This document shows, in pieces, positions 1 through 61,568 of a stretch of DNA of 61,568 nt (its first letter is position 1; each line of letters opens with the position of its first letter). The notes beneath the pieces were generated by a model. That model saw only the letters and a program-made list of their open reading frames with translations. It was not told the origin of the DNA and made no database searches. Where the stretch lies: positions 1 through 61,568 of the IMG/VR virus record IMGVR_UViG_3300030107_002736; one strand, written 5' to 3'. This DNA comes from a virus. Position numbers and translations under genes: made by a program.

Positions 1-100
1 TATACGACAAGCAATGAAATAAGCGGAACAAACTATTCTGCTAAAGGAAACACGCTAACAAGGGTAGACCCCTCAACTAGTGGAACAACAGCCCTTACCG
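1..100. repeat. Terminal direct repeat, left copy
   Basis: The first 100 bases equal the last 100 bases of the window except at position 99 (c here, t at 61567). The repeat falls inside a single open frame that runs off the right end and continues at the left end. This is what a circular or circularly permuted genome looks like after linear assembly. It could also be a short true terminal repeat, but its position inside a gene argues for an assembly overlap. Confidence 0.9.
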
Positions 101-291
101 ACTTTGCAGACACTTCGTGGTCTACTGCAACGTTTACGGCTAGGGGCGCACTAATCTTTAATGAAGACACTAGTGGTGATACGTCTGTGCTTGTCTTGGA
201 TTTTGGTGCAGATAAAACCGCTACTGCTGGAACTTTTACAATTGCTTTTCCTGCAGCAGATGCGAGTAACGCAATTATTCGCATAGCCTAA
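1..291 (+). CDS. Virion-associated protein, C-terminal part (gene wraps around the window ends)
   Basis: Reading from base 1 in frame gives 96 codons and a TAA at 289-291. The same frame is open at the right end, where the gene starts with ATG at 61328, so the joined protein is about 143 residues. It is rich in Thr, Ser, Ala and Gly with beta-strand-like alternation and no recognisable catalytic motif. It lies between tail adaptor genes and fibre genes and its stop is one base before the next ATG. I infer a small structural protein of the tail or fibre attachment region; exact role unknown. Confidence 0.8.
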   Translation, partial: YTTSNEISGTNYSAKGNTLTRVDPSTSGTTALTDFADTSWSTATFTARGALIFNEDTSGDTSVLVLDFGADKTATAGTFTIAFPAADASNAIIRIA

Positions 292-292
292 G

Positions 293-931
293 ATGGCAAA
301 TGTAACAGGCTGGGGTCGGTCTACATGGGACTCCGGCACTTGGGGTGAAGCTGTACCTGTTGAAGAAACAGGTGTAGCCGGTACGGGTGCAGTTGGTTCT
401 GTAACAGTAACAGGCGATGCCAATGTTACTGAAACAGGATTGGCAGGAACTGGTGCGGTAGGAAGTGTAACCGTAACAGGAACAGCAAGTGTTGCTCCTA
501 CGGGCATAGCAGCAACGGGAGCGGTAGGAAGTGTAACAGTAACTGGGACAGCAAATGTTTCAGTTACTGGATTGGCCGGAACTAGCGCATTAAGTTCAGT
601 AACAGTTACGGCAGATGCAAACATTACAGTTACTGGGTTAACAGCCACGGGGGCTGTAAGCTCGGTAACAGCAACTGGCGGGACCGGGGTAACAGTAAGT
701 GCTACTGGCGTAGTAGGTACTGCGGGAATACAAAGTGTAAATGTATGGGGATTAATAGATGACTCACAGACACCAAACTGGGCAGCGGTTAGCGACTCGC
801 AGACTCCTGGCTGGTCGGGTGTTTCTGACTCACAAACCCCTAGCTGGTCAGAAGTTTCGGATTCACAAAGCCCCAGCTGGTCTAGTGTCAGTGACACACA
901 GTCGCCAAGCTGGGAAGTTATAAAGACATAA
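293..931 (+). CDS. Repeat-rich virion surface protein
   Basis: A 212-residue protein that starts one base after the preceding stop. Residues about 25-150 consist of imperfect repeats with the core TGxAGxGAVGSVTVTG, and residues about 160-210 hold five copies of a short repeat with the pattern DSQ[TS]PxWxxVSD. Such low-complexity beta-rich proteins occur among adhesin-like or fibre-associated proteins of marine phages. The repeats suggest an elongated exposed structure, perhaps connecting to the fibre encoded next. No enzymatic motif is seen. Confidence 0.75.
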   Translation: MANVTGWGRSTWDSGTWGEAVPVEETGVAGTGAVGSVTVTGDANVTETGLAGTGAVGSVTVTGTASVAPTGIAATGAVGSVTVTGTANVSVTGLAGTSALSSVTVTADANITVTGLTATGAVSSVTATGGTGVTVSATGVVGTAGIQSVNVWGLIDDSQTPNWAAVSDSQTPGWSGVSDSQTPSWSEVSDSQSPSWSSVSDTQSPSWEVIKT

Positions 932-946
932 CCATAGGAAATAAGC

Positions 947-2830
947 ATGGGAACTTATGTAAACAATCTGAGGCTGTTGGAGATTGCAACAGGTGGCGAA
1001 GACGGTACCTGGGGCACTAAAACCAACACAAACCTTGAGCTTATTGCCGATGCTTTTGGTTCTGGGACAGAAGCGATCACAACGAACGCTGATACCCACA
1101 CAACGACTATCGCAGATGGTGCGGCTGATGAAGGCCGAGCACTTTTCCTTAAGTACACAGGAACACTCGACTCTGCTTGCACAATTACCATTGCACCTAA
1201 CACGGTTAACAAGCTGTGGTTTATTGAGAACGCTACGAGCGGATCTCAAAACATCATTATTAGTCAGGGTTCTGGTGCCAACATTACGATTGGTAACGGT
1301 AAGGTTGCCGCAGTCTATACGGACGGTGCGGGTGGTGGTGCTGCAGTACTGGATGTCTTTGCTGACTTAGAAATAAGTAGCACACTCACTGTAGCTGGCA
1401 ATGTTACAATGTCAGCAGATGCAACCGTGGGGGACGATCTCACACTTCTTAGCGATGCTGCCGTTCTTGGCTTTGGTGCAGACACTGACGTAACGCTAAC
1501 ACATGTTGCAGATACCGGGTTGCTACTTAACTCTACAATGGCAATCCAGTTTAATGATGCCAGTCAATACATCAATGCTCCTTCAAATGCCATACTGGAC
1601 ATTAACGCAACAGACGAGATTGAGCTTAACGCCACCCTAGCAGACGTTAATGCAAACCTAGATGTGTCGGGTACGATAGTTGGAGCAAGCACCATTGAGG
1701 GCACAACGATTACCGCTACCACAGCGTTTGTCCCCGATGCGTCAGATGGAGCCGCTCTGGGTACAGCTTCATTAGAGTTTAGTGACCTATTCTTGGCAGA
1801 TGAAGCGGTAATATCATTCGGTGACGATGACGATGTAACCCTGACCCATGTTGCAGACACGGGCCTGTTGCTTAATAGCACAATGGCCTTGCAGTTTAAC
1901 GATGCGTCTCAGTACATCAATGCACCTTCGGCTACCGTTCTGGATATTAACGCTACTGATGAAATTGAGCTTAACGCGACAGCCGTTGATCTAAACGGCA
2001 CACTAGATGTGTCAGGCACGACCACACTGGGCGGCACACTTACAGTTAATGCCGGAGCCGTCTTCAACGAAGCTTCTGCTGATGTTGACTTTCGTATTGA
2101 AGGCAACGGAGACGCAAACCTTTTTTATGCAGACGCAGGAAACGACCACGTTGGTATTGGCGTAGCAACGCCCCATGCCAAACTTACAATTAAAGATGCA
2201 CAAGACATCTCAATGGATGCTAGTGCAAGTGGTCAGCTTGCTATTACAGGAAATGGTTACAGTGGTGCTATCGCACTAGACGGTAGCAACATGAATATCT
2301 ACAACAATGCTGGCTCAATAGGCATGGTTTTTGGCACCAATGAAACTGCTCGAATGAGCATTTCAAGCGGTGGCACAGTCAATGTGGTTGGGGAGCTTAC
2401 CGCAGGAACAAAGACGTTCCGAATTGACCATCCTTTGCCAAGCATGACGGACACGCACACACTGTCTCATGCAAGCATTGAGGGTCCGCAAGCCGACCTT
2501 ATGTACCGTGGCAGCGTCGATCTTCAAGGGGGTGCTGCAACAATTGACTTAGATGAGGCCGCAAGAATGACTAGCGGCACATGGGCGGTTCTTTGCCGCA
2601 ATCCTCAAGTCTGGGTGCAGAACGAAACAGGTTGGACTCAAGTCCGTGGGTCTGTTTCAGGTTCTACACTTACTATTTCTGCACAAGACAGTGACTGCAC
2701 GGATACTGTGTCATGGCTAGTAGTTGCTGAAAGAAACGATAGTCACTACACGGATTCAAAATCAACTGACGACGATGGACTTTTCAGACTAGAAAGAAAC
2801 AAGGCAGAGTCTAAGGAAAATGGAGAGTGA
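947..2830 (+). CDS. Tail fibre protein with duplicated beta-helix-like modules
   Basis: A 627-residue protein with a good AGGAA ribosome binding site 9 bases before its ATG. The N-terminal part carries Gly/Thr-rich repeats, and a module of about 55 residues containing DVTLTHVADTGLLLNS and DATDEIELNA-type motifs occurs twice (around residues 180-240 and 295-350). The C-terminal part is more globular. Length, position after the adaptor genes and repeated beta segments fit a trimeric receptor-binding tail fibre. The duplicated modules differ mostly at third codon positions, which suggests old duplication kept under protein-level selection. Confidence 0.8.
   Translation: MGTYVNNLRLLEIATGGEDGTWGTKTNTNLELIADAFGSGTEAITTNADTHTTTIADGAADEGRALFLKYTGTLDSACTITIAPNTVNKLWFIENATSGSQNIIISQGSGANITIGNGKVAAVYTDGAGGGAAVLDVFADLEISSTLTVAGNVTMSADATVGDDLTLLSDAAVLGFGADTDVTLTHVADTGLLLNSTMAIQFNDASQYINAPSNAILDINATDEIELNATLADVNANLDVSGTIVGASTIEGTTITATTAFVPDASDGAALGTASLEFSDLFLADEAVISFGDDDDVTLTHVADTGLLLNSTMALQFNDASQYINAPSATVLDINATDEIELNATAVDLNGTLDVSGTTTLGGTLTVNAGAVFNEASADVDFRIEGNGDANLFYADAGNDHVGIGVATPHAKLTIKDAQDISMDASASGQLAITGNGYSGAIALDGSNMNIYNNAGSIGMVFGTNETARMSISSGGTVNVVGELTAGTKTFRIDHPLPSMTDTHTLSHASIEGPQADLMYRGSVDLQGGAATIDLDEAARMTSGTWAVLCRNPQVWVQNETGWTQVRGSVSGSTLTISAQDSDCTDTVSWLVVAERNDSHYTDSKSTDDDGLFRLERNKAESKENGE
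1486..1992 (+). repeat. Internal duplication in the tail fibre gene
   Basis: Bases about 1486-1646 and 1832-1992 encode nearly the same peptide segment. The nucleotide copies differ mainly at synonymous positions. The repeat is coding, not a mobile element. Confidence 0.75.
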
Positions 2831-3050
2831 TATGACCACCTTCCTGTCTTTACTTGCCATACCAGCCGCCGCAGGGGCCGCTTATGGTGGAGTAAAGGCG
2901 GGACTAAACGGGGCTAAACAGTCTCTTGCTCAAATTGAACGTACCGTAAACCGTATCGGAACAAAGGTAGATACACATGGCGAACGTCTCGCATCAGTCG
3001 AAGCAGAAACAGCAAACCTCAAAGAAAGGCTCTCCAGTAGAAAAAACTGA
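2820..3050 (+). CDS. Small membrane-anchored coiled-coil protein
   Basis: A 76-residue protein whose ATG overlaps the end of the fibre gene and is preceded by AAGGA. A second ATG at 2832 is also possible and would give 72 residues. A hydrophobic Ala/Gly-rich segment lies near the N-terminus, followed by a helical segment with heptad-like spacing. The architecture resembles small phage membrane proteins, for example holin or lysis accessory proteins. Its place between fibre and tail hub genes gives no clear function. Confidence 0.65.
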   Translation: MESDMTTFLSLLAIPAAAGAAYGGVKAGLNGAKQSLAQIERTVNRIGTKVDTHGERLASVEAETANLKERLSSRKN

Positions 3051-3246
3051 TGAGTTTTCGCAACCGGAGCAACAAAAAGTAATGTTATCAGTTGAGCAAG
3101 CAGAGTTGTTTAAACGCTTGCTTGCAGCAATGACAGACGCGCAAAACAATTTAAACTTTGCGCTTTTGGCTGCGAACATCGACGGTGAATCAATTGTAGG
3201 CGGACATCTGGATGGAGATGCTCCGCATTTCATAACCAAAAAGTAA
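2977..3246 (+). CDS. Small hypothetical protein before the tail hub gene
   Basis: Up to 89 residues, overlapping the preceding gene by 74 bases in another frame. An internal ATG at 3082 would give a 54-residue protein starting MLSVEQAELFKRLL and would avoid most of the overlap, so the start is uncertain. The C-terminal two thirds looks like a conserved compact helical domain. Its stop touches the ATG of the next gene, which supports translation as part of the operon. Function unknown. Confidence 0.55.
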   Translation: MANVSHQSKQKQQTSKKGSPVEKTDEFSQPEQQKVMLSVEQAELFKRLLAAMTDAQNNLNFALLAANIDGESIVGGHLDGDAPHFITKK

Positions 3247-5625
3247 ATGCCCTTCATGAAAATATCACCTAGTCCGGGTATGTTTACGGACGGGACTAGG
3301 TACACCGCAGAAGGAACTTGGTACGACGCTGACAAGGTAAGGTTTCGTAAAGGCTTTGCTGAAAAGTTGGGCGGTTGGACTAAGTACGTTACTGCTTCAT
3401 TTCTGGGCACATGCAGAAAGCTGCACGACTGGGTTACAGATGGGGGCAGCAAGTACATAGGTATTGGCACACACCTAAAACTTTATGTCAACTTAGGCGG
3501 TGGGTACTACGACATTACCCCCGTTCGCAGCACGGTAAGCCTCGGCACTGATCCGATAGCTACTGTTAGCGGAACCGCAGTTATAACAATCACTACATCC
3601 AGTGCTCACGGTGCGGTGGTTGGAGACTATGTAACTATAGCTGGTGCTACCGCGTCCGGTGGGATTGGCACGGGAAGCATTAATAAGGAGCACCGAGTTG
3701 TGGCCTTAGGTGCGCCGGACGGAACAAACCCAACAACAAAGTTTCGTGTTGTTTGTGATGCAAGAGCATCTTCAACGGATACCGGAGAAGGTGGGGCGAG
3801 TGTAACCGCTGCGTTTCAAATAAACACAGGTTTGGACACGTTTGTTGATGGGGGTGGCTTTGGTTCAGGAACCTGGGGGTCGTCCACTTGGGGGTCTGCA
3901 ACCTCCGTAGGGCAAGCCACGCAGTTACGAATATGGTCAGTAGATAACTTTGGTGACGATATGCTCGCCTGCGTTCGTCAGGGTAAGATTTTTTACTGGG
4001 ATGAAAGCAACGGAACCTCGACCCGAGCAATACCGTTAGAAGAGGTTGTGCGAAGGTCTGTAACCCTTTTATCTAATCCCATATCAGTAACAAACACCTC
4101 AAGCGTTATTACCGTAACGGACAAGGGTGGACATGGGGCCGTAGCGGGAGACAAGGTTACCCTGTCTGGCGCATCCGCTGTAGGTGGAGTAGACGCAGCA
4201 AACATCAACAAAGAACACACGATTGCAACTGTGCCAACCAAGACTACGTTTACAGTTGATACGGGCGATGCCGCCTCTAGCACTACAACGGGTGGCGGCA
4301 CGAGTGTTGCGGCAAGCTATAAAGCAGGAACCTACTACCCTCCTGTAGGTGCCTACCAAGTTTTAATGTCTGACGTTGGACGCCATGTAGTTGCACTTGG
4401 GTGCACGGGCGTAAACTCCACTGCGATTAACCCCTTAAATGTTAGGTGGTCAAGCTCTGAAACCGTGGGAACGTGGCAGCCACTGTCTACAAATAGTGCT
4501 GGTGGGCAGGAGTTATCTTCTGGGTCAGAGATTGTCGGCGGACTTGCTGTAAGACAGGAAATATTAATTTGGACTGACGCCGGTATTACCAGCATGAGAT
4601 ATGTCGGAAGCCCTTACTATTTTGCGTTTACGGAAGTAGCAAGGGGTATGTCGATGATTTCGCAAAACGCAGCAGTAAATGCAAATGGTCGTGTCTTCTT
4701 TATGGATCGTGGAGACTTTTATGTTTATGCTGGATCAGTGCAAAAACTTAAATGCCCAGTGCTTACCACTGTGTTTGATGATTTTGATTTAGGCCAGCGA
4801 CAAAAAGTTGCTTGTGGCCACAACCCAGACTTTTCTGAGGTAACATGGTTTTATCCGTCAGAGTCAGGTAGTGGCGAAAACGACAAGTATGTTACATACA
4901 ACTACGAAGACAATATTTGGTACACAGGGACACTTGTTCGCGGTGGATGGAACCAGGCCAACACCAAGTCGTACCCCTTGGCATCTTCTATTATTTCAAA
5001 AGATTTATCTGAAAATCCCTTTACAACAAACACTGACTCTACCAGCAATGTGTCTATTAGTAGCACTGCCCACGGGCTGTCCGTAGGAGACACCGTTTTT
5101 ATTTCTAATGCGTCTGCAACTGGTGGTCTGTCAGCAACTTTGTTAAACAATCAGCACACTGTTGTTACGGTAACAGATGCCGATAACTACACAATTACAC
5201 TGGCTGACGCAGCTACTGCCGACACAGGTGGCGGAGGCGCTGTAAAAGTTAATCACGAAAACGTGCTTTACAGCCACGAAAACGGGTACGACGACGACGG
5301 CTCAGCGATGACAGCGTACATCGAAACTGCTGACATGGATTTAGGCGAGGGAGATAAAACCTGGTCTATACATAGAATTATTCCTGACTTTTACTTTACT
5401 GGTGCTGAGTCAAGTGACGAAGTAACGGTCAGCCTTAACGGTCACAACTTTCCAGCAGACTCTCAAGCATCTATTGCTTCAGTTGCGTTTACGCCAAGCA
5501 CTGCTGAGGGGTTTGTTCGTGCAAGGGCTCGACAGGTGTCAATGAAAGTTGAAAGCACTGGAGTGGGGTACGGATGGCGTCTTGGCTTTGTTAGGCTAGA
5601 TGGCAGGGCGGATAGCAGACGATGA
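3247..5625 (+). CDS. Tail hub / nozzle protein (P22 gp10 or T7 gp12-like)
   Basis: A 792-residue protein beginning directly after the previous stop. It has many short beta segments with Trp, Tyr and Asp residues, as expected for a propeller-type tail nozzle. Three copies of a module of about 70 residues are inserted, each with a G-D-x-V start, a central GG and an N[KN][EQ]H motif, around bases 3550-3825, 4075-4320 and 5035-5250. The modules look like Ig-like or carbohydrate-binding insertions. Position among tail genes and length support a tail hub; the family assignment is by pattern, not by alignment. Confidence 0.7.
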   Translation: MPFMKISPSPGMFTDGTRYTAEGTWYDADKVRFRKGFAEKLGGWTKYVTASFLGTCRKLHDWVTDGGSKYIGIGTHLKLYVNLGGGYYDITPVRSTVSLGTDPIATVSGTAVITITTSSAHGAVVGDYVTIAGATASGGIGTGSINKEHRVVALGAPDGTNPTTKFRVVCDARASSTDTGEGGASVTAAFQINTGLDTFVDGGGFGSGTWGSSTWGSATSVGQATQLRIWSVDNFGDDMLACVRQGKIFYWDESNGTSTRAIPLEEVVRRSVTLLSNPISVTNTSSVITVTDKGGHGAVAGDKVTLSGASAVGGVDAANINKEHTIATVPTKTTFTVDTGDAASSTTTGGGTSVAASYKAGTYYPPVGAYQVLMSDVGRHVVALGCTGVNSTAINPLNVRWSSSETVGTWQPLSTNSAGGQELSSGSEIVGGLAVRQEILIWTDAGITSMRYVGSPYYFAFTEVARGMSMISQNAAVNANGRVFFMDRGDFYVYAGSVQKLKCPVLTTVFDDFDLGQRQKVACGHNPDFSEVTWFYPSESGSGENDKYVTYNYEDNIWYTGTLVRGGWNQANTKSYPLASSIISKDLSENPFTTNTDSTSNVSISSTAHGLSVGDTVFISNASATGGLSATLLNNQHTVVTVTDADNYTITLADAATADTGGGGAVKVNHENVLYSHENGYDDDGSAMTAYIETADMDLGEGDKTWSIHRIIPDFYFTGAESSDEVTVSLNGHNFPADSQASIASVAFTPSTAEGFVRARARQVSMKVESTGVGYGWRLGFVRLDGRADSRR

Positions 5626-5825
5626 GCCTAAAGACATACAGGCCCTTAAATGTGGCCCCAGAGAAGTATGAGCAGTATGATGAACAACTGTCTCGAAGGA
5701 CAATAGAACAAAACCTTCAAGATGTTAGCAGTGATATACATTCTGTAAAAACACAAAGCGATAAAGATAGTTCTTTGTCGTTACGGAAGTATCAGTTTCT
5801 ATTGCTAGGAGCTAGTAATGGCTGA
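5622..5825 (+). CDS. Small hypothetical helical protein
   Basis: A 67-residue protein whose ATG overlaps the preceding TGA (ATGA arrangement), indicating translational coupling to the tail hub gene. It is hydrophilic with Gln- and Glu-rich helical stretches and no Cys. No domain recognised. Coupling suggests a tail-assembly or structural role. Confidence 0.65.
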   Translation: MSLKTYRPLNVAPEKYEQYDEQLSRRTIEQNLQDVSSDIHSVKTQSDKDSSLSLRKYQFLLLGASNG

Positions 5826-6150
5826 TACATTAAAGGTACTGGGACAAACAGCGCCTTCAGATACGAATAACGCGGATCTGTATACTGTGCCTGAGGACAC
5901 TCAGACCACGGTAAGCTCGCTTGTCGCCTGCAATCTCACAGGGAACACGCCCTCGTTTAGAGTGGCGATTCGTCCGCTGGGTGCTACCGTAGTAAATGAA
6001 CACTACATCTACTACGACAAGGCTTTGGCCGCTAACGACTCTGTTTTTATAATCATTGGCATCACGCTAAGTGATGATGATGTAGTAACAGTCAGGTCAT
6101 CAGCCGCAGATGAAATAGCATTTACTTTGTTTGGCGTGGAGACAAGCTGA
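5818..6150 (+). CDS. Small beta-rich structural protein
   Basis: A 110-residue protein with AGGAG eight bases ahead of its ATG. It alternates hydrophobic and polar residues, with a Tyr-rich centre (HYIYYDK) and an IIIGITL strand, typical of small beta-sandwich virion proteins. It lies between tail hub and internal virion protein genes. I infer a structural or decoration role; specific identity unknown. Confidence 0.65.
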   Translation: MADTLKVLGQTAPSDTNNADLYTVPEDTQTTVSSLVACNLTGNTPSFRVAIRPLGATVVNEHYIYYDKALAANDSVFIIIGITLSDDDVVTVRSSAADEIAFTLFGVETS

Positions 6151-6151
6151 G

Positions 6152-9100
6152 ATGTATATACCTCATGACTCACCTATTAGGCAGCGCATTATGCTGCAGC
6201 AAATGCAGCAAGCGTTACCTAGGACTATGGGTGGGTTTGGTGGCGGTAGGGGTGCTGGCAGGTTTGGTGGCGGCATGAACCAAGCAATGAGGGTGCCACC
6301 TAGCCCTTTTCGTGCTCCCCCCATGGCAGAATCAATAGCAACCGACGATAGGATAGCTATGCCTGGGTCCCCACCGGCTGGCGCGGGCTTTGCTCGCCCC
6401 ATGTCCGCAAGTGAACAAGGGCAAGCTCAGGTAGGTGGCCCTCCAACCAAATGGACAATGGAAATCAAGCCTGCAAGTGCCAGTAACGGGGGAGAGATCC
6501 CTAGCCTGGAAGAGCTGCTTGCGTTTTTAGGCCGCCCTCAGGAAGAACCTAGGCATTCTCCCGCCCGAAGATTACCCGGCTACGAGGCACCTAGGAACTA
6601 CAACCCGTTCGGCTCTGAAGTACCAGTGTTGCGTCAGACTCCACCAGGAGATTTGTCAGAAGAGGGCTTAACAAGAATGTCTGACATCATCTACGATTAC
6701 GATGAGTCTCGGCCAGCAGACTTTCAAATGGAACTAACTCGGTCCAAGCTTAGACAGCTTGAGGCCGAAGCCAGGGCACGTTTGGCCGCAGAGCAGGCGG
6801 CTGCCGCACCTGCTGCTACACCTACTGTTAAGACTGCTGCCGCACCTGCTGCCGCACCTGCCGCCGCACCTGCAGAAAGCATGGAGGGGTCTGAAGCCAA
6901 TCCAATACAGCTTGAAGGATTGGATGTTGTAGTTCCTAGAACAATGCAAAAAGAAAGAGAAGTGTTTAGGCGCAGGTCGCATCCAGGAGGGATGCCTAGC
7001 TGGGAAAGAACTTCGATAAACACCCGGCCACAAACAGATCCCTTTACAGGCAGGGCAGCAAACCAGCTTACTGAACGAGAAATAAGAGAGCTGTACCTTG
7101 AGCCTCAACGTAGGCGGGAAGATAGACGGGAAGAAATAGAAGCTTTGATGGATGCAGAAATAGTAAAGCGAGAACTGCCGCTGACTTTTGCATCTATGGC
7201 TGAGCCATCTCTTCCTGACTCAGACTCAATGAGAGAGCTGCGGCTTGCTCGGATGATGGAGTCAATGACACCCGCTCGGGAATTTGAGGCTGCAAGCTTT
7301 TTACCTGAAAGCGTTCGTGTCCCAGAAGTGATGCCACTCGGCGTTCAAGGCACTGTGCCTGAGCCAGCGGTCGGCAGGGACCCATTTAACATTAGATATG
7401 AGCACCCTTACAGAAAGCCTGTAACTAATATTGAAGACGACTTAGATCATTTTGCTTTTCCCATAGAGGGTGTAACCGCAAGCGTAGATCCCACTGAATG
7501 GATAATGACAGAAGTGGGGCTTCGTCCCCGGCTTCCGGGCGGAGGCGCTGGCGACTATGTAAACTTTAGACGTGGTGTTGATTTTGATGATCTTAGAAAA
7601 TCAGCAGACGAATTAGCTGGCGAATACTATTTAAGGTATGGCAGATACCCTGAGGGATTTGATCCTTCTGGCTTTGCTGGTGGTGGAGAAATTCCAATGG
7701 TGTACGCAGGGGGTGGGTACATTCCTGCTTATGGGTTAGGTGGTTGGTTAAAAAGTGCGGCAAAGGGTTTAGGCAAGGTCGCACTAGGGGCTGCACCTTT
7801 AGCTGCAGGTTTTTTCGGTGGCCCGCTTGCGAGTGCCGGAGTAGGTGCGCTGATCGGCGGAATTAAAAACAAAAGCCTTAAAGGTGCCCTGATGGGCGGA
7901 GCAATGGGATACCTTGGGGGCAAGGGAATACAAGCCCTAAAGGGTGGCATTGGCGATGCGGTAGCGCAAAAAGGGTTTGCAGACCTTGGGCTCTTGGGCA
8001 AGGCCCAGGCGGTTGCCGGACAAGGGTTGGGTAGCCTAAAAAGCGTAGCAATGGATCCTGCAAAAATGGCTATGCTGTACCCAATGATGGGTAACTTGTC
8101 TGGACAAATAGAAGCAGACAGGGCTGAGGAGTCTGGTGGTCCTTCGGCGGAGGTTCCAGGCTACTCAGCGCACCAGCAAATGCTTGAAAATCCGCAACAA
8201 GTGCTACCACAAAGCGCACTGTCGGGAACAGCACAGGGTAGCGGTCTTCCTGTAATGACTGCTGCGCTTGGTGGGATGCTACCCCATACCGTGGCCGCTT
8301 ACAGGCGTGGCGGGGAAATGGAAAGAGAAGGTGGTAGGTCGGGTAGGCGTAGGCGTAGACAGAGTAACAGGCCAACTATTCCATCTGCGATGGAAGAACT
8401 TTTACCCGAAACAACCCGCGCTCGTCAAAAGACTGGAAGGGGTACCTCTCGCGAAGAAGGTCGCCACCAAGTTGGTGATCGCATGGATGAGAACCAAGCG
8501 AGAATGACAGGAAAGCTTGGTGTCGAAGATGAGTTTGGAAACGTAGACGAATCGGCTGAAATTGAAAACAGACGCGCAATCGCACAGGGAAGACCAGCAG
8601 ATGACATAGCAAGTGTTGCGGGGGGATTTGTAGAAAACACAAGCCCATATGATCCTACGCCAACAAGTCTTTCGGGGGTTCAGAACCCGATGCTACAAGG
8701 CGACCCAATGCCTGCTTCTGCTGCGCCAAGAGAGCAAACACCATTTGATACGGGCACTCAAGCAGCACACCCAGATTACATACCTGGACTGCACCCTGAA
8801 TCAATGATGTACACTGGACCAACTGGTGACCTAAACACGGTTGGGCTAAACCCGTTTGCACCTCAAGACACTAGTGGTCTTAGCGAACAACAAAGAGCGT
8901 TTATCGAAAGAATGGGCGGTGCCCAGCCTGCAGCGGGTGGTGGCGGAAAAGACTCAACTGATCCTGACTACGTTACGCGACCGGCTGACACAGGAACACC
9001 CCCAGGGCTTTCAACGCCACCAGACCTCACGGGCACTCCGGTATCCGTAAATACGGGCGCAGGCGCTACCGCAAACCTTACAGAGGCACAGCTAAGAGGA

Positions 9101-9814
9101 ACGGCACCGCTACCTGCAACAAACCAAGCGTTTTTGGACACACTTCCAAATACGGTAGCAAATCCAAACACAGGTCCTACAGCAGCAGAGTACCAAGCGA
9201 TGTTGGCACCTCAACCTGAACCGCCCGCAGAAGAACCTGAAGGAAAGGCTGAGGGTGGACAGGTGGGCGAAAGACTTGATGTTCCTCCAGCATCTAGTGT
9301 GGAAGATGTTCCAGAAGAAATCCAACAGCTTGTAGAAAAGGCGTTGATGGGCGAAATGCCAAGCGATATGGTGCAGCAATTGTTTGCAGAGATAGAACAA
9401 TTGTTTCCAGGGTTTATTGCCGCACAAGCTAATGAGCTTCGCGCAAGAAGGCAGTCAGCGAACGGTTTTAGTGACGTAATATCAGAAGGCTATATACCTT
9501 TTTATAATGACGGCATGCCAGAAGCAATGGGTGCCGTTGACGATAGACTTGCTGTGGCTGCGCCTCCGGGCTATTCGGACGAGGAAGTAAAAGCTGGACT
9601 ACAGAGGGCTCTTGCCACTGGGGGCAAAGTGCCTATTGGTGCAGTTGTTAGGGGTGGCGAGTATGTAATCAACCCCCATGACACACAAGCAAGAATTGAC
9701 CAAATAGCCGATGCAGCAACAATGGCAGCAGCCAAAAACCCAGACCTAGCAGGCGGTGCCGCTTGGGAAGCCACAACAGAAGAATTAGAAACAATGAGAG
9801 CTAGAAATGCCTAA
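6152..9814 (+). CDS. Large internal virion protein with Gly-rich hydrophobic core
   Basis: About 1,220 residues. I chose ATG 6152, two bases after the preceding stop, with GGAG upstream; a TTG 21 bases earlier is in frame. The N-terminal half is Pro/Arg/Glu-rich and includes an Ala/Pro tract near residues 220-245. Around residues 525-640 there is a long Gly/Ala-rich hydrophobic stretch like membrane-inserting segments. The C-terminal part repeats GGxIP and GG[EK]xVPI[GA] turns, including RGGEYVINP. Such proteins are usually internal core or ejected proteins of podoviruses, or replace tape measures. Exact function is inferred. Confidence 0.7.
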   Translation: MYIPHDSPIRQRIMLQQMQQALPRTMGGFGGGRGAGRFGGGMNQAMRVPPSPFRAPPMAESIATDDRIAMPGSPPAGAGFARPMSASEQGQAQVGGPPTKWTMEIKPASASNGGEIPSLEELLAFLGRPQEEPRHSPARRLPGYEAPRNYNPFGSEVPVLRQTPPGDLSEEGLTRMSDIIYDYDESRPADFQMELTRSKLRQLEAEARARLAAEQAAAAPAATPTVKTAAAPAAAPAAAPAESMEGSEANPIQLEGLDVVVPRTMQKEREVFRRRSHPGGMPSWERTSINTRPQTDPFTGRAANQLTEREIRELYLEPQRRREDRREEIEALMDAEIVKRELPLTFASMAEPSLPDSDSMRELRLARMMESMTPAREFEAASFLPESVRVPEVMPLGVQGTVPEPAVGRDPFNIRYEHPYRKPVTNIEDDLDHFAFPIEGVTASVDPTEWIMTEVGLRPRLPGGGAGDYVNFRRGVDFDDLRKSADELAGEYYLRYGRYPEGFDPSGFAGGGEIPMVYAGGGYIPAYGLGGWLKSAAKGLGKVALGAAPLAAGFFGGPLASAGVGALIGGIKNKSLKGALMGGAMGYLGGKGIQALKGGIGDAVAQKGFADLGLLGKAQAVAGQGLGSLKSVAMDPAKMAMLYPMMGNLSGQIEADRAEESGGPSAEVPGYSAHQQMLENPQQVLPQSALSGTAQGSGLPVMTAALGGMLPHTVAAYRRGGEMEREGGRSGRRRRRQSNRPTIPSAMEELLPETTRARQKTGRGTSREEGRHQVGDRMDENQARMTGKLGVEDEFGNVDESAEIENRRAIAQGRPADDIASVAGGFVENTSPYDPTPTSLSGVQNPMLQGDPMPASAAPREQTPFDTGTQAAHPDYIPGLHPESMMYTGPTGDLNTVGLNPFAPQDTSGLSEQQRAFIERMGGAQPAAGGGGKDSTDPDYVTRPADTGTPPGLSTPPDLTGTPVSVNTGAGATANLTEAQLRGTAPLPATNQAFLDTLPNTVANPNTGPTAAEYQAMLAPQPEPPAEEPEGKAEGGQVGERLDVPPASSVEDVPEEIQQLVEKALMGEMPSDMVQQLFAEIEQLFPGFIAAQANELRARRQSANGFSDVISEGYIPFYNDGMPEAMGAVDDRLAVAAPPGYSDEEVKAGLQRALATGGKVPIGAVVRGGEYVINPHDTQARIDQIADAATMAAAKNPDLAGGAAWEATTEELETMRARNA

Positions 9815-11993
9815 GAAAAAAATGTACCCAGGCTACCCACACGGTGGACAAGTAGGGCCTGATCCCAAGCCAGAAGGTAGGCGCAGTATACTTGCTGGAA
9901 TTATGGCTCTTCTTAATAGGGGCCAAGAGCAAGACAGTGTTATGGGAGCCAGGATGGATGAGGCTGCAGCCAGTCGTCAAGCTAAAGATGATTTTCAAAG
10001 GTTCTTGATGGGTCGTGAAAACTCAAATTTAATGGAGCCAGACGAATTTGGCATTCAGCGCCCACTTCCTCCCGTCTTGTCAAGCGAGAATTTTGATCTT
10101 CTCTCAGATCGTGAGATAATGAAGGGTTTGTCGGATTTGTGGATCCAAGAAGGCATGGAAGATCTGGGTCCTGCAATGAACGCATATAATGCAGCAAGTG
10201 GTTTGCGAGTGACCGGACCAACTATGCCCTTTAAACGAAGGATGGTAGATGTAGCTGACCGATCAATCCTTTATGGCGACCCAGAGACTGACGTTATGTT
10301 TAGTGACGGGCCCAGGGTTGTTGCCTCAGATAGAGATCCACTCGACAAGTGGAACATACCAAGACGGGAATCTATACAAAACTATCTGGATTCTATTGCT
10401 CCTTTGGGTAGAGCGTCTGGTGGCATTATTGGGCTTAGTAACGGTGGGATTCCTGCTGGTGGATCAGCAGTTACAAGCCATCAGCTAAACCCAGCCGTTG
10501 CGCAACAATATGCAAACCTGACTGACAGGATTGTTACTGAGGGACAAAGGCAGTACGCGGCGTCCCCAAATCAAAGAATTGCTGGCATTGACCCTGCCAC
10601 ACAAACAGCACTCATGGGCAGAGAGCAGTATGCCATGGGTCCTGGGCCTATGGGTACCCAGCAGGCTGCACAGTCTTACGGTCAAGCTGGTCAAATGATT
10701 CAAGGTGGCTATGGTCAGCTTGGTGGGATTGGAGCGCAACAACAAAATCTTGCAGGTCAGTTTGGTCTTCAGGGACAACAGGCACGAAATCTTGCAATGC
10801 AAGACGCTCGCGGTCTTGCGGGCCTTGGAGCACAGGCGAGAATGCAGGGGCAGACGGCTGGCGCTGGAATGCTACAGTCAGGCTTAGCTGCACAACAGGA
10901 ACAGCAGTTATTAGGTGGAAGACAGGGTGCTCTTGGTACGGGTGCGATGTCGGCTATCGGACAAACAGGTGCTGGCTTAGCAGCGCAGGGTGGTATGCGC
11001 CAAACGGGGGCAAACCTGCAAGACTACATGTCCCAATACACAAAGGGTGTTGTTGACCCGCAGCTTGAAGCGTTAAGGGAGTTTCAACAAATACAGGGAC
11101 AGCAAGCTGGCTCACAAGAAGCTATGATGGGCACACAAGGAAGCATGAGGGCTGGTGTTGAATCAGCGCAAAGAGCCCAGGATGTTTCTCAGCAGGCTGC
11201 AAATATTATCGGTAGTGCACAACAAGATGCGCTTAGAAATGCACAGCAAGCGTTTCAGGCCGACAGGGCAGCCGCGATGCAGGGCCTTCAAGGACAGCTT
11301 GGAGCACAGCAGGCGGGTGCCCAGATTGGACTTTCAGGGCTCGGCGCACAACAGGCTGCTGCCGGACAAGGCGCACAATTTGGCATGCAGGGTCAGCAAC
11401 AAGCGTTTGGTGCACAACAAGCAGGCATGGGCCAAGGCCTACAGGCGTCACAGGCTGCGGCCAACCTCGGCCAACAGGGCTATCAAGCACAGCTTGGCGC
11501 AATGGGCCAGCAAGGTCAAATGCTTGGTCAGGCCGGTCAGACAGCACAAGCTATGGGCGGAATGGGTAGCCAGATGGCCGGTGTCGCAAGTGGTCAGGCA
11601 AACCTTGGTGCACAACAACAACAGCAACAAATGGCAAGAATGCAGGACCTAATGGGTGTTGGTGGCTATAGGCAGGACAGGCAGCAGCAATTGCTTAACC
11701 TGCAGGAGCAGGACCGCATGAACGCCATGAACCAAGAGCGACAGAATATTAACTGGCAGCTTGGCGCAATGGGCAGCCTGCCGTATCAAGGCTCTACAAT
11801 ACAAAGCGCCCATATGCCGCAGCAACAAGGCCCGACTGGGTTCCAACAAATGGCTTCTACAGGTTTAGCGGGGATGGGCGCGTACAACGCATTCAGGAAT
11901 CAGACCCAACGGAACCAAAACCAATACCCTGTTCAAAACCAAGGAATGGGGCAGAAGGTTCCAAATCAAACAAAAAATCAACTGATCGACTAA
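9807..11993 (+). CDS. Gln/Gly/Ala-rich internal virion protein
   Basis: A 728-residue protein starting inside the end of the previous gene (8-base overlap). Residues 1-200 are mixed; residues about 210-680 are a low-complexity helical region dominated by Gln, Ala, Gly and Met with many AQQ, GQQ and LGAQ units. The length and composition resemble ejected internal proteins or tape-measure-like proteins that span the ejection channel. Two neighbours share the GGIPAGG or GGIIELANGG turn, which suggests that the three proteins form one family of internal proteins. Confidence 0.7.
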   Translation: MPKKKMYPGYPHGGQVGPDPKPEGRRSILAGIMALLNRGQEQDSVMGARMDEAAASRQAKDDFQRFLMGRENSNLMEPDEFGIQRPLPPVLSSENFDLLSDREIMKGLSDLWIQEGMEDLGPAMNAYNAASGLRVTGPTMPFKRRMVDVADRSILYGDPETDVMFSDGPRVVASDRDPLDKWNIPRRESIQNYLDSIAPLGRASGGIIGLSNGGIPAGGSAVTSHQLNPAVAQQYANLTDRIVTEGQRQYAASPNQRIAGIDPATQTALMGREQYAMGPGPMGTQQAAQSYGQAGQMIQGGYGQLGGIGAQQQNLAGQFGLQGQQARNLAMQDARGLAGLGAQARMQGQTAGAGMLQSGLAAQQEQQLLGGRQGALGTGAMSAIGQTGAGLAAQGGMRQTGANLQDYMSQYTKGVVDPQLEALREFQQIQGQQAGSQEAMMGTQGSMRAGVESAQRAQDVSQQAANIIGSAQQDALRNAQQAFQADRAAAMQGLQGQLGAQQAGAQIGLSGLGAQQAAAGQGAQFGMQGQQQAFGAQQAGMGQGLQASQAAANLGQQGYQAQLGAMGQQGQMLGQAGQTAQAMGGMGSQMAGVASGQANLGAQQQQQQMARMQDLMGVGGYRQDRQQQLLNLQEQDRMNAMNQERQNINWQLGAMGSLPYQGSTIQSAHMPQQQGPTGFQQMASTGLAGMGAYNAFRNQTQRNQNQYPVQNQGMGQKVPNQTKNQLID

Positions 11994-12003
11994 GAGAAGA
12001 GCA

Positions 12004-13737
12004 ATGGCGCGACTAAGCTTTGTAGAACAGGAACGAATTGCACGGAACATGACCGATGCTGATATTCTGGGTGAATATGAGCAGGAAGGTTCCGTATTAC
12101 CTCCTGGGATTCAGATTGATAAAAATGTTCTTCTTGGTGAGATGGATGGTCGTACCTACGTTCGCGATGCTACAAGTGCCGCCCAAGCAGCCGCTAACAT
12201 GCCCCCAGGAACCGTGGCAGACCAACGAGTAGAGAAGTTTAGGGGAAACATGCAGGGTGTACAGCAGCTATTGGCTGCAGGACCTCAGGGCATGCCTCCA
12301 GAAATGGGTCCACAAATGGCATACGGTGGGGGCATTATCGAATTAGCAAACGGTGGGGGCGTTGAAGACAAGGGCTGGAACAGAGAAGACGAGGGTGCTC
12401 TTATGGCACTTGGTCGTGGTGCGATGGGCCTTACCACTGGCGCAACCGACTGGCAGGGTTTAAAAGATCAAGGTTTTTTAAAAACCGCCGGAAACGTAGC
12501 CCTTACGGGAGCCCTTGCTATTCCAGGTATAGGCTGGGCAGGCGGCGCAGCAGCAAAGGCGTTACCATTGGCTTTAAGAGGTGCTAGAGGTCTTTATAGC
12601 CTTAGGACTCCTACTGGAATTGGAAGGGCTTTAAAGGCTGGCGGACAAAGCAATAGCGCAATAGCTAGAGGGCTTACCCGTGCATTTGGGGGACGCTTTA
12701 ATCCAAATTTAGCTATAAGAGGTTCAGGGTTTAGAAGAGATACAGCTCTTGACCGTCTTTTTGGCCGTGGGCAGTCAATGATTAGAACTGGTAACCTTGC
12801 AGGGTCCAGGGGTGCACCTCAAATAATTGGTTACGGAGCTGCGGGACAAAGGGCCTTGGGCAGAGCAGGTCTTGGTGGCCTTATGGCATACGGCATGTTT
12901 GGTCCTGACGCAGGCGACATGCAGGAAGAAGCCGCTGCTATCGCAGAAGAAGAAGGAATGAGCCTAGAAGAAGCAATGCTTAAGATATTAGAGGAACAGG
13001 GGCTCTTGGGTGACCAAGGTGGTAGCCCAAGTGGAATGGGGAGCGCCCTTGAAGGTGACCTGGGCCGAGCGTTTATGAACCGCAGGGACAATCTGTTGAG
13101 GTATGAAGAGTGGTTAAGAACAGGGACAACTGAAGAAGATGAACTAGACGCTCTTTTGAGACAGCGCGGTCAGGACGTTCTTGACAGAAATGATCCTGAA
13201 TTCGATAGAAACAACCTGTTGACACAACTAGCTATTGGCGGAGCAAGAGCTGTAAGGGACCCCGACACTGCTGTTGAAAGTCTTGCGGATACTGCAAATA
13301 TTATTACCGCACAAGGCGAACAGCAAAGAGCCAGGCGCGAGGCGCTTGACGATCTGGCATTTGAGCTTAGCGCAATGCCGGTAGAAAGGGCTGCAGAGAG
13401 ATCAAGGCAGAGTGTTGCGCCACAACTTGACGCAGCGGTGGCTGATCTACAACAGCAAATTGCAAGCCTTGCTGGCATTGACATGCAAACTAGACGTGCG
13501 CTTGAGTCAGCTATGATGCAGATTAGTGCAGCAAACGAATTCAACCCAGCGCACTTGCCTCACATAGAAAATATGATGATAGGAATGGTAGAACACGGTA
13601 TAGTACCCGAAGAGGCTGGCGTAGAGCTTCTCAACAACTTCTACGGCCTCATGTCAGATCGAATGAAAGCTGAAGCCGCAGGGTACCAAATGGGCGGAAG
13701 AAACAATCCGCTTGGGCGAGTATTATTTAATCAGTAA
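12004..13737 (+). CDS. Internal virion protein sharing Gly-turn motif with its neighbours
   Basis: A 577-residue protein with AGAGAAGAG ahead of ATG 12004. It has an N-terminal soluble part, a GGGIIELANGGG motif near residue 120, an Ala/Gly hydrophobic stretch at about residues 155-200, and an acidic helical C-terminal half with Glu- and Gln-rich segments. It lies between two other internal protein genes. I infer a component of the ejected core; no enzyme motif seen. Confidence 0.65.
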   Translation: MARLSFVEQERIARNMTDADILGEYEQEGSVLPPGIQIDKNVLLGEMDGRTYVRDATSAAQAAANMPPGTVADQRVEKFRGNMQGVQQLLAAGPQGMPPEMGPQMAYGGGIIELANGGGVEDKGWNREDEGALMALGRGAMGLTTGATDWQGLKDQGFLKTAGNVALTGALAIPGIGWAGGAAAKALPLALRGARGLYSLRTPTGIGRALKAGGQSNSAIARGLTRAFGGRFNPNLAIRGSGFRRDTALDRLFGRGQSMIRTGNLAGSRGAPQIIGYGAAGQRALGRAGLGGLMAYGMFGPDAGDMQEEAAAIAEEEGMSLEEAMLKILEEQGLLGDQGGSPSGMGSALEGDLGRAFMNRRDNLLRYEEWLRTGTTEEDELDALLRQRGQDVLDRNDPEFDRNNLLTQLAIGGARAVRDPDTAVESLADTANIITAQGEQQRARREALDDLAFELSAMPVERAAERSRQSVAPQLDAAVADLQQQIASLAGIDMQTRRALESAMMQISAANEFNPAHLPHIENMMIGMVEHGIVPEEAGVELLNNFYGLMSDRMKAEAAGYQMGGRNNPLGRVLFNQ

Positions 13738-13757
13738 CAACTCCGAGTCTTAGCAAT

Positions 13758-16700
13758 ATGCCACAATGGAAAAAGTTACCGGATGGCAGTTGGGATTTTG
13801 TTCCTGATAATATCTCAATTTATAATCAGCTATCCCAGCCGTACTCAAGTTACGATTGGTCACAGTTTTCTGCACAGAGTTCTCCGTTTCAGGCCCGAGA
13901 AAGACAGCAGGATGGCAGCCTTTTTGGGTCTGCAATTGAAGGCCTAAAAAGTATTCCTGCTGGGTTTGTTGATGTCCCTGCACGAATACTTCAGTCCGGT
14001 ATAGGTGCTGTTACACCCTTTGCTGACCTGCCAATTGAAAAACGTTTGCGGGAAGCGGCAAGAAGGCGTCAGCAGGAAGGGTTTGTTTTTAGGCGAGATC
14101 CGACTTACTTGGACGCATTTCTTCCAGACGTGGGAGCAGGCCTTGGCCAAGTCGGTGCCCTTTCTCTTTTGGGTAGACTTGCTACCAGAATGGGTCCATA
14201 CGGACTAATTGCTGGTGGTGTAGCTCTTGGCATAAGCGAACAGATTAATCGGATGGCAGACCAGGAGCAAAAGTCTGGCAAAGACATTCCGTGGTATACT
14301 GAAACGCCCGCCCACCTTATTGGAGGATTGATCGGGCTTTCTGAGATGGTAACGCCACTTAGGTTACTCAAGGGTTTTCCTGGCGCAGCAAAGAGTCCGT
14401 TCTTTAAGCGCATGATCAGGCAAAGCAGGCCAGCAACAGCAGTTTTTTCGGCTGCAGGTATGCGTTCGGCGTTAGGTAGCACGGGGGCGGAGGCGCTACA
14501 AGAAGGCTTTGCTCAGGGTTTGCAATCCGCTACAGCCAGAGGCTTGTACGACCCTGACGCGCTCAAAGACGTGGCACACTCAATGATGGAAGAGGCCAAG
14601 GTCGGCGGTGTCGTTGGTGGTATAGCGGATGTCCTGGCCACATCAATGCGTGGCTACAACATCAGAGGTATGGGCTACGACACAGAAGACCATTTTCAAG
14701 AAGAAGTGTCGCTACAAAGGGCTGATGCTCGGCGGCGTAAAAGCAAGGAAGCAGAAGATTTTTTTAAGGAATTGGACTCAAGTCTGGTTCGTAGGGACAT
14801 AGACCCGATTCTGAAAGAGTACGGAATATCTGAAGGGCTTGCCGAAGATATCCATACCTTGTTTCACGGCGCACATGCAGACATGCCCCTGCACCTTGAG
14901 CACTCGTTAGCGTCTGGAGAGCTAGACGTAGAAACAATGGCGGTGCTAAGGAACAGGTTTAGCGCGAACGCGGAGCGAGCGGCGGCGCAACTGGAAAAAT
15001 TGTCGAACAAAAGCAAAAGCCCGTTACAAAGACGACAGCTTTATAGGGGAGCAAAGGCCATTAGAGAAATCTTGGGCAAGCGCCTATCAGCTCTCGACAA
15101 AAGAATTGAGTTAGCAGGCTACGGGATTGTAAAGCTGGGGGGACTGACAGATTCGACGCAATACCAAGCCATTAGATCTGATGCAAACATTCCCGAGGTT
15201 GTTGACTCTTCTTGGGACACAATCGTTGGTATTGGCCACCAGCGAGACGCTGCCATTAAAGCGGGACAACCGATGCCTGAATACAAAACCATTCTAGAAG
15301 ACTACATGGGTGGTTCAGCCGGTAGGATAGGTCTCTTTAGGATGGCCGAAGTACTGGGTGTTCACGGAGGCCCAGGGTCAGATGCGATTGATGTGGATCG
15401 GGTAGAAAGCAATGGGCACATACCCGACAAAACACTGTCATCTTCGGAGGCAGCAAATTTTTCCTTAGGTGATGTAGGAAGGGTTTTGTTTGGCCGCAAA
15501 GGAGACAGGGGGGTTATAGCTGGCCTGCAATACACAGACGACCTAGGACTTTCTGCAGAGCTTGAAACAATCAATGAAAGAATAAAAACACTAGAAGGTG
15601 AGCTGGATAAGGCATACACAGAGCACCCACGGTTTCGCGAAGTTGCGGAGGCAAAAAAGGGTGAGGTATATGAGTCTGATGATGCGTGGACCCTAGATAA
15701 AAACAAAAACATTGAAAACTGGTTATTAAAAAGCTCGCAAATTTCAAGCCTGATTGCAGGAGAAAACTTTAAAAGAAATGAACTGTACTCAAGGATGGTT
15801 CTTCAGCGGCTGCTTCATGCCAAACGAGTGTTCGACACCCCAGGCACGGACCCTCAAACCTATCGACAAAACAAAAAACTAAAACTAGAAGCTGCCAACG
15901 ACTTAGAGCTTACCACGTCCAAGGACCCCAATGAGCAGGAGGCCGCACTTGATGCGTGGTTACAACAATCAATTGAAGATGCGCAGAACACCTACGACAG
16001 AAGCGTGGAGCGTCAGGCAAGGCTAGATGCGCGTAAGGCAGAAATTGAAAAGAAAATTGCTTCCACAGAAGACGAATCGCTTCTTGTTGAATTGCGTCAA
16101 CAACAGGTACACGACGTTGATGCGCACAAAATGTTTACAAGGGACACTTCCGCAGCACAGCTTGCTCGTTTAGCCACATTTTTTAATAAAGATGTCAGGG
16201 CTAGACGAGATGCAATTGATCAGCGTTTAATGATGAGAGCGTATGCTGACATCAGTGGTTGGGCGTCGAGAAACGATCATCGTCTTACGGTAGCTGAGTC
16301 AGGACAGACTACATCAAGGGAACTGAAAAAATTTATAGAAGATGTCCTGCCAACCCGCTTAAAAAGACATGAAACAATTCAAGAAAATTTAACACGAACA
16401 TACGAAAAGCTAAGAGGCTCAGCCAAGAAGTCCCCAACCTTTGAATCACTGGTCAGGGCACAGTTTGGCGATGGGCGGGACTCAGTAAGAAAGTACGAAG
16501 AAGCTTACGGTCTCGTTACGGCTGATGACGTTGAAACTTTGCTAAAAAGCAAAAATATTTTTTTAAGGGGTGGGGTTCCAGGAAAAGACAAAGACAAGGC
16601 GGTCAAAGGGAACATTGGAAAAACCCTTGAGCGAAGGCTGGGGACGGGTGTAGAAAGCAGGCCCTTTAAATCTCTTCTTCAAAACCTGACTGGTGCCAAG

Positions 16701-19700
16701 AGCTGGGCTACTGCAAGCCCTGGCCAACGCCTGCTTATGTACTCGCGTTTGCTCCAGCTTCCTGCGCACCGGATGACGCTAGACCCTCGTGGCAAGGTGG
16801 ACTCAGAGGGCGGTGGGTTCATGCCGTTATTCCTGCCAACATTTGAGCACAACCCAAAGGCAGATGAATACCTTGAGTCAATCATGGATGTTCTTATCAG
16901 GCCTTACGCATTTAAAGATGAGCGAGCAATTCCTGGTGAACAGAGACGCACAGTTCAAAACATCAGAAATGTAATTGAACAGCAACGAACTCAGGCTGGC
17001 CAAGAGTTTGATGGAATAGAGTTTGATGAGGCACTGGCAACACTTATTGAATCAGGGGTCCTTGATCACGGAGAAAGCTCAGACGCAGACCTTATAGAAG
17101 AGGGCGCTATACTTAGGCCCAGCGAAGGGTCCCTCGCCCCAACAAGAGAGGGGCAACTTGGAAGCCCGAGCAACCCCAAGACAGCAGAAACGGTCCCCGA
17201 ACTAGAAGATGTGTTGACATTTACAGAGGCTGGTGAAGGTGGCTTAAAAACCAAGGTTGATTTTAACTATCGGGGCCATCCACTGTCGGCTATTACTCTG
17301 GGGCATAAAACAATTATCACGGTTGATAATGAATACAGCTCAGATATTCAGTTCGGTGACATACTAGAACTAGACGATCCAACCGGACTAGAAGACGAAA
17401 TTCGACGGATTGGCGATGAGTACGAAAAGGGGTTAATAACGGACCAGATGATGGACTTTTTCTTGTCTAAAGCTGGGCACCGGATACTAGTAAGGGCTGG
17501 AGGACAAGGAACTCCTTTGGCCTGGAGATTTAACTATGCCACGTTAAGCGATATCGCTACACAGTTATCCAACTACAGGGACGGAATATCGAATCCAAAG
17601 GTTCGCACAGCGAACGCTGCGAAGGTTGCAAGAATCGACGGGGCAACTGAACCCGTCGAGTTTGATAAAGCCAGGGTGGTTCCCATGAGATATAGGGATG
17701 GCGACCAAGGTTTAGCCATGCGACCTGGGCTCGAAGGAGCAACAACGCTTGATTTGATTAGGCAAGGACTGAGGACCTCCACTAGCCGACAAAAGAGATT
17801 TCCTATCACGGTTGGGCAAATCATCAAGGTGCAGGGCAAGGACCGGAGCGACTATGATTTTGTGCGCGTTACGTCTGGCTGGAAAAGCCTAGACGAAGTT
17901 GATCAGGCAACATGGACCGAAATGGAAGGGTGGGGCGCTGAAGCATATGAGAAGCTGCGCAAAAAAGGGTATTCCTACTTTACCTACGAAAGGGTAGACC
18001 CAAGCGAGATTGCTAGTAAGTCACGGGACGCAGAAAAGGCTGCAATCGCTACAGCTGTTGTTGGAGAGGTCAATGATCAGCTTGACCCGCTTGGCAACTC
18101 AAAGCTTTCAAGATACATGGAAGCCTTGAAGCCAAGCTTTACGGCCTTCCATTTCGGTACACGGCTATTCAAAAATGAAGCAGACTTGCCGGACCCATCC
18201 GACCTTGTGACTGACGGGATGCAATTGATTAGGCTGGAAAAGCCCTTCACCAGCGAAGATGTTATATGGGTGTCTACCGATATTGGCGTAACTGCATCAA
18301 CTGTCTCTGATTTAAGTAATGTTGTTCCTGTGGAAAGGGTGCTTCGGGCTGTCGTAGATGGGGAGCTGCAGGGAGTATACAAAGCTGTTGACCTTGCAAT
18401 TGAGGCAAGGGCGTCCATTGTTATGGACAAGAAAGACGAGGTTGCCCCTGACGATGTGGCCCAGAAGGAGCTGATAGCCTATCTCGAAGACAAGGGCTAT
18501 GTCAGGATGCCAGAAGATAGTTCAGTGGCCGCGCCAATAGCTGATGAGGGTGGTGACGCTTCCGATTACAGAATAAGAGCTTGGGCACAAAGAAAAAAAG
18601 ACAGGTCGATTGCAAAGAGATTCAACCCCGAAAGTTCTAATAGTGGTGTCTGGGTTTACAACGGTGCCGTAGACTGGGCGCAACAAAACAACTCCTCTGC
18701 GCGTCCATACGCGCAGCTCGTCAAGGACGGGGCTGTAACGATTCCAGTGAAACCGTTCGAGTCATTCGACATACCAGATTGGACGGAGTATGCGGCTTTT
18801 CTGGAGGACATTAGAACTGAATACGCAAAGTCTGGAGTGCTTCCTTATTTGACCGAAGCGGGTTTTGGTGAACTAGATGCTAAACAAAAAATCAGGAACC
18901 AGTTAATACGAAACCCGAGTCTTTTAACGCCAGCAAGCTCAGTCGTGCATGATTATTATAGCGACAAGACAACAAGCGGTCTCACTATTATAGGAGAGTT
19001 ACTGTCTAAACGCAGAAGCAAAGAAGATCGTCTTGATTTTTTAAGACAAGTGCTTCCGGTTATCAATCAAGTGGAACGGGAGTCGCGCACCCTGGGCCCC
19101 ACCATTGAAGAATGGAAAGACATTCTTTCAACGGTAGGATTAAAGCATGTTCCCTATTCAGAGTTTATGCCAGACGTAGATGTAGATGACATTAGTGACG
19201 ACGATTTAAAAAAGTACGAGGAAGAATCTCGTCAGATACTGGGCGACAACACGAGGCTTGATGGAATAGAATTTTCAAAAGAAGACTTGGTTTGGCAGAG
19301 AAGGTACCAGCTACTGCACGATTTGGTGGCCCCTGAGGCCAAGGCCTTTTTTGTAGTTGGAAGCGCCCCCGATGCAGACTACCTGGGTTTTTCGAGCAAC
19401 TTTGGAAGCGATGCCCAAGTGGAAAGGGATGACGAGCAGTACACGTTTATTAATCGCGCTAAGATGTTGCAGTCGTTCGAGCTTTCTGGAGAAAAAGCCG
19501 TTCCCGTCTGGAAGGTTCAGGGCGGCATTGTGACCAAGGACCAAGTAGTTAGGGGTGGCGACACTGACTCAACTTTCTACGCAAACGTAAGGAAGTTTAC
19601 CCCTGACGGTGTTCCCGGCCTTGGGCCGGATGGGTTTGAACGCATTGAAGACTCGTTGGTTATGCTAATAGCCCACGAAAAAGCTCACAGTTTTATAACT

Positions 19701-22700
19701 GCCCAGCTTGTTGGAACAGAAAGGGGTCAGTTCGATAAGGGGCAGGGGGATATAAGTAGCGCCATCTATGAAGACGTAATCAACAACTACGCCTTAAACG
19801 AACTGCCAAGATTGGCGTGGGCAGCCCTCAGGTCTCGTATGGAAACGAGGCGGCTAGACAAGCTCAGGGCTGCGCCCAAGTCGTTTAAGGCTGACACCGT
19901 TAGCCCCAACCTTAACATCATAGAAGGTGCGCGGAGGATGCCGCTCGGTGGCGACTTTGTATCCGACGTAATAGAGCGTCAGGCAGAGCTTGAAGACCAG
20001 TCACCAAGGTCTGACTACCACAAGCACGTCAGAGAAAACAAAAAAATATTTGAGGCCAAAGCAAGCGCAGTCAGGGTCAAAGAAATACTTAATGATCCGA
20101 AGATGAAAAAGCATGTCGATGATGCTGTACGCAGATGGAACAAGCAAAACGAAAAGAAGATCACCAGAAAAGAGTATATAGAAAGATATGCTTCTCAGAT
20201 AACCTCTACGCTTGGGTTGCAGGCATTAGAGGATGCTGGTGTCTTGGAGTCGGTCTCGGGCCGACTAAGGCGAGCGGAAAACATTCCGGCAACGGAATCA
20301 GTTCTTCGCTTCAACACTTCCGAAGGATCAAAAATACTTAGTGAGTTGATTGTGGGTGACGCTGTACCCACATCAATAGAAGCTCGGGCCTCTGCAGTCA
20401 GGAGAGCCCATCTGGAAGAATCACAAAAGCGTTTTGGGCACCTCAAAACCGAAGCCCTTATCACGTTAGCCAAGTTGAGGGTGCCCGATAACATCAAAAC
20501 TCAGTTTGTTGACGATATAGATGGTCTGTTTCAGGGGAACAGTGAGGTAATGGTCAGAGGGGAAATGCTACCCCAAACAAGAGCTGCCGTTTACGACTCT
20601 GCAGCAAACAGAATTATTATCAACCTGGCCGCCATCGACCCTGATAACATGATGGACGCAGAGATGGTTATTCGCGAGGCCGTGACCCACGAGGCAATCC
20701 ACGCGCTTAAGGCCAGGGGTCATTTTTACGAAAGCGAGCTAAGCCACCTTAGAGCGTATGTAAGAAACAACGTGGTTCCAGAGGAGTGGGACAAGGAAGC
20801 TCACGACATGGGACTGACTTGGTTTGAGAGGGAGGTTTACCGCCAAAAAGAATCAAACCTGGGTGAGCTTGAGGTAGAGGAAGAGTCGATTCTGGCGTTA
20901 ATGCAGGCCTTAAGCCAAGACGGTGTGCCCGAGGCGCGTGAAGGTGGTAGTGGTGCCAAGCTGCGTAAAACTAAAAACCGGATGATGGAATTCTTTGATG
21001 CGGTTGTTGGCGCAGCCAAGGAAACGGATATCGGCGGCGTTATGAAAATATTTTCTGCCGTAGAGTCTGGCGCTGTGGGTATGCGGGGTGCTGGGTACAG
21101 AGGAGAGACGGACTTTGACGCTGAAAAAGATGAGATTAGGTCCATGCGTCTGTCTCGTTACGCAGACCCTGCCGAACTGCAAGAGCTGACAAAAGCTATT
21201 GCCTTGCGAGATGCTGCACCAAACGAATCTATGAGGTCTAAGGAGCAGGAAAAAGTAGACAAGATCGCTGACCGGATAGTGGGCAGAAGGTCCAGGATAC
21301 AGGAGTCGGCAAATCCTGTTGACGGAGTACAGGCCATAGACAATGAACGCAGGGCCGTTGAAGAGGTCAGGGCGACAAACTCCTACGCTATTCCCCTCTT
21401 GGGCAACAAGATGTGGACCGCAAAGGACAACCGACAAGCCAGAGATGCCGCACTGGATGAGTATTTCAGAATAAAGAAAGGTGAGTCCGGGTACACGATG
21501 CCTCGTGACTGGATGAACATGTTTGACAATCAAACAAGGAACACCACAACCCTTGAAGATTTAGTCAAAGAAGCGATAGAGAACGGGCTGGTTACGCCAA
21601 CAGCGAAGGGTGGCAGTTTCAAGAAGAGCCTTGAAGAGGGTGTGCTTGGTCCTGACAGCATATCAGGAAACAACCCAGAAGAGACTCTTGAAAATATTAA
21701 AACGTCAAGGGATCAGCTTAGGTATCAATTCCTTGATCGTCGTCAGTGGGTTGTTAAGCAAACTGACAGGTTGCTTGAGTTACAAAACAGAGCCTCTATA
21801 GATGCAGAAACAGCAGCTTTGGTTGCGATCAGAAACGCTGACAACGCAGTAAACTGGCTTGAAGGAATAATGGAGCGCGGCCCAATGTCGTACCTAGGGC
21901 AGAGCACTTCTAGGGGCAGTTGGGATATTGCGCCCGTGTACGACGACCAGCTTCAAGAGAAGTACGGCGGGGACGGTCAGGTTGGTAGCCTGCTTGACAT
22001 ATTTGCTTTTATTGCCAACCCGAAGGATGAGCAGGCTGCCGCCGTATATGGTATGGCCAAGCGTATCCGGTGGACCAGGCTTCGCAGGGACGAGACAAGG
22101 GCTCAGGTGTACCCAGACCCAATGCGACCAAACATCGAACGTGATCTTCAAAGCCCAGAATTAGCTAGTCAGCTACGAATGTTCGACGAAGCCTACGAAA
22201 GAATAAACCCCAAGAACAAAAAAACTGGCGAGCGGATGTGGTCTGAAGCTTTCCTTGATAAGGTTATTGAGGATACCGAGGCAAACAACGAGCACATCAT
22301 AGAGTTCTGGGATCACTATCAAGCCTTTAACAGAGCAATGATAGAGACTTCTTACAGGGCTGGACTTCTTACTAGGTCTCAGCGGGATGAGTGGATAGCA
22401 ATGCCATACACTCCGTTCTATCGCGACACCTCAAAGGAGGACCAAAGTCCGATTGGCTCATCTGGCGAGATGGTCAAGCGAGGGAAGGTGATGGTTGAGC
22501 GGGCCATCAGGGGAAGCTTTGAGCCCATAAAGTCCGACCTGGTGTCGAACATTATGGAGAACACTCAAGCCCTGATTAGAGATATGACTATGAATGTCGC
22601 TACCGCCCGAACTGCAAGGGATGCGGTTTCGTTAGGTGACGCGGAACAGGTTTCCGTGAGCGACATGCGCTCGGCTTTGGATGACAGGATCGTTCGCGTC

Positions 22701-24518
22701 ATGGAGAATGGCAAGGCAACCTACTACAGGTTTGCCGACCCTCAGTTGGCAATGTCGGTAATGATGCTGGGCTTTAATCCTAAAAAGCAGTTAGCAGATT
22801 TGTTTGGCGGAACCGATAAGGGCAAGGCCCTGTCCAAAATAATGACTGGACCGGCACAGCTCCTAAGAACGAGCGTGACAAAGACCCCAGCGTTCCATCA
22901 AAAAAATATTTTTAGAGATTCTTGGAATGCAAGCACCCTTATCGGTGGTGGCCCCGGACTTCTCCTGGACTCTCTTAAAAACGCAATTGACCCCAGCTCC
23001 CTAAGAAGGGCGCAGGAGAAAGGGCTGTCAGTTGGTATTGATTTTGTTGCCAACCCTGACGAGTACGGGCTGGAGATGCGCAAGCAGCTCGACCGTAGCA
23101 AGATAGACTGGACGAATCCACTGTCACCTGTTGCGGCAATGTGGCACTTCCTTGGCAGGCTTTCAAAGCAGTCAGAGGTTGCGACAAGACTTGCCGTGTA
23201 CGACAGGGTGATGGCGTTAACTGGAGACAGGGCCCTTGCTCAATACTTGGCTATAGAAATTATGAACTATGGTCGAAGGGGCGCGAATCAGGCTTTTAGT
23301 ACATTCTTGTCCACTGTCCCCTTTATGAACGGTAGGCTGCAGGGTCTTGATGTTCTGTACAGGGGGATCAGGTCTGGCGGCAGAAGCGGTCGCGGTGTTT
23401 CGGATATTCCGGGCATATGGGGCTACGGCCTGAGCAAGGACCAGTACAAAGATCTTCCTTTGTGGAAGAGAAATAGATCTCAGTTAGTTGGAAGAGGTAT
23501 GCAACTCACTGCTGCTACAATGCTGTACTATTTAATGATGCACGACGACGAAGAATATCAAGGGCTTCGTGACGAGGAGAAAGCGGACAACTGGCTACTT
23601 CCTTTGTCGGGTCATGCGTGGTTTAAGTTGCCGATTCCTTTTGAGGTCGGCGTACTTTTTAAAGTTATTCCTGAACAGCTAATGATGGCTATTCTCGAAA
23701 AAGAACACACGCTTGGTGACGCAGGAGCGGAAGCCGTTCGGCAGCTTAGAACATCTTTAAGCTTTGGTGCCCCGCAGTTCATTGCTCCCTTGTATAACGC
23801 TGCTCGCAACTACGACACCTACAGAAAGGATGCCATTGTAGATCAGTGGACTGCGTTGCGTGAGCCAAACCAGCAAAGGGAGATGTACACAAGCAATGTG
23901 GCTCGCTCTATAGCAGATACCGTAAACGCGATTCCTGGGATGAGAGAGATAGATTTTCTGTCCTCTCCCATGAAAGTCGAATACTTGATGCGCCAGTATC
24001 TGGGCACTATGGGGATGTACGGAATCACGATAGCTGATAGGGTGGCGCGTCAAGGGTATCTTCCGTTACCCAACTGGTCGGACAAAGAAAACATTGTAGG
24101 CACCAGCCTTGATTTTGATTTTGAATCCGTTCTTGGTGGCCCAGGGGTTGTGAATGTTCCACTCTTAGGGGATCTGTTAACAGACCCACGGGTGGGAGCA
24201 GGTAGACAACAAGACTTTTACGAGGTCTTGGGGGAGCTTGACGAAGTTGTAGCTACGCTAAACTCAATTAACGAAACAGACCGCAGGGAAGGGTTTGCTT
24301 ACGCACAAAAACACAGGGCGATGCTGGCACAGAAAAACAGGCTCAGCCACCTGCGGAATCAAATGCGAGCGTGGAGAATCCGCAGGGAGGCGCTACAAAA
24401 AAGAGGTGGCAGCATGACCATCGACGAAAAGCGAGCACAGTACTTACGCATGCTTGAAACACGAGAAGGCATATTAACTGGCGTTAGAGATATTATGGCC
24501 AAAGTAAGGGGCGCATAA
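13758..24518 (+). CDS. Giant polyvalent ejected protein (3,586 aa) with two HExxH motifs and an LPD38-like region
   Basis: One uninterrupted frame of 10.76 kb, about 17 % of the genome. The N-terminal 300 residues carry Gly/Ala hydrophobic segments. Charged helical regions follow. Around residues 1315-1415 a segment (GLRTSTSR, then TVGQII) looks like an ASCH-type domain. Two zincin-like motifs are present, HEKAH at about 1973 and HEAIH at about 2311. Residues about 3030-3230 resemble the LPD38 domain of phage polyvalent proteins (PAFHQKNIFRDSW, later PFMNGRLQG). Family knowledge: such giants travel in the virion and enter the cell with the DNA, carrying effector or counter-defence domains. 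Domain calls are by eye. Confidence 0.75.
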   Translation: MPQWKKLPDGSWDFVPDNISIYNQLSQPYSSYDWSQFSAQSSPFQARERQQDGSLFGSAIEGLKSIPAGFVDVPARILQSGIGAVTPFADLPIEKRLREAARRRQQEGFVFRRDPTYLDAFLPDVGAGLGQVGALSLLGRLATRMGPYGLIAGGVALGISEQINRMADQEQKSGKDIPWYTETPAHLIGGLIGLSEMVTPLRLLKGFPGAAKSPFFKRMIRQSRPATAVFSAAGMRSALGSTGAEALQEGFAQGLQSATARGLYDPDALKDVAHSMMEEAKVGGVVGGIADVLATSMRGYNIRGMGYDTEDHFQEEVSLQRADARRRKSKEAEDFFKELDSSLVRRDIDPILKEYGISEGLAEDIHTLFHGAHADMPLHLEHSLASGELDVETMAVLRNRFSANAERAAAQLEKLSNKSKSPLQRRQLYRGAKAIREILGKRLSALDKRIELAGYGIVKLGGLTDSTQYQAIRSDANIPEVVDSSWDTIVGIGHQRDAAIKAGQPMPEYKTILEDYMGGSAGRIGLFRMAEVLGVHGGPGSDAIDVDRVESNGHIPDKTLSSSEAANFSLGDVGRVLFGRKGDRGVIAGLQYTDDLGLSAELETINERIKTLEGELDKAYTEHPRFREVAEAKKGEVYESDDAWTLDKNKNIENWLLKSSQISSLIAGENFKRNELYSRMVLQRLLHAKRVFDTPGTDPQTYRQNKKLKLEAANDLELTTSKDPNEQEAALDAWLQQSIEDAQNTYDRSVERQARLDARKAEIEKKIASTEDESLLVELRQQQVHDVDAHKMFTRDTSAAQLARLATFFNKDVRARRDAIDQRLMMRAYADISGWASRNDHRLTVAESGQTTSRELKKFIEDVLPTRLKRHETIQENLTRTYEKLRGSAKKSPTFESLVRAQFGDGRDSVRKYEEAYGLVTADDVETLLKSKNIFLRGGVPGKDKDKAVKGNIGKTLERRLGTGVESRPFKSLLQNLTGAKSWATASPGQRLLMYSRLLQLPAHRMTLDPRGKVDSEGGGFMPLFLPTFEHNPKADEYLESIMDVLIRPYAFKDERAIPGEQRRTVQNIRNVIEQQRTQAGQEFDGIEFDEALATLIESGVLDHGESSDADLIEEGAILRPSEGSLAPTREGQLGSPSNPKTAETVPELEDVLTFTEAGEGGLKTKVDFNYRGHPLSAITLGHKTIITVDNEYSSDIQFGDILELDDPTGLEDEIRRIGDEYEKGLITDQMMDFFLSKAGHRILVRAGGQGTPLAWRFNYATLSDIATQLSNYRDGISNPKVRTANAAKVARIDGATEPVEFDKARVVPMRYRDGDQGLAMRPGLEGATTLDLIRQGLRTSTSRQKRFPITVGQIIKVQGKDRSDYDFVRVTSGWKSLDEVDQATWTEMEGWGAEAYEKLRKKGYSYFTYERVDPSEIASKSRDAEKAAIATAVVGEVNDQLDPLGNSKLSRYMEALKPSFTAFHFGTRLFKNEADLPDPSDLVTDGMQLIRLEKPFTSEDVIWVSTDIGVTASTVSDLSNVVPVERVLRAVVDGELQGVYKAVDLAIEARASIVMDKKDEVAPDDVAQKELIAYLEDKGYVRMPEDSSVAAPIADEGGDASDYRIRAWAQRKKDRSIAKRFNPESSNSGVWVYNGAVDWAQQNNSSARPYAQLVKDGAVTIPVKPFESFDIPDWTEYAAFLEDIRTEYAKSGVLPYLTEAGFGELDAKQKIRNQLIRNPSLLTPASSVVHDYYSDKTTSGLTIIGELLSKRRSKEDRLDFLRQVLPVINQVERESRTLGPTIEEWKDILSTVGLKHVPYSEFMPDVDVDDISDDDLKKYEEESRQILGDNTRLDGIEFSKEDLVWQRRYQLLHDLVAPEAKAFFVVGSAPDADYLGFSSNFGSDAQVERDDEQYTFINRAKMLQSFELSGEKAVPVWKVQGGIVTKDQVVRGGDTDSTFYANVRKFTPDGVPGLGPDGFERIEDSLVMLIAHEKAHSFITAQLVGTERGQFDKGQGDISSAIYEDVINNYALNELPRLAWAALRSRMETRRLDKLRAAPKSFKADTVSPNLNIIEGARRMPLGGDFVSDVIERQAELEDQSPRSDYHKHVRENKKIFEAKASAVRVKEILNDPKMKKHVDDAVRRWNKQNEKKITRKEYIERYASQITSTLGLQALEDAGVLESVSGRLRRAENIPATESVLRFNTSEGSKILSELIVGDAVPTSIEARASAVRRAHLEESQKRFGHLKTEALITLAKLRVPDNIKTQFVDDIDGLFQGNSEVMVRGEMLPQTRAAVYDSAANRIIINLAAIDPDNMMDAEMVIREAVTHEAIHALKARGHFYESELSHLRAYVRNNVVPEEWDKEAHDMGLTWFEREVYRQKESNLGELEVEEESILALMQALSQDGVPEAREGGSGAKLRKTKNRMMEFFDAVVGAAKETDIGGVMKIFSAVESGAVGMRGAGYRGETDFDAEKDEIRSMRLSRYADPAELQELTKAIALRDAAPNESMRSKEQEKVDKIADRIVGRRSRIQESANPVDGVQAIDNERRAVEEVRATNSYAIPLLGNKMWTAKDNRQARDAALDEYFRIKKGESGYTMPRDWMNMFDNQTRNTTTLEDLVKEAIENGLVTPTAKGGSFKKSLEEGVLGPDSISGNNPEETLENIKTSRDQLRYQFLDRRQWVVKQTDRLLELQNRASIDAETAALVAIRNADNAVNWLEGIMERGPMSYLGQSTSRGSWDIAPVYDDQLQEKYGGDGQVGSLLDIFAFIANPKDEQAAAVYGMAKRIRWTRLRRDETRAQVYPDPMRPNIERDLQSPELASQLRMFDEAYERINPKNKKTGERMWSEAFLDKVIEDTEANNEHIIEFWDHYQAFNRAMIETSYRAGLLTRSQRDEWIAMPYTPFYRDTSKEDQSPIGSSGEMVKRGKVMVERAIRGSFEPIKSDLVSNIMENTQALIRDMTMNVATARTARDAVSLGDAEQVSVSDMRSALDDRIVRVMENGKATYYRFADPQLAMSVMMLGFNPKKQLADLFGGTDKGKALSKIMTGPAQLLRTSVTKTPAFHQKNIFRDSWNASTLIGGGPGLLLDSLKNAIDPSSLRRAQEKGLSVGIDFVANPDEYGLEMRKQLDRSKIDWTNPLSPVAAMWHFLGRLSKQSEVATRLAVYDRVMALTGDRALAQYLAIEIMNYGRRGANQAFSTFLSTVPFMNGRLQGLDVLYRGIRSGGRSGRGVSDIPGIWGYGLSKDQYKDLPLWKRNRSQLVGRGMQLTAATMLYYLMMHDDEEYQGLRDEEKADNWLLPLSGHAWFKLPIPFEVGVLFKVIPEQLMMAILEKEHTLGDAGAEAVRQLRTSLSFGAPQFIAPLYNAARNYDTYRKDAIVDQWTALREPNQQREMYTSNVARSIADTVNAIPGMREIDFLSSPMKVEYLMRQYLGTMGMYGITIADRVARQGYLPLPNWSDKENIVGTSLDFDFESVLGGPGVVNVPLLGDLLTDPRVGAGRQQDFYEVLGELDEVVATLNSINETDRREGFAYAQKHRAMLAQKNRLSHLRNQMRAWRIRREALQKRGGSMTIDEKRAQYLRMLETREGILTGVRDIMAKVRGA

Positions 24519-24519
24519 G

Positions 24520-24936
24520 ATGGCGGTTGACTCACCAGTCTGGCACCTTCGCAGAGAACTAGAGAAAGGCGATGCGGTGTGGGGGCGCTTGTACAACAAA
24601 GATGATGGCCACGACTTCTGGACTATTGAGAACTCAGCAAAATTAATTCCTGCAGGGTTGCACCCGTGCGTAAAAGACTACTATCACCGTGGGAATTACC
24701 CGACGTTTGAAATTATTGTTGAGGGCAGGGACCGCCTGTTGTTTCACGCGGCTAATTATGCGAACGAACTTGAGGGCTGCATTGCCCCTGGAAAAAGCAG
24801 GGGTGAGACAGAGGACGGCAGGCTTGCAGTATGGAGTAGCAAGAGGGCCTTTAATGAATTTTGGGAAATAGTAAAAGACGAAGATTCTTTTTTGCTTTTA
24901 ATCGAAGACTTAACTGAGGACAGCAACGATGAGTAG
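24520..24936 (+). CDS. DUF5675-like protein at the head of the lysis region
   Basis: A 138-residue protein starting two bases after the giant gene. The central motif order IPAG, then VEGRDRLLFH, then GCI matches my memory of the DUF5675 family, which is common in phages and lacks a firmly assigned activity. The conserved His and Cys could be catalytic. It is directly followed, with overlap, by a holin-like gene, so a role in lysis or cell-wall modification is plausible but is inference from context. Confidence 0.65.
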   Translation: MAVDSPVWHLRRELEKGDAVWGRLYNKDDGHDFWTIENSAKLIPAGLHPCVKDYYHRGNYPTFEIIVEGRDRLLFHAANYANELEGCIAPGKSRGETEDGRLAVWSSKRAFNEFWEIVKDEDSFLLLIEDLTEDSNDE

Positions 24937-25162
24937 GTTTTTAAGTGTGTTTAAGGACAACAACGACTGGAATGAAAAGACTATTATCGGAGCAATTTCT
25001 TTTGCGATGATGGTTACTACTGCTGTCGTTGACGTAACAACCGGGGTGTGGGGAATGGAACTTCAAATTCAAGAATTTATTTATAATAGTTTCTTGATCA
25101 TCACCCTGGGGTGCTTCTCAATTAGTGGTATTGAAAAGTGGGCACCTCAACGAGATGACTGA
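24929..25162 (+). CDS. Holin-like protein with two transmembrane segments
   Basis: A 77-residue protein with hydrophobic segments at about residues 18-40 and 50-68 separated by a short polar link, and a hydrophilic N-terminus containing DDW-like acidic residues. Size and topology match class II-type holins, which form lesions in the inner membrane to time lysis. It overlaps its upstream neighbour by 8 bases and the next gene by one base, so the set is co-translated. No experimental family is claimed. Confidence 0.7.
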   Translation: MSRFLSVFKDNNDWNEKTIIGAISFAMMVTTAVVDVTTGVWGMELQIQEFIYNSFLIITLGCFSISGIEKWAPQRDD

Positions 25163-25554
25163 TGGCAGTGCTAAGCGATGAGACCCACATCTCCATGCCT
25201 TTGCGTAACCTCCTGTCTATTGTGGCAGGGGTTGCGGTGGGGGTGTGGGCTTACTTTGGAATCGTTGAGCGACTGAACAACATCGAAACTTCATTGATGA
25301 TGATGGAGCAAGACGTTGAACTAAATTCAGAGTTCAGGGTTCGTTGGCCTAGGGGTGAACTAGGTTCGCTTCCAGCAGACGCAGAGCAGTTCATGCTGTT
25401 AGGCCACCTTGAAACACAGCTTGAAAAACTGGTCGAAGAGGTGGAGTCAGGAAGTGCCCCTTTTGATCAGCAGCAAGAGCTTACGCTTCAATGGTACGCT
25501 CAACGTATTTCTGAGCTTGAATCGCAGGTCGAAGACATAAGGGCGCGAAGGTAA
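25162..25554 (+). CDS. Single-pass membrane protein with coiled-coil domain (lysis accessory candidate)
   Basis: A 130-residue protein with one membrane segment at about residues 17-36 and a long acidic helical C-terminal part with heptad-like Leu spacing. Its ATG shares a base with the preceding TGA. The inner-membrane anchor plus periplasmic-length coiled coil is what i-spanins look like. It could equally be a structural membrane protein. It lies in a run of four lysis-type membrane genes. Confidence 0.65.
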   Translation: MAVLSDETHISMPLRNLLSIVAGVAVGVWAYFGIVERLNNIETSLMMMEQDVELNSEFRVRWPRGELGSLPADAEQFMLLGHLETQLEKLVEEVESGSAPFDQQQELTLQWYAQRISELESQVEDIRARR

Positions 25555-25841
25555 TGGCTAATGGTATATCTAAGGCAACCTCCCTCCCTGCGATAAGTGT
25601 AGGTTTTGCAATATCTATATTGGTTGCTACATGGGTGGCAGGCGGTAGATTTGAGGGCATGGAGAGGGCTGACTCTCAGGCAATGGTTGAGATAGAAGAC
25701 ATAAGGGACAGGCAAAGAAAGTACATAGGACAGCAGGGAAGCCTGACCCTTCAGATTGAAGAACTACAAGACTTAGTAACCGCACTTGAAAGAGAGATTG
25801 CTCTCCTGAAGGTGAGGCTAGAAATAGAAAACAATGAGTAA
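25554..25841 (+). CDS. Small membrane-anchored coiled-coil protein
   Basis: A 95-residue protein with a membrane segment at about residues 12-32 followed by a helical region rich in Glu, Gln and Leu. It is translationally coupled to the previous gene (TAATG). It has the same topology as its neighbour but a different sequence. Possible spanin component or membrane accessory protein; no lipobox is present. Confidence 0.6.
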   Translation: MANGISKATSLPAISVGFAISILVATWVAGGRFEGMERADSQAMVEIEDIRDRQRKYIGQQGSLTLQIEELQDLVTALEREIALLKVRLEIENNE

Positions 25842-26646
25842 TGGAATTGCGTCCTTAGACCCTGACGACCCAAAGAAAGCTGCGCATCCTTGGCGTTTCT
25901 CCCGAAGCCATCCGGCTGGCAACCTTGCGTTGCCTATGAACATTCGCCAATTGGCCGCAGACGTGATAGGCAAACAATTTCGCGAACGACTTGGACTTGA
26001 GTCGTTGGGTAGCCTTATTGGTGAAAGAGAAATTACTGAGGCAGATTTAAGACCCGCAGAGTTGAGGGCGTTACGGGAAGCGGCTGTCAGGGCCATGGGA
26101 AACCAGGCCCTTAGCAGGGCCAGTATTGGGTATCGTCATTACGACACCACTGACGAAGATGCTTATGCGGATGTGGGGGCAGCAAGAATGCTTTCACCAC
26201 TGTCGGTTCTTGATAAGCTCTTTGACCCCAACTACAGCATGAAGACAACAATAGGGCAGGGGAACCTTGAGCGTGATCCAGACACCGGAGAATACTACGT
26301 CTACGATCAGTATAATTTTAACGAAAGAAGGCCTGAGCCAACCCCCCTTATAGGGACAAGGGAGGAGCCTGGTGCCATGCGTATTTTTGGTGGAAGGATG
26401 GCGCAGTCTGGTGCCTATGGCCTGCCTAGGGCGATTGGCTCTGCGTATGGAAGCCCGGAGGGTGAGGGCAGCCGTGTTCGTATTAACTTAGGGGATCTTG
26501 AAGACGCTCTTGCAAGAGGTCGCGGAGAGGAGGTTAACCCACTAAGAAAAGGCCTTAGTTATTTAGCTGGTTTGTTGAGGCGTGGGCCAAGGGTTCCCGA
26601 TGCGCCACCACCAATAGCTGACCCACTAAACCCCTTGATAGACTAA
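25834..26646 (+). CDS. Hypothetical 270-aa phage protein
   Basis: Overlaps the previous gene by 8 bases. The middle part contains IGYRHYDTTDEDAYADVG, then DPDTGEYYVYDQYNFNER, a pattern I recall from terminal regions of other large phage proteins but cannot name. It is followed by a Pro-rich C-terminus. No signal peptide or membrane segment. Context between lysis-type genes and a zinc ribbon gene does not settle the function. Confidence 0.6.
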   Translation: MSNGIASLDPDDPKKAAHPWRFSRSHPAGNLALPMNIRQLAADVIGKQFRERLGLESLGSLIGEREITEADLRPAELRALREAAVRAMGNQALSRASIGYRHYDTTDEDAYADVGAARMLSPLSVLDKLFDPNYSMKTTIGQGNLERDPDTGEYYVYDQYNFNERRPEPTPLIGTREEPGAMRIFGGRMAQSGAYGLPRAIGSAYGSPEGEGSRVRINLGDLEDALARGRGEEVNPLRKGLSYLAGLLRRGPRVPDAPPPIADPLNPLID

Positions 26647-26650
26647 CTAG

Positions 26651-26866
26651 ATGGATTGCCTGCGGTGTGGCGAGGAAAATGACGACGATGCTGACTTCTG
26701 TTGGTTTTGCGGGTGGGCGTTTATAGGAGATTCTACAATCTGCTCAACGTGCAATCAAACCTTAAAAAAATATGAGGAGTGTGAGGGATGTACTGACGAG
26801 AGCGACAAGGATGCTTGGACAAGTAACGACCTTGATGACTGGTACCATCTAGCAGAGGAGATCTGA
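26651..26866 (+). CDS. Double zinc-ribbon protein
   Basis: A 71-residue acidic protein with four CxxC pairs: CLRC, CWFC, CSTC and CEGC. This is the pattern of a double zinc ribbon. Phage proteins of this size can bind nucleic acids or host transcription factors. It ends one base before the phosphoesterase gene, so the two are probably co-expressed. Confidence 0.7.
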   Translation: MDCLRCGEENDDDADFCWFCGWAFIGDSTICSTCNQTLKKYEECEGCTDESDKDAWTSNDLDDWYHLAEEI

Positions 26867-26867
26867 G

Positions 26868-27710
26868 ATGAAACACCTAGTCGTATTCTTTGGAGATTTG
26901 CATTGTGGTTCAACGGTGGGCCTGTGTCCGCCCGAAGGTATAGAGCTTGACGATGGCGGGATGTACATGCCCAACAAAGGGCAACAGTGGCTGTGGAGCA
27001 ACTGGGAAGAGGCGTGGGCTAAGATCAAGTCCATCAAAAGACACAACAGACGCGCCAAGCTACATCTTGTAATCAACGGTGACGCCACTGACGGCGACCA
27101 CCACCGCACCACCCAGATCGCAACGGGCCACGAAGGAGTGCATGTGGGTTGTGCCATCGAATCCCTCCGAGTGCCCTTGGCACTTAAACCCGACAGTGTG
27201 CATGTGATAAGGGGTACGTCTGCTCATGTCGGTAGAGCAGGAGGCCTAGAAGAGGGTATGGCAAAAGCCCTTAAGGGTATGGGTTGGCCCGTTGTTGAAG
27301 ACCCCGACACCGGAACACTCTCTTCTTATACGCGAAGCATAAAGGTTGGCGACTTTGTGTTTGACGTGAAGCACCACGGTCGCATGGGAAGAAGGGCGCA
27401 CACCAAGGGTCCGTACATGCGCTGGTACGCACAAGATATATTCTTCAACTACCTCATGGACGGAGAAGACCCACCCGACCTCGCTATTCGCTCACACTTT
27501 CACCAGTTCGCAGATAGCGGAGACATACATAAAGTAAAAACCAGAGCTGTGGCATTACCTGCGTGGCAGCTGGCTACGGAGTATGTGCACAGGGTTGCTG
27601 AGAGCCTGGCCGACGTAGGTCTTGTATATTTTGAGGTTGATGATGATGATTATAGGATGGGTAAAATACTTTTTACCCCCGATAGACCAACCACTGTGGA
27701 GGTAGGATGA
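26868..27710 (+). CDS. Calcineurin-like metallophosphoesterase
   Basis: A 280-residue protein with the order of metal-binding motifs of the metallophosphoesterase superfamily: GDLHCGS near residue 9 (DxH), INGDATDGDHH near residue 68, a HV[GI]R-type loop, KHHG near residue 170, and RSHFHQF near 208. It could hydrolyse phosphodiester or phosphomonoester bonds with two metal ions. Cytoplasmic by sequence. Substrate unknown; phage members may process nucleic acid ends or signalling nucleotides. Confidence 0.8.
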   Translation: MKHLVVFFGDLHCGSTVGLCPPEGIELDDGGMYMPNKGQQWLWSNWEEAWAKIKSIKRHNRRAKLHLVINGDATDGDHHRTTQIATGHEGVHVGCAIESLRVPLALKPDSVHVIRGTSAHVGRAGGLEEGMAKALKGMGWPVVEDPDTGTLSSYTRSIKVGDFVFDVKHHGRMGRRAHTKGPYMRWYAQDIFFNYLMDGEDPPDLAIRSHFHQFADSGDIHKVKTRAVALPAWQLATEYVHRVAESLADVGLVYFEVDDDDYRMGKILFTPDRPTTVEVG

Positions 27711-27970
27711 GACCAGCGATCACAGAAGCCGACTTACTGGAGCAGGTACAGAACGCTTTAGATTTTGCAAGCGATCCCGAGGGTGCGGTGTCAACCAAGG
27801 AGTTGTCCGAAGCTCTCAACATACCAACCGAAAAAGTAAGGACCCGAATAAGAAAGCTCATTGAGCAAAACGTAGTTGAGGTTGTTAAGGTTCCACGAAC
27901 AAACATCGTTGGCGTGGTTCAGCACCAGTTCTGCTACCGCCTTGTTCAAAACCCGGAAGAAAACCCATGA
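27707..27970 (+). CDS. Winged helix-turn-helix protein
   Basis: An 87-residue protein. Residues about 28-65 fit a helix-turn-helix (STKELSEALNIPTEKVRTRI) and the following strand pair fits a wing. ATGA coupling joins it to the phosphoesterase gene. Probably a DNA-binding regulator or a small adaptor. It is one of two clear candidate DNA-binding proteins that could act at the repeated palindromes at 40.9-46.1 kb, which is speculative. Confidence 0.65.
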   Translation: MRPAITEADLLEQVQNALDFASDPEGAVSTKELSEALNIPTEKVRTRIRKLIEQNVVEVVKVPRTNIVGVVQHQFCYRLVQNPEENP

Positions 27971-28593
27971 GCAGGAATTATTTTTTACCAGTCCTGATCT
28001 TTGCCGGGCTTATATCATTTTGCGGAATTATTTTTAACAGCAATGCCGAAGCCAGGACTCGTGCTGCTGTCGCAGAGAGCAAGGTCGAAGAATTAGAAGC
28101 TGAACGAGTGGAGCTTGAGTCCGAATTGATGGAATCGAAGGAGGGCTACATCCTCCTGAAGGACAGCCTGGACCAAGCGCACGATTCTCTATCTGAAATT
28201 AGAGAATCTGCAAAAAACGACGCTCTCACAGCCTCTCTAAGCTACAACGAGAACCTTACTACACTACGGACTAGGCTGGAAGGTCAAAGTGGCTTAGAGG
28301 CCCTGCTGGACACCTTAGAATTGAATCATCAAAAAGAGGTGTCCGCATACCAGACTCAGATCGCTACATTGGAGGCGGATAACGCTTTACTGTGGCAAAG
28401 AGTCGAAAGTCTGGACTCAATGTGGGTTATGGAGCAGGATCTTAACGAAGCACTGAGGCTTGAGGTTGCCGCTCTTAACGAGCAGTCGGACGCATGGAAG
28501 AGTGTTGCTAACCGTAGCGTCTTCGGAAGGATCGGGGGTGCCGTTCCGTATATCTTAGCCGGTGTTGCTATTGGGTCGCTCGTACAAAACTAA
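27967..28593 (+). CDS. Membrane-anchored coiled-coil protein (spanin-like)
   Basis: A 208-residue protein with a hydrophobic N-terminal segment (about residues 5-24), about 140 residues of Glu/Leu-rich coiled coil, and a second hydrophobic segment near the C-terminus (about 188-206). The architecture fits a protein that spans the periplasm or joins membranes, such as a unimolecular spanin, although the C-terminal segment is atypical. It is coupled to the previous gene by ATGA. Confidence 0.65.
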   Translation: MSRNYFLPVLIFAGLISFCGIIFNSNAEARTRAAVAESKVEELEAERVELESELMESKEGYILLKDSLDQAHDSLSEIRESAKNDALTASLSYNENLTTLRTRLEGQSGLEALLDTLELNHQKEVSAYQTQIATLEADNALLWQRVESLDSMWVMEQDLNEALRLEVAALNEQSDAWKSVANRSVFGRIGGAVPYILAGVAIGSLVQN

Positions 28594-28924
28594 GACACAC
28601 GAAAGACAGTTCGGGCCAAAGGCGGATTGGATTCGCAGGCTATCCTGTCACACCTGTGGCAAGTGGGGGCCCAGCGACCCCGCTCATATGAGGTCCCGTG
28701 GGGCTGGGGGTACAAGCGAACATCTTGTACCGCTTTGTCGGGACTGCCACATGGAGCAACACGCCAAGGGAATCAAGACTTTCTTTAAGAAGCATGGAAT
28801 AGATGATCACATGGCTTTGGCTGAAGAGTACCATCAGCGGTGGTTACGCAGGCAAAGCAAAGAGGGAGACGACAGGGACTTGCTTCACTACTTCTCCCTG
28901 CTAGAGTCCTCCGGTCTCCCGTAA
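28562..28924 (+). CDS. HNH endonuclease
   Basis: About 120 residues with non-ATG start options (GTG 28562, TTG 28565 or 28571), overlapping the previous gene in another frame. It contains CHTCGKW, then DPAHMRSRGAGG, then LVPLCRDCHMEQH. This is the paired Cys zinc-binding and His-Asn-His-type ββα-metal layout of HNH nucleases. Phage HNH proteins nick DNA during packaging or homing. It closes the late plus-strand block and faces a convergent minus-strand gene. Confidence 0.8.
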   Translation: MLLLGRSYKTKTHERQFGPKADWIRRLSCHTCGKWGPSDPAHMRSRGAGGTSEHLVPLCRDCHMEQHAKGIKTFFKKHGIDDHMALAEEYHQRWLRRQSKEGDDRDLLHYFSLLESSGLP

Positions 28925-29110
28925 CCTCTGGACCATGTTGTCGTCAGAGGTTGCTTGATCCTGCCTGACCGCCTGCATTTTCCAGGTGGACTTACCGGCC
29001 CTGAGTCCATGGCGAATCCCTGCCCCCACTCCATACAGAACACACGCTGTCAAAATGCAGACAGTTCCGATATTCAAATATTTTTCTTTCCAGCTGTGTG
29101 TCTTTTTCAT
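28901..29110 (-). CDS. Small single-pass membrane protein
   Basis: A 69-residue protein if started at ATG 29110; an in-frame ATG at 29173 would give 90 residues. It has one hydrophobic segment (YLNIGTVCILTACVLYGVGAG). Its end overlaps the convergent HNH gene by 24 bases. It is the last gene of the minus-strand recombination cluster. Function unknown. Confidence 0.55.
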   Translation of the reverse strand: MKKTHSWKEKYLNIGTVCILTACVLYGVGAGIRHGLRAGKSTWKMQAVRQDQATSDDNMVQRLRETGGL

Positions 29111-29220
29111 TTTGTTCCAAAAGAAAGGAGGCCGCCCTGTTGAAGTAAACAACAACAGTAGTAGCATGGTCATTTAAGTCAGGCTACGGGGAGGACCGCA
29201 GCTGTGACACCTCCGAACTC

Positions 29221-29397
29221 TTACGCCTCTATCGTTTTCTCTTTCTTAATGTACTGGGTTACGCAATGTACTATGTACCTAGTCCTGCTCCATCCTTTTC
29301 GTTCCGCCATCTGGCAGACATCATTGTAAAGTCCCCTTGGTACATGAAGAAGGACCTTCTTCTTCTCCCCTCTAGGTTGACTAGAACGGGAGCCCAT
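29221..29397 (-). CDS. Ribbon-helix-helix (Arc/MetJ-type) DNA-binding protein
   Basis: A 58-residue protein whose ATG lies within the last codons of the SSB-like gene. After a basic N-terminus, KKVLLHVPRGLYNDVCQMA forms a beta strand plus helix and ERKGWSRTRYIVHCVTQYI gives the second helix, the usual RHH arrangement. RHH dimers bind short palindromic operators. It may autoregulate the recombination cluster or act at other phage operators; targets unknown. Confidence 0.65.
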   Translation of the reverse strand: MGSRSSQPRGEKKKVLLHVPRGLYNDVCQMAERKGWSRTRYIVHCVTQYIKKEKTIEA

Positions 29398-29677
29398 CGT
29401 CTTCCTCCTCCGACTCAGGCTCAGCCGCAGGGGCCTCGTCTGCCGGTCTGTCCAACTCCAACCTAAAGTTCTTGTAGGGCATCCCCGCCTTGGAGACGTT
29501 CTCCCACATCGCCACGCGCAATACCGGCATCTGCCCAGTCTTTGCCCGTTCAACCATCGCCTTCAGAAACTCCCTAGTGAATTCGATCTTGCCGACCTCA
29601 CTGGGATGCTTGTCGGTCTTTGCGTACTTGTTCTTAAATACTGCAAAGTCGAGCTTGGGGGCGTTCGCGTAATCCAT
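29381..29677 (-). CDS. SSB-like protein with acidic C-terminal tip
   Basis: A 98-residue protein with a clear RBS (GGAG nine bases before ATG). The core of about 75 residues could be a small OB-type domain. The tail is Ala/Pro/Glu-rich, strongly acidic, and ends in DDGLPF, close to the DDDIPF tip by which bacterial SSB recruits partner proteins. It sits directly downstream of an annealing protein and an exonuclease. I infer a phage single-strand DNA-binding protein for recombination or replication; the core fold itself is not recognised with certainty. Confidence 0.7.
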   Translation of the reverse strand: MDYANAPKLDFAVFKNKYAKTDKHPSEVGKIEFTREFLKAMVERAKTGQMPVLRVAMWENVSKAGMPYKNFRLELDRPADEAPAAEPESEEEDDGLPF

Positions 29678-29679
29678 CG

Positions 29680-30393
29680 TTACTTCTCCTCTGCTTTCGC
29701 ATCGTCAAGTTTAAGTGCTGCTTGTCCTACGTCCTTCAACTGTCTGATCAAGAGAGCCGCTTTCTCCTGGTCCCCACCTTTGATAGCCGCCTTGATGTCG
29801 GCTGTCGTCTTTCCGTCTGGCTCCCAGCCACTCTGATACAGATCGTTGGCCATGGTCCTCAGTTCTGCAACGAAGTCAAGCTCCGGCTCTTCTACCGCCT
29901 CAACCACTGGCTCAGGCACAACCTTGGACTTGGACTTCTTTTTCGGCGCAGACTTCTTGGGTGCTACCGGCTTGGATGACTCCTCATACGGTAGCGCATC
30001 TCCACTATATAGATAATTAGCGAGCCCGTAAAGACTAAAGCACTTTACGAGGCACCTTTGCTTTGCATCACTGACCGCCCTGCTGTCAGGATTGGCAATG
30101 GACTTCATCTTGTAGTCCATGACAGGCAACCACATGTCGCGCTTTACGTCTCCGATGGTCACGGAACAGGTCACCATAGCGGTGCCACCGTTGTAGTACG
30201 TCACATCCCTAGTGACTCCTTGGTCGTCCGTGGTTCCGTGCCACTTCACCTGCAAGTCAGGGTAGTGCTCCATCATTAGTCGCCACGCATGGGACCAACT
30301 CAGGTAAGTCAAACCCATCTTTTCTTCTGTGTACTTCGAGCAGTCAATCTTGGACAGGGTTGCCCAGATCTCCTGCGCTGTTGGCTTAGCCAT
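29680..30393 (-). CDS. Single-strand annealing protein (DUF1071/Sak3-like)
   Basis: A 237-residue protein with GAGGAGAAG before ATG 30393. The N-terminal half contains LTYLSWSHAWRLMMEHYPD, GGTAMVTCSVTIGD and RAVSDAKQRCLVKCFSLYGL, which match the pattern I know for the Rad52-like Sak3 (DUF1071) annealing proteins. The C-terminal part is Lys/Pro-rich and acidic. Such proteins anneal complementary strands resected by a partner exonuclease. The exonuclease gene is directly upstream and an SSB-like gene directly downstream. Confidence 0.75.
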   Translation of the reverse strand: MAKPTAQEIWATLSKIDCSKYTEEKMGLTYLSWSHAWRLMMEHYPDLQVKWHGTTDDQGVTRDVTYYNGGTAMVTCSVTIGDVKRDMWLPVMDYKMKSIANPDSRAVSDAKQRCLVKCFSLYGLANYLYSGDALPYEESSKPVAPKKSAPKKKSKSKVVPEPVVEAVEEPELDFVAELRTMANDLYQSGWEPDGKTTADIKAAIKGGDQEKAALLIRQLKDVGQAALKLDDAKAEEK

Positions 30394-31255
30394 TAGACTT
30401 CTCCTCTGCTTGCCATTGTGAACAAAACTGTGATACATCACACCAAGACTCACACCTTATGTAACGACCTGGAATATCTCTGACATAGTAGCGTCCCGTT
30501 TTCTGCTTATTAATAAACGCCGTTGCGTCCCCCAAGGTGTCAAAGGTCTTGAGCTTTCCTCTTTCGTTTTCCACACCGTAGGTTCCCCGCGACCATCGCT
30601 CTTCCTTGGTGCAGGGTAGTGTGGCCTCCTTGGTGTGCACCTCAACTCTTTGGCGCACAAACCTGTCCCTTCTTTCCGAATGCCAAAGCGGAACGGAAAT
30701 CGGAACAATCATGGATTCTGGATAATTATTTTTACCGGCCCTGGACTGCATCCAGTCTCGGCAAATCGCAACGATAGTTAAGCTCTTCGCTTCCCTTCCG
30801 TTCTGCTCCAGAAGCCATGCGTACATGTTGAGTTGGGCTTCCCAGTCAGGCTTAAGCGCCTTCTGCACCGTGTAGACTGACGTAACCTTGTAGTCTGTAA
30901 GGTGCCCATCTTTATCTAGGTCAATCGCCCCCGATATGGTGACGCCCTCGCACTCACCAAAAAGCCTCTGCTCAACAATACCATCTCCGTACTTTTCCAA
31001 GGTGTTGTGTACACTCGTACCTAAAAGCATCCACACCCTGTCGCGAACATCAGCAGACAGTTTGTCCTCATGCTCGGCACGAAGCCTTGCGATCTGAGGT
31101 GGCTGAAGAAGCCCTGTCACACTGAAGTCTGCATCCCCCTTGGAGTACGAATCATCCTCCATGGCCCTGACAAATGCGTCAGGTGCCCCGTACTGATTGG
31201 TTAATGTCACTCTGTTCTCCACACACCAAAGGTGTCGTTGTCTATTCTGCGACAT
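30386..31255 (-). CDS. Cas4/RecB-like PDDEXK exonuclease with probable Fe-S cluster
   Basis: A 289-residue protein. Nuclease motifs are visible: H83 in GTSVHNTLEKYG, D112 in GAIDL, D121-x-K123 in LTDYK, and Q141xxxY145 in QLNMYAWLL. One N-terminal Cys (C11) plus C268, C272 and C278 match the Cys layout that holds an iron-sulfur cluster in Cas4 and AddB. Expected activity: resection of DNA ends to provide substrate for the annealing protein encoded next (8-base overlap). Confidence 0.8.
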   Translation of the reverse strand: MSQNRQRHLWCVENRVTLTNQYGAPDAFVRAMEDDSYSKGDADFSVTGLLQPPQIARLRAEHEDKLSADVRDRVWMLLGTSVHNTLEKYGDGIVEQRLFGECEGVTISGAIDLDKDGHLTDYKVTSVYTVQKALKPDWEAQLNMYAWLLEQNGREAKSLTIVAICRDWMQSRAGKNNYPESMIVPISVPLWHSERRDRFVRQRVEVHTKEATLPCTKEERWSRGTYGVENERGKLKTFDTLGDATAFINKQKTGRYYVRDIPGRYIRCESWCDVSQFCSQWQAEEKSNG

Positions 31256-31446
31256 GCGAAAACCCTACCCCACTTACTGCCGTAGCGGTGGCATGCCGAT
31301 CTCAACGCTGACTCATTCCTTCCGTCGTCAGGCCAGATGAATGACTGCCCCACCTCAAGCTCCTCCAGACTCTTAGCAACTCGTACAGAACGAGAGCTTT
31401 GTGCCGGAGGTAGTGGTACGTCGTCTCTTATTTCTCCGTACTTCAT
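31207..31446 (-). CDS. Small hypothetical protein, paralogue of the upstream gene
   Basis: A 79-residue protein with a strong RBS (GGAGGG). Its last 50 residues resemble those of the 86-residue upstream neighbour: both have a SLEE or PLET start, a central Ala-rich helix with a Lys/Arg turn, and end in G[VI]WR. The pair probably arose by tandem duplication. It overlaps the exonuclease gene by 49 bases. Function unknown. Confidence 0.65.
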   Translation of the reverse strand: MKYGEIRDDVPLPPAQSSRSVRVAKSLEELEVGQSFIWPDDGRNESALRSACHRYGSKWGRVFACRRIDNDTFGVWRTE

Positions 31447-31703
31447 TGAACCCTCCAGATTCCAATGCCGTAGTCAGTCACCCTGACACTAAATTTCTTG
31501 CCAAGTTTTTTTGATGTTCTCCAAGCGTAGCTTCTCACGGCGGCAATCCTTTCTGCCGCTTCGGATGGACCCATCGGAAGCTCAATAAGGCCATCAACCC
31601 CTATCGTTTCTAGGGGCAGGTCACCCCACTTCTTCTTCCGTCCAGGGTTCGGGGGCGGAGGCCCCACGTTCTCGTAAACCCTGAACCTTCTCTCTTCAGA
31701 CAT
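31443..31703 (-). CDS. Small hypothetical protein, paralogue of the downstream gene
   Basis: An 86-residue basic protein with a Pro-rich linker near residues 14-25 and a compact C-terminal domain ending GIGIWRVQ. ATGA coupling to the next gene. The shared C-terminal pattern with the 79-residue neighbour suggests a small domain used twice. No function assigned. Confidence 0.65.
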   Translation of the reverse strand: MSEERRFRVYENVGPPPPNPGRKKKWGDLPLETIGVDGLIELPMGPSEAAERIAAVRSYAWRTSKKLGKKFSVRVTDYGIGIWRVQ

Positions 31704-31923
31704 CTGCGTTTTCGTAGAAGTCTTCCAACTCTATTTGCAATTCGTCATCGCCTTCACTGCGAAGGCTCTCGTCAACTGCTGAGGCGTTCACCGCTCGCTT
31801 GACCGTGTAAATAGCCTTTATGGCTATCTCTGCTTCCTTGTGGGTCAGGGCGATGAACGGACCCTGGTCCTGCAACCGCCGGACATCGTTAAGGTTCATT
31901 GATTCGTAAACTTTTACAGCCAC
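31696..31923 (-). CDS. Small hypothetical protein, first gene of the recombination cluster
   Basis: A 75-residue acidic protein. I chose the GTG start at 31923 because AAGGAGG lies five bases upstream; an internal ATG nine codons later lacks this. The middle is helical (HKEAEIAIKAIYTVKRAV). It is the promoter-proximal gene of the leftward cluster and overlaps its follower by 8 bases. Function unknown. Confidence 0.65.
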   Translation of the reverse strand: MAVKVYESMNLNDVRRLQDQGPFIALTHKEAEIAIKAIYTVKRAVNASAVDESLRSEGDDELQIELEDFYENADV

Positions 31924-31993
31924 AACTACCTCCTTTTGTTAAGTTGCCAAACGGAGTGAACACGGTTATCGTGGTATCCGTTAAGCGAGGGAA
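31924..31993. promoter_or_regulatory. Divergent intergenic region with nested inverted repeat
   Basis: Seventy bases separate the leftward recombination cluster from the rightward RusA and primase-helicase genes. An inverted repeat (AACGGA at about 31951 with TCCGTT ending about 31982) encloses a smaller one (CACG/CGTG). Both transcription units must start here or nearby, so operator function is likely. I see no convincing -35/-10 pair. Confidence 0.4.
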
Positions 31994-32464
31994 ATGATAC
32001 TTGAACGTGATATGAAACGCAAGCCCATCGACAAAGATCCGTGCTGTGTTACGATAGTAGGTGAACCGGCATCAAAAGCCAACTCACGAAGGCTCGTAAC
32101 AGTCAAGGGCAGGGCAATGTTTATCAAGTCAAAGAAGGCCTTGAACTACAAGAGGGCCTTCGAGTTACAGTGTCCTGTTCGTGAACCGCTTTACGAAAAG
32201 GGTCAGGATCTGGTAGTGGCTATGAAAATCTACTACAAAACCAGAAGACCAGACCTAGATGAATCACTAATCCTTGATTTACTAGAAGGATTTGTCTATG
32301 AAAACGATAGACAAGTAAAGCTAAAGTATATCTCTTGGGGATTAGATAAGGTTAACCCTAGAACAGAGATAGTAATATCTACTATAGATAATAAAGAGTT
32401 AGTTATTAATACTTTGTTAGAGATAGTAGAAAAGGAAACTGGAGAGGATGCAGGTATCGAATGA
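31994..32464 (+). CDS. RusA-like Holliday junction resolvase
   Basis: A 156-residue protein with the RusA signature RRPDLDESLILDLLEGFVYE followed by NDRQV, giving the conserved acidic residues that hold the metal. N-terminal basic residues before GEPASKANSRR match the family pattern for substrate binding. RusA enzymes cut four-way junctions formed during recombination or replication, useful before packaging. It overlaps the primase-helicase start by 17 bases. Confidence 0.8.
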   Translation: MILERDMKRKPIDKDPCCVTIVGEPASKANSRRLVTVKGRAMFIKSKKALNYKRAFELQCPVREPLYEKGQDLVVAMKIYYKTRRPDLDESLILDLLEGFVYENDRQVKLKYISWGLDKVNPRTEIVISTIDNKELVINTLLEIVEKETGEDAGIE

Positions 32465-34202
32465 GATAAAGCGTTTAGGCTCCGGCCTCAGGGTCGGTCA
32501 GCACAAACGAGCATGTCCTGAGTGTCAGGGCACAAGAACAAAGAACAGAAAAGACAAGCCACTTTCGATCAAGGTGGACACGGAGGGAGTGCAGTACATG
32601 TGCCACCATTGTGGTACAGAGGGAGGGTGGATGCACAACAATTCAACCATAGGTGTTACGGATTACAGAAGGGAGCCAAAGATGCAGTCGAAGCCAATTG
32701 TTATTGAGAAGAAGACAGTGAATGAGGTGGCACTAGCATACCTCAGAGACAGGAAGATTTCGGACGAAGTAATTGAGAAGCACACAGTGTGCTCTGAGTA
32801 CAGGTTCAACGGCACGGTCACCCCTGCGGTTGGATTCCTGTACACCAAGGGCGACACAATTGAAGCCGCAAAGTGGAGGAGCGCGGACGGCAAGAAGCAC
32901 TTCTCACAAGAAAATGTATGCACAGATTTCTTTAATTTAGATAGCTACGTTGACGGCAACGACATCCTCATCTGTGAGGGTGAGATGGATGCGCTGGCGT
33001 GGATGAGTTGCGACCTTCCTGAGAACCTTACCGTACTGTCCATACCCAACGGGGCACCGGCAGGGGTTAAGGACGGGAAGATTGACCCCAAGGATGACAA
33101 GAAGTTCGGGTACATCTGGAGGGCAGAGAGGCAGTTGGCTACGGCTGGCAGGGTCCTGCTCAATACAGATAACGATGGGCCTGGCACCGCACTACAGAAG
33201 GAGATCATTCGCCGTATCGGTGGCTCAAAGGCTTGGGTTATCTCCTTAGGTGAGTACAAGGATGCCGCTGAGGCTATAGCTGACAAGGGCACCACCTTCC
33301 TAGAGAACGCCTTAGACAACGCCACGGTCCTGCCGATCATTGGTGTCCACACGGTGAACGACATCTTTGATTCGGTCGTGAACCTGTACGAGCAGGGCCA
33401 AGTGAAGGGTGCATCCACGGGCTTAACCTCCTTGGATGAGTACATGCAGGTGCCCGCCGGTATGCTTACGATAGTGACGGGCTTTCCTGCATCCGGTAAG
33501 TCGGATCTGATTGACCAGATCTGCGTTAACCTGGCCAAGAGTCATAACTGGAAAACAGTTTTCTGTAGCTTTGAGAAGCCAGCCAACTACCACTATGCAC
33601 AGCTCGCACAGAAGGTGGTTGACCGCCCGTTCTTTACGGACAAGAGCGTCAACCGCATGACCCAAGAAGAGATGGAATTCGCTAGACAGGTCATGGAGGA
33701 CTCCTTCGTGTTCATGGACAGCCGTGGTGGTGGAGCTATGGACATCGACAGCATACTCAGCAAGGCCTCTGAGTGCGTTCTGCGGTACGGCAGTCGCATA
33801 CTGGTTATCGACCCCTATAACTACATCGACATGGGTGGAGGGCGTGAGACAGATGCCATCAGCCAGATGCTCACGAAGATTCAGCAGTGGGCTAAGAATC
33901 ATGATGCACATGTGTTCTTCATTGCGCACCCTGCCAAGCTCTCCAGTGAGCGCAGGAGTGGGAAGAAGGTTGTCGTTACTGGGTTGGACATAAGCGGATC
34001 TCACACATGGTTCAGTAAGGCAGACATAGGACTCACGGTATGGAGGCACCCCAAGGACGAAGAGCCACCTGAGGCTCACGTTTGGAAGGCCCGTTGGAAC
34101 TGGGTGGGCAAGAACGGATCATGCCCATTGCACTACGATGTGAACAGCGGTCGGTGGCATGACTTCAGCCCCGCCTTTGATGATTACGACTGGGAGTTCT
34201 GA
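32448..34202 (+). CDS. Primase-helicase (T7 gp4-like)
   Basis: A 584-residue bifunctional replication protein. The zinc-binding primase domain has C23, C26, C52 and C55. The Toprim core shows EGEMDAL near residue 176 and NTDNDG near 238. The helicase domain has Walker A GFPASGKS near 344, Walker B VIDPYN near 452, and an FFIAHPAK motif. It would unwind DNA at the fork and make primers. No phage DNA polymerase gene is present, so it probably works with the host replisome. Confidence 0.9.
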   Translation: MQVSNEIKRLGSGLRVGQHKRACPECQGTRTKNRKDKPLSIKVDTEGVQYMCHHCGTEGGWMHNNSTIGVTDYRREPKMQSKPIVIEKKTVNEVALAYLRDRKISDEVIEKHTVCSEYRFNGTVTPAVGFLYTKGDTIEAAKWRSADGKKHFSQENVCTDFFNLDSYVDGNDILICEGEMDALAWMSCDLPENLTVLSIPNGAPAGVKDGKIDPKDDKKFGYIWRAERQLATAGRVLLNTDNDGPGTALQKEIIRRIGGSKAWVISLGEYKDAAEAIADKGTTFLENALDNATVLPIIGVHTVNDIFDSVVNLYEQGQVKGASTGLTSLDEYMQVPAGMLTIVTGFPASGKSDLIDQICVNLAKSHNWKTVFCSFEKPANYHYAQLAQKVVDRPFFTDKSVNRMTQEEMEFARQVMEDSFVFMDSRGGGAMDIDSILSKASECVLRYGSRILVIDPYNYIDMGGGRETDAISQMLTKIQQWAKNHDAHVFFIAHPAKLSSERRSGKKVVVTGLDISGSHTWFSKADIGLTVWRHPKDEEPPEAHVWKARWNWVGKNGSCPLHYDVNSGRWHDFSPAFDDYDWEF

Positions 34203-34293
34203 CAAGGTGTCAGGTGTCAGAGCTGCAGATACTCAAAACCAGAAATATTTTTATCTGAGTGCAGCAGGGGGTCGCCAGTAGTTCTGACCCCTC

Positions 34294-34343
34294 CCCCGTC
34301 TCTAGGTTTTTCTCGCGAAAGTCGTACCTAGGGGCGGGGTTTC
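34294..34343 (+). terminator. Probable intrinsic terminator after primase-helicase
   Basis: CCCCG (34294-34298) pairs with CGGGG (34335-34339) and CTAGGT (34302-34307) with ACCTAG (34326-34331), leaving a small internal loop, followed by TTTCTGTTT on the plus strand. A second weaker hairpin (34266-34292) lies just before it. The region separates two convergent transcription units. Confidence 0.55.
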
Positions 34344-34352
34344 TGTTTAGAG

Positions 34353-34640
34353 CTACTCCCCATAGAGAAAGTCTATCCAGCTACTAGTTGTGATGAACGC
34401 GGGCGTACCATCACCCGCCCATGCACCTAGTTGGTTGTAGTCAAAGTATTCAAAGGCCTCGTCTCTGGTAGAGCCATTGTCTATGAGCTTCTGGATAACC
34501 TTCTCCTTGTCATAAACGACAATCCTTGGGAGGCCAAACCTCTCCAAGACTCCCGCAATACAGTCGTCGTAGCCATCCATCGTAAGTGCTACGCTGTCGT
34601 CGCCAAGGTGCATCTGCACCCTCTCCATGTGATTAGACAT
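34353..34640 (-). CDS. Small conserved-type phage protein
   Basis: A 95-residue acidic protein starting at ATG 34640 with AGGAGGGGGAG upstream. The pattern DDCIAGVLERFGLPRIVVYD, then RDEAFEYFDYN, then GTPAFI is one I recall from many small proteins in phage early regions, with no known function. The start overlaps the stop of the 23-residue peptide gene before it. Confidence 0.65.
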   Translation of the reverse strand: MSNHMERVQMHLGDDSVALTMDGYDDCIAGVLERFGLPRIVVYDKEKVIQKLIDNGSTRDEAFEYFDYNQLGAWAGDGTPAFITTSSWIDFLYGE

Positions 34641-34711
34641 CACTCCCCCTCCTGCTGAATAGTTAAAAAGATGTACAGCACTAAAAGAAAAACACCGAAT
34701 ACAATTTCCAT
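34640..34711 (-). CDS. 23-residue transmembrane peptide
   Basis: A tiny gene with a strong GAGGT ribosome binding site six bases before ATG 34711 and a stop that overlaps the next ATG (TGATG). Its sequence is one hydrophobic helix (FGVFLLVLYIFLTI) with a polar C-terminus. Perfect coupling on both sides supports translation. It could insert into the inner membrane; role unknown. Confidence 0.5.
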   Translation of the reverse strand: MEIVFGVFLLVLYIFLTIQQEGE

Positions 34712-34714
34712 TTG

Positions 34715-34849
34715 TTACCTCACGATAGAGCCGAGAAACAAAGAGAGCACTACAAGGTCAAGGATAAAGTCCAATGACTGAATAACTAATACGAGTACAG
34801 CGGCAACGCACAGCCAACCCAGCAGCGACTCAAGAATATTTTTATTCAT
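34715..34849 (-). CDS. 44-residue membrane protein
   Basis: A small gene starting two bases after the preceding stop. It is almost entirely hydrophobic with two possible membrane segments (LLGWLCVAAVLVLVI and LDLVVLSLFLGSIV). It is followed by the 23-residue membrane peptide gene. The pair may encode an accessory membrane function such as exclusion or lysis modulation, by inference only. Confidence 0.5.
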   Translation of the reverse strand: MNKNILESLLGWLCVAAVLVLVIQSLDFILDLVVLSLFLGSIVR

Positions 34850-34851
34850 CT

Positions 34852-35481
34852 TCAGGACTTTGTTTTGTTTTGTGTATACCCAGCCATTAAAGATCTGTAA
34901 CTAAAGTTCTTGCCAAGGGCTTCTTCGATTCCAATCTGCTCTGTTTCAAACCCCAACACCCCACCCTCAGGGTGCCTGTAATAGCACACAGCACTGACGG
35001 TAGCCTGACCATAGACAAACCGGCGGCCAAGCTCAGTCAGCCTCCACATCCCCGAAGAACGCTTGTCCTGCAAAGGGTCCTTGGACATACGCTCAATGAG
35101 CCCCCAGTACCGAAGCTTTGCGTAGTCTCCACCGCCATTGATTGCGCCAGAAGATGGAACGTGATGGTATCTGCGTAGGGACTCACTCTTGGATACATAA
35201 GACGGAAGATTGCTTTTCTTTGTGTCCATGTAGGCAAGCCAACAAAGAACCCTAGCGTATGATCCCATCTTGTAGGCGTACACCTTACTCCTGCCCCCAC
35301 ACAAGGTGCACTTTGAGATAGGTTGCCTAGAGAGTTCTCTAAGCTCGTCCAAAGGGGTGGAAAAGCTGTCGGGGTACTGAAACGCCTCGGGGTCATTGAC
35401 GGGTTCTCTCGCTTCGTCGAACAGCGATGTCTGTCTCTCGTCACGCATTGCGTCCTCTAACCAATCGTTCAACTGAGCCAT
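34852..35481 (-). CDS. Hypothetical protein with zinc site and winged-helix-like C-terminus
   Basis: A 209-residue protein. A CTLCGG motif near residue 58 may form half a zinc site. The region around residues 115-155 (KLRYWGLIERM, then GMWRLTELGRRFV) resembles a winged-helix domain of the kind seen in small phage regulators. It is the first gene of a leftward unit that also encodes the two tiny membrane proteins. Regulation or DNA-binding role inferred. Confidence 0.55.
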   Translation of the reverse strand: MAQLNDWLEDAMRDERQTSLFDEAREPVNDPEAFQYPDSFSTPLDELRELSRQPISKCTLCGGRSKVYAYKMGSYARVLCWLAYMDTKKSNLPSYVSKSESLRRYHHVPSSGAINGGGDYAKLRYWGLIERMSKDPLQDKRSSGMWRLTELGRRFVYGQATVSAVCYYRHPEGGVLGFETEQIGIEEALGKNFSYRSLMAGYTQNKTKS

Positions 35482-35640
35482 GTTTACTCGCTCCTCTCTT
35501 AGAAATTTTAATTTAAATAACTTAAACCCAGAAAAATATTTTCATATTACCCAGTTTCTAGTACACCTTTATTGACTATCCTTACATTAGTTCATATCAT
35601 TCATGGCATACTACGATCCTCCTCTCTCGTAGTGGTTAAC
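35482..35640 (-). promoter_or_regulatory. AT-rich leader region of a leftward transcription unit
   Basis: An AT-rich stretch of 159 bases between a leftward terminator and the next leftward gene. It should hold the promoter for the 35481-34353 unit. I see AT-rich -10-like hexamers (for example TAATAT on the minus strand) but no matching -35, so the site is not defined. No gene is visible. Confidence 0.35.
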
Positions 35641-35677
35641 AAAAAAGGTGATGCACCCTCCTCCTGTGCGTCCCACC
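35641..35677 (-). terminator. Intrinsic terminator of the long leftward operon
   Basis: On the minus strand, GGTG plus ACGCAC pair with GTGCAT plus CACC around an AGGAGGAGG loop (two-base bulge), followed by TTTTTTG. It lies just after the stop of the 207-residue YkgJ-like gene at 35688, where the long leftward gene array ends. Confidence 0.65.
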
Positions 35678-35687
35678 CCTTGGTTAG

Positions 35688-36311
35688 TCAGTCAGGCTCC
35701 GGCTCACTACCCAAGGGGTTTTTTGTTTGACCGAACAACTCCATCACATCTAGCCACTCGTCTGCGGGGACGGGCTCGTAAGAGGGGCCTTCAGAGTTGA
35801 ACCTCGCGATTGTAGGCACACGCTTGGCAAACTCCGTCTCCGCTCTTGTTAGCATCACCCTGTACCCATGCCCAACGACAAAGCAGGCTCCCCCTTCATT
35901 AACCACTTGGTCGGCAACCTTGCTCAGGTGCCTAGATTCTTTCCAGTCTGGCTTGGATTCCGTGTCGGTGTAAATAACTAAACCATTACCCAGGCCGTCG
36001 TTATGATTCTCTATCACAGCTACGCCACCCGCCCTGTCAGGCCTGTCGTCTAATGTGCCCTTGCCGTCCAGCCACATACAGGCAAAGAGTTGACACTCGG
36101 CAGGGTGCTCGCCGTAGATGCCACACCCCTCGCTTGTTAGGTGCTCGCACTGTACTCCGGCAGGTTTGTCCAGCTCGCGAATGTACATGGCGGTGCAACA
36201 CTCCGTGCAAGGCCCACACTTACGAAGCCTGCCCTGTGGCAATTTGGGATTGATCACAAGGCCTTTCCTGTTCCTGACCCAACCCTTCCTCTCCTTCCGC
36301 ATCCTTTTCAT
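35688..36311 (-). CDS. YkgJ-like cysteine-cluster protein
   Basis: A 207-residue protein with CGPCTECC near residue 32, then CEHLTSEGCGIY and CQLFACMW. This CxxCxxCC-type arrangement is that of the YkgJ family, thought to bind zinc or an iron-sulfur cluster. The N-terminus is strongly basic. It is the last gene before the terminator. Family function is not established. Confidence 0.7.
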   Translation of the reverse strand: MKRMRKERKGWVRNRKGLVINPKLPQGRLRKCGPCTECCTAMYIRELDKPAGVQCEHLTSEGCGIYGEHPAECQLFACMWLDGKGTLDDRPDRAGGVAVIENHNDGLGNGLVIYTDTESKPDWKESRHLSKVADQVVNEGGACFVVGHGYRVMLTRAETEFAKRVPTIARFNSEGPSYEPVPADEWLDVMELFGQTKNPLGSEPEPD

Positions 36312-36322
36312 ACTCGCTCCTC

Positions 36323-36715
36323 CTAGTTGATACCGCCCTCACCAAAAGAACTTTCCAGTTCATAGCTTTGTGTCTCCTCGTGAAGCTCAGCCATTGCCTC
36401 CTCTAGTTGTTCATCCTCTTGAAACAACTCAACCATCTTGGGCATCACACTGTAGAAATTGTTGAGAAACGGCATCAGTGTGGCACCGACGTGCTCAATA
36501 AACCTTTCCAAGTTCTCTTCGGACTCCATGTCCGCATCCTCGCCGCCCATCTTATCACTGAAGTCGTTCATCTCTTCGTTTAGTTGTGCCCCAAGGTTAA
36601 AGATGTCAGCCATGAGGTTATACATCTTTGTGCTGTGAACAACCTTCTTAGTATGAAGCTCCAACGCCCGCTTACTCATATCTCTTTCGCGCTTGTGTCG
36701 CCGCCTCTGGTTCAT
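36323..36715 (-). CDS. Acidic helical hypothetical protein
   Basis: A 130-residue protein with AGGAGGA before its ATG. After a basic N-terminus it is acidic and helical, with Met-rich segments and long Glu runs near the C-terminus. No domain recognised. Acidic phage proteins of this kind sometimes mimic DNA or bind host factors, but nothing here shows that. Confidence 0.6.
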   Translation of the reverse strand: MNQRRRHKRERDMSKRALELHTKKVVHSTKMYNLMADIFNLGAQLNEEMNDFSDKMGGEDADMESEENLERFIEHVGATLMPFLNNFYSVMPKMVELFQEDEQLEEAMAELHEETQSYELESSFGEGGIN

Positions 36716-36723
36716 GCGTCCTC

Positions 36724-37074
36724 CTAGTAGTGAGTGTTGCTAAAGAACTTCTTGATTAATCCCAGGAACCAAGAAAAAATATTTATCATACGCCTGGAGC
36801 TGTCGGCAATTGCCGTAACGAAACGACGATTGCCAGATCTCTTCCAGCTAAACGCCTCAATGCTCTGGCATTTAGCTCGGGACATTGGACCGTTGCAGAT
36901 CTCAGGAGAATCCCAACAGTCAAAGGTCATACTGCAACCCCTGTTCTTGCAGGCGTAGAGTTCCATGTACCCTGCCTTGCACACTAGCACGGGGTCGTGG
37001 CCTTTCTTGACGGCACTCCTTATGGACCGGCGAACAAGACGCTTGGCACTCTTGGTCCTGACTCCTTCGTTCAT
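36724..37074 (-). CDS. Cys-containing basic hypothetical protein with C-terminal hydrophobic segment
   Basis: A 116-residue protein with an Arg/Lys-rich N-terminus, a Cys-rich middle (CKNRGCSMTFDC, later C near PEIC and AKC) that could bind a metal, and a hydrophobic C-terminal helix (MINIFSWFLGLIKKFF). Overlaps its upstream neighbour by four bases. Function unknown. Confidence 0.55.
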   Translation of the reverse strand: MNEGVRTKSAKRLVRRSIRSAVKKGHDPVLVCKAGYMELYACKNRGCSMTFDCWDSPEICNGPMSRAKCQSIEAFSWKRSGNRRFVTAIADSSRRMINIFSWFLGLIKKFFSNTHY

Positions 37075-37298
37075 TCTGAATCCTTGTATTGAAGATGTTC
37101 TAGGGGATCTACGAGCGCGTCCCAGTCTGGTGCAAACCCTAGCCCTTTGTCACCGAACAGGCCAGAGAAGGCCATCTCCATCCGCGTGGGCATAACGTGT
37201 ACCGTGTTGCAGGACTCGCAACATCTACCCTTGCGAACAGGTGCCGCATTGTGGTCAGCCCCAAAGATTCCTCCGTCACAAATTGCACACTTAGCCAT
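37071..37298 (-). CDS. Zinc-ribbon-like small protein
   Basis: A 75-residue protein with CAIC near residue 4 and CCESC near residue 26, spaced as in a zinc ribbon with a GIFGADHNAAPVR turn between them. The C-terminal half is acidic. Its ATG lies in the last codons of the 44-residue gene before it. Function unknown. Confidence 0.6.
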   Translation of the reverse strand: MAKCAICDGGIFGADHNAAPVRKGRCCESCNTVHVMPTRMEMAFSGLFGDKGLGFAPDWDALVDPLEHLQYKDSE

Positions 37299-37425
37299 CG
37301 TTATTCTCCTCAGGCTGAAGTGCCCAGTTAAGTAATTCGTGAATTCTATCTAGGTATTCCTCTAGTTTGTCAACGCGAGCCATGATCTTCTCCACTTGCG
37401 CCAACACATCCTCTTTGTCAGACAT
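37291..37425 (-). CDS. 44-residue coiled-coil peptide
   Basis: A short gene with AAGGAG nine bases before ATG 37425. It is a single amphipathic helix with Leu/Val heptad spacing (VLAQVEKIMARVDKLEEYL). It is located immediately downstream of the VWA metallopeptidase gene and overlaps the next gene by 8 bases. Possibly an oligomerising accessory peptide. Confidence 0.55.
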   Translation of the reverse strand: MSDKEDVLAQVEKIMARVDKLEEYLDRIHELLNWALQPEENNDG

Positions 37426-37443
37426 AATTATTTCTCCTTGGGT

Positions 37444-38670
37444 TTAGATTTTGATTACGGTGCCGAACACCTTGGTTTGTCCTGCGTAATTGTAAGTCGG
37501 TGTCTCGAATGTGGTTGCCCATAGCACGGGGTACGGGGGACGCTTGCAAGTAACCGAACCCATCCCGTCAGTAAAGTAGACAAGGGCGGCAACATCACTC
37601 TCCCTTCGGTTCTCCTTGAGCCAAGTAAAGATCGGAGTGAACGATGTTCCTCCACCACCAAAGATGTCCAACTCCATGCACTCTGCACCCTGACCGTTCC
37701 TGAGGTTGTACTCCCACCACGGCGTATCTGTGTTGGGATTTATATGGATGCGCCTATCCACATAAGCAACCATAATCTTACTTAGCCTGAGTCGCTTGGC
37801 CGTGGCGACCAGTGTCTCACGGGCCTTGTCGAAATCATCCAGTCCCATAGATGCAGATGAATCAATCACGCAGTACAAAGTCTGGGGTCGCCTCTCCGGG
37901 GTCGGTATAAATATATCTTTGGATAGCCATCTTTTGTTGGGTCGCTTGAAGCTACGGTAACTCTTGACGCTCTTGGCTAACCACCTCTTCAGTATGCTGA
38001 GTGCTCGGGCGTCTGCGTAGTTGCTGTCCTTGACCTTGGTGCTCATGCTTGCGTCACCCAGCCCCATCGCTCTCTCTTGAAGCGCGGCCTCCTCGACGCG
38101 CTCCATGATCTCTTGCTCTAGTTCAAGGATCTCTTCTTCAGTGCCCTCGCACTCGGGCGCGTCCATAATCCTGCCAGTACAACCCTTGGTCGGCTTACGT
38201 CGCTCACCCGGAGGCGGGGGCGGAGGTGGCTGCCACCCCTCGGCAATTAATATTTTACACACTCGCTCGGCGGACCCCTCAAACTTACTGTTCAGAACCT
38301 TGTGGTTCGGGGGCCATGTGATCCCGTTGTCGGGCAGAACAAAGTCCTTACCGTAGTTTGCGCTTTGTTTGATCCACTCATTGATGACCATATCACAGGC
38401 TATGTTCCATAGCTCTGGGTGGATGTCCCCACGCCGTGTGTGGTGCAGGTTAGATACATGAACCGCTTCGTGTATGATCACACCCGCCAGTTCAGCATCA
38501 CTTAATGGTGCGACCCACTCAGGGTTGGCGTAGATGGTTGCCCCATCGGTCGCCATCGTGCCTTCGCCTATCTCTTGGATAGGTAAGCCACCCATCATGG
38601 TGTACGCCCCAGGTGCCGCTTGAAATAACTTTGCTCTGACTTTCTTTATTCTTTGAATCGTGTCAGACAT
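37444..38670 (-). CDS. VWA-domain metallopeptidase (COG3864/DUF2201-like)
   Basis: A 408-residue protein with two parts. The N-terminal part holds HEAVH at residues 67-71 followed by HHTRRGD, a zincin-like metal site. A Pro-rich linker lies near residue 145. The C-terminal part is a von Willebrand A domain with a MIDAS: DSSAS near 268, the Thr in GGGTSFTP, and TDG near 367. Known relatives occur next to MoxR-type AAA ATPases, and one such ATPase gene lies two genes upstream. Its role in phage biology is not established. Confidence 0.85.
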   Translation of the reverse strand: MSDTIQRIKKVRAKLFQAAPGAYTMMGGLPIQEIGEGTMATDGATIYANPEWVAPLSDAELAGVIIHEAVHVSNLHHTRRGDIHPELWNIACDMVINEWIKQSANYGKDFVLPDNGITWPPNHKVLNSKFEGSAERVCKILIAEGWQPPPPPPPGERRKPTKGCTGRIMDAPECEGTEEEILELEQEIMERVEEAALQERAMGLGDASMSTKVKDSNYADARALSILKRWLAKSVKSYRSFKRPNKRWLSKDIFIPTPERRPQTLYCVIDSSASMGLDDFDKARETLVATAKRLRLSKIMVAYVDRRIHINPNTDTPWWEYNLRNGQGAECMELDIFGGGGTSFTPIFTWLKENRRESDVAALVYFTDGMGSVTCKRPPYPVLWATTFETPTYNYAGQTKVFGTVIKI

Positions 38671-38679
38671 AACTCCTCC

Positions 38680-39687
38680 TTAGTTAAGCCAATCTTCTAG
38701 TGCATCTACTTGGGACTGCCGTGTTACCTCTGCGATATCTTCTAGTGTTTTCTTGACCTCCTTCCTCATGGTGTCATCCTCTCCGCTCAAGGCCTTGCGA
38801 GCATCGGCCAACGACCCACCGCCAATCGCCTCTATCTTGCTCACAAGATCCCGTGTCATGGATGCGGCTTGGGTAAGCTCTGCGTTCTCAAGAGCTTTGG
38901 TCCACTGCTCCGCTCGTTCGGCGGCACTCTGTAGTTTCTGCCAACCCTTGGTCTTGGGCAGAGAGTTTCCGGCCCGACTGTCACCCTCATTGAAGACGTA
39001 GCCATCAATGCCCTCAATGATTCCAGCCACCTCACCCATAATGGTTTCGGCAACACTATTTACTGCGTTAGATATTTTTCTTTCTGCTTCCAGCTTGGCA
39101 TCAGCCTTCATCCTTTCCATTACTTGCTCAGGATGGGACACTCGGATGTCATTCTCAATCCCACTGATATCATTGAGTGGTTTAATCCACACCTTCCAAG
39201 TGTAGCATTTCCTTAGCTCATCAACTGGGATAAAGTAATCTTGGAATCTACCGTTTAGTTCCGTGAGGGCTTCCGCTCTCATCCTGTCCCACTGGCTGTA
39301 TAGCTCCGTCTCAAGCACTCGCTCCCACTCCTGACGGTAGCGAGTCATCTCAGCCTCGTACTCAGATATCTTACTGGCATCCAACAGGTAGTCAGCATTA
39401 CTGACCCGCCCACCGTAATCGTTATTGCGACTGGTGGACCAGGGCACGGTCATGCTCTTCATGTAGTTACGCGCCCGTGCCACAACCGCATTGAGCTTGC
39501 GCTGAACAGCTTGGTCCATGACCACGACTTGCCCACGCGCCTTGCTCTCCAGTATACCCGTAGCCTCGGCACCTCCCTTGGCTACGTCTTTGTCCGACTT
39601 GATCCCACCCCTCTGAGTTACCTCTAGGCTAGTGAGACAGAACGCTTTCCAGAGTTCTTTGATGTCGTTGTCTACATTGTTCTGCAT
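38680..39687 (-). CDS. Helical protein between MoxR and VWA genes (DUF3150-like?)
   Basis: A 335-residue, mostly helical protein with alternating charged and Leu/Ala residues, no Cys cluster and no enzyme motif. It lies 9 bases upstream of the VWA gene and 15 bases downstream of the AAA ATPase gene. A DUF3150-type protein occurs in similar phage triads as far as I recall, but I cannot confirm the match. Probably a substrate or adaptor of the ATPase-VWA pair. Confidence 0.6.
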   Translation of the reverse strand: MQNNVDNDIKELWKAFCLTSLEVTQRGGIKSDKDVAKGGAEATGILESKARGQVVVMDQAVQRKLNAVVARARNYMKSMTVPWSTSRNNDYGGRVSNADYLLDASKISEYEAEMTRYRQEWERVLETELYSQWDRMRAEALTELNGRFQDYFIPVDELRKCYTWKVWIKPLNDISGIENDIRVSHPEQVMERMKADAKLEAERKISNAVNSVAETIMGEVAGIIEGIDGYVFNEGDSRAGNSLPKTKGWQKLQSAAERAEQWTKALENAELTQAASMTRDLVSKIEAIGGGSLADARKALSGEDDTMRKEVKKTLEDIAEVTRQSQVDALEDWLN

Positions 39688-39702
39688 TGTTCCTCCCTTG
39701 GT

Positions 39703-40854
39703 TTAGAAGTGGAAATCTCCACAGTCATGGAGGTGGCGTCCCCACGCTACCTCCTTAGTGATGTCCTCATTCACTGCCTTCGCCATGTGTGCGAAGGTTA
39801 CTTCCATCTCCTCCCCGAACAATCTCATGAACGGGAATAATTTATTTACTACGGCAGGGTTCTTCTTCACACGCTTCGCAAGCATGGCGGTCATAGCACA
39901 GAGTGTCTGCCTGCCATTGTGAGTCACGTTGTTTCTGATCTGTTCGATCTCAGACGCATGTGCATCGGGATCGTCGATCATAGCATCAATGTCACCTAGC
40001 TTGCTCATGGCCTTGTGCATAGCGAATAGCTCTGCCCCTGCATGGATACCGATGAAGCCCTCAGCAATACCTCTACCCAGATTTGTGTCTAAGTCGATTG
40101 CCCCCGCAACCATTAGGTCACTGAGCCGCTTCGCCTGTCTTGCGCAATTGAACGGCTGACCTTCCTCGGAACCCTTGGCATGCTGAGTGAACAGCCAGTC
40201 ATCTCCGAATGCTTTTGCGCAGGCCATGATGAGCGAGTCCAGCTCTCCTGCGTGGAAGTTCATCCATGATTGGGTATCATTACTTACCTCAATGATACAC
40301 GCCCTAGACACCAGATCGGATTGCAGATCTACCGATCCTGCATTGTCCTCAACCCTGTTGCCTGTAGCTACGATGCGCATACCATCCGGCTTTATCCACG
40401 CATCACCCAACCTACCTTCATTGATTATGGATGATATCGACTTGAAGTGCTCTTCTTCCTTGGCAACCTCATCCAACAAAAGCGTATTGTGGATAAGATT
40501 TTTAGGCCCCCAAGTGTGGTCGGCCCCTGCAAGGAAGGACGCCGCTATCGTCTGATAGACGGTGCCCTCATCACCCCGCACAAAGTTGGGGAACATGACT
40601 TCTTCCTTACCCTTGGCGCTGATGTTGATGAAGGTGTAGGTGGGCGAGCCATCGTGTGGCCGCTCAACACTACTATCAATGGGCTCCTCGCCCTTCTCCT
40701 CAATCGCCCTCCTCTTGACGATCTCTCTTGCGATGTCGGTCTTACCCGCACCGTTCCGGCCAAGAAGCAGTACCGCAACGCCCTCCTTCAAGAGCATTGT
40801 TCCTGCTTCGGTGGCCTCCTCACAGCTTAGCTGTATTCGAGGATTACCTCTCAT
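39703..40854 (-). CDS. MoxR-like AAA+ ATPase
   Basis: A 383-residue protein. Walker A GRNGAGKT lies near residue 33, Walker B LLLDEVAK near 125, sensor 1 in VATGNR near 165, and an arginine-rich region follows. These features match MoxR AAA ATPases, which act as chaperones with VWA-domain partners for assembly or metal insertion. Its leader carries one of the repeated palindromes 23 bases upstream of the ATG, so it may head a regulated subunit of the operon. Confidence 0.85.
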   Translation of the reverse strand: MRGNPRIQLSCEEATEAGTMLLKEGVAVLLLGRNGAGKTDIAREIVKRRAIEEKGEEPIDSSVERPHDGSPTYTFINISAKGKEEVMFPNFVRGDEGTVYQTIAASFLAGADHTWGPKNLIHNTLLLDEVAKEEEHFKSISSIINEGRLGDAWIKPDGMRIVATGNRVEDNAGSVDLQSDLVSRACIIEVSNDTQSWMNFHAGELDSLIMACAKAFGDDWLFTQHAKGSEEGQPFNCARQAKRLSDLMVAGAIDLDTNLGRGIAEGFIGIHAGAELFAMHKAMSKLGDIDAMIDDPDAHASEIEQIRNNVTHNGRQTLCAMTAMLAKRVKKNPAVVNKLFPFMRLFGEEMEVTFAHMAKAVNEDITKEVAWGRHLHDCGDFHF

Positions 40855-40876
40855 CTCCTGCTCCTCCTGACTTTGT

Positions 40877-40893
40877 GGGTGAAAAATTCACCC
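40877..40893 (-). promoter_or_regulatory. Palindromic element, copy 1 (leader of MoxR gene)
   Basis: GGGTGAA-N3-TTCACCC, followed on the minus strand by two bases and AAAGT, then the RBS AGGAGG, then the MoxR start. It could work as a DNA operator or as a 7-bp RNA hairpin in front of the RBS. Confidence 0.7.
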
Positions 40894-41068
40894 GTGAAAC
40901 ATCCTCTCAAACTTCTCAATAAATTTAATTGATATTTTATTTTCGTAAAGACTCCCCTCCTCTGGGTTTCGTAGGCATGACACATCTGTCTCGCACTTGT
41001 TCGCCTGGTTCGAGCTGCGAGATTAAAAATATTTCTGGTTTTCAACATGTCCCAGGCGCATCAACGTG

Positions 41069-41659
41069 TCACTCTACTCCTCCAAACTGTTCGGATCTTG
41101 CAACAACCTTGCTGTGATAGTCCTGACATCTGACATTCCGACATCCGTTGTATCCAAGCAATCCGTCACGCTCGCTCCCGTACCTTCGGATCATGTCCGC
41201 AAGCACGGCCCCTCCCCTGCACACTGAGCCCGACACGCCCCGCATGGGGCCTTCGCACTCCCAAGCATCCCTGTGCATCGGCATGACTTGGTATAGGCCA
41301 ATGGCTCCGGCGTAGCTTACCGCCGTTGTATCAAGCCACGGGTTCTCCACCATCAGCACACCGATCATTGTTGAAAGGGGTAGCTCGTACCTATCACTGA
41401 CCGCACGAACCTCATCTGCTATCCTGCGTATGGCACCTTCGTCCGCACATCCATCACCACTGCACGGCCACCGATTCTGCCAGAGATAAAGCGCGACCGT
41501 ATCCACTTGTGCAACAATAGGTTCCAGTTGCACGACAGGAACCTCGGCCCGCTCGCAACTCACGAGTGAAAAACCCAAGGTTAAAACTGAAAAGCAGAAA
41601 TATATTTTTATCACCCGGCCCTGTGCACAAGATTTCTTGTGTCGAAACCTATTCATCAT
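41069..41659 (-). CDS. Lipoprotein lytic transglycosylase (SLT-like)
   Basis: A 196-residue protein with a basic N-terminus, a hydrophobic signal sequence and a lipobox ending LVSC, so it should be exported and lipid-anchored. The catalytic region shows VENPWLDTTAVSYAGAIGLY with the likely acid Glu, then QVMP, and later LLGYNGC, the layout of soluble lytic transglycosylases. Six further Cys could form disulfides. It would cleave peptidoglycan glycan strands, for lysis or exit. Two adjacent ATGs (41659, 41656) are possible starts. It sits among early-type genes, away from the holin. Confidence 0.8.
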   Translation of the reverse strand: MMNRFRHKKSCAQGRVIKIYFCFSVLTLGFSLVSCERAEVPVVQLEPIVAQVDTVALYLWQNRWPCSGDGCADEGAIRRIADEVRAVSDRYELPLSTMIGVLMVENPWLDTTAVSYAGAIGLYQVMPMHRDAWECEGPMRGVSGSVCRGGAVLADMIRRYGSERDGLLGYNGCRNVRCQDYHSKVVARSEQFGGVE

Positions 41660-41873
41660 ATACAGTTCGGGCCCGCACCACCCAATACTTAGGGTCGTAC
41701 TCTCGGGCGTGGTCCTTATCTAGCCATGACACCATGTGCCGAAGGACTTGGGTGTTACCCATTTCCTCAAGCCCCTTGCAGAAATTCTCCAAGGATCTGA
41801 TGTCTTCATACTTCTCCCACTCACCGTTGGTGTGCTTGGCAAGTGTTCTCGCCACCTTCTCGTACAGTCTCAT
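41649..41873 (-). CDS. Small hypothetical protein
   Basis: A 74-residue protein from ATG 41873 with GGAG upstream; an upstream in-frame TTG is less likely. It is helical with several Trp and ends VVRARTVYDE. It overlaps the transglycosylase start by 11 bases and the previous gene by four. Function unknown. Confidence 0.6.
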   Translation of the reverse strand: MRLYEKVARTLAKHTNGEWEKYEDIRSLENFCKGLEEMGNTQVLRHMVSWLDKDHAREYDPKYWVVRARTVYDE

Positions 41874-42262
41874 GATCCTGACTCCTCTACCAAGCAAGTC
41901 CGTAGCTCTTGAGCGTACCCGTTGATACGGATGGCCCCATCTAACATATGGTTCGGGTTGGGAGCCTGAGCCATTGCCCTTAAGAGACTTTCGTAGTGGC
42001 CCACGGATATCATTCGGAGCATATCAGCCTCACGGGTAGCTTGCTCTAGTCGCAACTTCAGATCGTCAATAGCGGCATCTTTATACTCAGCTTCTGATTC
42101 TTTTTGCCCTAAGACATGGCAGACATTATCTGCTAACTGCTCCACCGCTTCCTTCTTGGTGAGCTTCATGTACTGATCAGTCAGCATGTCGAACCTCTCC
42201 TTCCGTTTCCGCTCACGCTTCCGCGCCCTTCTCTTCTCTTCCTTCCTCCACTTATTCCACAT
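41870..42262 (-). CDS. Hypothetical basic-acidic helical protein
   Basis: A 130-residue protein with a very basic N-terminus (KRRARKRERKRKER) followed by a helical region. The basic tract could bind nucleic acid. No catalytic motif. Overlaps the next gene by four bases. Confidence 0.6.
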   Translation of the reverse strand: MWNKWRKEEKRRARKRERKRKERFDMLTDQYMKLTKKEAVEQLADNVCHVLGQKESEAEYKDAAIDDLKLRLEQATREADMLRMISVGHYESLLRAMAQAPNPNHMLDGAIRINGYAQELRTCLVEESGS

Positions 42263-42443
42263 CGTTCTTCTCCTCCTTAGACCTGTTTAAGACCACAACG
42301 TGTGCGCCCAACCTTTCCGCAAGTGTGAAATATGCAGGGTTTAGGTTGCGTTTTGAAATGAACATTCTGCCGATCCTAGAATCTTTCCTAGGCATCCCAT
42401 AATGTTTCTCCAAGTACATTTCCTCCTCACTTAATTCACTCAT
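42252..42443 (-). CDS. Small hypothetical protein
   Basis: A 63-residue protein from ATG 42443 with GAGGAGGA upstream. The pattern LEKHYGMPRKDSRIGRMFI suggests a short basic recognition helix, and the C-terminus is a mixed strand-helix. Overlaps both neighbours. Function unknown. Confidence 0.6.
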   Translation of the reverse strand: MSELSEEEMYLEKHYGMPRKDSRIGRMFISKRNLNPAYFTLAERLGAHVVVLNRSKEEKNDVE

Positions 42444-42615
42444 CTTCCTCCTCCTCTCTCTCGTCAAACATAGGGTGAACAATTGGTGCCATCAGTATAC
42501 GCAAGATGGCATTCACTTCTACGATTAGCATCGTGTTCTTGCGTTCAATGCGCTCAAAGGTCCGGTTATACGCACGTTCCTCTCGTTCGCGCTGATCCTC
42601 TCTAGTCAACGTCAT
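42436..42615 (-). CDS. Small hypothetical protein, 59 aa
   Basis: A gene starting at ATG 42615 and ending with TGA at 42436, overlapping the next gene start by 8 bases and the previous gene end by 14. The N-terminus is highly charged (TREDQREREERAYNR), the middle has an aliphatic helix, and the last residues are nearly all Glu and Asp. Position in the tight array supports it as a real gene. Confidence 0.5.
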   Translation of the reverse strand: MTLTREDQREREERAYNRTFERIERKNTMLIVEVNAILRILMAPIVHPMFDEREEEEDE

Positions 42616-42991
42616 AGTATTCCTTTAGTTGGGTTGCCGCATCCTCAAGGCCTCTTTGCCTGTCCTGCTCCTTGGACCATTCTTCGGCAGTCCAAAATTG
42701 CTCTGGGGTTATGAGCCCCGTCGCCCTGAGGTGCATCTGTTCACGTTCAATGAGATACTTCATGCGAGTCGGCGACTGTCCCAACAACCACTTCGCATTT
42801 ATGACGATGTTCTTTCCGTCGTTGCTCATGGTTTTGGTACCAGAAGGAAACTTTTCTTCAATTAATTCTTTAGCCCTGGCCCTCGCCCCGTCCTCCATCC
42901 GGTCCATGACACGACCAAACAGAAACACATTGAGAACGATGAACCAGAATAGTCCCATTGCACATAGGACAACACTGATCAAGGTTATCAT
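42602..42991 (-). CDS. Membrane-anchored hypothetical protein
   Basis: A 129-residue protein with an N-terminal membrane helix (residues about 3-24) and a soluble C-terminal domain of about 100 residues rich in Glu, Lys and Trp. Starts inside the end of the previous gene. Likely inner-membrane with the domain in the cytoplasm; role unknown. Confidence 0.6.
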   Translation of the reverse strand: MITLISVVLCAMGLFWFIVLNVFLFGRVMDRMEDGARARAKELIEEKFPSGTKTMSNDGKNIVINAKWLLGQSPTRMKYLIEREQMHLRATGLITPEQFWTAEEWSKEQDRQRGLEDAATQLKEYYDVD

Positions 42992-43197
42992 ATCAATACT
43001 CCAGTAGAAAGATATTCGTTAAGGATGGCACCCAACTCACTGGCCTCGACATCTACAGGCGGGGACCGATCCACTTCAAACTCAAGCAGATCTCCGTAGC
43101 TATCCTGCACTACTTTGATATGCTTTCCTGCCAAGCGAGAGCACGGCCACCTCATGCGCCACTCGCTCGGTACCTCCAACTCTATCGTGATTGTCAT
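42988..43197 (-). CDS. Small hypothetical protein
   Basis: A 69-residue protein from ATG 43197 (the preceding GTG is less likely) with TTGGAGG upstream. An N-terminal beta segment (TITIELEVPSEW) and acidic C-terminus suggest a compact fold. A palindromic element lies 21 bases upstream, inside the end of the previous gene. Confidence 0.6.
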   Translation of the reverse strand: MTITIELEVPSEWRMRWPCSRLAGKHIKVVQDSYGDLLEFEVDRSPPVDVEASELGAILNEYLSTGVLI

Positions 43198-43478
43198 CAC
43201 TCACCCTCCAACTTTTTGGGTGAATTTTTCACCCCGTCATTGCTTGGGTCCCGATAGGACTGGATCACCCATCTGCCGTTGCGACCATCACGGCAATCCC
43301 AACACACACGAGCGGGAAGGTACTCAATCGGCCACTTCTCCTCCTTCTTCTTCCGCATCGGCTCCCGCTCCCCACATTCTACACACACCTCGACGTTGAA
43401 AGTCCTAGGCTCTTTGCCAACCTCCCCTTCCGTCACCTGTGTGAACCTGCGCTGTACTGCTCCATGCTTGTCAGTCAT
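43197..43478 (-). CDS. Small zinc-ribbon-like protein
   Basis: A 93-residue protein with CVECG near residue 32 and CWDC near 59, the spacing of a zinc ribbon, and many basic residues between. AGGAG precedes its ATG. The last 20 codons contain a palindromic element that belongs to the leader of the next gene. Function unknown. Confidence 0.6.
   Translation of the reverse strand: MTDKHGAVQRRFTQVTEGEVGKEPRTFNVEVCVECGEREPMRKKKEEKWPIEYLPARVCWDCRDGRNGRWVIQSYRDPSNDGVKNSPKKLEGE
43218..43234 (-). promoter_or_regulatory. Palindromic element, copy 2
   Basis: GGGTGAA-N3-TTCACCC followed on the minus strand by AA and AAAGT, then GGAGG and the start of the 69-residue gene. It lies within the 3' coding part of the upstream gene, so it was kept despite coding constraint. 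Confidence 0.7.
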
Positions 43479-43756
43479 ACTGATCTCCTTTCTTTGCCAT
43501 CGTTATGGTACGGCCACGCCCGTGCTTCAAACCTTGCTATCTCCTCTACCTCTTCGGCCACTGCATCCAGAAATGCGTCGTCATTCTCAAACGAGGAGCG
43601 GTATTCGCTATCGTATCGGCACCGTGTTGTGCCGAATCTGCCATCGTAATCCACAACGGTATCTAGTGTGCCATCATCGCCTATGGATACAGATTGTCTT
43701 GGGGTAGGCGTATAGGAAGAACCCACAAAGATTCCGCCAATCGTTAGTACGCTCAT
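43475..43756 (-). CDS. Hypothetical acidic protein
   Basis: A 93-residue protein with GGAG before its ATG. N-terminal beta strands (SVLTIGGIFVGSSY) are followed by an acidic helical C-terminus. Four-base overlaps with both neighbours. Function unknown. Confidence 0.6.
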   Translation of the reverse strand: MSVLTIGGIFVGSSYTPTPRQSVSIGDDGTLDTVVDYDGRFGTTRCRYDSEYRSSFENDDAFLDAVAEEVEEIARFEARAWPYHNDGKERRSV

Positions 43757-43995
43757 ACTAATTCTCCGTCAGAAGTTTTTACGAGTTCGTCCCCTAGGTA
43801 CACCCGACCATCACGCATGAACGTGACAGCATCTATATGTCTACACCAAAGACCGAACACAGATTGGATGTGACCTTGCTCAATACAGATACACACGTTT
43901 GCTATACCTCTCTCGACATACATCGTCGGAGTTATTTCCCTCCGACTCTCCCCGTCCAGAAACGCACGGGCTTCATGGTAGTTACTGATAGTCAT
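43753..43995 (-). CDS. Hypothetical small protein
   Basis: An 80-residue protein starting at ATG 43995, which overlaps the TGA of the previous gene (ATGA). Two Cys in CICIEQ and one in GLWCRH. Mixed alpha-beta. No family recognised. Confidence 0.6.
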   Translation of the reverse strand: MTISNYHEARAFLDGESRREITPTMYVERGIANVCICIEQGHIQSVFGLWCRHIDAVTFMRDGRVYLGDELVKTSDGELV

Positions 43996-44456
43996 GATGG
44001 CCTCCAAGGGTTTGGGTCGAAACCAATGTCGTCGGCTCCCCACAGACGGGGATCGAAGTGTGGCTTTCCTAACACTGGCTCGTTCTGAAGCAGGTCGTGG
44101 GGGTTGTGCAACGACAGCCTTGCCTGAAGGATACGAACATCACAATGGTCTAGGTTGGGTGCTATTCCGTAGTGGTATCGTTCGCTCAGCATCCACTCCG
44201 CGAAAGCAATCTGGGCATCATCATAGTGAGTGAAGAAGACAAGCCCGCCGTTGGACAGCTTTAGGTTTGACTCGGGTCCCTCACGTTGCAACATATATTT
44301 GCAACCACCCACGCGATCTTCGTTATCCACCAAGTACCAAACATTGGGGACTACAGTCTCCACCTCGCGCTCGCCTTTGAACTGAACGGAGCTGACTGTC
44401 CGAACACGCTCCCCCTTTTCATAGTGGAAAAGCGCAACTACATACTTGCCGTTCAT
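43992..44456 (-). CDS. Hypothetical protein, 154 aa
   Basis: I start it at ATG 44456, overlapping the stop of a 55-residue gene, because the open frame further upstream encodes low-quality Arg/Gly sequence and belongs to that other gene. The protein is beta-rich at the N-terminus (GKYVVALFHYEKGERV) with many Asp and His near the C-terminus. No domain recognised. Confidence 0.65.
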   Translation of the reverse strand: MNGKYVVALFHYEKGERVRTVSSVQFKGEREVETVVPNVWYLVDNEDRVGGCKYMLQREGPESNLKLSNGGLVFFTHYDDAQIAFAEWMLSERYHYGIAPNLDHCDVRILQARLSLHNPHDLLQNEPVLGKPHFDPRLWGADDIGFDPNPWRPS

Positions 44457-44620
44457 ACTGATCCCCTCTTGCCCGTCCACTTGAGCAACTTGTCCTTGTC
44501 CTTGGTGGTCAACTTGTACTCCATCCCCAACCGCACAGGTTGCGGTACGGGTGGCGCGTCCACGAATGGCTTCGCGGTGTCGATCATCCACGCCATCCTG
44601 TCATCAGATACCTTACGCAT
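44453..44620 (-). CDS. Small basic protein, 55 aa
   Basis: A gene from ATG 44620 to TGA 44453 with AGGAGGAG as RBS, coupled to the next gene by ATGA. N-terminal helix, Pro-rich linker, then a Lys-rich end (LTTKDKDKLLKWTGKRGSV). A palindromic element lies 20 bases upstream of its start. Function unknown. Confidence 0.6.
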   Translation of the reverse strand: MRKVSDDRMAWMIDTAKPFVDAPPVPQPVRLGMEYKLTTKDKDKLLKWTGKRGSV

Positions 44621-44640
44621 CTAACTCCTCCTGACTTTCT

Positions 44641-44657
44641 AGGTGAAATTTTCACCC
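44641..44657 (-). promoter_or_regulatory. Palindromic element, copy 3 (leader of 55-aa gene)
   Basis: One-mismatch copy (AGGTGAA on the plus strand side) of the 17-bp palindrome followed on the minus strand by AG and AAAGT, then AGGAGGAG and ATG. A second inverted repeat, TTGGTTT with AAACCAA (44662-44684), lies right beside it. Confidence 0.7.
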
Positions 44658-44686
44658 AAAATTGGTTTACCGAATGCAAACCAACT

Positions 44687-44732
44687 CCCGTGGGGGGAGT
44701 CGAACCCCCGACCTACCCTACTCTGACACGGG
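44687..44732 (-). ncRNA. tRNA-like T-arm/acceptor minihelix
   Basis: On the minus strand a perfect T-arm, GGGGG-TTCGACT-CCCCC (loop matches the TTCRANY consensus), is directly followed by CACGGG, which pairs with CCCGTG located 17 bases before the T-arm. The stacked top half of a tRNA is thus present, but a 17-base connector replaces D-arm and anticodon arm. It may be a tRNA remnant, an attachment-site-like tRNA fragment or a small tRNA mimic. An alternative TACCC/GGGTA pairing exists in the connector. Confidence 0.45.
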
Positions 44733-44745
44733 TACGTTCAATTGA

Positions 44746-45324
44746 TCAGCCCTCCATCTCCTCCCACTTCCTGAAGTCGCTCTCGTTCTGCTTGCGCCAC
44801 TCTGCCAACGTGGGTGCACTGGCTTCCGATGCAGCAGTTACAACACGGCCAGGCTGATTGTGAGGACCGTACTCATACGTCCCGTCCTCCATGACCTTAC
44901 CGATGTAGCACCTAGGTAGTCGCTTCTTAACGCGACCGACCGGCTGAATCTTAGCTCTCAGCGGTGGTGCTACCCTTACCACCTTGATGTCCTTGGGTTC
45001 AACCCTTACTCTCTTCACTACTGGTGCAGGTCGTGCCTTTTTGGGTGAAATTTTCACCCGCTTTAGCCTCGCTCGCTCCCGTGCTTCCTCGACTGTCCAT
45101 GCTTCCTGCCTCTGGATGTCAACGGGAACCTGACGATTCGTACGACGCGCTTCGTTCATCGCCTCAACTGGCTCAGGCCAGGGGAAGGGCAACTCATCCT
45201 CCACCTTCTTGATGATACGGTAGGCATCGACTATCGACTCGGCGTTGCGAGCACGAACCCACACAACTGGGTTGATACGCTCAAGGCAAGCGGGAACATA
45301 CCGCTCAACCTCTCTCTTTCTCAC
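44746..45324 (-). CDS. Basic Pro/Arg-rich hypothetical protein, first gene of the leftward array
   Basis: A 192-residue protein. GTG 45324 is preceded by CAGGAGGAGAGGA. It is strongly basic, with a central Lys/Arg/Pro/Val tract that contains RVKISPKK, encoded by a palindromic element inside the gene. Disordered basic proteins of this sort can bind nucleic acid. It heads the long leftward operon and a further palindrome lies in its leader. Confidence 0.6.
   Translation of the reverse strand: MRKREVERYVPACLERINPVVWVRARNAESIVDAYRIIKKVEDELPFPWPEPVEAMNEARRTNRQVPVDIQRQEAWTVEEARERARLKRVKISPKKARPAPVVKRVRVEPKDIKVVRVAPPLRAKIQPVGRVKKRLPRCYIGKVMEDGTYEYGPHNQPGRVVTAASEASAPTLAEWRKQNESDFRKWEEMEG
45043..45059 (-). 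promoter_or_regulatory. Palindromic element, copy 4 (intragenic)
   Basis: A full GGGTGAA-N3-TTCACCC inside the coding part of the 192-residue gene, followed on the minus strand by AA-AAAGG, one base off the usual trailer. Not associated with a nearby start codon. Confidence 0.6.
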
Positions 45325-45355
45325 TCCTCTCCTCCTGCTCTTGCCGTCACTTTCG

Positions 45356-45372
45356 AGGTGAAATTTTCACCC
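45356..45372 (-). promoter_or_regulatory. Palindromic element, copy 5 (leader of the leftward operon)
   Basis: One-mismatch copy followed on the minus strand by CG, AAAGT and GAC. It lies 31 bases upstream of the GTG that opens the leftward array, in the region between the divergent early and packaging units. Confidence 0.7.
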
Positions 45373-45397
45373 AAAAGGTCACAGCGTGGACCCCCCC

Positions 45398-45416
45398 CCG
45401 CCCGAAGGCGGTTTTC
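45398..45416 (+). terminator. Small intrinsic terminator on the plus strand
   Basis: CCGCC (45398-45402) pairs with GGCGG (45407-45411) around CGAA, followed by TTTTCTTC. It sits after a run of nine C. No plus-strand gene precedes it for many kilobases, so it may block antisense transcription. Confidence 0.5.
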
Positions 45417-45492
45417 TTCATCACCTATAAATATAATCGAAAAATAGTATTTTGTATATAGGTGGGTACCCCCAGTTTCATGGAGATAATCA

Positions 45493-45509
45493 CGGTGAAT
45501 TTTTCACCC
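45493..45509 (+). promoter_or_regulatory. Palindromic element, copy 6 (upstream of small terminase)
   Basis: CGGTGAA-N3-TTCACCC about 48 bases upstream of the small terminase start. The trailer reads AA-GATGT, a weaker match to AAAGT. It is the site nearest the divergent start points. Confidence 0.6.
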
Positions 45510-45556
45510 AAGATGTCACCTCTTGACCTAACATATCCCTAATGATAGGATGCTAT

Positions 45557-45997
45557 ATGCCTAACCCACCCACGATTACGCCTAAGCAGTCTGCTTTCGC
45601 AGGCTTCGTAGCTAAGGGACACTCCTATGCGGAGGCCTATCGCAAGGCGTATGATGCGAGCAAGATGAGCAAGCAGGTAGTGTGGAACAACAGCTCCAAG
45701 CTCGCCAAGAATCCACGGGTAAAGGAAGCTATCGAAGGACTGAAGGCTGACACCCAGGTGGTGAAGCAAACCCACGAGAAGCTAAACAACGACTGGATTA
45801 TCCAGAAGCTCAGGGCTGAGGCAGTAGACGACACCAACTCCCCGTCCAACAGGATACGGGCACTTGAACTACTGGGTAAAGCAGGAGGACTATTCGAGGA
45901 GTCCACCCACGTCACGTTTGAGAACAGGTCATCCGATGACCTAGAGAAAGAGCTGATGGACAAGCTCGCCATGTGGTCGTCAGCTAGTAAAGCGTAG
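45557..45997 (+). CDS. terS: Terminase small subunit
   Basis: A 146-residue protein from ATG 45557, chosen because AGGA lies seven bases before it; an in-frame ATG at 45542 lacks an RBS. The N-terminal region (TITPKQSAFAGFVAKGHSYA, then EAYRKAYDAS) is the helix-turn-helix pattern of Terminase_2-type small subunits that recognise the packaging site. The middle forms an oligomerising helical region and the C-terminus is acidic. The large subunit lies 3 kb downstream, separated by a minus-strand gene and the structured region. Confidence 0.8.
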   Translation: MPNPPTITPKQSAFAGFVAKGHSYAEAYRKAYDASKMSKQVVWNNSSKLAKNPRVKEAIEGLKADTQVVKQTHEKLNNDWIIQKLRAEAVDDTNSPSNRIRALELLGKAGGLFEESTHVTFENRSSDDLEKELMDKLAMWSSASKA

Positions 45998-46071
45998 GGT
46001 TAGGAACACCCCCCAAAAACTAGCTTTAGGTTGGTGAGATAGAATCTCCTCACACAATCCTAACCTAACGA

Positions 46072-46164
46072 CCTGTACCTCGGTGCTGACAGGGTGCACA
46101 TGGTGACCTATGGGGTGAAAATTTCACCCTAAAAGTGACTTGCCGACCCGTACCTCGGTGCGGG
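46072..46164 (+). repeat. Two hairpins with the same loop and different stems
   Basis: Copy A: CCTGT (46072-46076) pairs with ACAGG (46089-46093). Copy B: CCCG (46147-46150) pairs with CGGG (46161-46164). Both enclose TACCTCGGTG. The stems differ in sequence but both pair, which suggests a conserved RNA or DNA structure. They flank palindromic copy 7. The surrounding 384-base non-coding interval (45998-46381) also contains GGTTAGGA/TCCTAACC (45998-46005 with 46058-46065) and repeated CGAAGGTTG, but no gene. Confidence 0.5.
46113..46129 (+). promoter_or_regulatory. Palindromic element, copy 7
   Basis: A perfect GGGTGAA-N3-TTCACCC with plus-strand trailer TA-AAAGT-GAC, the same trailer as copy 5. 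It lies in the non-coding stretch after the small terminase gene, with no adjacent start codon. Confidence 0.7.
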
Positions 46165-46244
46165 CGGAGGTTGCGGTCTCCCGCGAAGGTTGGAGGGGCC
46201 CCGACGAAGAGGTAGAGATGCGACGAAGGTTGCGGGGACCCACT

Positions 46245-46300
46245 AAAAAAAGTCTGAACACAGACCTAGATTCGCTTGCGAATCCAGGTCGCATGTTCAG
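46245..46300 (-). terminator. Second of two tandem leftward terminators
   Basis: A long hairpin, CTGAACA (46254-46260) with TGTTCAG (46294-46300), then ACCT/AGGT and GATTCG/CGAATC inside, is followed on the minus strand by seven T. It lies downstream of the orphan gene 46382-47368. Confidence 0.75.
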
Positions 46301-46321
46301 TCCTTTAATTTGGGCCTCGAC

Positions 46322-46360
46322 AAAAAAAAGCGGGAGCCGGGTTGTTAGCCCGACCCCCGC
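46322..46360 (-). terminator. First of two tandem leftward terminators
   Basis: GCGGG at each side with an inner CGGG/CCCG stem forms a GC-rich hairpin (46330-46360), followed on the minus strand by eight T (46322-46329). It starts 22 bases after the stop of the orphan gene, a strong intrinsic terminator. Confidence 0.85.
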
Positions 46361-46381
46361 AGTTAGAGTTAACAGGTCACC

Positions 46382-47368
46382 TTAGGCCCAAGGATCCTCT
46401 TTAGTGGGCTGGATGCGAAGCACCTCCGGCGTAGCTAGATCCTCCAAGCAACGCATATCGGATTCGATCTTAGACTTCGCCCGTGCCATCCCACGATGCT
46501 TCGCCTCCAGCTGGTCGTAGAGGGCGTTAAGCTTCATGGTTCCCGCGATGACAATCGACATCGTGTAGTTATGAGGCTTCTGGCCCCACACGATGTCAGT
46601 CACGCGCTCGCCGTCCTCGGTGTCCCGCATGGTGTACTCGGAACGAGGGTTACGAAGCACCCAGAGGGTGTCGGGATCTCCCACTGGATGACCGTAAAGC
46701 ACCAGCTGAGTGTCATCGGCGATGAACTCACGATGAACCTGGAAAGCCATACGGGAGATCTCCACCCACTTAGCTGGCTTACCCATAACGGCACCGCTCA
46801 AGACGGCGAGCATTTCACGCGCATGACCCTCAGAGAGCAGAGAAGCGCAAATGTTCTGGATATCCCTACGCTTCCCTGTCCAGGGACGGTGGGCAGTCTT
46901 GCCCCAATCTGTCCGCGAGCCCGCAGGCTGTGTCGGGACAGGAGTTTCCTGTTGGTCGGCAACGGGAAGCGCGTTCCACTCAGTCATAGCCCGAACATAT
47001 TCGGCTTGAGCGGAGTCGTAAGCCCGCCAGCCGACGCGCTTGGAGGCGTGGAGCATGCCGTTATAAACATCATTGAACAACTGTATGACTGCCGCACGAG
47101 GCATAGACGCCTTAAGCTTTCCAGCCTTCGTGAAGTGGTCGGACAGGAAGTCGGTCAGGCGTCCCAGTATGAGTTGCATCTGCTGGTGGGCCTTCGTCGT
47201 AGCTTTGGCCGTCTCTTTGGCCTTAGGACCGACTTGTGCAATGATGTTGGCCACGTCGGCGACATACTCACTGAGGGCTTTGAAACCCTCGTGGCAGACG
47301 CGAGTGACTGTACCGCGAAGCTTCTCGGCCTTAGCGAGAGCCTGCGGGGACTGTGTTACCTCATCCAT
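46382..47368 (-). CDS. Orphan minus-strand gene inside the packaging region
   Basis: A 328-residue protein from ATG 47368, chosen for GAGGT ahead of it; an upstream in-frame ATG at 47485 has no RBS. The N-terminal 120 residues are helical (KAEKLRGTVTRV, KETAKATTKAHQQM). A Pro-rich linker lies near residue 165-180, and the C-terminal half is a mixed domain with many Met and Arg. I recognise no family. It runs opposite to the terminase genes, has its own tandem terminators and a hairpin over its RBS, so it is an independent, moron-like unit. Possible roles: host takeover, exclusion, or partner of the neighbouring structured RNA. Confidence 0.75.
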   Translation of the reverse strand: MDEVTQSPQALAKAEKLRGTVTRVCHEGFKALSEYVADVANIIAQVGPKAKETAKATTKAHQQMQLILGRLTDFLSDHFTKAGKLKASMPRAAVIQLFNDVYNGMLHASKRVGWRAYDSAQAEYVRAMTEWNALPVADQQETPVPTQPAGSRTDWGKTAHRPWTGKRRDIQNICASLLSEGHAREMLAVLSGAVMGKPAKWVEISRMAFQVHREFIADDTQLVLYGHPVGDPDTLWVLRNPRSEYTMRDTEDGERVTDIVWGQKPHNYTMSIVIAGTMKLNALYDQLEAKHRGMARAKSKIESDMRCLEDLATPEVLRIQPTKEDPWA

Positions 47369-47370
47369 GT

Positions 47371-47387
47371 TAACTACCTCGTAGTTA
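47371..47387 (-). promoter_or_regulatory. Hairpin covering the RBS of the orphan gene
   Basis: TAACTAC and GTAGTTA form a perfect 7-bp stem with loop GAG on the minus strand. The GAGG of the ribosome binding site lies in the loop and stem, two bases before the ATG. Translation may be controlled by opening this hairpin. Confidence 0.5.
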
Positions 47388-47464
47388 TGGATCTGTGTGC
47401 CGTAAAGCGAATCTCTACAGCTGACGCAATACCACGGGGTGCGCTCGACTGGGGATGTCAAGGG

Positions 47465-47505
47465 CAAGAGATTCCAGTGTCGCATACTTGCGACCGAATC
47501 TCTTG
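47465..47505. other. Long hairpin upstream of the structured-RNA promoter
   Basis: CAAGAGATTC (47465-47474) pairs perfectly with GAATCTCTTG (47496-47505), and GTCGCA with TGCGAC inside. It lies in the leader of the minus-strand orphan gene and before the plus-strand promoter at 47525. It could be part of either transcript or a protein-binding DNA site. Confidence 0.6.
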
Positions 47506-47524
47506 GGCCGAAGGCCTAGCACCC

Positions 47525-47554
47525 TTGATATTCCTCGTTTTCGGCAGTTATAAA
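47525..47554 (+). promoter_or_regulatory. Sigma70-like promoter for the structured RNA
   Basis: TTGATA (47525-47530), 18-base spacer, TATAAA (47549-47554). Each hexamer is one base from consensus. The predicted start is about 47561, the first base of a 7-bp hairpin. No protein gene begins nearby, so the promoter most likely drives the non-coding RNA. Confidence 0.65.
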
Positions 47555-47560
47555 CAAAGG

Positions 47561-48112
47561 CTTCGCGTAAGCGCGAAGTCCTCATTGCACTTAGAACTTA
47601 GAACAATGGTTTGTTCTAGGTTCTTATGTGCAATACGAAAACCGTGCACCGTGATATTGGAAAGCTGTAGAGAGCATTGGTAGCTTTCTTTAGAGTGCAG
47701 ACCTTGAACGCGAAGCCAAGGTCGGCAGAGTCAGTTGACTATCCTTCTAGGTTTGGTCCTACAGTGTCTAGTCCCTAGTAGATTGAAGTTAACTTAGGTA
47801 TCTAGACTGTCAGGACCAAACCAATAAACAAAAGTTAGTTGACTGACGCCTCTCTAAAGAAAGCCTTGCCGGTACAAAGAAAAGGGTAGATCGACGCTTG
47901 TTACTACATGGCCGAACTTTTCTTTGCTGAGTTTTTAGCCTCGGGGTAAAAACTCAGGGGTTGGGTGGACAGATGGGGAAGGGAAGTGCTGGGTGGGGCT
48001 GTGTGCTGTTGCTACTGTGATTGTGGTTAGGCTGTTCAGTAAACAGATGGACGACCCCTAGTGGGGGGGAACCCCCCTCTTTGGGGTTGGCCGTCTGTTT
48101 ACATATAAACAG
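47561..48112 (+). ncRNA. Candidate large ornate structured RNA
   Basis: Stems found by eye: 47561-47567/47572-47578 (7 bp); 47584-47590/47628-47634 with two further stems inside (19 bp in total); 47683-47695/47852-47864 (13 bp, perfect) closing a multibranch that holds 47700-47706/47717-47723 and 47730-47741/47836-47847 (12 bp with two G-U) stacked on 47750-47760/47812-47822 (11 bp); 47875-47884/47917-47926 (10 bp) abutting 47927-47937/47947-47957 (11 bp); and 48040-48101 (8 bp plus an inner GC stem). No reading frame of note. Promoter directly upstream. The 3' end is set tentatively at the CTGTTTA/TAAACAG hairpin followed by TGTTTT. Confidence 0.65.
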
Positions 48113-48148
48113 TGTTTTGCACATCCTACCACCAATTTTTGATAATGT

Positions 48149-48281
48149 CACGGCCCCGTCTAGTCTTTGTCACATGGCCTAGTATTATCTATATAGATTT
48201 ACTAGGTTCTTTTAGATAGGTAATTACTATAGATATTATTTATAGTACTATACTATAGATACTATATAGAGGGGCCCCGTG
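48149..48281 (+). other. AT-rich structured leader of the lipoprotein gene
   Basis: CACGG plus CCCC (48149-48157) pair with GGGG (48271-48274) and CCGTG (48277-48281), so the stem includes the GTG start of the lipoprotein. Inside, CCTAGTA (48178-48184) pairs with TACTAGG (48200-48206) around the palindrome ATCTATATAGAT. The enclosed sequence is very AT-rich. It could hide the start codon, or melt easily as DNA. Confidence 0.5.
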
Positions 48282-48401
48282 AAGATAAAAGTTTTTGGTG
48301 CAATACTGGTTTTACTAACCCTTTTTTCGTGCGCTACGAACACGGGCACCTGTTGGGAGGGCCTTGATCGGATTGACCCGGAGTGCCCATATGAGTCATG
48401 A
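48279..48401 (+). CDS. Small lipoprotein, 40 aa
   Basis: GTG start with AGAGGGG upstream. A basic N-terminus (KIK), hydrophobic core (VFGAILVLLTL) and lipobox LFSC make a clear lipoprotein signal; the mature peptide would be about 23 residues with two more Cys. Size fits an o-spanin (Rz1-like) or superinfection-exclusion lipoprotein. It overlaps the next gene by 11 bases. Confidence 0.6.
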   Translation: MKIKVFGAILVLLTLFSCATNTGTCWEGLDRIDPECPYES

Positions 48402-48810
48402 GGAGGATAAGGGTCCTGCGCCTATCACAATGGACGACCTGGCGTATATCTTACCCAGGGCGGTAGAAGCGTATCGGGCTGCTGCGATTCGTGACAGGCC
48501 TAAACAAGTGGGGTATATTGCGATGAACATGACCCCTGAAGAAGTGGTGGAAAGATTTCCTGATTTCTTTTGCTTATATTCCGAGGGTAAGCTACAATTC
48601 ATCGGTGAAACAGCAGAGGAAATCCTAGAGACCTACCTGACTGGGCTAGGTTATAAACGATGCAGCCAACAATGGTTTGAGCTTGCGCATGTGGTCGTGA
48701 ACATGGCCGCCGAAGAAGGGAGAGATATTGAGTCAATCGTCAAAGAAGTCCGACCAACCAGAACAAACAAAAACAGAGCGCGAAACAGCAAGCCACCTAA
48801 GGTACCTTGA
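48391..48810 (+). CDS. Hypothetical protein upstream of large terminase
   Basis: A 139-residue protein from ATG 48391 with GGAG eight bases upstream; an ATG at 48430 is an alternative. The middle is helical with a Tyr-rich part, and the C-terminus is basic and probably disordered. Located between the lipoprotein and terminase genes. Function unknown; a packaging accessory is possible. Confidence 0.6.
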   Translation: MSHEEDKGPAPITMDDLAYILPRAVEAYRAAAIRDRPKQVGYIAMNMTPEEVVERFPDFFCLYSEGKLQFIGETAEEILETYLTGLGYKRCSQQWFELAHVVVNMAAEEGRDIESIVKEVRPTRTNKNRARNSKPPKVP

Positions 48811-48961
48811 TCGCCTCAAGCACTCTGAAAAGCTTCGCCTGTATGCCCAACTCCTGCTCTCATCACAAAGGGCACAAATAAAAAACTATCATGCGAAGTC
48901 AGAAGCCCTCAGAAAAGATGCCGAGGAAATACTTTTGTACTTTCAAAAGCATGTAGACTGA
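48728..48961 (+). CDS. Small helical protein overlapping its neighbour
   Basis: A 77-residue protein using TTG 48728 (GGGAG seven bases upstream) because no ATG is available. It overlaps the previous gene by 83 bases and its TGA shares a base with the terminase ATG. The last 45 residues are an amphipathic helix (SEKLRLYAQLLLSSQRAQIK). Probably translated for coupling with the terminase; role unknown. Confidence 0.5.
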   Translation: MSQSSKKSDQPEQTKTERETASHLRYLDRLKHSEKLRLYAQLLLSSQRAQIKNYHAKSEALRKDAEEILLYFQKHVD

Positions 48962-50454
48962 TGACCCTGGATATGGCCGCTATTGCGGCAACCATTCGTT
49001 CGCTTCCACCAGACCAACAAAGGGAAGCAATCGAAGTCATTGAGTTGATTAACGAGGTTAAACGTAGAGAGGCATCGGAGAAGGACTTTCTTTCGTTTGT
49101 AAAAGAAGTTTGGCCTGCCTTTATTGAGGGCGAGCATCACAAGATTATGTCCGATGCGTTTAATCGGATTGCTGATGGGACCCTGAAACGGCTTATTGTT
49201 AATATGCCGCCACGACATACTAAGTCAGAGTTTGCGTCTCATCTTTTTCCCGCCTGGTATCTGGGAAGGTTTCCAGATAAAAAAGTCATCCAGACAGCAC
49301 ACACCGCAGAGCTTGCTGTTGGGTTCGGTCGTAAGGTTCGTAACTTGGTAGGTTCAGAAGTCTATCAAAAAATATTTCACGACGTTTCGCTTAGCTCAGA
49401 CTCCAAGGCTGCGGGACGTTGGAGCACCAACAGAAAAGGTGAGTACTTCGCTATTGGTGTTGGCGGTGCTGTTACAGGTAAGGGTGCCGACATTTTAATC
49501 GTAGATGATCCTCACTCAGAGCAGGAAGCTGCACTTAACGACCCTTCCGTGTACGACAAGACGTATGAGTGGTACACCTCTGGTCCTCGTCAGAGATTAC
49601 AGCCTGGTGGGGCGATTTGTCTGGTAATGACTCGCTGGTCCAAGAAAGACCTGACGGGAAGCATTATTAAAGCATCAATTGAGCGTGGTGGCGCAGACGA
49701 GTGGGAGGTTATTGAGTTTCCTGCCATACTTCCGAGCGGAAGACCGTTGTGGCCTGGGTTCTGGCCAATTGATCAGCTTGAGGCTTTGAAAGCAGAACTG
49801 CCGGTTAGCAAGTGGAGCGCCCAGTACCAGCAGGACCCCACGTCAGAACAGGCAGCTATCATCAAGCGTGAGTGGTGGAACGAGTGGACAAAGAAAAGTC
49901 CGCCACCGTGCGACTTCGTTATTCAGTCCTGGGACACGGCATTCCTTGCAAAGGAAACAGCAGACTACAGTGCCTGTACAACATGGGGTGTGTTCAACGA
50001 CGAAGACGGTGTATCAAACATTATTTTGCTTGATGCTCTTCAGGAACGCCTGGAGTTCCCAGACTTAAAGCAACGTGCCTATGAGATGTATAAGCAATAC
50101 GAACCAGACGCCTTTATCGTGGAAGCAAAAGCTGCTGGGACTCCACTGATTTTTGAATTGAGGAGGATGGGTATTCCGGTGGGAGAATACACACCCAGTC
50201 GAGGCAAAGATAAAATTGCTCGCGTAAATGCAATTTCCGATCTATTTTCCTCCGGTCACGTCTGGGCACCAAAAACAAGGTGGGCAGAGCTGGTTATGGA
50301 AGAGTTTGCTGCTTTTCCCACCGGCGACCACGACGACCTTGTGGACTCATCTACACAGGCACTGATGAGATTTCGTCAGGGTGGCTTTATCAGGATAGCA
50401 AGTGATGAAGAAGATGAAGAGTTGTTACCAATGAGAAAAGCTGATTATTACTGA
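48961..50454 (+). CDS. terL: Terminase large subunit
   Basis: A 497-residue DNA-packaging motor with ATPase and nuclease domains. Walker A-like MPPRHTKS near residue 81, Walker B ILIVDDPHS near 178, and coupling region VMTRWSKKDL are visible. The RNase H-like nuclease shows SWDTAF near 322 and GDHDDLVDS near 455. It would cut concatemeric DNA and pump it into proheads through the portal encoded two genes downstream. Terminase_6-type by pattern. Confidence 0.93.
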   Translation: MTLDMAAIAATIRSLPPDQQREAIEVIELINEVKRREASEKDFLSFVKEVWPAFIEGEHHKIMSDAFNRIADGTLKRLIVNMPPRHTKSEFASHLFPAWYLGRFPDKKVIQTAHTAELAVGFGRKVRNLVGSEVYQKIFHDVSLSSDSKAAGRWSTNRKGEYFAIGVGGAVTGKGADILIVDDPHSEQEAALNDPSVYDKTYEWYTSGPRQRLQPGGAICLVMTRWSKKDLTGSIIKASIERGGADEWEVIEFPAILPSGRPLWPGFWPIDQLEALKAELPVSKWSAQYQQDPTSEQAAIIKREWWNEWTKKSPPPCDFVIQSWDTAFLAKETADYSACTTWGVFNDEDGVSNIILLDALQERLEFPDLKQRAYEMYKQYEPDAFIVEAKAAGTPLIFELRRMGIPVGEYTPSRGKDKIARVNAISDLFSSGHVWAPKTRWAELVMEEFAAFPTGDHDDLVDSSTQALMRFRQGGFIRIASDEEDEELLPMRKADYY

Positions 50455-51335
50455 TGGACGAAGAAAGTTTCCTTGACCGGATAGACAGACTTTTGTCGCC
50501 GGAAACCCCAGAAGAAATAGCTCGTGATTTTGCTATGGGGGCCCACCCCGTGACAGGAACAGCTATGGATGCCGGAAACTTTCTTATGGGTATACGGAAC
50601 AGGGATGTTCCACGAGCGGGAATTAGTGCCCTTGCTGCACTCCTGCCGTTTGTTGGAGCGGGAACCCTTAGGCGGGTTGGTGAGGGTGCTGCTAGAAAGT
50701 TTATCGGAAAACAGCCTCCTCAGGTAAAGAGGCCAAGAGGTATTAAAAGCATAAGGTCCGATGCTAGGGAGAGCCCTTGGGACCCCGATCCATATGCGGA
50801 ATTTAATTTCTGGGACGATTACGACTCATACCCTCTCGACATGAGACCGTACCGGCACAATGTAACATATTTAGACTCTGGTAACAGGCCGGGGGGCTGG
50901 CCGAGGGAGTCTGAGTTTGAATTCTATACTAAACCGACCCACGTAGGGGACGAGTATGTTCGTCGCACCAGGCGCGGTTCTGACCAGCTAGAGATGTTTC
51001 CAGAAGTTGATTTAGAAGTAGAGATACCTCCTACACACACCTCAGTTGGTAGAAGTGGCATAAGAAGCTTGGGGCGAGCCGTAATAGAAGATTTTGAAAA
51101 AACACATCAGGGGCTGCTTAATGTTGGTAGCCTTAGCGGCGTGAGAGTAACCGGCACTCGTGGGACAGGAAATCTCTCAACTGATAAAATAATAAGTATG
51201 TTGCCGGAAAAAATAAGAAGAACAATGCCTAACGCCGTGAACCAACAAGAGCAATTTTCTAGCTGGATGGAAGAGGTCGCCATACCGTACATTGAACATA
51301 ATATGTCCCTTCCTCGAAGTTTTTTCTTTAAATAA
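50454..51335 (+). CDS. Hypothetical virion protein between terminase and portal
   Basis: A 293-residue protein whose ATG shares a base with the terminase TGA. The N-terminal 90 residues have an Ala/Gly-rich hydrophobic part (PRAGISALAALLPFVGAG). The rest is acidic and Tyr/Arg-rich without known motifs. Similar N-terminal segments occur in internal virion proteins of this genome, so it may be a minor internal protein. Confidence 0.55.
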   Translation: MDEESFLDRIDRLLSPETPEEIARDFAMGAHPVTGTAMDAGNFLMGIRNRDVPRAGISALAALLPFVGAGTLRRVGEGAARKFIGKQPPQVKRPRGIKSIRSDARESPWDPDPYAEFNFWDDYDSYPLDMRPYRHNVTYLDSGNRPGGWPRESEFEFYTKPTHVGDEYVRRTRRGSDQLEMFPEVDLEVEIPPTHTSVGRSGIRSLGRAVIEDFEKTHQGLLNVGSLSGVRVTGTRGTGNLSTDKIISMLPEKIRRTMPNAVNQQEQFSSWMEEVAIPYIEHNMSLPRSFFFK

Positions 51336-51356
51336 ATATTAAGAGTTGACTAATAC

Positions 51357-51376
51357 ACAGAATCTCTCCATTCTGT
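51357..51376 (+). other. Hairpin in the portal leader
   Basis: ACAGAAT and ATTCTGT form a perfect 7-bp stem around CTCTCC, 30 bases before the chosen portal start. It may tune portal translation or mark a processing site. Confidence 0.4.
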
Positions 51377-51406
51377 ATATTGGCTTATCGCGCAGAGGAA
51401 TGTTTT

Positions 51407-53878
51407 GTGGCAATAGACAAGTCTATCGAACCTCTTTTCAACCAAGATGATTTTGAGATGGGTCCCGAGGGGCTCACTGTGGTTGAAGAAATGGGTGCAC
51501 CCGACGACTCACTCGTTACCGAAATGGATGACGGTAGCGTTGTAGTTGACTTTGACCCTCTGGCAGATTTGCTGGAAAACCAGGACGAGTTTTCGTCAAA
51601 CCTTGCTGAATTTGTTGAGGAGGGTGAACTCAACACATTGGCGTCTGATCTTGTTTCAAAGTTTGAATCTGACAAGAGTAGCCGGGGCGACTGGGAAGAC
51701 ACATACGAGCAAGGCTTAGACCAATTAGGTCTTGAAATTGAAGAGCGTACACAGCCATGGGCTGGAGCCTGCGGGGTCTTTCACCCCATGCTGTCTGAAG
51801 CCGTAGTTCGATTCCAAAGTCAAACTATTCAGGAAATCATGCCTGCGCAGGGTCCCGTTAAGACTCATGTGTGGGGCAAGTTCACCCCTGAGAGACAGGC
51901 ACAGGCAAAGCGTGTTCAAGAGTACATGAACTATCAGCTTATTGAGGTTATGACTGAGTACAGGTCAGAGACCGAAAAGCTGTTGTTTAGCTTGCCGCTT
52001 GCAGGTAGCGCGTTTCGCAAGATCTACTTTGACCCATCGCTTGGCAGGCCAACGTCAATGTTTGTGCCTGCAGAAGATTTTGTAGTAGCGTACAATGAGT
52101 CGGAGCTAGAGCAGGCAGAGCGTTATACCCATGTAATGAATCGAAGCACCAACCAGATTAAGAAGTTGCAGGTTAGTGGTTTTTACAGAGATGTAGAACT
52201 CACGCCCTCCAACATCGAAGAAAACGCAATTACAGACAAACTCAATGAAATTGGAGGCGTAAGGCCGTCCTACGAGACGGATGAACGGCACCAGCTTCTT
52301 GAGATGCACGTTGATGTTGACCTGCCCGGATACGAAGATCCTGACGGCGTTGCGCTGCCCTATGTAATTACAATCGACAAGGGCAGCAACACGATTCTTT
52401 CGATCTACCGAAACTGGTCAGAGGACGATCCACACAGGATTAAAAAACAACACTTTGTCCACTACGGGTATGTTCCTGGCATTGGGTTCTACAACCTTGG
52501 CCTGATTCATATGATTGGTGGACTAGCCAAGTCCGCGACCAGCCTGCTTAGACAGCTGGTGGACGCGGGCACACTATCCAATTTGCCCGGAGGATTAAAG
52601 ACTCGTGGACTCAGAATTAAAGGTGACGACACCCCCATTATGCCAGGGGAGTTTAGGGATGTTGATGTGCCTGGCGGGGCTATTCGTGACAACATCACCT
52701 TCCTTCCTTATAAGGAACCTTCTTCGGTCCTTTACCAGTTACTGGGCAACATTGTAGAAGAAGGCCGTCGATTTGCTTCGATGGCTGACATGAAGATTGC
52801 TGACATGAATCAAGAGGCTCCGGTCGGCACAACGCTTGCGATCATGGAACGTGCCATGAAAGTGCAAAGCGCGATTCAGGCACGGATACACGCCAGCCTT
52901 AAGCAAGAGTACAAGATTCTTGCAGAAATTATTAGCGATTATACAGATCCGGCATATCCCTACGAGACCGACGAAGGTGAGGCGATTAAGGCCGAGGATT
53001 TTGATGATCGCATTGATGTGATTCCTGTGTCAGATCCAAACGCCTCCTCAATGGCGCAAAGGATTATGCAATACCAAGCAGCCCTGCAATTAGCTGCGCA
53101 GGCACCGGGCCTGTACGATATGCCATTGCTTCATAGGCAGATGATGGAGCTGATCGGTATTCCTAATGCTGACAAGGTTGTTCCAAATCAAGAGGAAGTG
53201 GAGCCGAAAGATCCGCTTACCGAAAACCAGAACATGCTTACCATGGCCCCGGTTAAAGCGTTTGAGTGGCAAGATCACGACGCGCATATGCGGGTGCACA
53301 TGGCACTTAAAAATGATCCGCAACTTGCCCAGGAAGTACAAAACAGTCCTGCGGGTGGGGGAATCAGTGGCGCACTAGATGCACACATCAGAGAACACTT
53401 AGCGTTTATTTTCCGCAAGCAAATAGAGGAAGAGCTTGGTATTCAGTTGCCGCCTGCAAGCGAAAGACTTCCAGAAAGACTAGAGGCAAAACTCAGCAGA
53501 CTTGTTGCGGATGCCTCAGACCAAATGATGGGCAAGAAGCAAGCCCAGCAGCAGGCAGAAATAAACGCACAACAGCAACAAGATCCAATTATACAAATGC
53601 GCGAACGCGAAGTTGCGACCCGCGAACAGGAAGTTCAGCGCAAGCAGGCCGCAGATATGGCCAAGCAGCAGCTTGATCAGCAGAAATTGCAGCTTGAACG
53701 TGAGAAAATTGCCAGCAAGGAGCGGATTGACATGGCAGAACTGACCTTAGAGGAGCAAGCACTGATACTCAAGGCTGAAATTGAGTCCGAAAAGAACGAT
53801 GCGGACATCCAGTTAAAGGGTTTTCAGCTTGGGCAGCAGCTTGGTAAAGATATAGAGGGTGGAAACGATGGCAGATGA
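51407..53878 (+). CDS. Portal protein
   Basis: About 823 residues from GTG 51407, chosen for the RBS GAGGAA seven bases before it; an upstream TTG (51380) lacks an RBS. The central region (QPWAGACGVFHPMLSEAVVR, then FQSQTIQEIMPAQG) and the later NIVEEGRRFASMADM match the pattern of P22-type long portals. The last 130 residues are Gln-rich coiled coil, the portal barrel extension. The portal ring is the channel for DNA entry and exit. Position between terminase and scaffold genes is classical. Confidence 0.85.
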   Translation: MAIDKSIEPLFNQDDFEMGPEGLTVVEEMGAPDDSLVTEMDDGSVVVDFDPLADLLENQDEFSSNLAEFVEEGELNTLASDLVSKFESDKSSRGDWEDTYEQGLDQLGLEIEERTQPWAGACGVFHPMLSEAVVRFQSQTIQEIMPAQGPVKTHVWGKFTPERQAQAKRVQEYMNYQLIEVMTEYRSETEKLLFSLPLAGSAFRKIYFDPSLGRPTSMFVPAEDFVVAYNESELEQAERYTHVMNRSTNQIKKLQVSGFYRDVELTPSNIEENAITDKLNEIGGVRPSYETDERHQLLEMHVDVDLPGYEDPDGVALPYVITIDKGSNTILSIYRNWSEDDPHRIKKQHFVHYGYVPGIGFYNLGLIHMIGGLAKSATSLLRQLVDAGTLSNLPGGLKTRGLRIKGDDTPIMPGEFRDVDVPGGAIRDNITFLPYKEPSSVLYQLLGNIVEEGRRFASMADMKIADMNQEAPVGTTLAIMERAMKVQSAIQARIHASLKQEYKILAEIISDYTDPAYPYETDEGEAIKAEDFDDRIDVIPVSDPNASSMAQRIMQYQAALQLAAQAPGLYDMPLLHRQMMELIGIPNADKVVPNQEEVEPKDPLTENQNMLTMAPVKAFEWQDHDAHMRVHMALKNDPQLAQEVQNSPAGGGISGALDAHIREHLAFIFRKQIEEELGIQLPPASERLPERLEAKLSRLVADASDQMMGKKQAQQQAEINAQQQQDPIIQMREREVATREQEVQRKQAADMAKQQLDQQKLQLEREKIASKERIDMAELTLEEQALILKAEIESEKNDADIQLKGFQLGQQLGKDIEGGNDGR

Positions 53879-54056
53879 CGTATTGTCGCTGCTCAGAAAG
53901 AAAATTCGTGAACAAATGAATGAAATTGCCGACCAATTAGCCGTAGGAACGGCCTCAACCATGGAAGAATACCGCAAAATGTGCGGAATGATTGAGGGGT
54001 TGGCGTGGACAGAGCGCGAAATCCTTGATTTAGAGCAAAGATTAAGGGAAATGTAG
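53868..54056 (+). CDS. Small helical protein after the portal
   Basis: A 62-residue protein from ATG 53868, overlapping the portal end by 11 bases. Entirely helical (RKKIREQMNEIADQLAVG, later TEREILDLEQRL). Probably a head-assembly accessory. Function unknown. Confidence 0.6.
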   Translation: MADDVLSLLRKKIREQMNEIADQLAVGTASTMEEYRKMCGMIEGLAWTEREILDLEQRLREM

Positions 54057-54057
54057 C

Positions 54058-54237
54058 GTGAAATGGCAATCTTTGGTCCAATTGGGCAAGTATTTTGGGG
54101 TTATCAAGCCAAAAGACGCTGATTCTTGGGTTGAAGACGAAAATCACGAAGATGAACTGCGGTTTCACTTTGAAATAGACGAAAACGGGGCCCTTTGGGC
54201 TGTTCCCGAGAACGAAAAAGAAGAACCTTCTAATTAG
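54058..54237 (+). CDS. Small acidic protein, 59 aa
   Basis: GTG 54058 starts one base after the preceding stop, with AAGGGA upstream, and the frame ends at TAG 54235-54237. The product is acidic and Trp-containing (DADSWVEDENHEDELRF). Tight spacing supports a real gene in the head operon. Function unknown. Confidence 0.5.
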   Translation: MKWQSLVQLGKYFGVIKPKDADSWVEDENHEDELRFHFEIDENGALWAVPENEKEEPSN

Positions 54238-54281
54238 AAGCGCAACGTCCGAAAGGATGCCACAATTCAACGAGAGGTCTA

Positions 54282-54680
54282 ATGACTACACTCGCGCAGG
54301 AAGTACAAGAGGACACTGTTGTCCCAAATGAAGAGCTTGGTCGCACAGCTTCACAGCTTCCCGAGCCTAAGGGGTACAAACTACTGATCGCCCTTCCCGA
54401 AATCGAAGAGATAACGGATGGCGGCATCATTAAGTCCCATCAGTCACAGCAAAACGAAGCAATTTCTACTGTTGTGGGATTTGTTCTTAAGTCAGGGCCC
54501 GATGCCTACTCAAGTTTTACCAGGTTTCCTAGTGGCCCTTACTGTAAAGAGGGAGACTGGGTTGTTTTCCGTGCGTTTAGCGGTACAAGAATCAAGATTC
54601 ACGGAAAAGAGTTTCGTTTAATCAATGATGACACTGTAGAGGCGGTCGTAGAAGACCCCAGAGGCGTGGAAAGGGCCTAA
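54282..54680 (+). CDS. GroES-like co-chaperonin
   Basis: A 132-residue protein. After a 25-residue N-terminal extension, the segment PKGYKLLIALPEIEEITDGG, then a loop, VVGFVLKSGPDAYSSF, CKEGDWVVFRAFSG and FRLINDDTVEAVV follow the order of a Cpn10 beta-barrel. Like phage co-chaperonins such as T4 Gp31, it may cap the host GroEL to help fold the major capsid protein. It lies just upstream of scaffold and capsid genes. Confidence 0.8.
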   Translation: MTTLAQEVQEDTVVPNEELGRTASQLPEPKGYKLLIALPEIEEITDGGIIKSHQSQQNEAISTVVGFVLKSGPDAYSSFTRFPSGPYCKEGDWVVFRAFSGTRIKIHGKEFRLINDDTVEAVVEDPRGVERA

Positions 54681-54681
54681 A

Positions 54682-55710
54682 ATGAGCGAAGAAACCGGAA
54701 GGACCCCAGACGAAGAAAGGTTTTTGGGGGTAAGGACGACTATTGAGCCACCCGAGCCTGAGCAAAAACAGGCGGAGGAGGTTTGGGATGTTGAGGTCGT
54801 TGACGACCGCCCGGAAGTCGACAGAAGGTTTCCTGACCCGCTGAATGACAAAACAAAAGAGGCCATGGCGAAGGCCGCGCAGGAAGAAGACGAAGACGAA
54901 CTTGAAAGTTACGGCAACAAGGTTCAAAAAAGAATTAACAAGCTGAAACGTCAGCGACATGATGAGCGCAGGGCCAAAGAGGCTCTGGAGCGCATGAATA
55001 CAGAGGCAATTGGGTACAGCCAGGCGTTACAGACAGAAAACCAAAGACTGCTAAGACTTGTTCAGGATTCACAGTCTGCACTTACGCAACAGGCGCAGAG
55101 CAGGGCCCAAATAGCCCTAGCAAAAGCGGAAGAAAACTTTAAAAGGGCACATGAGGTCGGTGAAGCGGAGCTGATTGCAGAAGCGCAAAAGGATCTTACA
55201 CAAGCACAGCTTGCTCAAAACTGGGCCCCTCGTATCTCACAGGACATTGTAGAAAACTGGAAGAGACAGGTTCAGGCCGAAGAAAGGCAAATGGCCCAGG
55301 CTCAACCACAGCAACAGTATGCCCAAGAAGAGTATCAGCCTGACGAAAAAGCGGTTGCGTGGCAGCAAGAGAACGAATGGTTTGGTCAAGACGCCGAACT
55401 AACAAGCTTTGCATACGGAGTGCATAACAGACTTGTTAATGACGAAGGTGTTGACCCCGCGTCAGATGAATACTATCAATTAATAGATCAACGCATGAAA
55501 GAAGTCTTTCCTGCGCAATTCGGTGGAGGCAATACTGTTGCCGAAACTGCACCACGTCGCAAAGCAACACCCGTGGTAGCGCCCGCTTCACGAAACAGCG
55601 GTGCAACACCACGCAAGGTCACATTGACCGCAACACAAGTAAAACTCGCGGAACGCTTAGGCCTGACTGCGCAGCAATATGCTGCACAAGTCATGAAAGA
55701 GAGAAATTAA
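54682..55710 (+). CDS. Scaffolding protein
   Basis: A 342-residue protein with an acidic Pro-rich N-terminus, a long charged coiled coil (about residues 70-220), Gln/Ala-rich segments and a C-terminal helical tail with basic residues. The composition and location between portal and capsid genes are typical of head scaffolds, which organise the shell and then leave. Confidence 0.75.
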   Translation: MSEETGRTPDEERFLGVRTTIEPPEPEQKQAEEVWDVEVVDDRPEVDRRFPDPLNDKTKEAMAKAAQEEDEDELESYGNKVQKRINKLKRQRHDERRAKEALERMNTEAIGYSQALQTENQRLLRLVQDSQSALTQQAQSRAQIALAKAEENFKRAHEVGEAELIAEAQKDLTQAQLAQNWAPRISQDIVENWKRQVQAEERQMAQAQPQQQYAQEEYQPDEKAVAWQQENEWFGQDAELTSFAYGVHNRLVNDEGVDPASDEYYQLIDQRMKEVFPAQFGGGNTVAETAPRRKATPVVAPASRNSGATPRKVTLTATQVKLAERLGLTAQQYAAQVMKERN

Positions 55711-55711
55711 A

Positions 55712-56176
55712 ATGGCTGAAGAACGCGCATCACGGGAACCAAGATCACTGGACAGTCGTGAAAACGAAGCCCGTCCAATGATGTGGGAGCCTGCCTCAAT
55801 TCTGCCCGACCCTGATCCCCAGGACGGGTGGGTCTTTAGATGGATTAGAACATCCATGGTTGGATCTTCTGACAATACCAATGTTTCCAAAAGATTTAGG
55901 GAAGGTTGGGATCCTGTCAAAGCCGAAGACCATCCAGAGCTTCAAATCCAAAGTGACCACAAGTCCGAATGGGGAAGCAAAGGGCACATTGAAGTCGGCG
56001 GACTATTGCTCTGCAAGGCTCCACAAGAAATTGTGGAACAAAGGCGTGATTATTACCAGCGACATGCTGACGCTCAGATGCAAGCTGTTGACAACAATTA
56101 TATGCGGGAGAACGATCCAAGGATGCCTGTTCTCGCGCCTGACAGAAAAACTCGTGTAGCGTTTGGCAAAAGCTAA
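55712..56176 (+). CDS. Hypothetical head protein before the capsid genes
   Basis: A 154-residue hydrophilic protein that starts one base after the scaffold stop. It contains MWEPASILPDPDPQDGWVFR and many acidic and aromatic residues. Similar genes occur between scaffold and capsid genes of marine phages as far as I recall; their function is not known. Probably a minor head or assembly protein. Confidence 0.6.
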   Translation: MAEERASREPRSLDSRENEARPMMWEPASILPDPDPQDGWVFRWIRTSMVGSSDNTNVSKRFREGWDPVKAEDHPELQIQSDHKSEWGSKGHIEVGGLLLCKAPQEIVEQRRDYYQRHADAQMQAVDNNYMRENDPRMPVLAPDRKTRVAFGKS

Positions 56177-56214
56177 AGCTGCAGTACAATTAATTTCTAA
56201 TTTAGGAACACGAA

Positions 56215-56832
56215 ATGGCTACATCAGCTTCACCATATGGTGCGCGGCCAATCGGTACCCTAAGCGCCTCTGGCTCATGGACAGCCAAGGTTCGGCAACT
56301 GCCGATTGCTAGTGGGTATGGAACCGCCATCTTTAATGGCGATTTCGTAAAGTGTGTTGCGGACGGTGACATTGAGAAGGATACTGGCACCACCGCACTA
56401 ACGACTTGCGGAATCTTTGTGGGTTGTTCCTATACGCCAAGCACAACGAATCAGAAGACCTTTAATACGCAGTGGCCTGCGTCTACGGTTGCTTCTGATG
56501 CGATGGCTTACGTTATCGACGACCCTTTTGTTGTATTTCAAATGCAGGGCGACGAAGCACTGAACACCACAGATCGCGGACTTAACGCGGCTGTTGTTCA
56601 GACTGCTGGTAGCACTTCGATTGGAAAGTCCAAGAATGCTTTGGATGCTTCAACACCAGCTACCACGAATACGCTTCCGCTCCGTATTCTTGATTTTGTT
56701 GACGGACCAATGAGCCTAGCTCCGGTCGGTACAACTGCAAGTGACGCCTACCCCGACGTAATTGTGAAGTTTAACGCAGCGTCGAGTGGGTCAGCCTCCA
56801 ATCACCAGTATCTTAACGCCACTGGCTTGTAA
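56215..56832 (+). CDS. Probable capsid decoration or minor head protein
   Basis: A 205-residue beta-rich protein that begins SASPYGARPIGTLSASG and has VYxPSTTNQK-like loops. Proteins with a PYGxRPIG start lie directly before major capsid genes in many phages and are regarded as head decoration proteins. It precedes the major capsid gene by 12 bases with AGGAG between them. Confidence 0.65.
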   Translation: MATSASPYGARPIGTLSASGSWTAKVRQLPIASGYGTAIFNGDFVKCVADGDIEKDTGTTALTTCGIFVGCSYTPSTTNQKTFNTQWPASTVASDAMAYVIDDPFVVFQMQGDEALNTTDRGLNAAVVQTAGSTSIGKSKNALDASTPATTNTLPLRILDFVDGPMSLAPVGTTASDAYPDVIVKFNAASSGSASNHQYLNATGL

Positions 56833-56844
56833 GGAGATTGATCA

Positions 56845-57780
56845 ATGGCTATTTCACGCGCACAACTTCTAAAGGAACTCCTCCCTGGACTTAACGCTCT
56901 CTTTGGAATGGAGTATGCACGTTATGATGACGAGCACTCCGAGATATATGAGACGGAAAGCTCAGATCGTTCCTTTGAAGAAGAAGTGAAGCTTTCGGGC
57001 TTCGACGCAGCCCCCGTCAAAGACGAGGGATCTGCGATTTCCTACGATGCTGCACAGGAGAGCTTTACGGCTCGTTACAACCATGAGACTATCGCCATGG
57101 GCTTCGCCATTACGGAAGAAGCCATGGAAGACAATCTCTATGACTCCCTGTCGGCTCGTTACACTAAGGCCCTGGCTCGTGCCATGGCTCACACCAAGCA
57201 GGTCAAGGCTGTTGTTCCTCTGAACAACGGGTTTACCAACGCTTACCAGAGCGGCGATGGTGTTAACCTTTTCACAGCGTCTGGTGACGGTGTAACTGGT
57301 GGTGACGGTCACCCACTCGTTTCGGGTGGTAAGAACTCAAACCGTCCAGCTACAGCTGTTGACCTCAACGAGACCTCTCTTGAGGCTGCTGTGATTCAGA
57401 TTGGCAAGTGGACGGACGAGCGTGGTCTAATGATCGCTGCACGGCCCCAGACGCTTGTGATCCCGCCCGACTTGCAGTTTGTCGCGGCACGGGTAATGCA
57501 GTCTGAGCTTCGCCCCGGAACTGCCGACAACGACATCAACGCTGTGCGTTCGATGGGTGTTGTTCCTGGCGGAACTGTTGTGAACCACTATCTCACAGAT
57601 ACGGACGCATGGTTCCTGCTGACGGATGTTCCGAACGGCATGAAGCACTTCAATCGTGTTGCACTTGAGACGAGCATGGACGGTGACTTTGACACCGGAA
57701 ACGTTCGCTACAAGGCTCGCGAGCGGTACAGCTTTGGAGTTTCCGATCCCCTAGGGATCTGGGGATCACCCGGAGCGTAA
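56845..57780 (+). CDS. Major capsid protein (HK97-fold type)
   Basis: A 311-residue protein with a clear RBS (AAGGAG). An N-terminal arm with helical start (RAQLLKELLPGLNALFG), then an E-loop-like strand region and ITEEAMEDNLYDSLSARYTK (spine helix), AxxQTLVIPPDLQFVAARV and RYKARERYSFGVSDPLG near the end follow the pattern of HK97-fold capsids. The end is followed by a strong terminator. Codon use is biased to frequent codons (for example many GTT, GGT, GAC), in line with very high expression. Confidence 0.8.
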   Translation: MAISRAQLLKELLPGLNALFGMEYARYDDEHSEIYETESSDRSFEEEVKLSGFDAAPVKDEGSAISYDAAQESFTARYNHETIAMGFAITEEAMEDNLYDSLSARYTKALARAMAHTKQVKAVVPLNNGFTNAYQSGDGVNLFTASGDGVTGGDGHPLVSGGKNSNRPATAVDLNETSLEAAVIQIGKWTDERGLMIAARPQTLVIPPDLQFVAARVMQSELRPGTADNDINAVRSMGVVPGGTVVNHYLTDTDAWFLLTDVPNGMKHFNRVALETSMDGDFDTGNVRYKARERYSFGVSDPLGIWGSPGA

Positions 57781-57787
57781 TTTGGTT

Positions 57788-57835
57788 GGGGGTGGGAGCG
57801 CAATGTCGCTTCTGCCCCCTTCCTTGTTTTTTTTT
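57788..57835 (+). terminator. Strong intrinsic terminator after the major capsid gene
   Basis: Stem 57788-57800 with 57807-57819 pairs along 13 positions (G-U pairs included), loop CAATGT, then a T-rich tail with nine T (57827-57835). It probably sets the expression step between capsid and tail genes. Confidence 0.85.
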
Positions 57836-57881
57836 CCTGACTACCGAAAACGGTAGACACTAGCCAAGACAGGAGAATGTA

Positions 57882-58466
57882 ATGGCTGACACTACTTTTA
57901 GTGGTAATGTCCGGGCAGAAGGCGGCCTTGAGCAGGTAACCAAGAACGCCACAACTGGTGCATTTACCACAAACTTTGATGTAGACACTAGTGGTAACGT
58001 GTCGGGTACTGGTACGCTAAAGCTGACTGGTGCCACGAACATGGTCGCAGACTATGAGTCGATTACCACAGCAACCAAAACTCTAACAGCAGCCGATTCC
58101 GGCACTGTTTTTGGGTTCAACAAAGCAGACGGTATCGTAGTTACGCTCCCAACCCCAGCGGCTGGAATTATCTACACTTTTCTTGTAGAGACTACGTTTA
58201 CGTCAGCGGGTCAGATTAAGACCGCTACGACTGACGGCACCGATGGCTTCTTGGGAACCGCCTTCCTGTTTGACACAGGAGAGATTGGCGAAACTGACAA
58301 CTTCCACCCCACGTCATCAAACGATGTTATTGATTTGGGTGCTGTTGAGCAGGGCTGGCTTACTGGTGGTTTTATTAGGCTTACAGGCGTTAACACGACG
58401 ACTTGGTTTGTAGAAGCTTTCTTGATGGGTGACGGAACGCTAGCGACTCCGTTTACGGACAGTTAA
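57882..58466 (+). CDS. Probable capsid or tail decoration protein
   Basis: A 194-residue Thr/Gly/Ala-rich beta protein (TLTAADSGTVFGFNKADGIV, then PTPAAGIIYTFLVETTFT). An RBS (AGGAG) precedes the ATG. Beta-solenoid-like sequences of this type form decoration or fibre-base proteins. It stands between two hairpin elements and so may be translated from its own mRNA segment. Confidence 0.65.
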   Translation: MADTTFSGNVRAEGGLEQVTKNATTGAFTTNFDVDTSGNVSGTGTLKLTGATNMVADYESITTATKTLTAADSGTVFGFNKADGIVVTLPTPAAGIIYTFLVETTFTSAGQIKTATTDGTDGFLGTAFLFDTGEIGETDNFHPTSSNDVIDLGAVEQGWLTGGFIRLTGVNTTTWFVEAFLMGDGTLATPFTDS

Positions 58467-58485
58467 AATTAATTAAACAAGATAG

Positions 58486-58513
58486 GGCCACCCATCCGTT
58501 TGGGTGGGTGGCC
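58486..58513 (+). terminator. GC-rich hairpin between structural genes
   Basis: GGCCACCCATCC (58486-58497) pairs with GGGTGGGTGGCC (58502-58513) with loop GTTT; one pair is G-U. No T tract follows, so it is more likely an attenuator or mRNA-stabilising hairpin than a full terminator. Confidence 0.55.
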
Positions 58514-58565
58514 AGATCTTCTGCCATGGGTAGGGTAGGACCCTTGTTCCCATAAGGAGATTTAA

Positions 58566-58964
58566 ATGGCCGACGCAGTAACTTCGCAAACTTTGCAAGA
58601 TGGCGACAAATCTGTCGTTATGAAGTTCACCAATATTTCTGATGGGTCAGGCGAGGCCGCCGTCAAGAAGGTGGACGTTTCCGCACTCCAGACCCAATCA
58701 GGCACAGGTGCCGCATGCACTGGTGTATCAATTCAACAGATTTGGTACGAATGCAATGGCATGAGCGTAGATCTTTTGTGGGATGCGTCTACAGACGTGA
58801 TTGCGTGGACCCTTAGCGGTTATGGGTTTTTTGATTTTAGATCGGCTGGACCGATTATCAACAACGCATCTAGCCCAACTGGTGACATTATGTTTACCAC
58901 CACGGGACACGCAAGCGGTGATCGTTATGCGATTATGTTGAAGATGGGCAAGAGCTACGAATAA
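58566..58964 (+). CDS. Small beta-rich structural protein
   Basis: A 132-residue protein with AAGGAGAT before its ATG. Beta-rich with GFFDFRSAGPIINNASS and a compact C-terminus. Similar small proteins lie after capsid genes in related marine phages; likely head-tail or decoration component. No enzyme motif. Confidence 0.65.
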   Translation: MADAVTSQTLQDGDKSVVMKFTNISDGSGEAAVKKVDVSALQTQSGTGAACTGVSIQQIWYECNGMSVDLLWDASTDVIAWTLSGYGFFDFRSAGPIINNASSPTGDIMFTTTGHASGDRYAIMLKMGKSYE

Positions 58965-59224
58965 TGCCTTTTAAGAGCGATAAGCAACGAGGATGGATGT
59001 TTGCCAACAAGCCCTCAATGGCCTCTAGGTGGGTTTCTGAAAAGGCTGACGGAGGAGAGGTTCTGACTCCGGGCATAATAAAAGCATCTATTAAAAACTC
59101 CATGAAAGACATGAGGCAGTTTTCAGCCAACAGGGCAAAAGGCCGTATAGGTAATGGCTCTAAAATGCCCTCTAAGTGTGTAAGCAATCAGCAACTTGCT
59201 ATGAAGAAGTTTAAGGAGAACTGA
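58964..59224 (+). CDS. Small basic protein with MPFKSDKQRGWMFAN start
   Basis: An 86-residue basic protein coupled to the previous gene (TAATG). The N-terminal pattern FKSDKQRGWMFANKP is one I recall from many small proteins of phages in the marine environment. Function unknown; DNA-binding or head-associated. Confidence 0.6.
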   Translation: MPFKSDKQRGWMFANKPSMASRWVSEKADGGEVLTPGIIKASIKNSMKDMRQFSANRAKGRIGNGSKMPSKCVSNQQLAMKKFKEN

Positions 59225-59406
59225 TGCCTGCTAAAAAAAAGAAAAAAGCTGTTACTAAAAAGCTGACAAAAAGACAGACAGATGCTCTTGCAAAACACAA
59301 AAAGCATCATACTCCAAAACACATGGCGTTTATGCGTAAGAGCATGAGGGCTGGTGCTAGTTTTACAAAAGCCCATAAAGATGCTATGAAGAAGGTAGGC
59401 AAATAA
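59224..59406 (+). CDS. Lys/His-rich small protein, 60 aa
   Basis: Almost half of the 60 residues are Lys or His (PAKKKKKAVTKKLTKRQTD; HKKHHTPKH). It is coupled to both neighbours by TGATG and TAATG. It could neutralise DNA inside the head or be co-ejected with it. The late position supports a virion or packaging role, but no evidence beyond composition. Confidence 0.6.
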   Translation: MPAKKKKKAVTKKLTKRQTDALAKHKKHHTPKHMAFMRKSMRAGASFTKAHKDAMKKVGK

Positions 59407-60080
59407 TGGCTACCTCTGGAACAGCAACCTTTAACCTAGAAATAGCAGAGGTTATAGAAGAAGCCTTTGAGCGGTGTGGAATGCAATCAAGGACAGGTTA
59501 CGATATTGAAACCGCAAGGCGGTCGCTAAACCTATTAAGTCTTGAGTGGGCAAACCGTGGGCTAAATTTTTGGTGCGTTGAAGAAGGTACCGCAAGCACA
59601 GTTGCAAGCACCTCAACGGTTACGTTGCCAGCAGATACAGTGGATTTGATTGAGTATTTTATCCGCGACGGGACAGGCACAAGCCAAAACGACTTACCAC
59701 TTTCTCGTTTTAGTGTCTCCCAGTACGCAACAATACCCAACAAAAAAACAGAAGGCCGTCCAGTCAACATCTACATTGACAAACAAAGAGCGGCCCCGGT
59801 AGCCTACCTGTGGCCCACACCCGACAAGGTGTACACGTTTGGCTACCAAAGAATTAGGCGTATTGAGGACACGGGGTCAGTAGGGTCTACAAACCCCGAT
59901 GTACCTGCACGTTTTCTTCCAGCCTTGGTTTCAGGCTTAGCGTTTCGTATTTCGCAAAAATACCCTGAAGCATTTCCTCGCTCTATGGAATTAAAACAGG
60001 AATACGAATTTCAGTGGGATCTTGCACAACAGGAAGACCGCGACCGCGCTTCGGTGCACTTTGTGCCAGGTGGTTATTAA
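59406..60080 (+). CDS. Head-tail connector / tail adaptor protein
   Basis: A 224-residue protein with an N-terminal helical region (VIEEAFERCGMQSRTGYDIE, then TARRSLNLLSLEWANRGLNF) and a C-terminal helix (ELKQEYEFQWDLAQQEDRDR) around a beta-domain with FGYQRIRR. This layout is that of adaptor proteins such as P22 gp4 or T7 gp11 that sit below the portal. Next to tail genes. Confidence 0.7.
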   Translation: MATSGTATFNLEIAEVIEEAFERCGMQSRTGYDIETARRSLNLLSLEWANRGLNFWCVEEGTASTVASTSTVTLPADTVDLIEYFIRDGTGTSQNDLPLSRFSVSQYATIPNKKTEGRPVNIYIDKQRAAPVAYLWPTPDKVYTFGYQRIRRIEDTGSVGSTNPDVPARFLPALVSGLAFRISQKYPEAFPRSMELKQEYEFQWDLAQQEDRDRASVHFVPGGY

Positions 60081-60415
60081 TGGCTCGGTTTGCTAACGGT
60101 AAATACGCTTTCGGTTTCTGTGATCGCACCGGCTTTAGATACAAACTGAAGGACTTGGTACCTCAAGTGAAAGCGGGTCGAATGACTGGCCTTATGGTTG
60201 GTCGCGACATGCTTGACGAGGACCAGCCTCAAAATTTCTTAGGTAGACTTGGCGATTACACTGACCCGGAAGCGATTCGTGACCCTAGGCCAGACATTGC
60301 GGAAGACACAAGCAGAAGACTGTTTGCTTTTGATCCGGTTGGAAACGGCGGAGCAGATGGCTCTGGAAATATTGTTGCACATGCAAGAGTTGGAACAGTA
60401 ACGGTGACGACATGA
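60080..60415 (+). CDS. Small hypothetical tail-region protein
   Basis: A 111-residue protein from ATG 60080, sharing a base with the preceding TAA. It contains FGFCDRTGFRYKLKDLVPQV, in which a Cys, aromatic and basic residues recur, then an acidic region. Similar short proteins with this start occur in tail clusters of marine phages; role unknown. Confidence 0.6.
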   Translation: MARFANGKYAFGFCDRTGFRYKLKDLVPQVKAGRMTGLMVGRDMLDEDQPQNFLGRLGDYTDPEAIRDPRPDIAEDTSRRLFAFDPVGNGGADGSGNIVAHARVGTVTVTT

Positions 60416-61044
60416 ACTACACTGAACTAACAGCAGCGATTAAGGACTACACAAATAACACAGGCACGGACTTTACTGCTGCTATACCTACCTTTGTAAA
60501 GCAAACCGAACAACGTATTTATCGCTCTGTAAATCTTTCGGTAAACAGAAAAAATGTCGCTGGCACCATGACTGACGGTAACGCGTACCTGGAAATGCCG
60601 TCAGACTTCTTGTTTCCACTGTCACTGTCTATTACAAGTGGCAGCAACCAGTCGTTCTTATTGAACAAAGATGCAAACTTCATTAGGTCTACATATCCAA
60701 ATGCCGCCACGGAAGGGACGCCCAAGTATTACGGGGTCTTTGACGTAAACACGTTTATTATTGGTCCTACGCCTGACTCTAACTACACAACCGAGTTGCA
60801 TTACTATTACATGCCCAACTCCATTGTTACAGATGGGACGTCGTGGCTTGGAACAAATGCAGATACGGCATTGCTTTATGGTTGTTTAGTAGAAGCTTAT
60901 ACCTACATGAAGGGTGAGGCGGACATGATGCAACTGTACCAACAAAGGTTTAATGAAGCTTTGCAGTTACTTAAAATTGAAGCAGAAGGTCGCGCAACAA
61001 CAGATGAGTATAGGGATGGCACAATCAGGATGGGTGTGGCCTAG
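60412..61044 (+). CDS. Tail adaptor protein (T7 gp11-like)
   Basis: A 210-residue protein. N-terminal helix (YTELTAAIKDYTNNTG), IPTFVKQTEQRIYRSVN, beta strands with PSDFLFPLSLSIT, and C-terminal helices (EAYTYMKGEADMMQLYQQRF) match the pattern of phage adaptor proteins. ATGA coupling with the previous gene. It would join portal to the tail hub. Confidence 0.75.
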   Translation: MNYTELTAAIKDYTNNTGTDFTAAIPTFVKQTEQRIYRSVNLSVNRKNVAGTMTDGNAYLEMPSDFLFPLSLSITSGSNQSFLLNKDANFIRSTYPNAATEGTPKYYGVFDVNTFIIGPTPDSNYTTELHYYYMPNSIVTDGTSWLGTNADTALLYGCLVEAYTYMKGEADMMQLYQQRFNEALQLLKIEAEGRATTDEYRDGTIRMGVA

Positions 61045-61328
61045 TGTTTGATCTTGATTCAGGCGTGGGAAGTGTAACCGTAACAACAAGCGTTAACGGC
61101 AACCTTGGTCCTAGTCACTGGGCCGAAAGAGCGGCTGACACAATAGTTTCGGTTGGAAGTAATTCACATCCTACTATTGCTGAACAGGCTAAAGCGTTTA
61201 AATCATATATACATAAAGCTGTGCAATATTACATATGGGAAGCGGTTAAAGAGGACCGCTCCAAGGTCATTACCCTGTTAAGGTCAGCAGGTCATAATGA
61301 TTTGGCTAACTCGGTGGAGAAACTCTAA
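61044..61328 (+). CDS. Small structural protein with GTG start
   Basis: A 94-residue protein from GTG 61044, overlapping the preceding TAG. It contains SHWAERAADTIVSVGSNSHP and a helical C-terminus, a pattern I recall from small proteins in tail regions of marine phages. Coupled to the next gene by TAATG. Function unknown. Confidence 0.65.
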   Translation: MFDLDSGVGSVTVTTSVNGNLGPSHWAERAADTIVSVGSNSHPTIAEQAKAFKSYIHKAVQYYIWEAVKEDRSKVITLLRSAGHNDLANSVEKL

Positions 61329-61568
61329 TGGCTATATCTCAGGCAATGTGTACCTCGTTTAAAAAGGAGTTGTTAGAAGCAAAGCACAACTTCCTCAACT
61401 CCGGTGGTAACACTTTTAAAATTGCTCTGTACACGAGTAGTGCTTCACTAGGTGCCAGCACAACAGCGTATACGACAAGCAATGAAATAAGCGGAACAAA
61501 CTATTCTGCTAAAGGAAACACGCTAACAAGGGTAGACCCCTCAACTAGTGGAACAACAGCCCTTACTG
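61328..61568 (+). CDS. Virion-associated protein, N-terminal part (continues at base 1)
   Basis: Starts at ATG 61328 and stays open to the right end; the frame continues at base 1 and stops at 291. The joined product is about 143 residues. The N-terminal part (CTSFKKELLEAKHNFLNSGG) is helical, the rest beta-rich. See the left part for its role. Confidence 0.8.
   Translation, partial: MAISQAMCTSFKKELLEAKHNFLNSGGNTFKIALYTSSASLGASTTAYTTSNEISGTNYSAKGNTLTRVDPSTSGTTALT
61469..61568. repeat. Terminal direct repeat, right copy
   Basis: Identical to bases 1-100 except for t instead of c at the second-last base (61567). It marks the overlap at which a circular or permuted genome was opened. Confidence 0.9.

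Follow-up and report, generated by a model that had tools for sequence, protein, structure and literature searches.

Phages bear only a few large ornate RNAs, the function of which is an open question. Among them are GOLLD, an RNA-only 14-mer nanocage, and ROOL, an RNA-only octamer nanocage with multiple pseudoknots (PMC12286853). In staphylococcal phages, the terS/terL region gives rise to the cabRNA, a structured RNA some 400 nt long that the host CBASS cyclase senses (PMC10686824). Our study concerns a gene-free stretch between the terminase genes of an uncultured phage, within the window (the whole stretch of 61,568 nucleotides that was analysed). Given its strong fold and the pairing that mutations keep in some of its relatives, this segment probably represents a new type of phage RNA that changes unusually fast, the transcription of which we infer.

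The segment, known here from its predicted fold, shares with GOLLD (PMC12286853) its large size, gene-free and multibranched nature, phage setting, open function, and partly variable sequence. Unlike GOLLD, it has no covariance-model match and no tRNAs nearby, changes much faster, and has a partner gene, here called X; moreover, the segment loci share no conserved 3' region. GOLLD often lies near tRNA islands, which is a usual and not a necessary feature, and ARAGORN found no tRNA anywhere in the window. With ROOL (PMC12286853), the segment has in common an ornate fold, a size of about 600 to 700 nt, and a phage setting, while it differs by having neither a covariance-model match nor tRNA neighbours and by its location between terS and terL beside the divergent gene X. 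The initial annotation had suggested that the segment might belong to GOLLD or ROOL, or to a new class. As the Rfam cmscan of the window returned neither of them, nor any other match for the segment (gathering score, or E values up to 10), we conclude that it is not GOLLD or ROOL, the covariance-model search being the sole sequence-level test of this exclusion. The cabRNA is similar in genomic neighbourhood and foldedness (PMC10686824), but lies inside the terS/terL coding sequence, with its 400-nt form coming from mRNA, whereas the segment is gene-free, larger, and hypervariable. Provisionally, we file the segment among the large structured phage RNAs.

Another point of comparison is ColE1 RNA II, an R-loop primer that forms an RNA-DNA hybrid at the origin and is processed by RNase H. 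The segment likewise would be a structured RNA of about 550 nt with a G-rich tract, near an origin that is here putative. It has no sequence match to RNA II, and priming or a counterpart of the antisense RNA I would be conjectural here.

The structured segment between terS and terL

The segment lies at the divide between the leftward early genes and the rightward late genes, in the region of the minimum of the cumulative GC skew. Judged by TerL, the nearest cultured phages (54 to 58% identity) are 023Pt_psg01, Phage DSL-LC04, and the Pelagibacter phages HTVC027P and HTVC023P. The locus comprises the following features.

45542-45997, plus strand: terS, terminase small subunit
46000-46380, unstranded: second gene-free segment with structure, between terS and X (z, -6.6/-5.3)
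46330-46360, minus strand: strong intrinsic terminator of gene X
46382-47368 (open frame to 47485), minus strand: gene X, 328 aa
~47391-48102, strand leaning plus: whole structured segment, probable RNA (from shuffles, scan, and MFE fold)
47451-47535, plus strand: 5' long hairpin GGGGATGTCAAGGGCAAGAGATTC ... GAATCTCTTG ... CCCTTGATATTCC (MFE fold)
47525-47554, plus strand: promoter-like match TTGATA-N18-TATAAA, at chance level and absent in relatives
47561-47578, plus strand: hairpin CTTCGCG/CGCGAAG, terminator-like if read on the minus strand
47584-47634, plus strand: hairpin with a 7-bp helix and a 14-bp helix, the latter (47593-47606/47611-47624) including one G-U
47683-47864, plus strand: multibranch domain closed by a perfect 13-bp helix (47683-47695/47852-47864), with two branches inside
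47700-47723: first inner branch, a hairpin
47730-47847: second inner branch, a rod including 47750-47822, with a 12-bp helix with tandem G-U (47730-47741/47836-47847) and a perfect 11-bp helix (47750-47760/47812-47822)
47875-47926, plus strand: hairpin with a perfect 10-bp stem (47875-47884/47917-47926)
47927-47957, plus strand: hairpin with a perfect 11-bp stem (47927-47937/47947-47957)
47958-48038, plus strand: G-rich linker of weak structure
48039-48102, plus strand: 3' hairpin enclosing the conserved GC-rich element, with a 12-bp helix with one G-U (48039-48050/48091-48102) that extends inward with one more G-U
48055-48077, unstranded: conserved GC-rich element CCCCTAGTGGGGGGGAACCCCCC (family CCAGT-G/C tract-CCCCCC)
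48107-48126, unstranded: conserved element AAACAGTGTTTTGCACATCC, 5' of the terL operon
48961-50454, plus strand: terL, terminase large subunit

The structure exceeds chance by far. For 47561-48112, the shuffle z was -7.65 for the plus strand and -9.85 for the minus strand, with none of 100 dinucleotide shuffles equally stable on either one. When both strands of the entire 61.6 kb were scanned, the 4 best of 490 windows of 400 nt all fell within 47251-47900, namely 47501-47900 and 47251-47650, each on both strands. All the long, partly perfect helices that the initial annotation had listed in some 550 gene-free nucleotides are present at the lengths given there, with ensemble mean pairing probabilities of 0.81 to 1.00; the 13-bp stem does close a multibranch with two branches, and the two hairpins said to abut exactly do so at 47926/47927. 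The extent of 47561-48112 given at first is strongly folded, but since the top-ranked windows reach 5' of 47561, the structure starts earlier. The region 47370-48106 folds as a single large architecture (MFE, -323.5 kcal/mol), and the long hairpin near 47451-47535 makes ~47391-48102 the likely extent. A search with the R1 covariance model found no copy in the window, and the search for antisense targets elsewhere in the phage gave only chance matches of 12 to 13 nt and a single 17-nt match, gapless but with one mismatch.

The promoter proposed for a start at 47561 is literally present, but this start is unsupported, because the TTGATA is part of the 5' hairpin, the relatives do not conserve the match, and similar ones are common (four within 1.5 kb). 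A TATAAACA box tried as a promoter motif was rejected, its three copies being not above chance. Among the loci of the relatives, no promoter is conserved, nor was a conserved plus-strand terminator found, one being present in L006 and L008 only.

Folding alone cannot assign the strand, given that the minus strand also folds significantly. The two G-U stems that had been taken as decisive for a plus-strand RNA (47730-47741/47836-47847 and the 3' hairpin) are present and read A-C on the other strand, yet they amount to a leaning. In a strand-neutral test of lone mismatches in helices of at least 10 pairs, G.U outnumbered A.C by 47:16, against 394:322 in a shuffled control with helices of at least 9 pairs. 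A second strand-neutral test gave 34:13 vs 54:30 in shuffles, which is not significant, this control being itself biased by the abundance of G and T in the plus strand. For the candidate RNA, we lean toward the plus strand.

Structured segments and gene X in related phages

Relatives were collected as TerL relatives and by scans for the conserved elements, giving about 30 distinct loci. In at least 10 related loci, from uncultured phages, a gene-free segment of comparable structure occupies this position, i.e., after terS and a minus-strand gene X and before the conserved GC-rich element and terL, and these segments are mostly unalignable between loci. Plus-strand z values for the 520 nt located 5' of the conserved element were -19.4 (L008), -13.3 (L085), -12.4 (L096), -11.3 (L097), -9.9 (L006), -8.1 (L004), -6.7 (L084), and -5.6 (L088), and L005 has a strong fold further 5' (z, -10.2). 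Where the element has the ACAT form, most loci are structured well beyond shuffles (plus-strand z, -5 to -19). The group with the TCA form shows z values of -0.5 to -4.7, and several of its loci have an open reading frame at that place; the structured segment is thus separable from the conserved element.

One relative, L002, has a TerL 99% identical to that of the window, and DNA identity between the two is 94% on the terL side, starting at 48055, and 96% across terS. Between 46023 and 48055 the two differ, and the inter-terminase DNA of L002 still encodes an X homologue, with only about 22 to 23% identity to that of the window, and a structured gene-free segment. Thus, X and the structure have been replaced jointly in phages with nearly the same terminase. 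Neither blastn in phage records nor the terL relatives yielded an alignable homologue of the segment of the window, and exact-pattern scans for it gave three hits, all chance 16- to 18-mers.

In some relatives at this same locus, pairing is kept by compensatory changes. Between L006 and L008 (68% identical), we counted 17 compensatory pairs vs 7.8 expected (P = 0.002) and 43 broken pairs vs 66.6 expected; between L097 and L085 (89% identical), the figures were 7 vs 0.9 (P < 0.002) and 8 vs 26.9. Moreover, an apical hairpin, GTCNAGGTATGCTNCACCGCCTNGAC, with a nearly fixed loop is common to five loci (L006, L008/L009, L085, L088, and L097), and 8 of its 14 pairs have changed on both sides, a score reached by 0 of 500 shuffles. 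Scanning IMG/VR for this hairpin returned the five known loci and three chance coding hits (L118-L120) only. No significant covariation excess was found for L004/L096 and L002/L088, which are too divergent, or for L088 folded against L085, and L005/L100 are too similar to show one. Since the segment of the window has no alignable homologue, its own helices are without direct covariation support. Altogether, the strong fold, the syntenic structured segments, and the compensatory changes in relatives support the large ornate non-coding element of the initial annotation.

X is a real gene family, conserved but very divergent. Its nine homologues, 15 to 29% identical to the protein of the window, have a common layout and share a conserved basic stretch, GKxAxKxIRNKR. 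The AlphaFold model is confident (pLDDT, 82.7) and helical with a small C-terminal sheet; Foldseek found no fold match for it in the PDB or among viral models, no family was found in Pfam, PHROGs, or PADLOC, and a scan with the single protein as query found nothing, while the alignment of the family offered no sufficiently conserved stretch to serve as a query. The gene X2 of L006/L008 has no profile match to X, and the gene of L011 resembles X in the basic motif only. An open reading frame antisense to X (46496-47683, plus strand) was discarded as a real gene, as it has no homologues; X is the genuine gene. X diverges at the pace of the candidate RNA and changes with it. That X binds RNA is a guess prompted by the basic motif.

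Among the cultured relatives, only HTVC027P, a distant one (TerL 56% identical), has a structured gap, unannotated, at 17671-18218 (2165-2712 of L125; z, -4.4). Downstream of terS, this gap separates a leftward gene from the rightward terL side. On its plus strand, a hairpin with a U-run at about 18142 resembles a terminator, and right beside gp34 lies a consensus minus-strand promoter for this gene. The gap has no sequence similarity to the segment, the homology being by position only, and gp33 has no detectable relation to X. HTVC027P is cultured, its infection RNA-seq is public (PRJNA1253180), and gp33 and gp34, beside the gap, form a separate expression cluster peaking at 6 to 9 h (PMC12753301).

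Possible roles of the segment

We tentatively favour a free-standing plus-strand phage RNA from a hypervariable cassette, with a role in conflict; its transcription, strand, and role are those we infer. In this model, (i) a discrete structured RNA of about 550 to 700 nt would be transcribed rightward, starting in the gene-free hub from which X and the terL operon diverge, (ii) X and the RNA would form a hypervariable cassette between terS and terL in an uncultured clade of phages of about 60 kb, exchanged or diverging as one unit, and (iii) X would bind the RNA. Fast change with pairing kept, together with a basic protein partner, suggests an RNA-protein module directed against a changing opponent, which may be host defence or competing phages. 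A bolder version, possible but held with less confidence, is a new class of large RNA that would keep its position and foldedness and not its sequence or secondary structure, and would be swapped with an equally fast X in the course of a conflict. If true, the conservation of place and foldedness with replacement of sequence and partner gene would be an evolutionary mode unlike that of GOLLD and ROOL and would point to conflict. Such RNAs would also be a new search target for phage genomics, missed by covariance models because their homologues do not align.

It is rather unlikely that the segment acts in cis as a long 5' leader, either for X on the minus strand or for the terL operon on the plus strand, through attenuation, control of translation, or antitermination, the last being the way in which the put RNA acts. 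Such a leader would fit a segment that abuts the X start in most loci, lies upstream of the terL operon, and folds equally well on the minus strand. The G.U bias, however, favours the plus strand and not that of X, and in L008 a bidirectional terminator separates the rod from the terL operon. Against a leader also stand the relatives of group B, which lack the structured RNA and yet retain terL and the conserved element, and the position of the HTVC027P promoter directly beside gp34.

A DNA-level or priming element, i.e., a replication origin or packaging site made of DNA hairpins or of a G-rich R-loop primer, is doubtful as an account of the segment. The GC-skew minimum at the divergent transcription hub, the adjacent conserved GC-rich element with its fixed spacing, the G-rich linker, and the repeats after terS would agree with it, and the skew minimum and G-rich tract are consistent with a ColE1-type primer. 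The skew, however, also tracks gene orientation, group B has the conserved element without the structured segment, and such a site would not be expected to change faster than the rest of the genome. None of these arguments against an X leader, a terL leader, or an origin or packaging site is conclusive.

That the structure could be a functionless by-product, made of inverted repeats left by recombination in a highly variable region that does recombine, is quite improbable because of the compensatory changes, with pair-preserving changes above expectation in two pairs of relatives and one hairpin family; many divergent phages, moreover, have the structure at this very position. A divergent member of GOLLD, ROOL, or another described family, as suggested by size, phage setting, and multibranch anatomy, is hardly credible after the Rfam search up to an E value of 10 and in a window devoid of tRNAs.

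Further elements of the locus and genome

In all relatives, the counterpart of 48055-48126 consists of CCAGT-G/C tract-CCCCCC, about 30 nt, and then AAACAGTNTTTTGCACAT, upstream of terL, the GC-rich element keeping a fixed distance to the element at 48107-48126. As the GC-rich element also occurs in relatives without the structured RNA, it is probably a separate DNA element, and 48055-48126 is a possible packaging site or origin. Contig ends, looked at as packaging cut sites, showed no clustering at the conserved element.

The second structured segment, 46000-46380, contains a direct repeat, CGACC(T/C)GTACCTCGGTGC, at 46069 and 46144, and a repeated CGACCYGTACCTCGGTGC; the motif CGACCCGTACCTCA occurs twice each in L002, L088, and L097. 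This segment could hold putative terS binding sites or further RNA.

A dispersed 17-bp palindrome, GGGTGAAAWTTTCACCC, occurs in about seven copies between the early genes, at approximately 40877-40893, 43219-43235, 44641-44657, 45043-45059, 45356-45372, 45494-45510, and 46113-46129. The same core with other arms is found in L002 (CTATAGAAATTTTCTATAG, four copies), in L088 (GGGAGAAAATTTCTCCC, two copies), and in L100, L084, and L004 (GGGGAAAATTTCCCC). From their sequences, these palindromes look like phage-specific operators, i.e., differing immunity types in near-identical phages.

A putative host link is provided by L122, the chromosome of a Dehalococcoidia MAG, with a terminase 69% identical to the TerL of the window; there, terS directly adjoins terL, without a structured segment. 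Elsewhere in the window, 13758-24518 is an open reading frame of 3586 aa with no PHROGs match, and a Mu-gpT-DE RNA motif (Rfam RF03012) lies on the plus strand at 57835-57884 (52.7 bits), just before the open reading frame 57882-58466.
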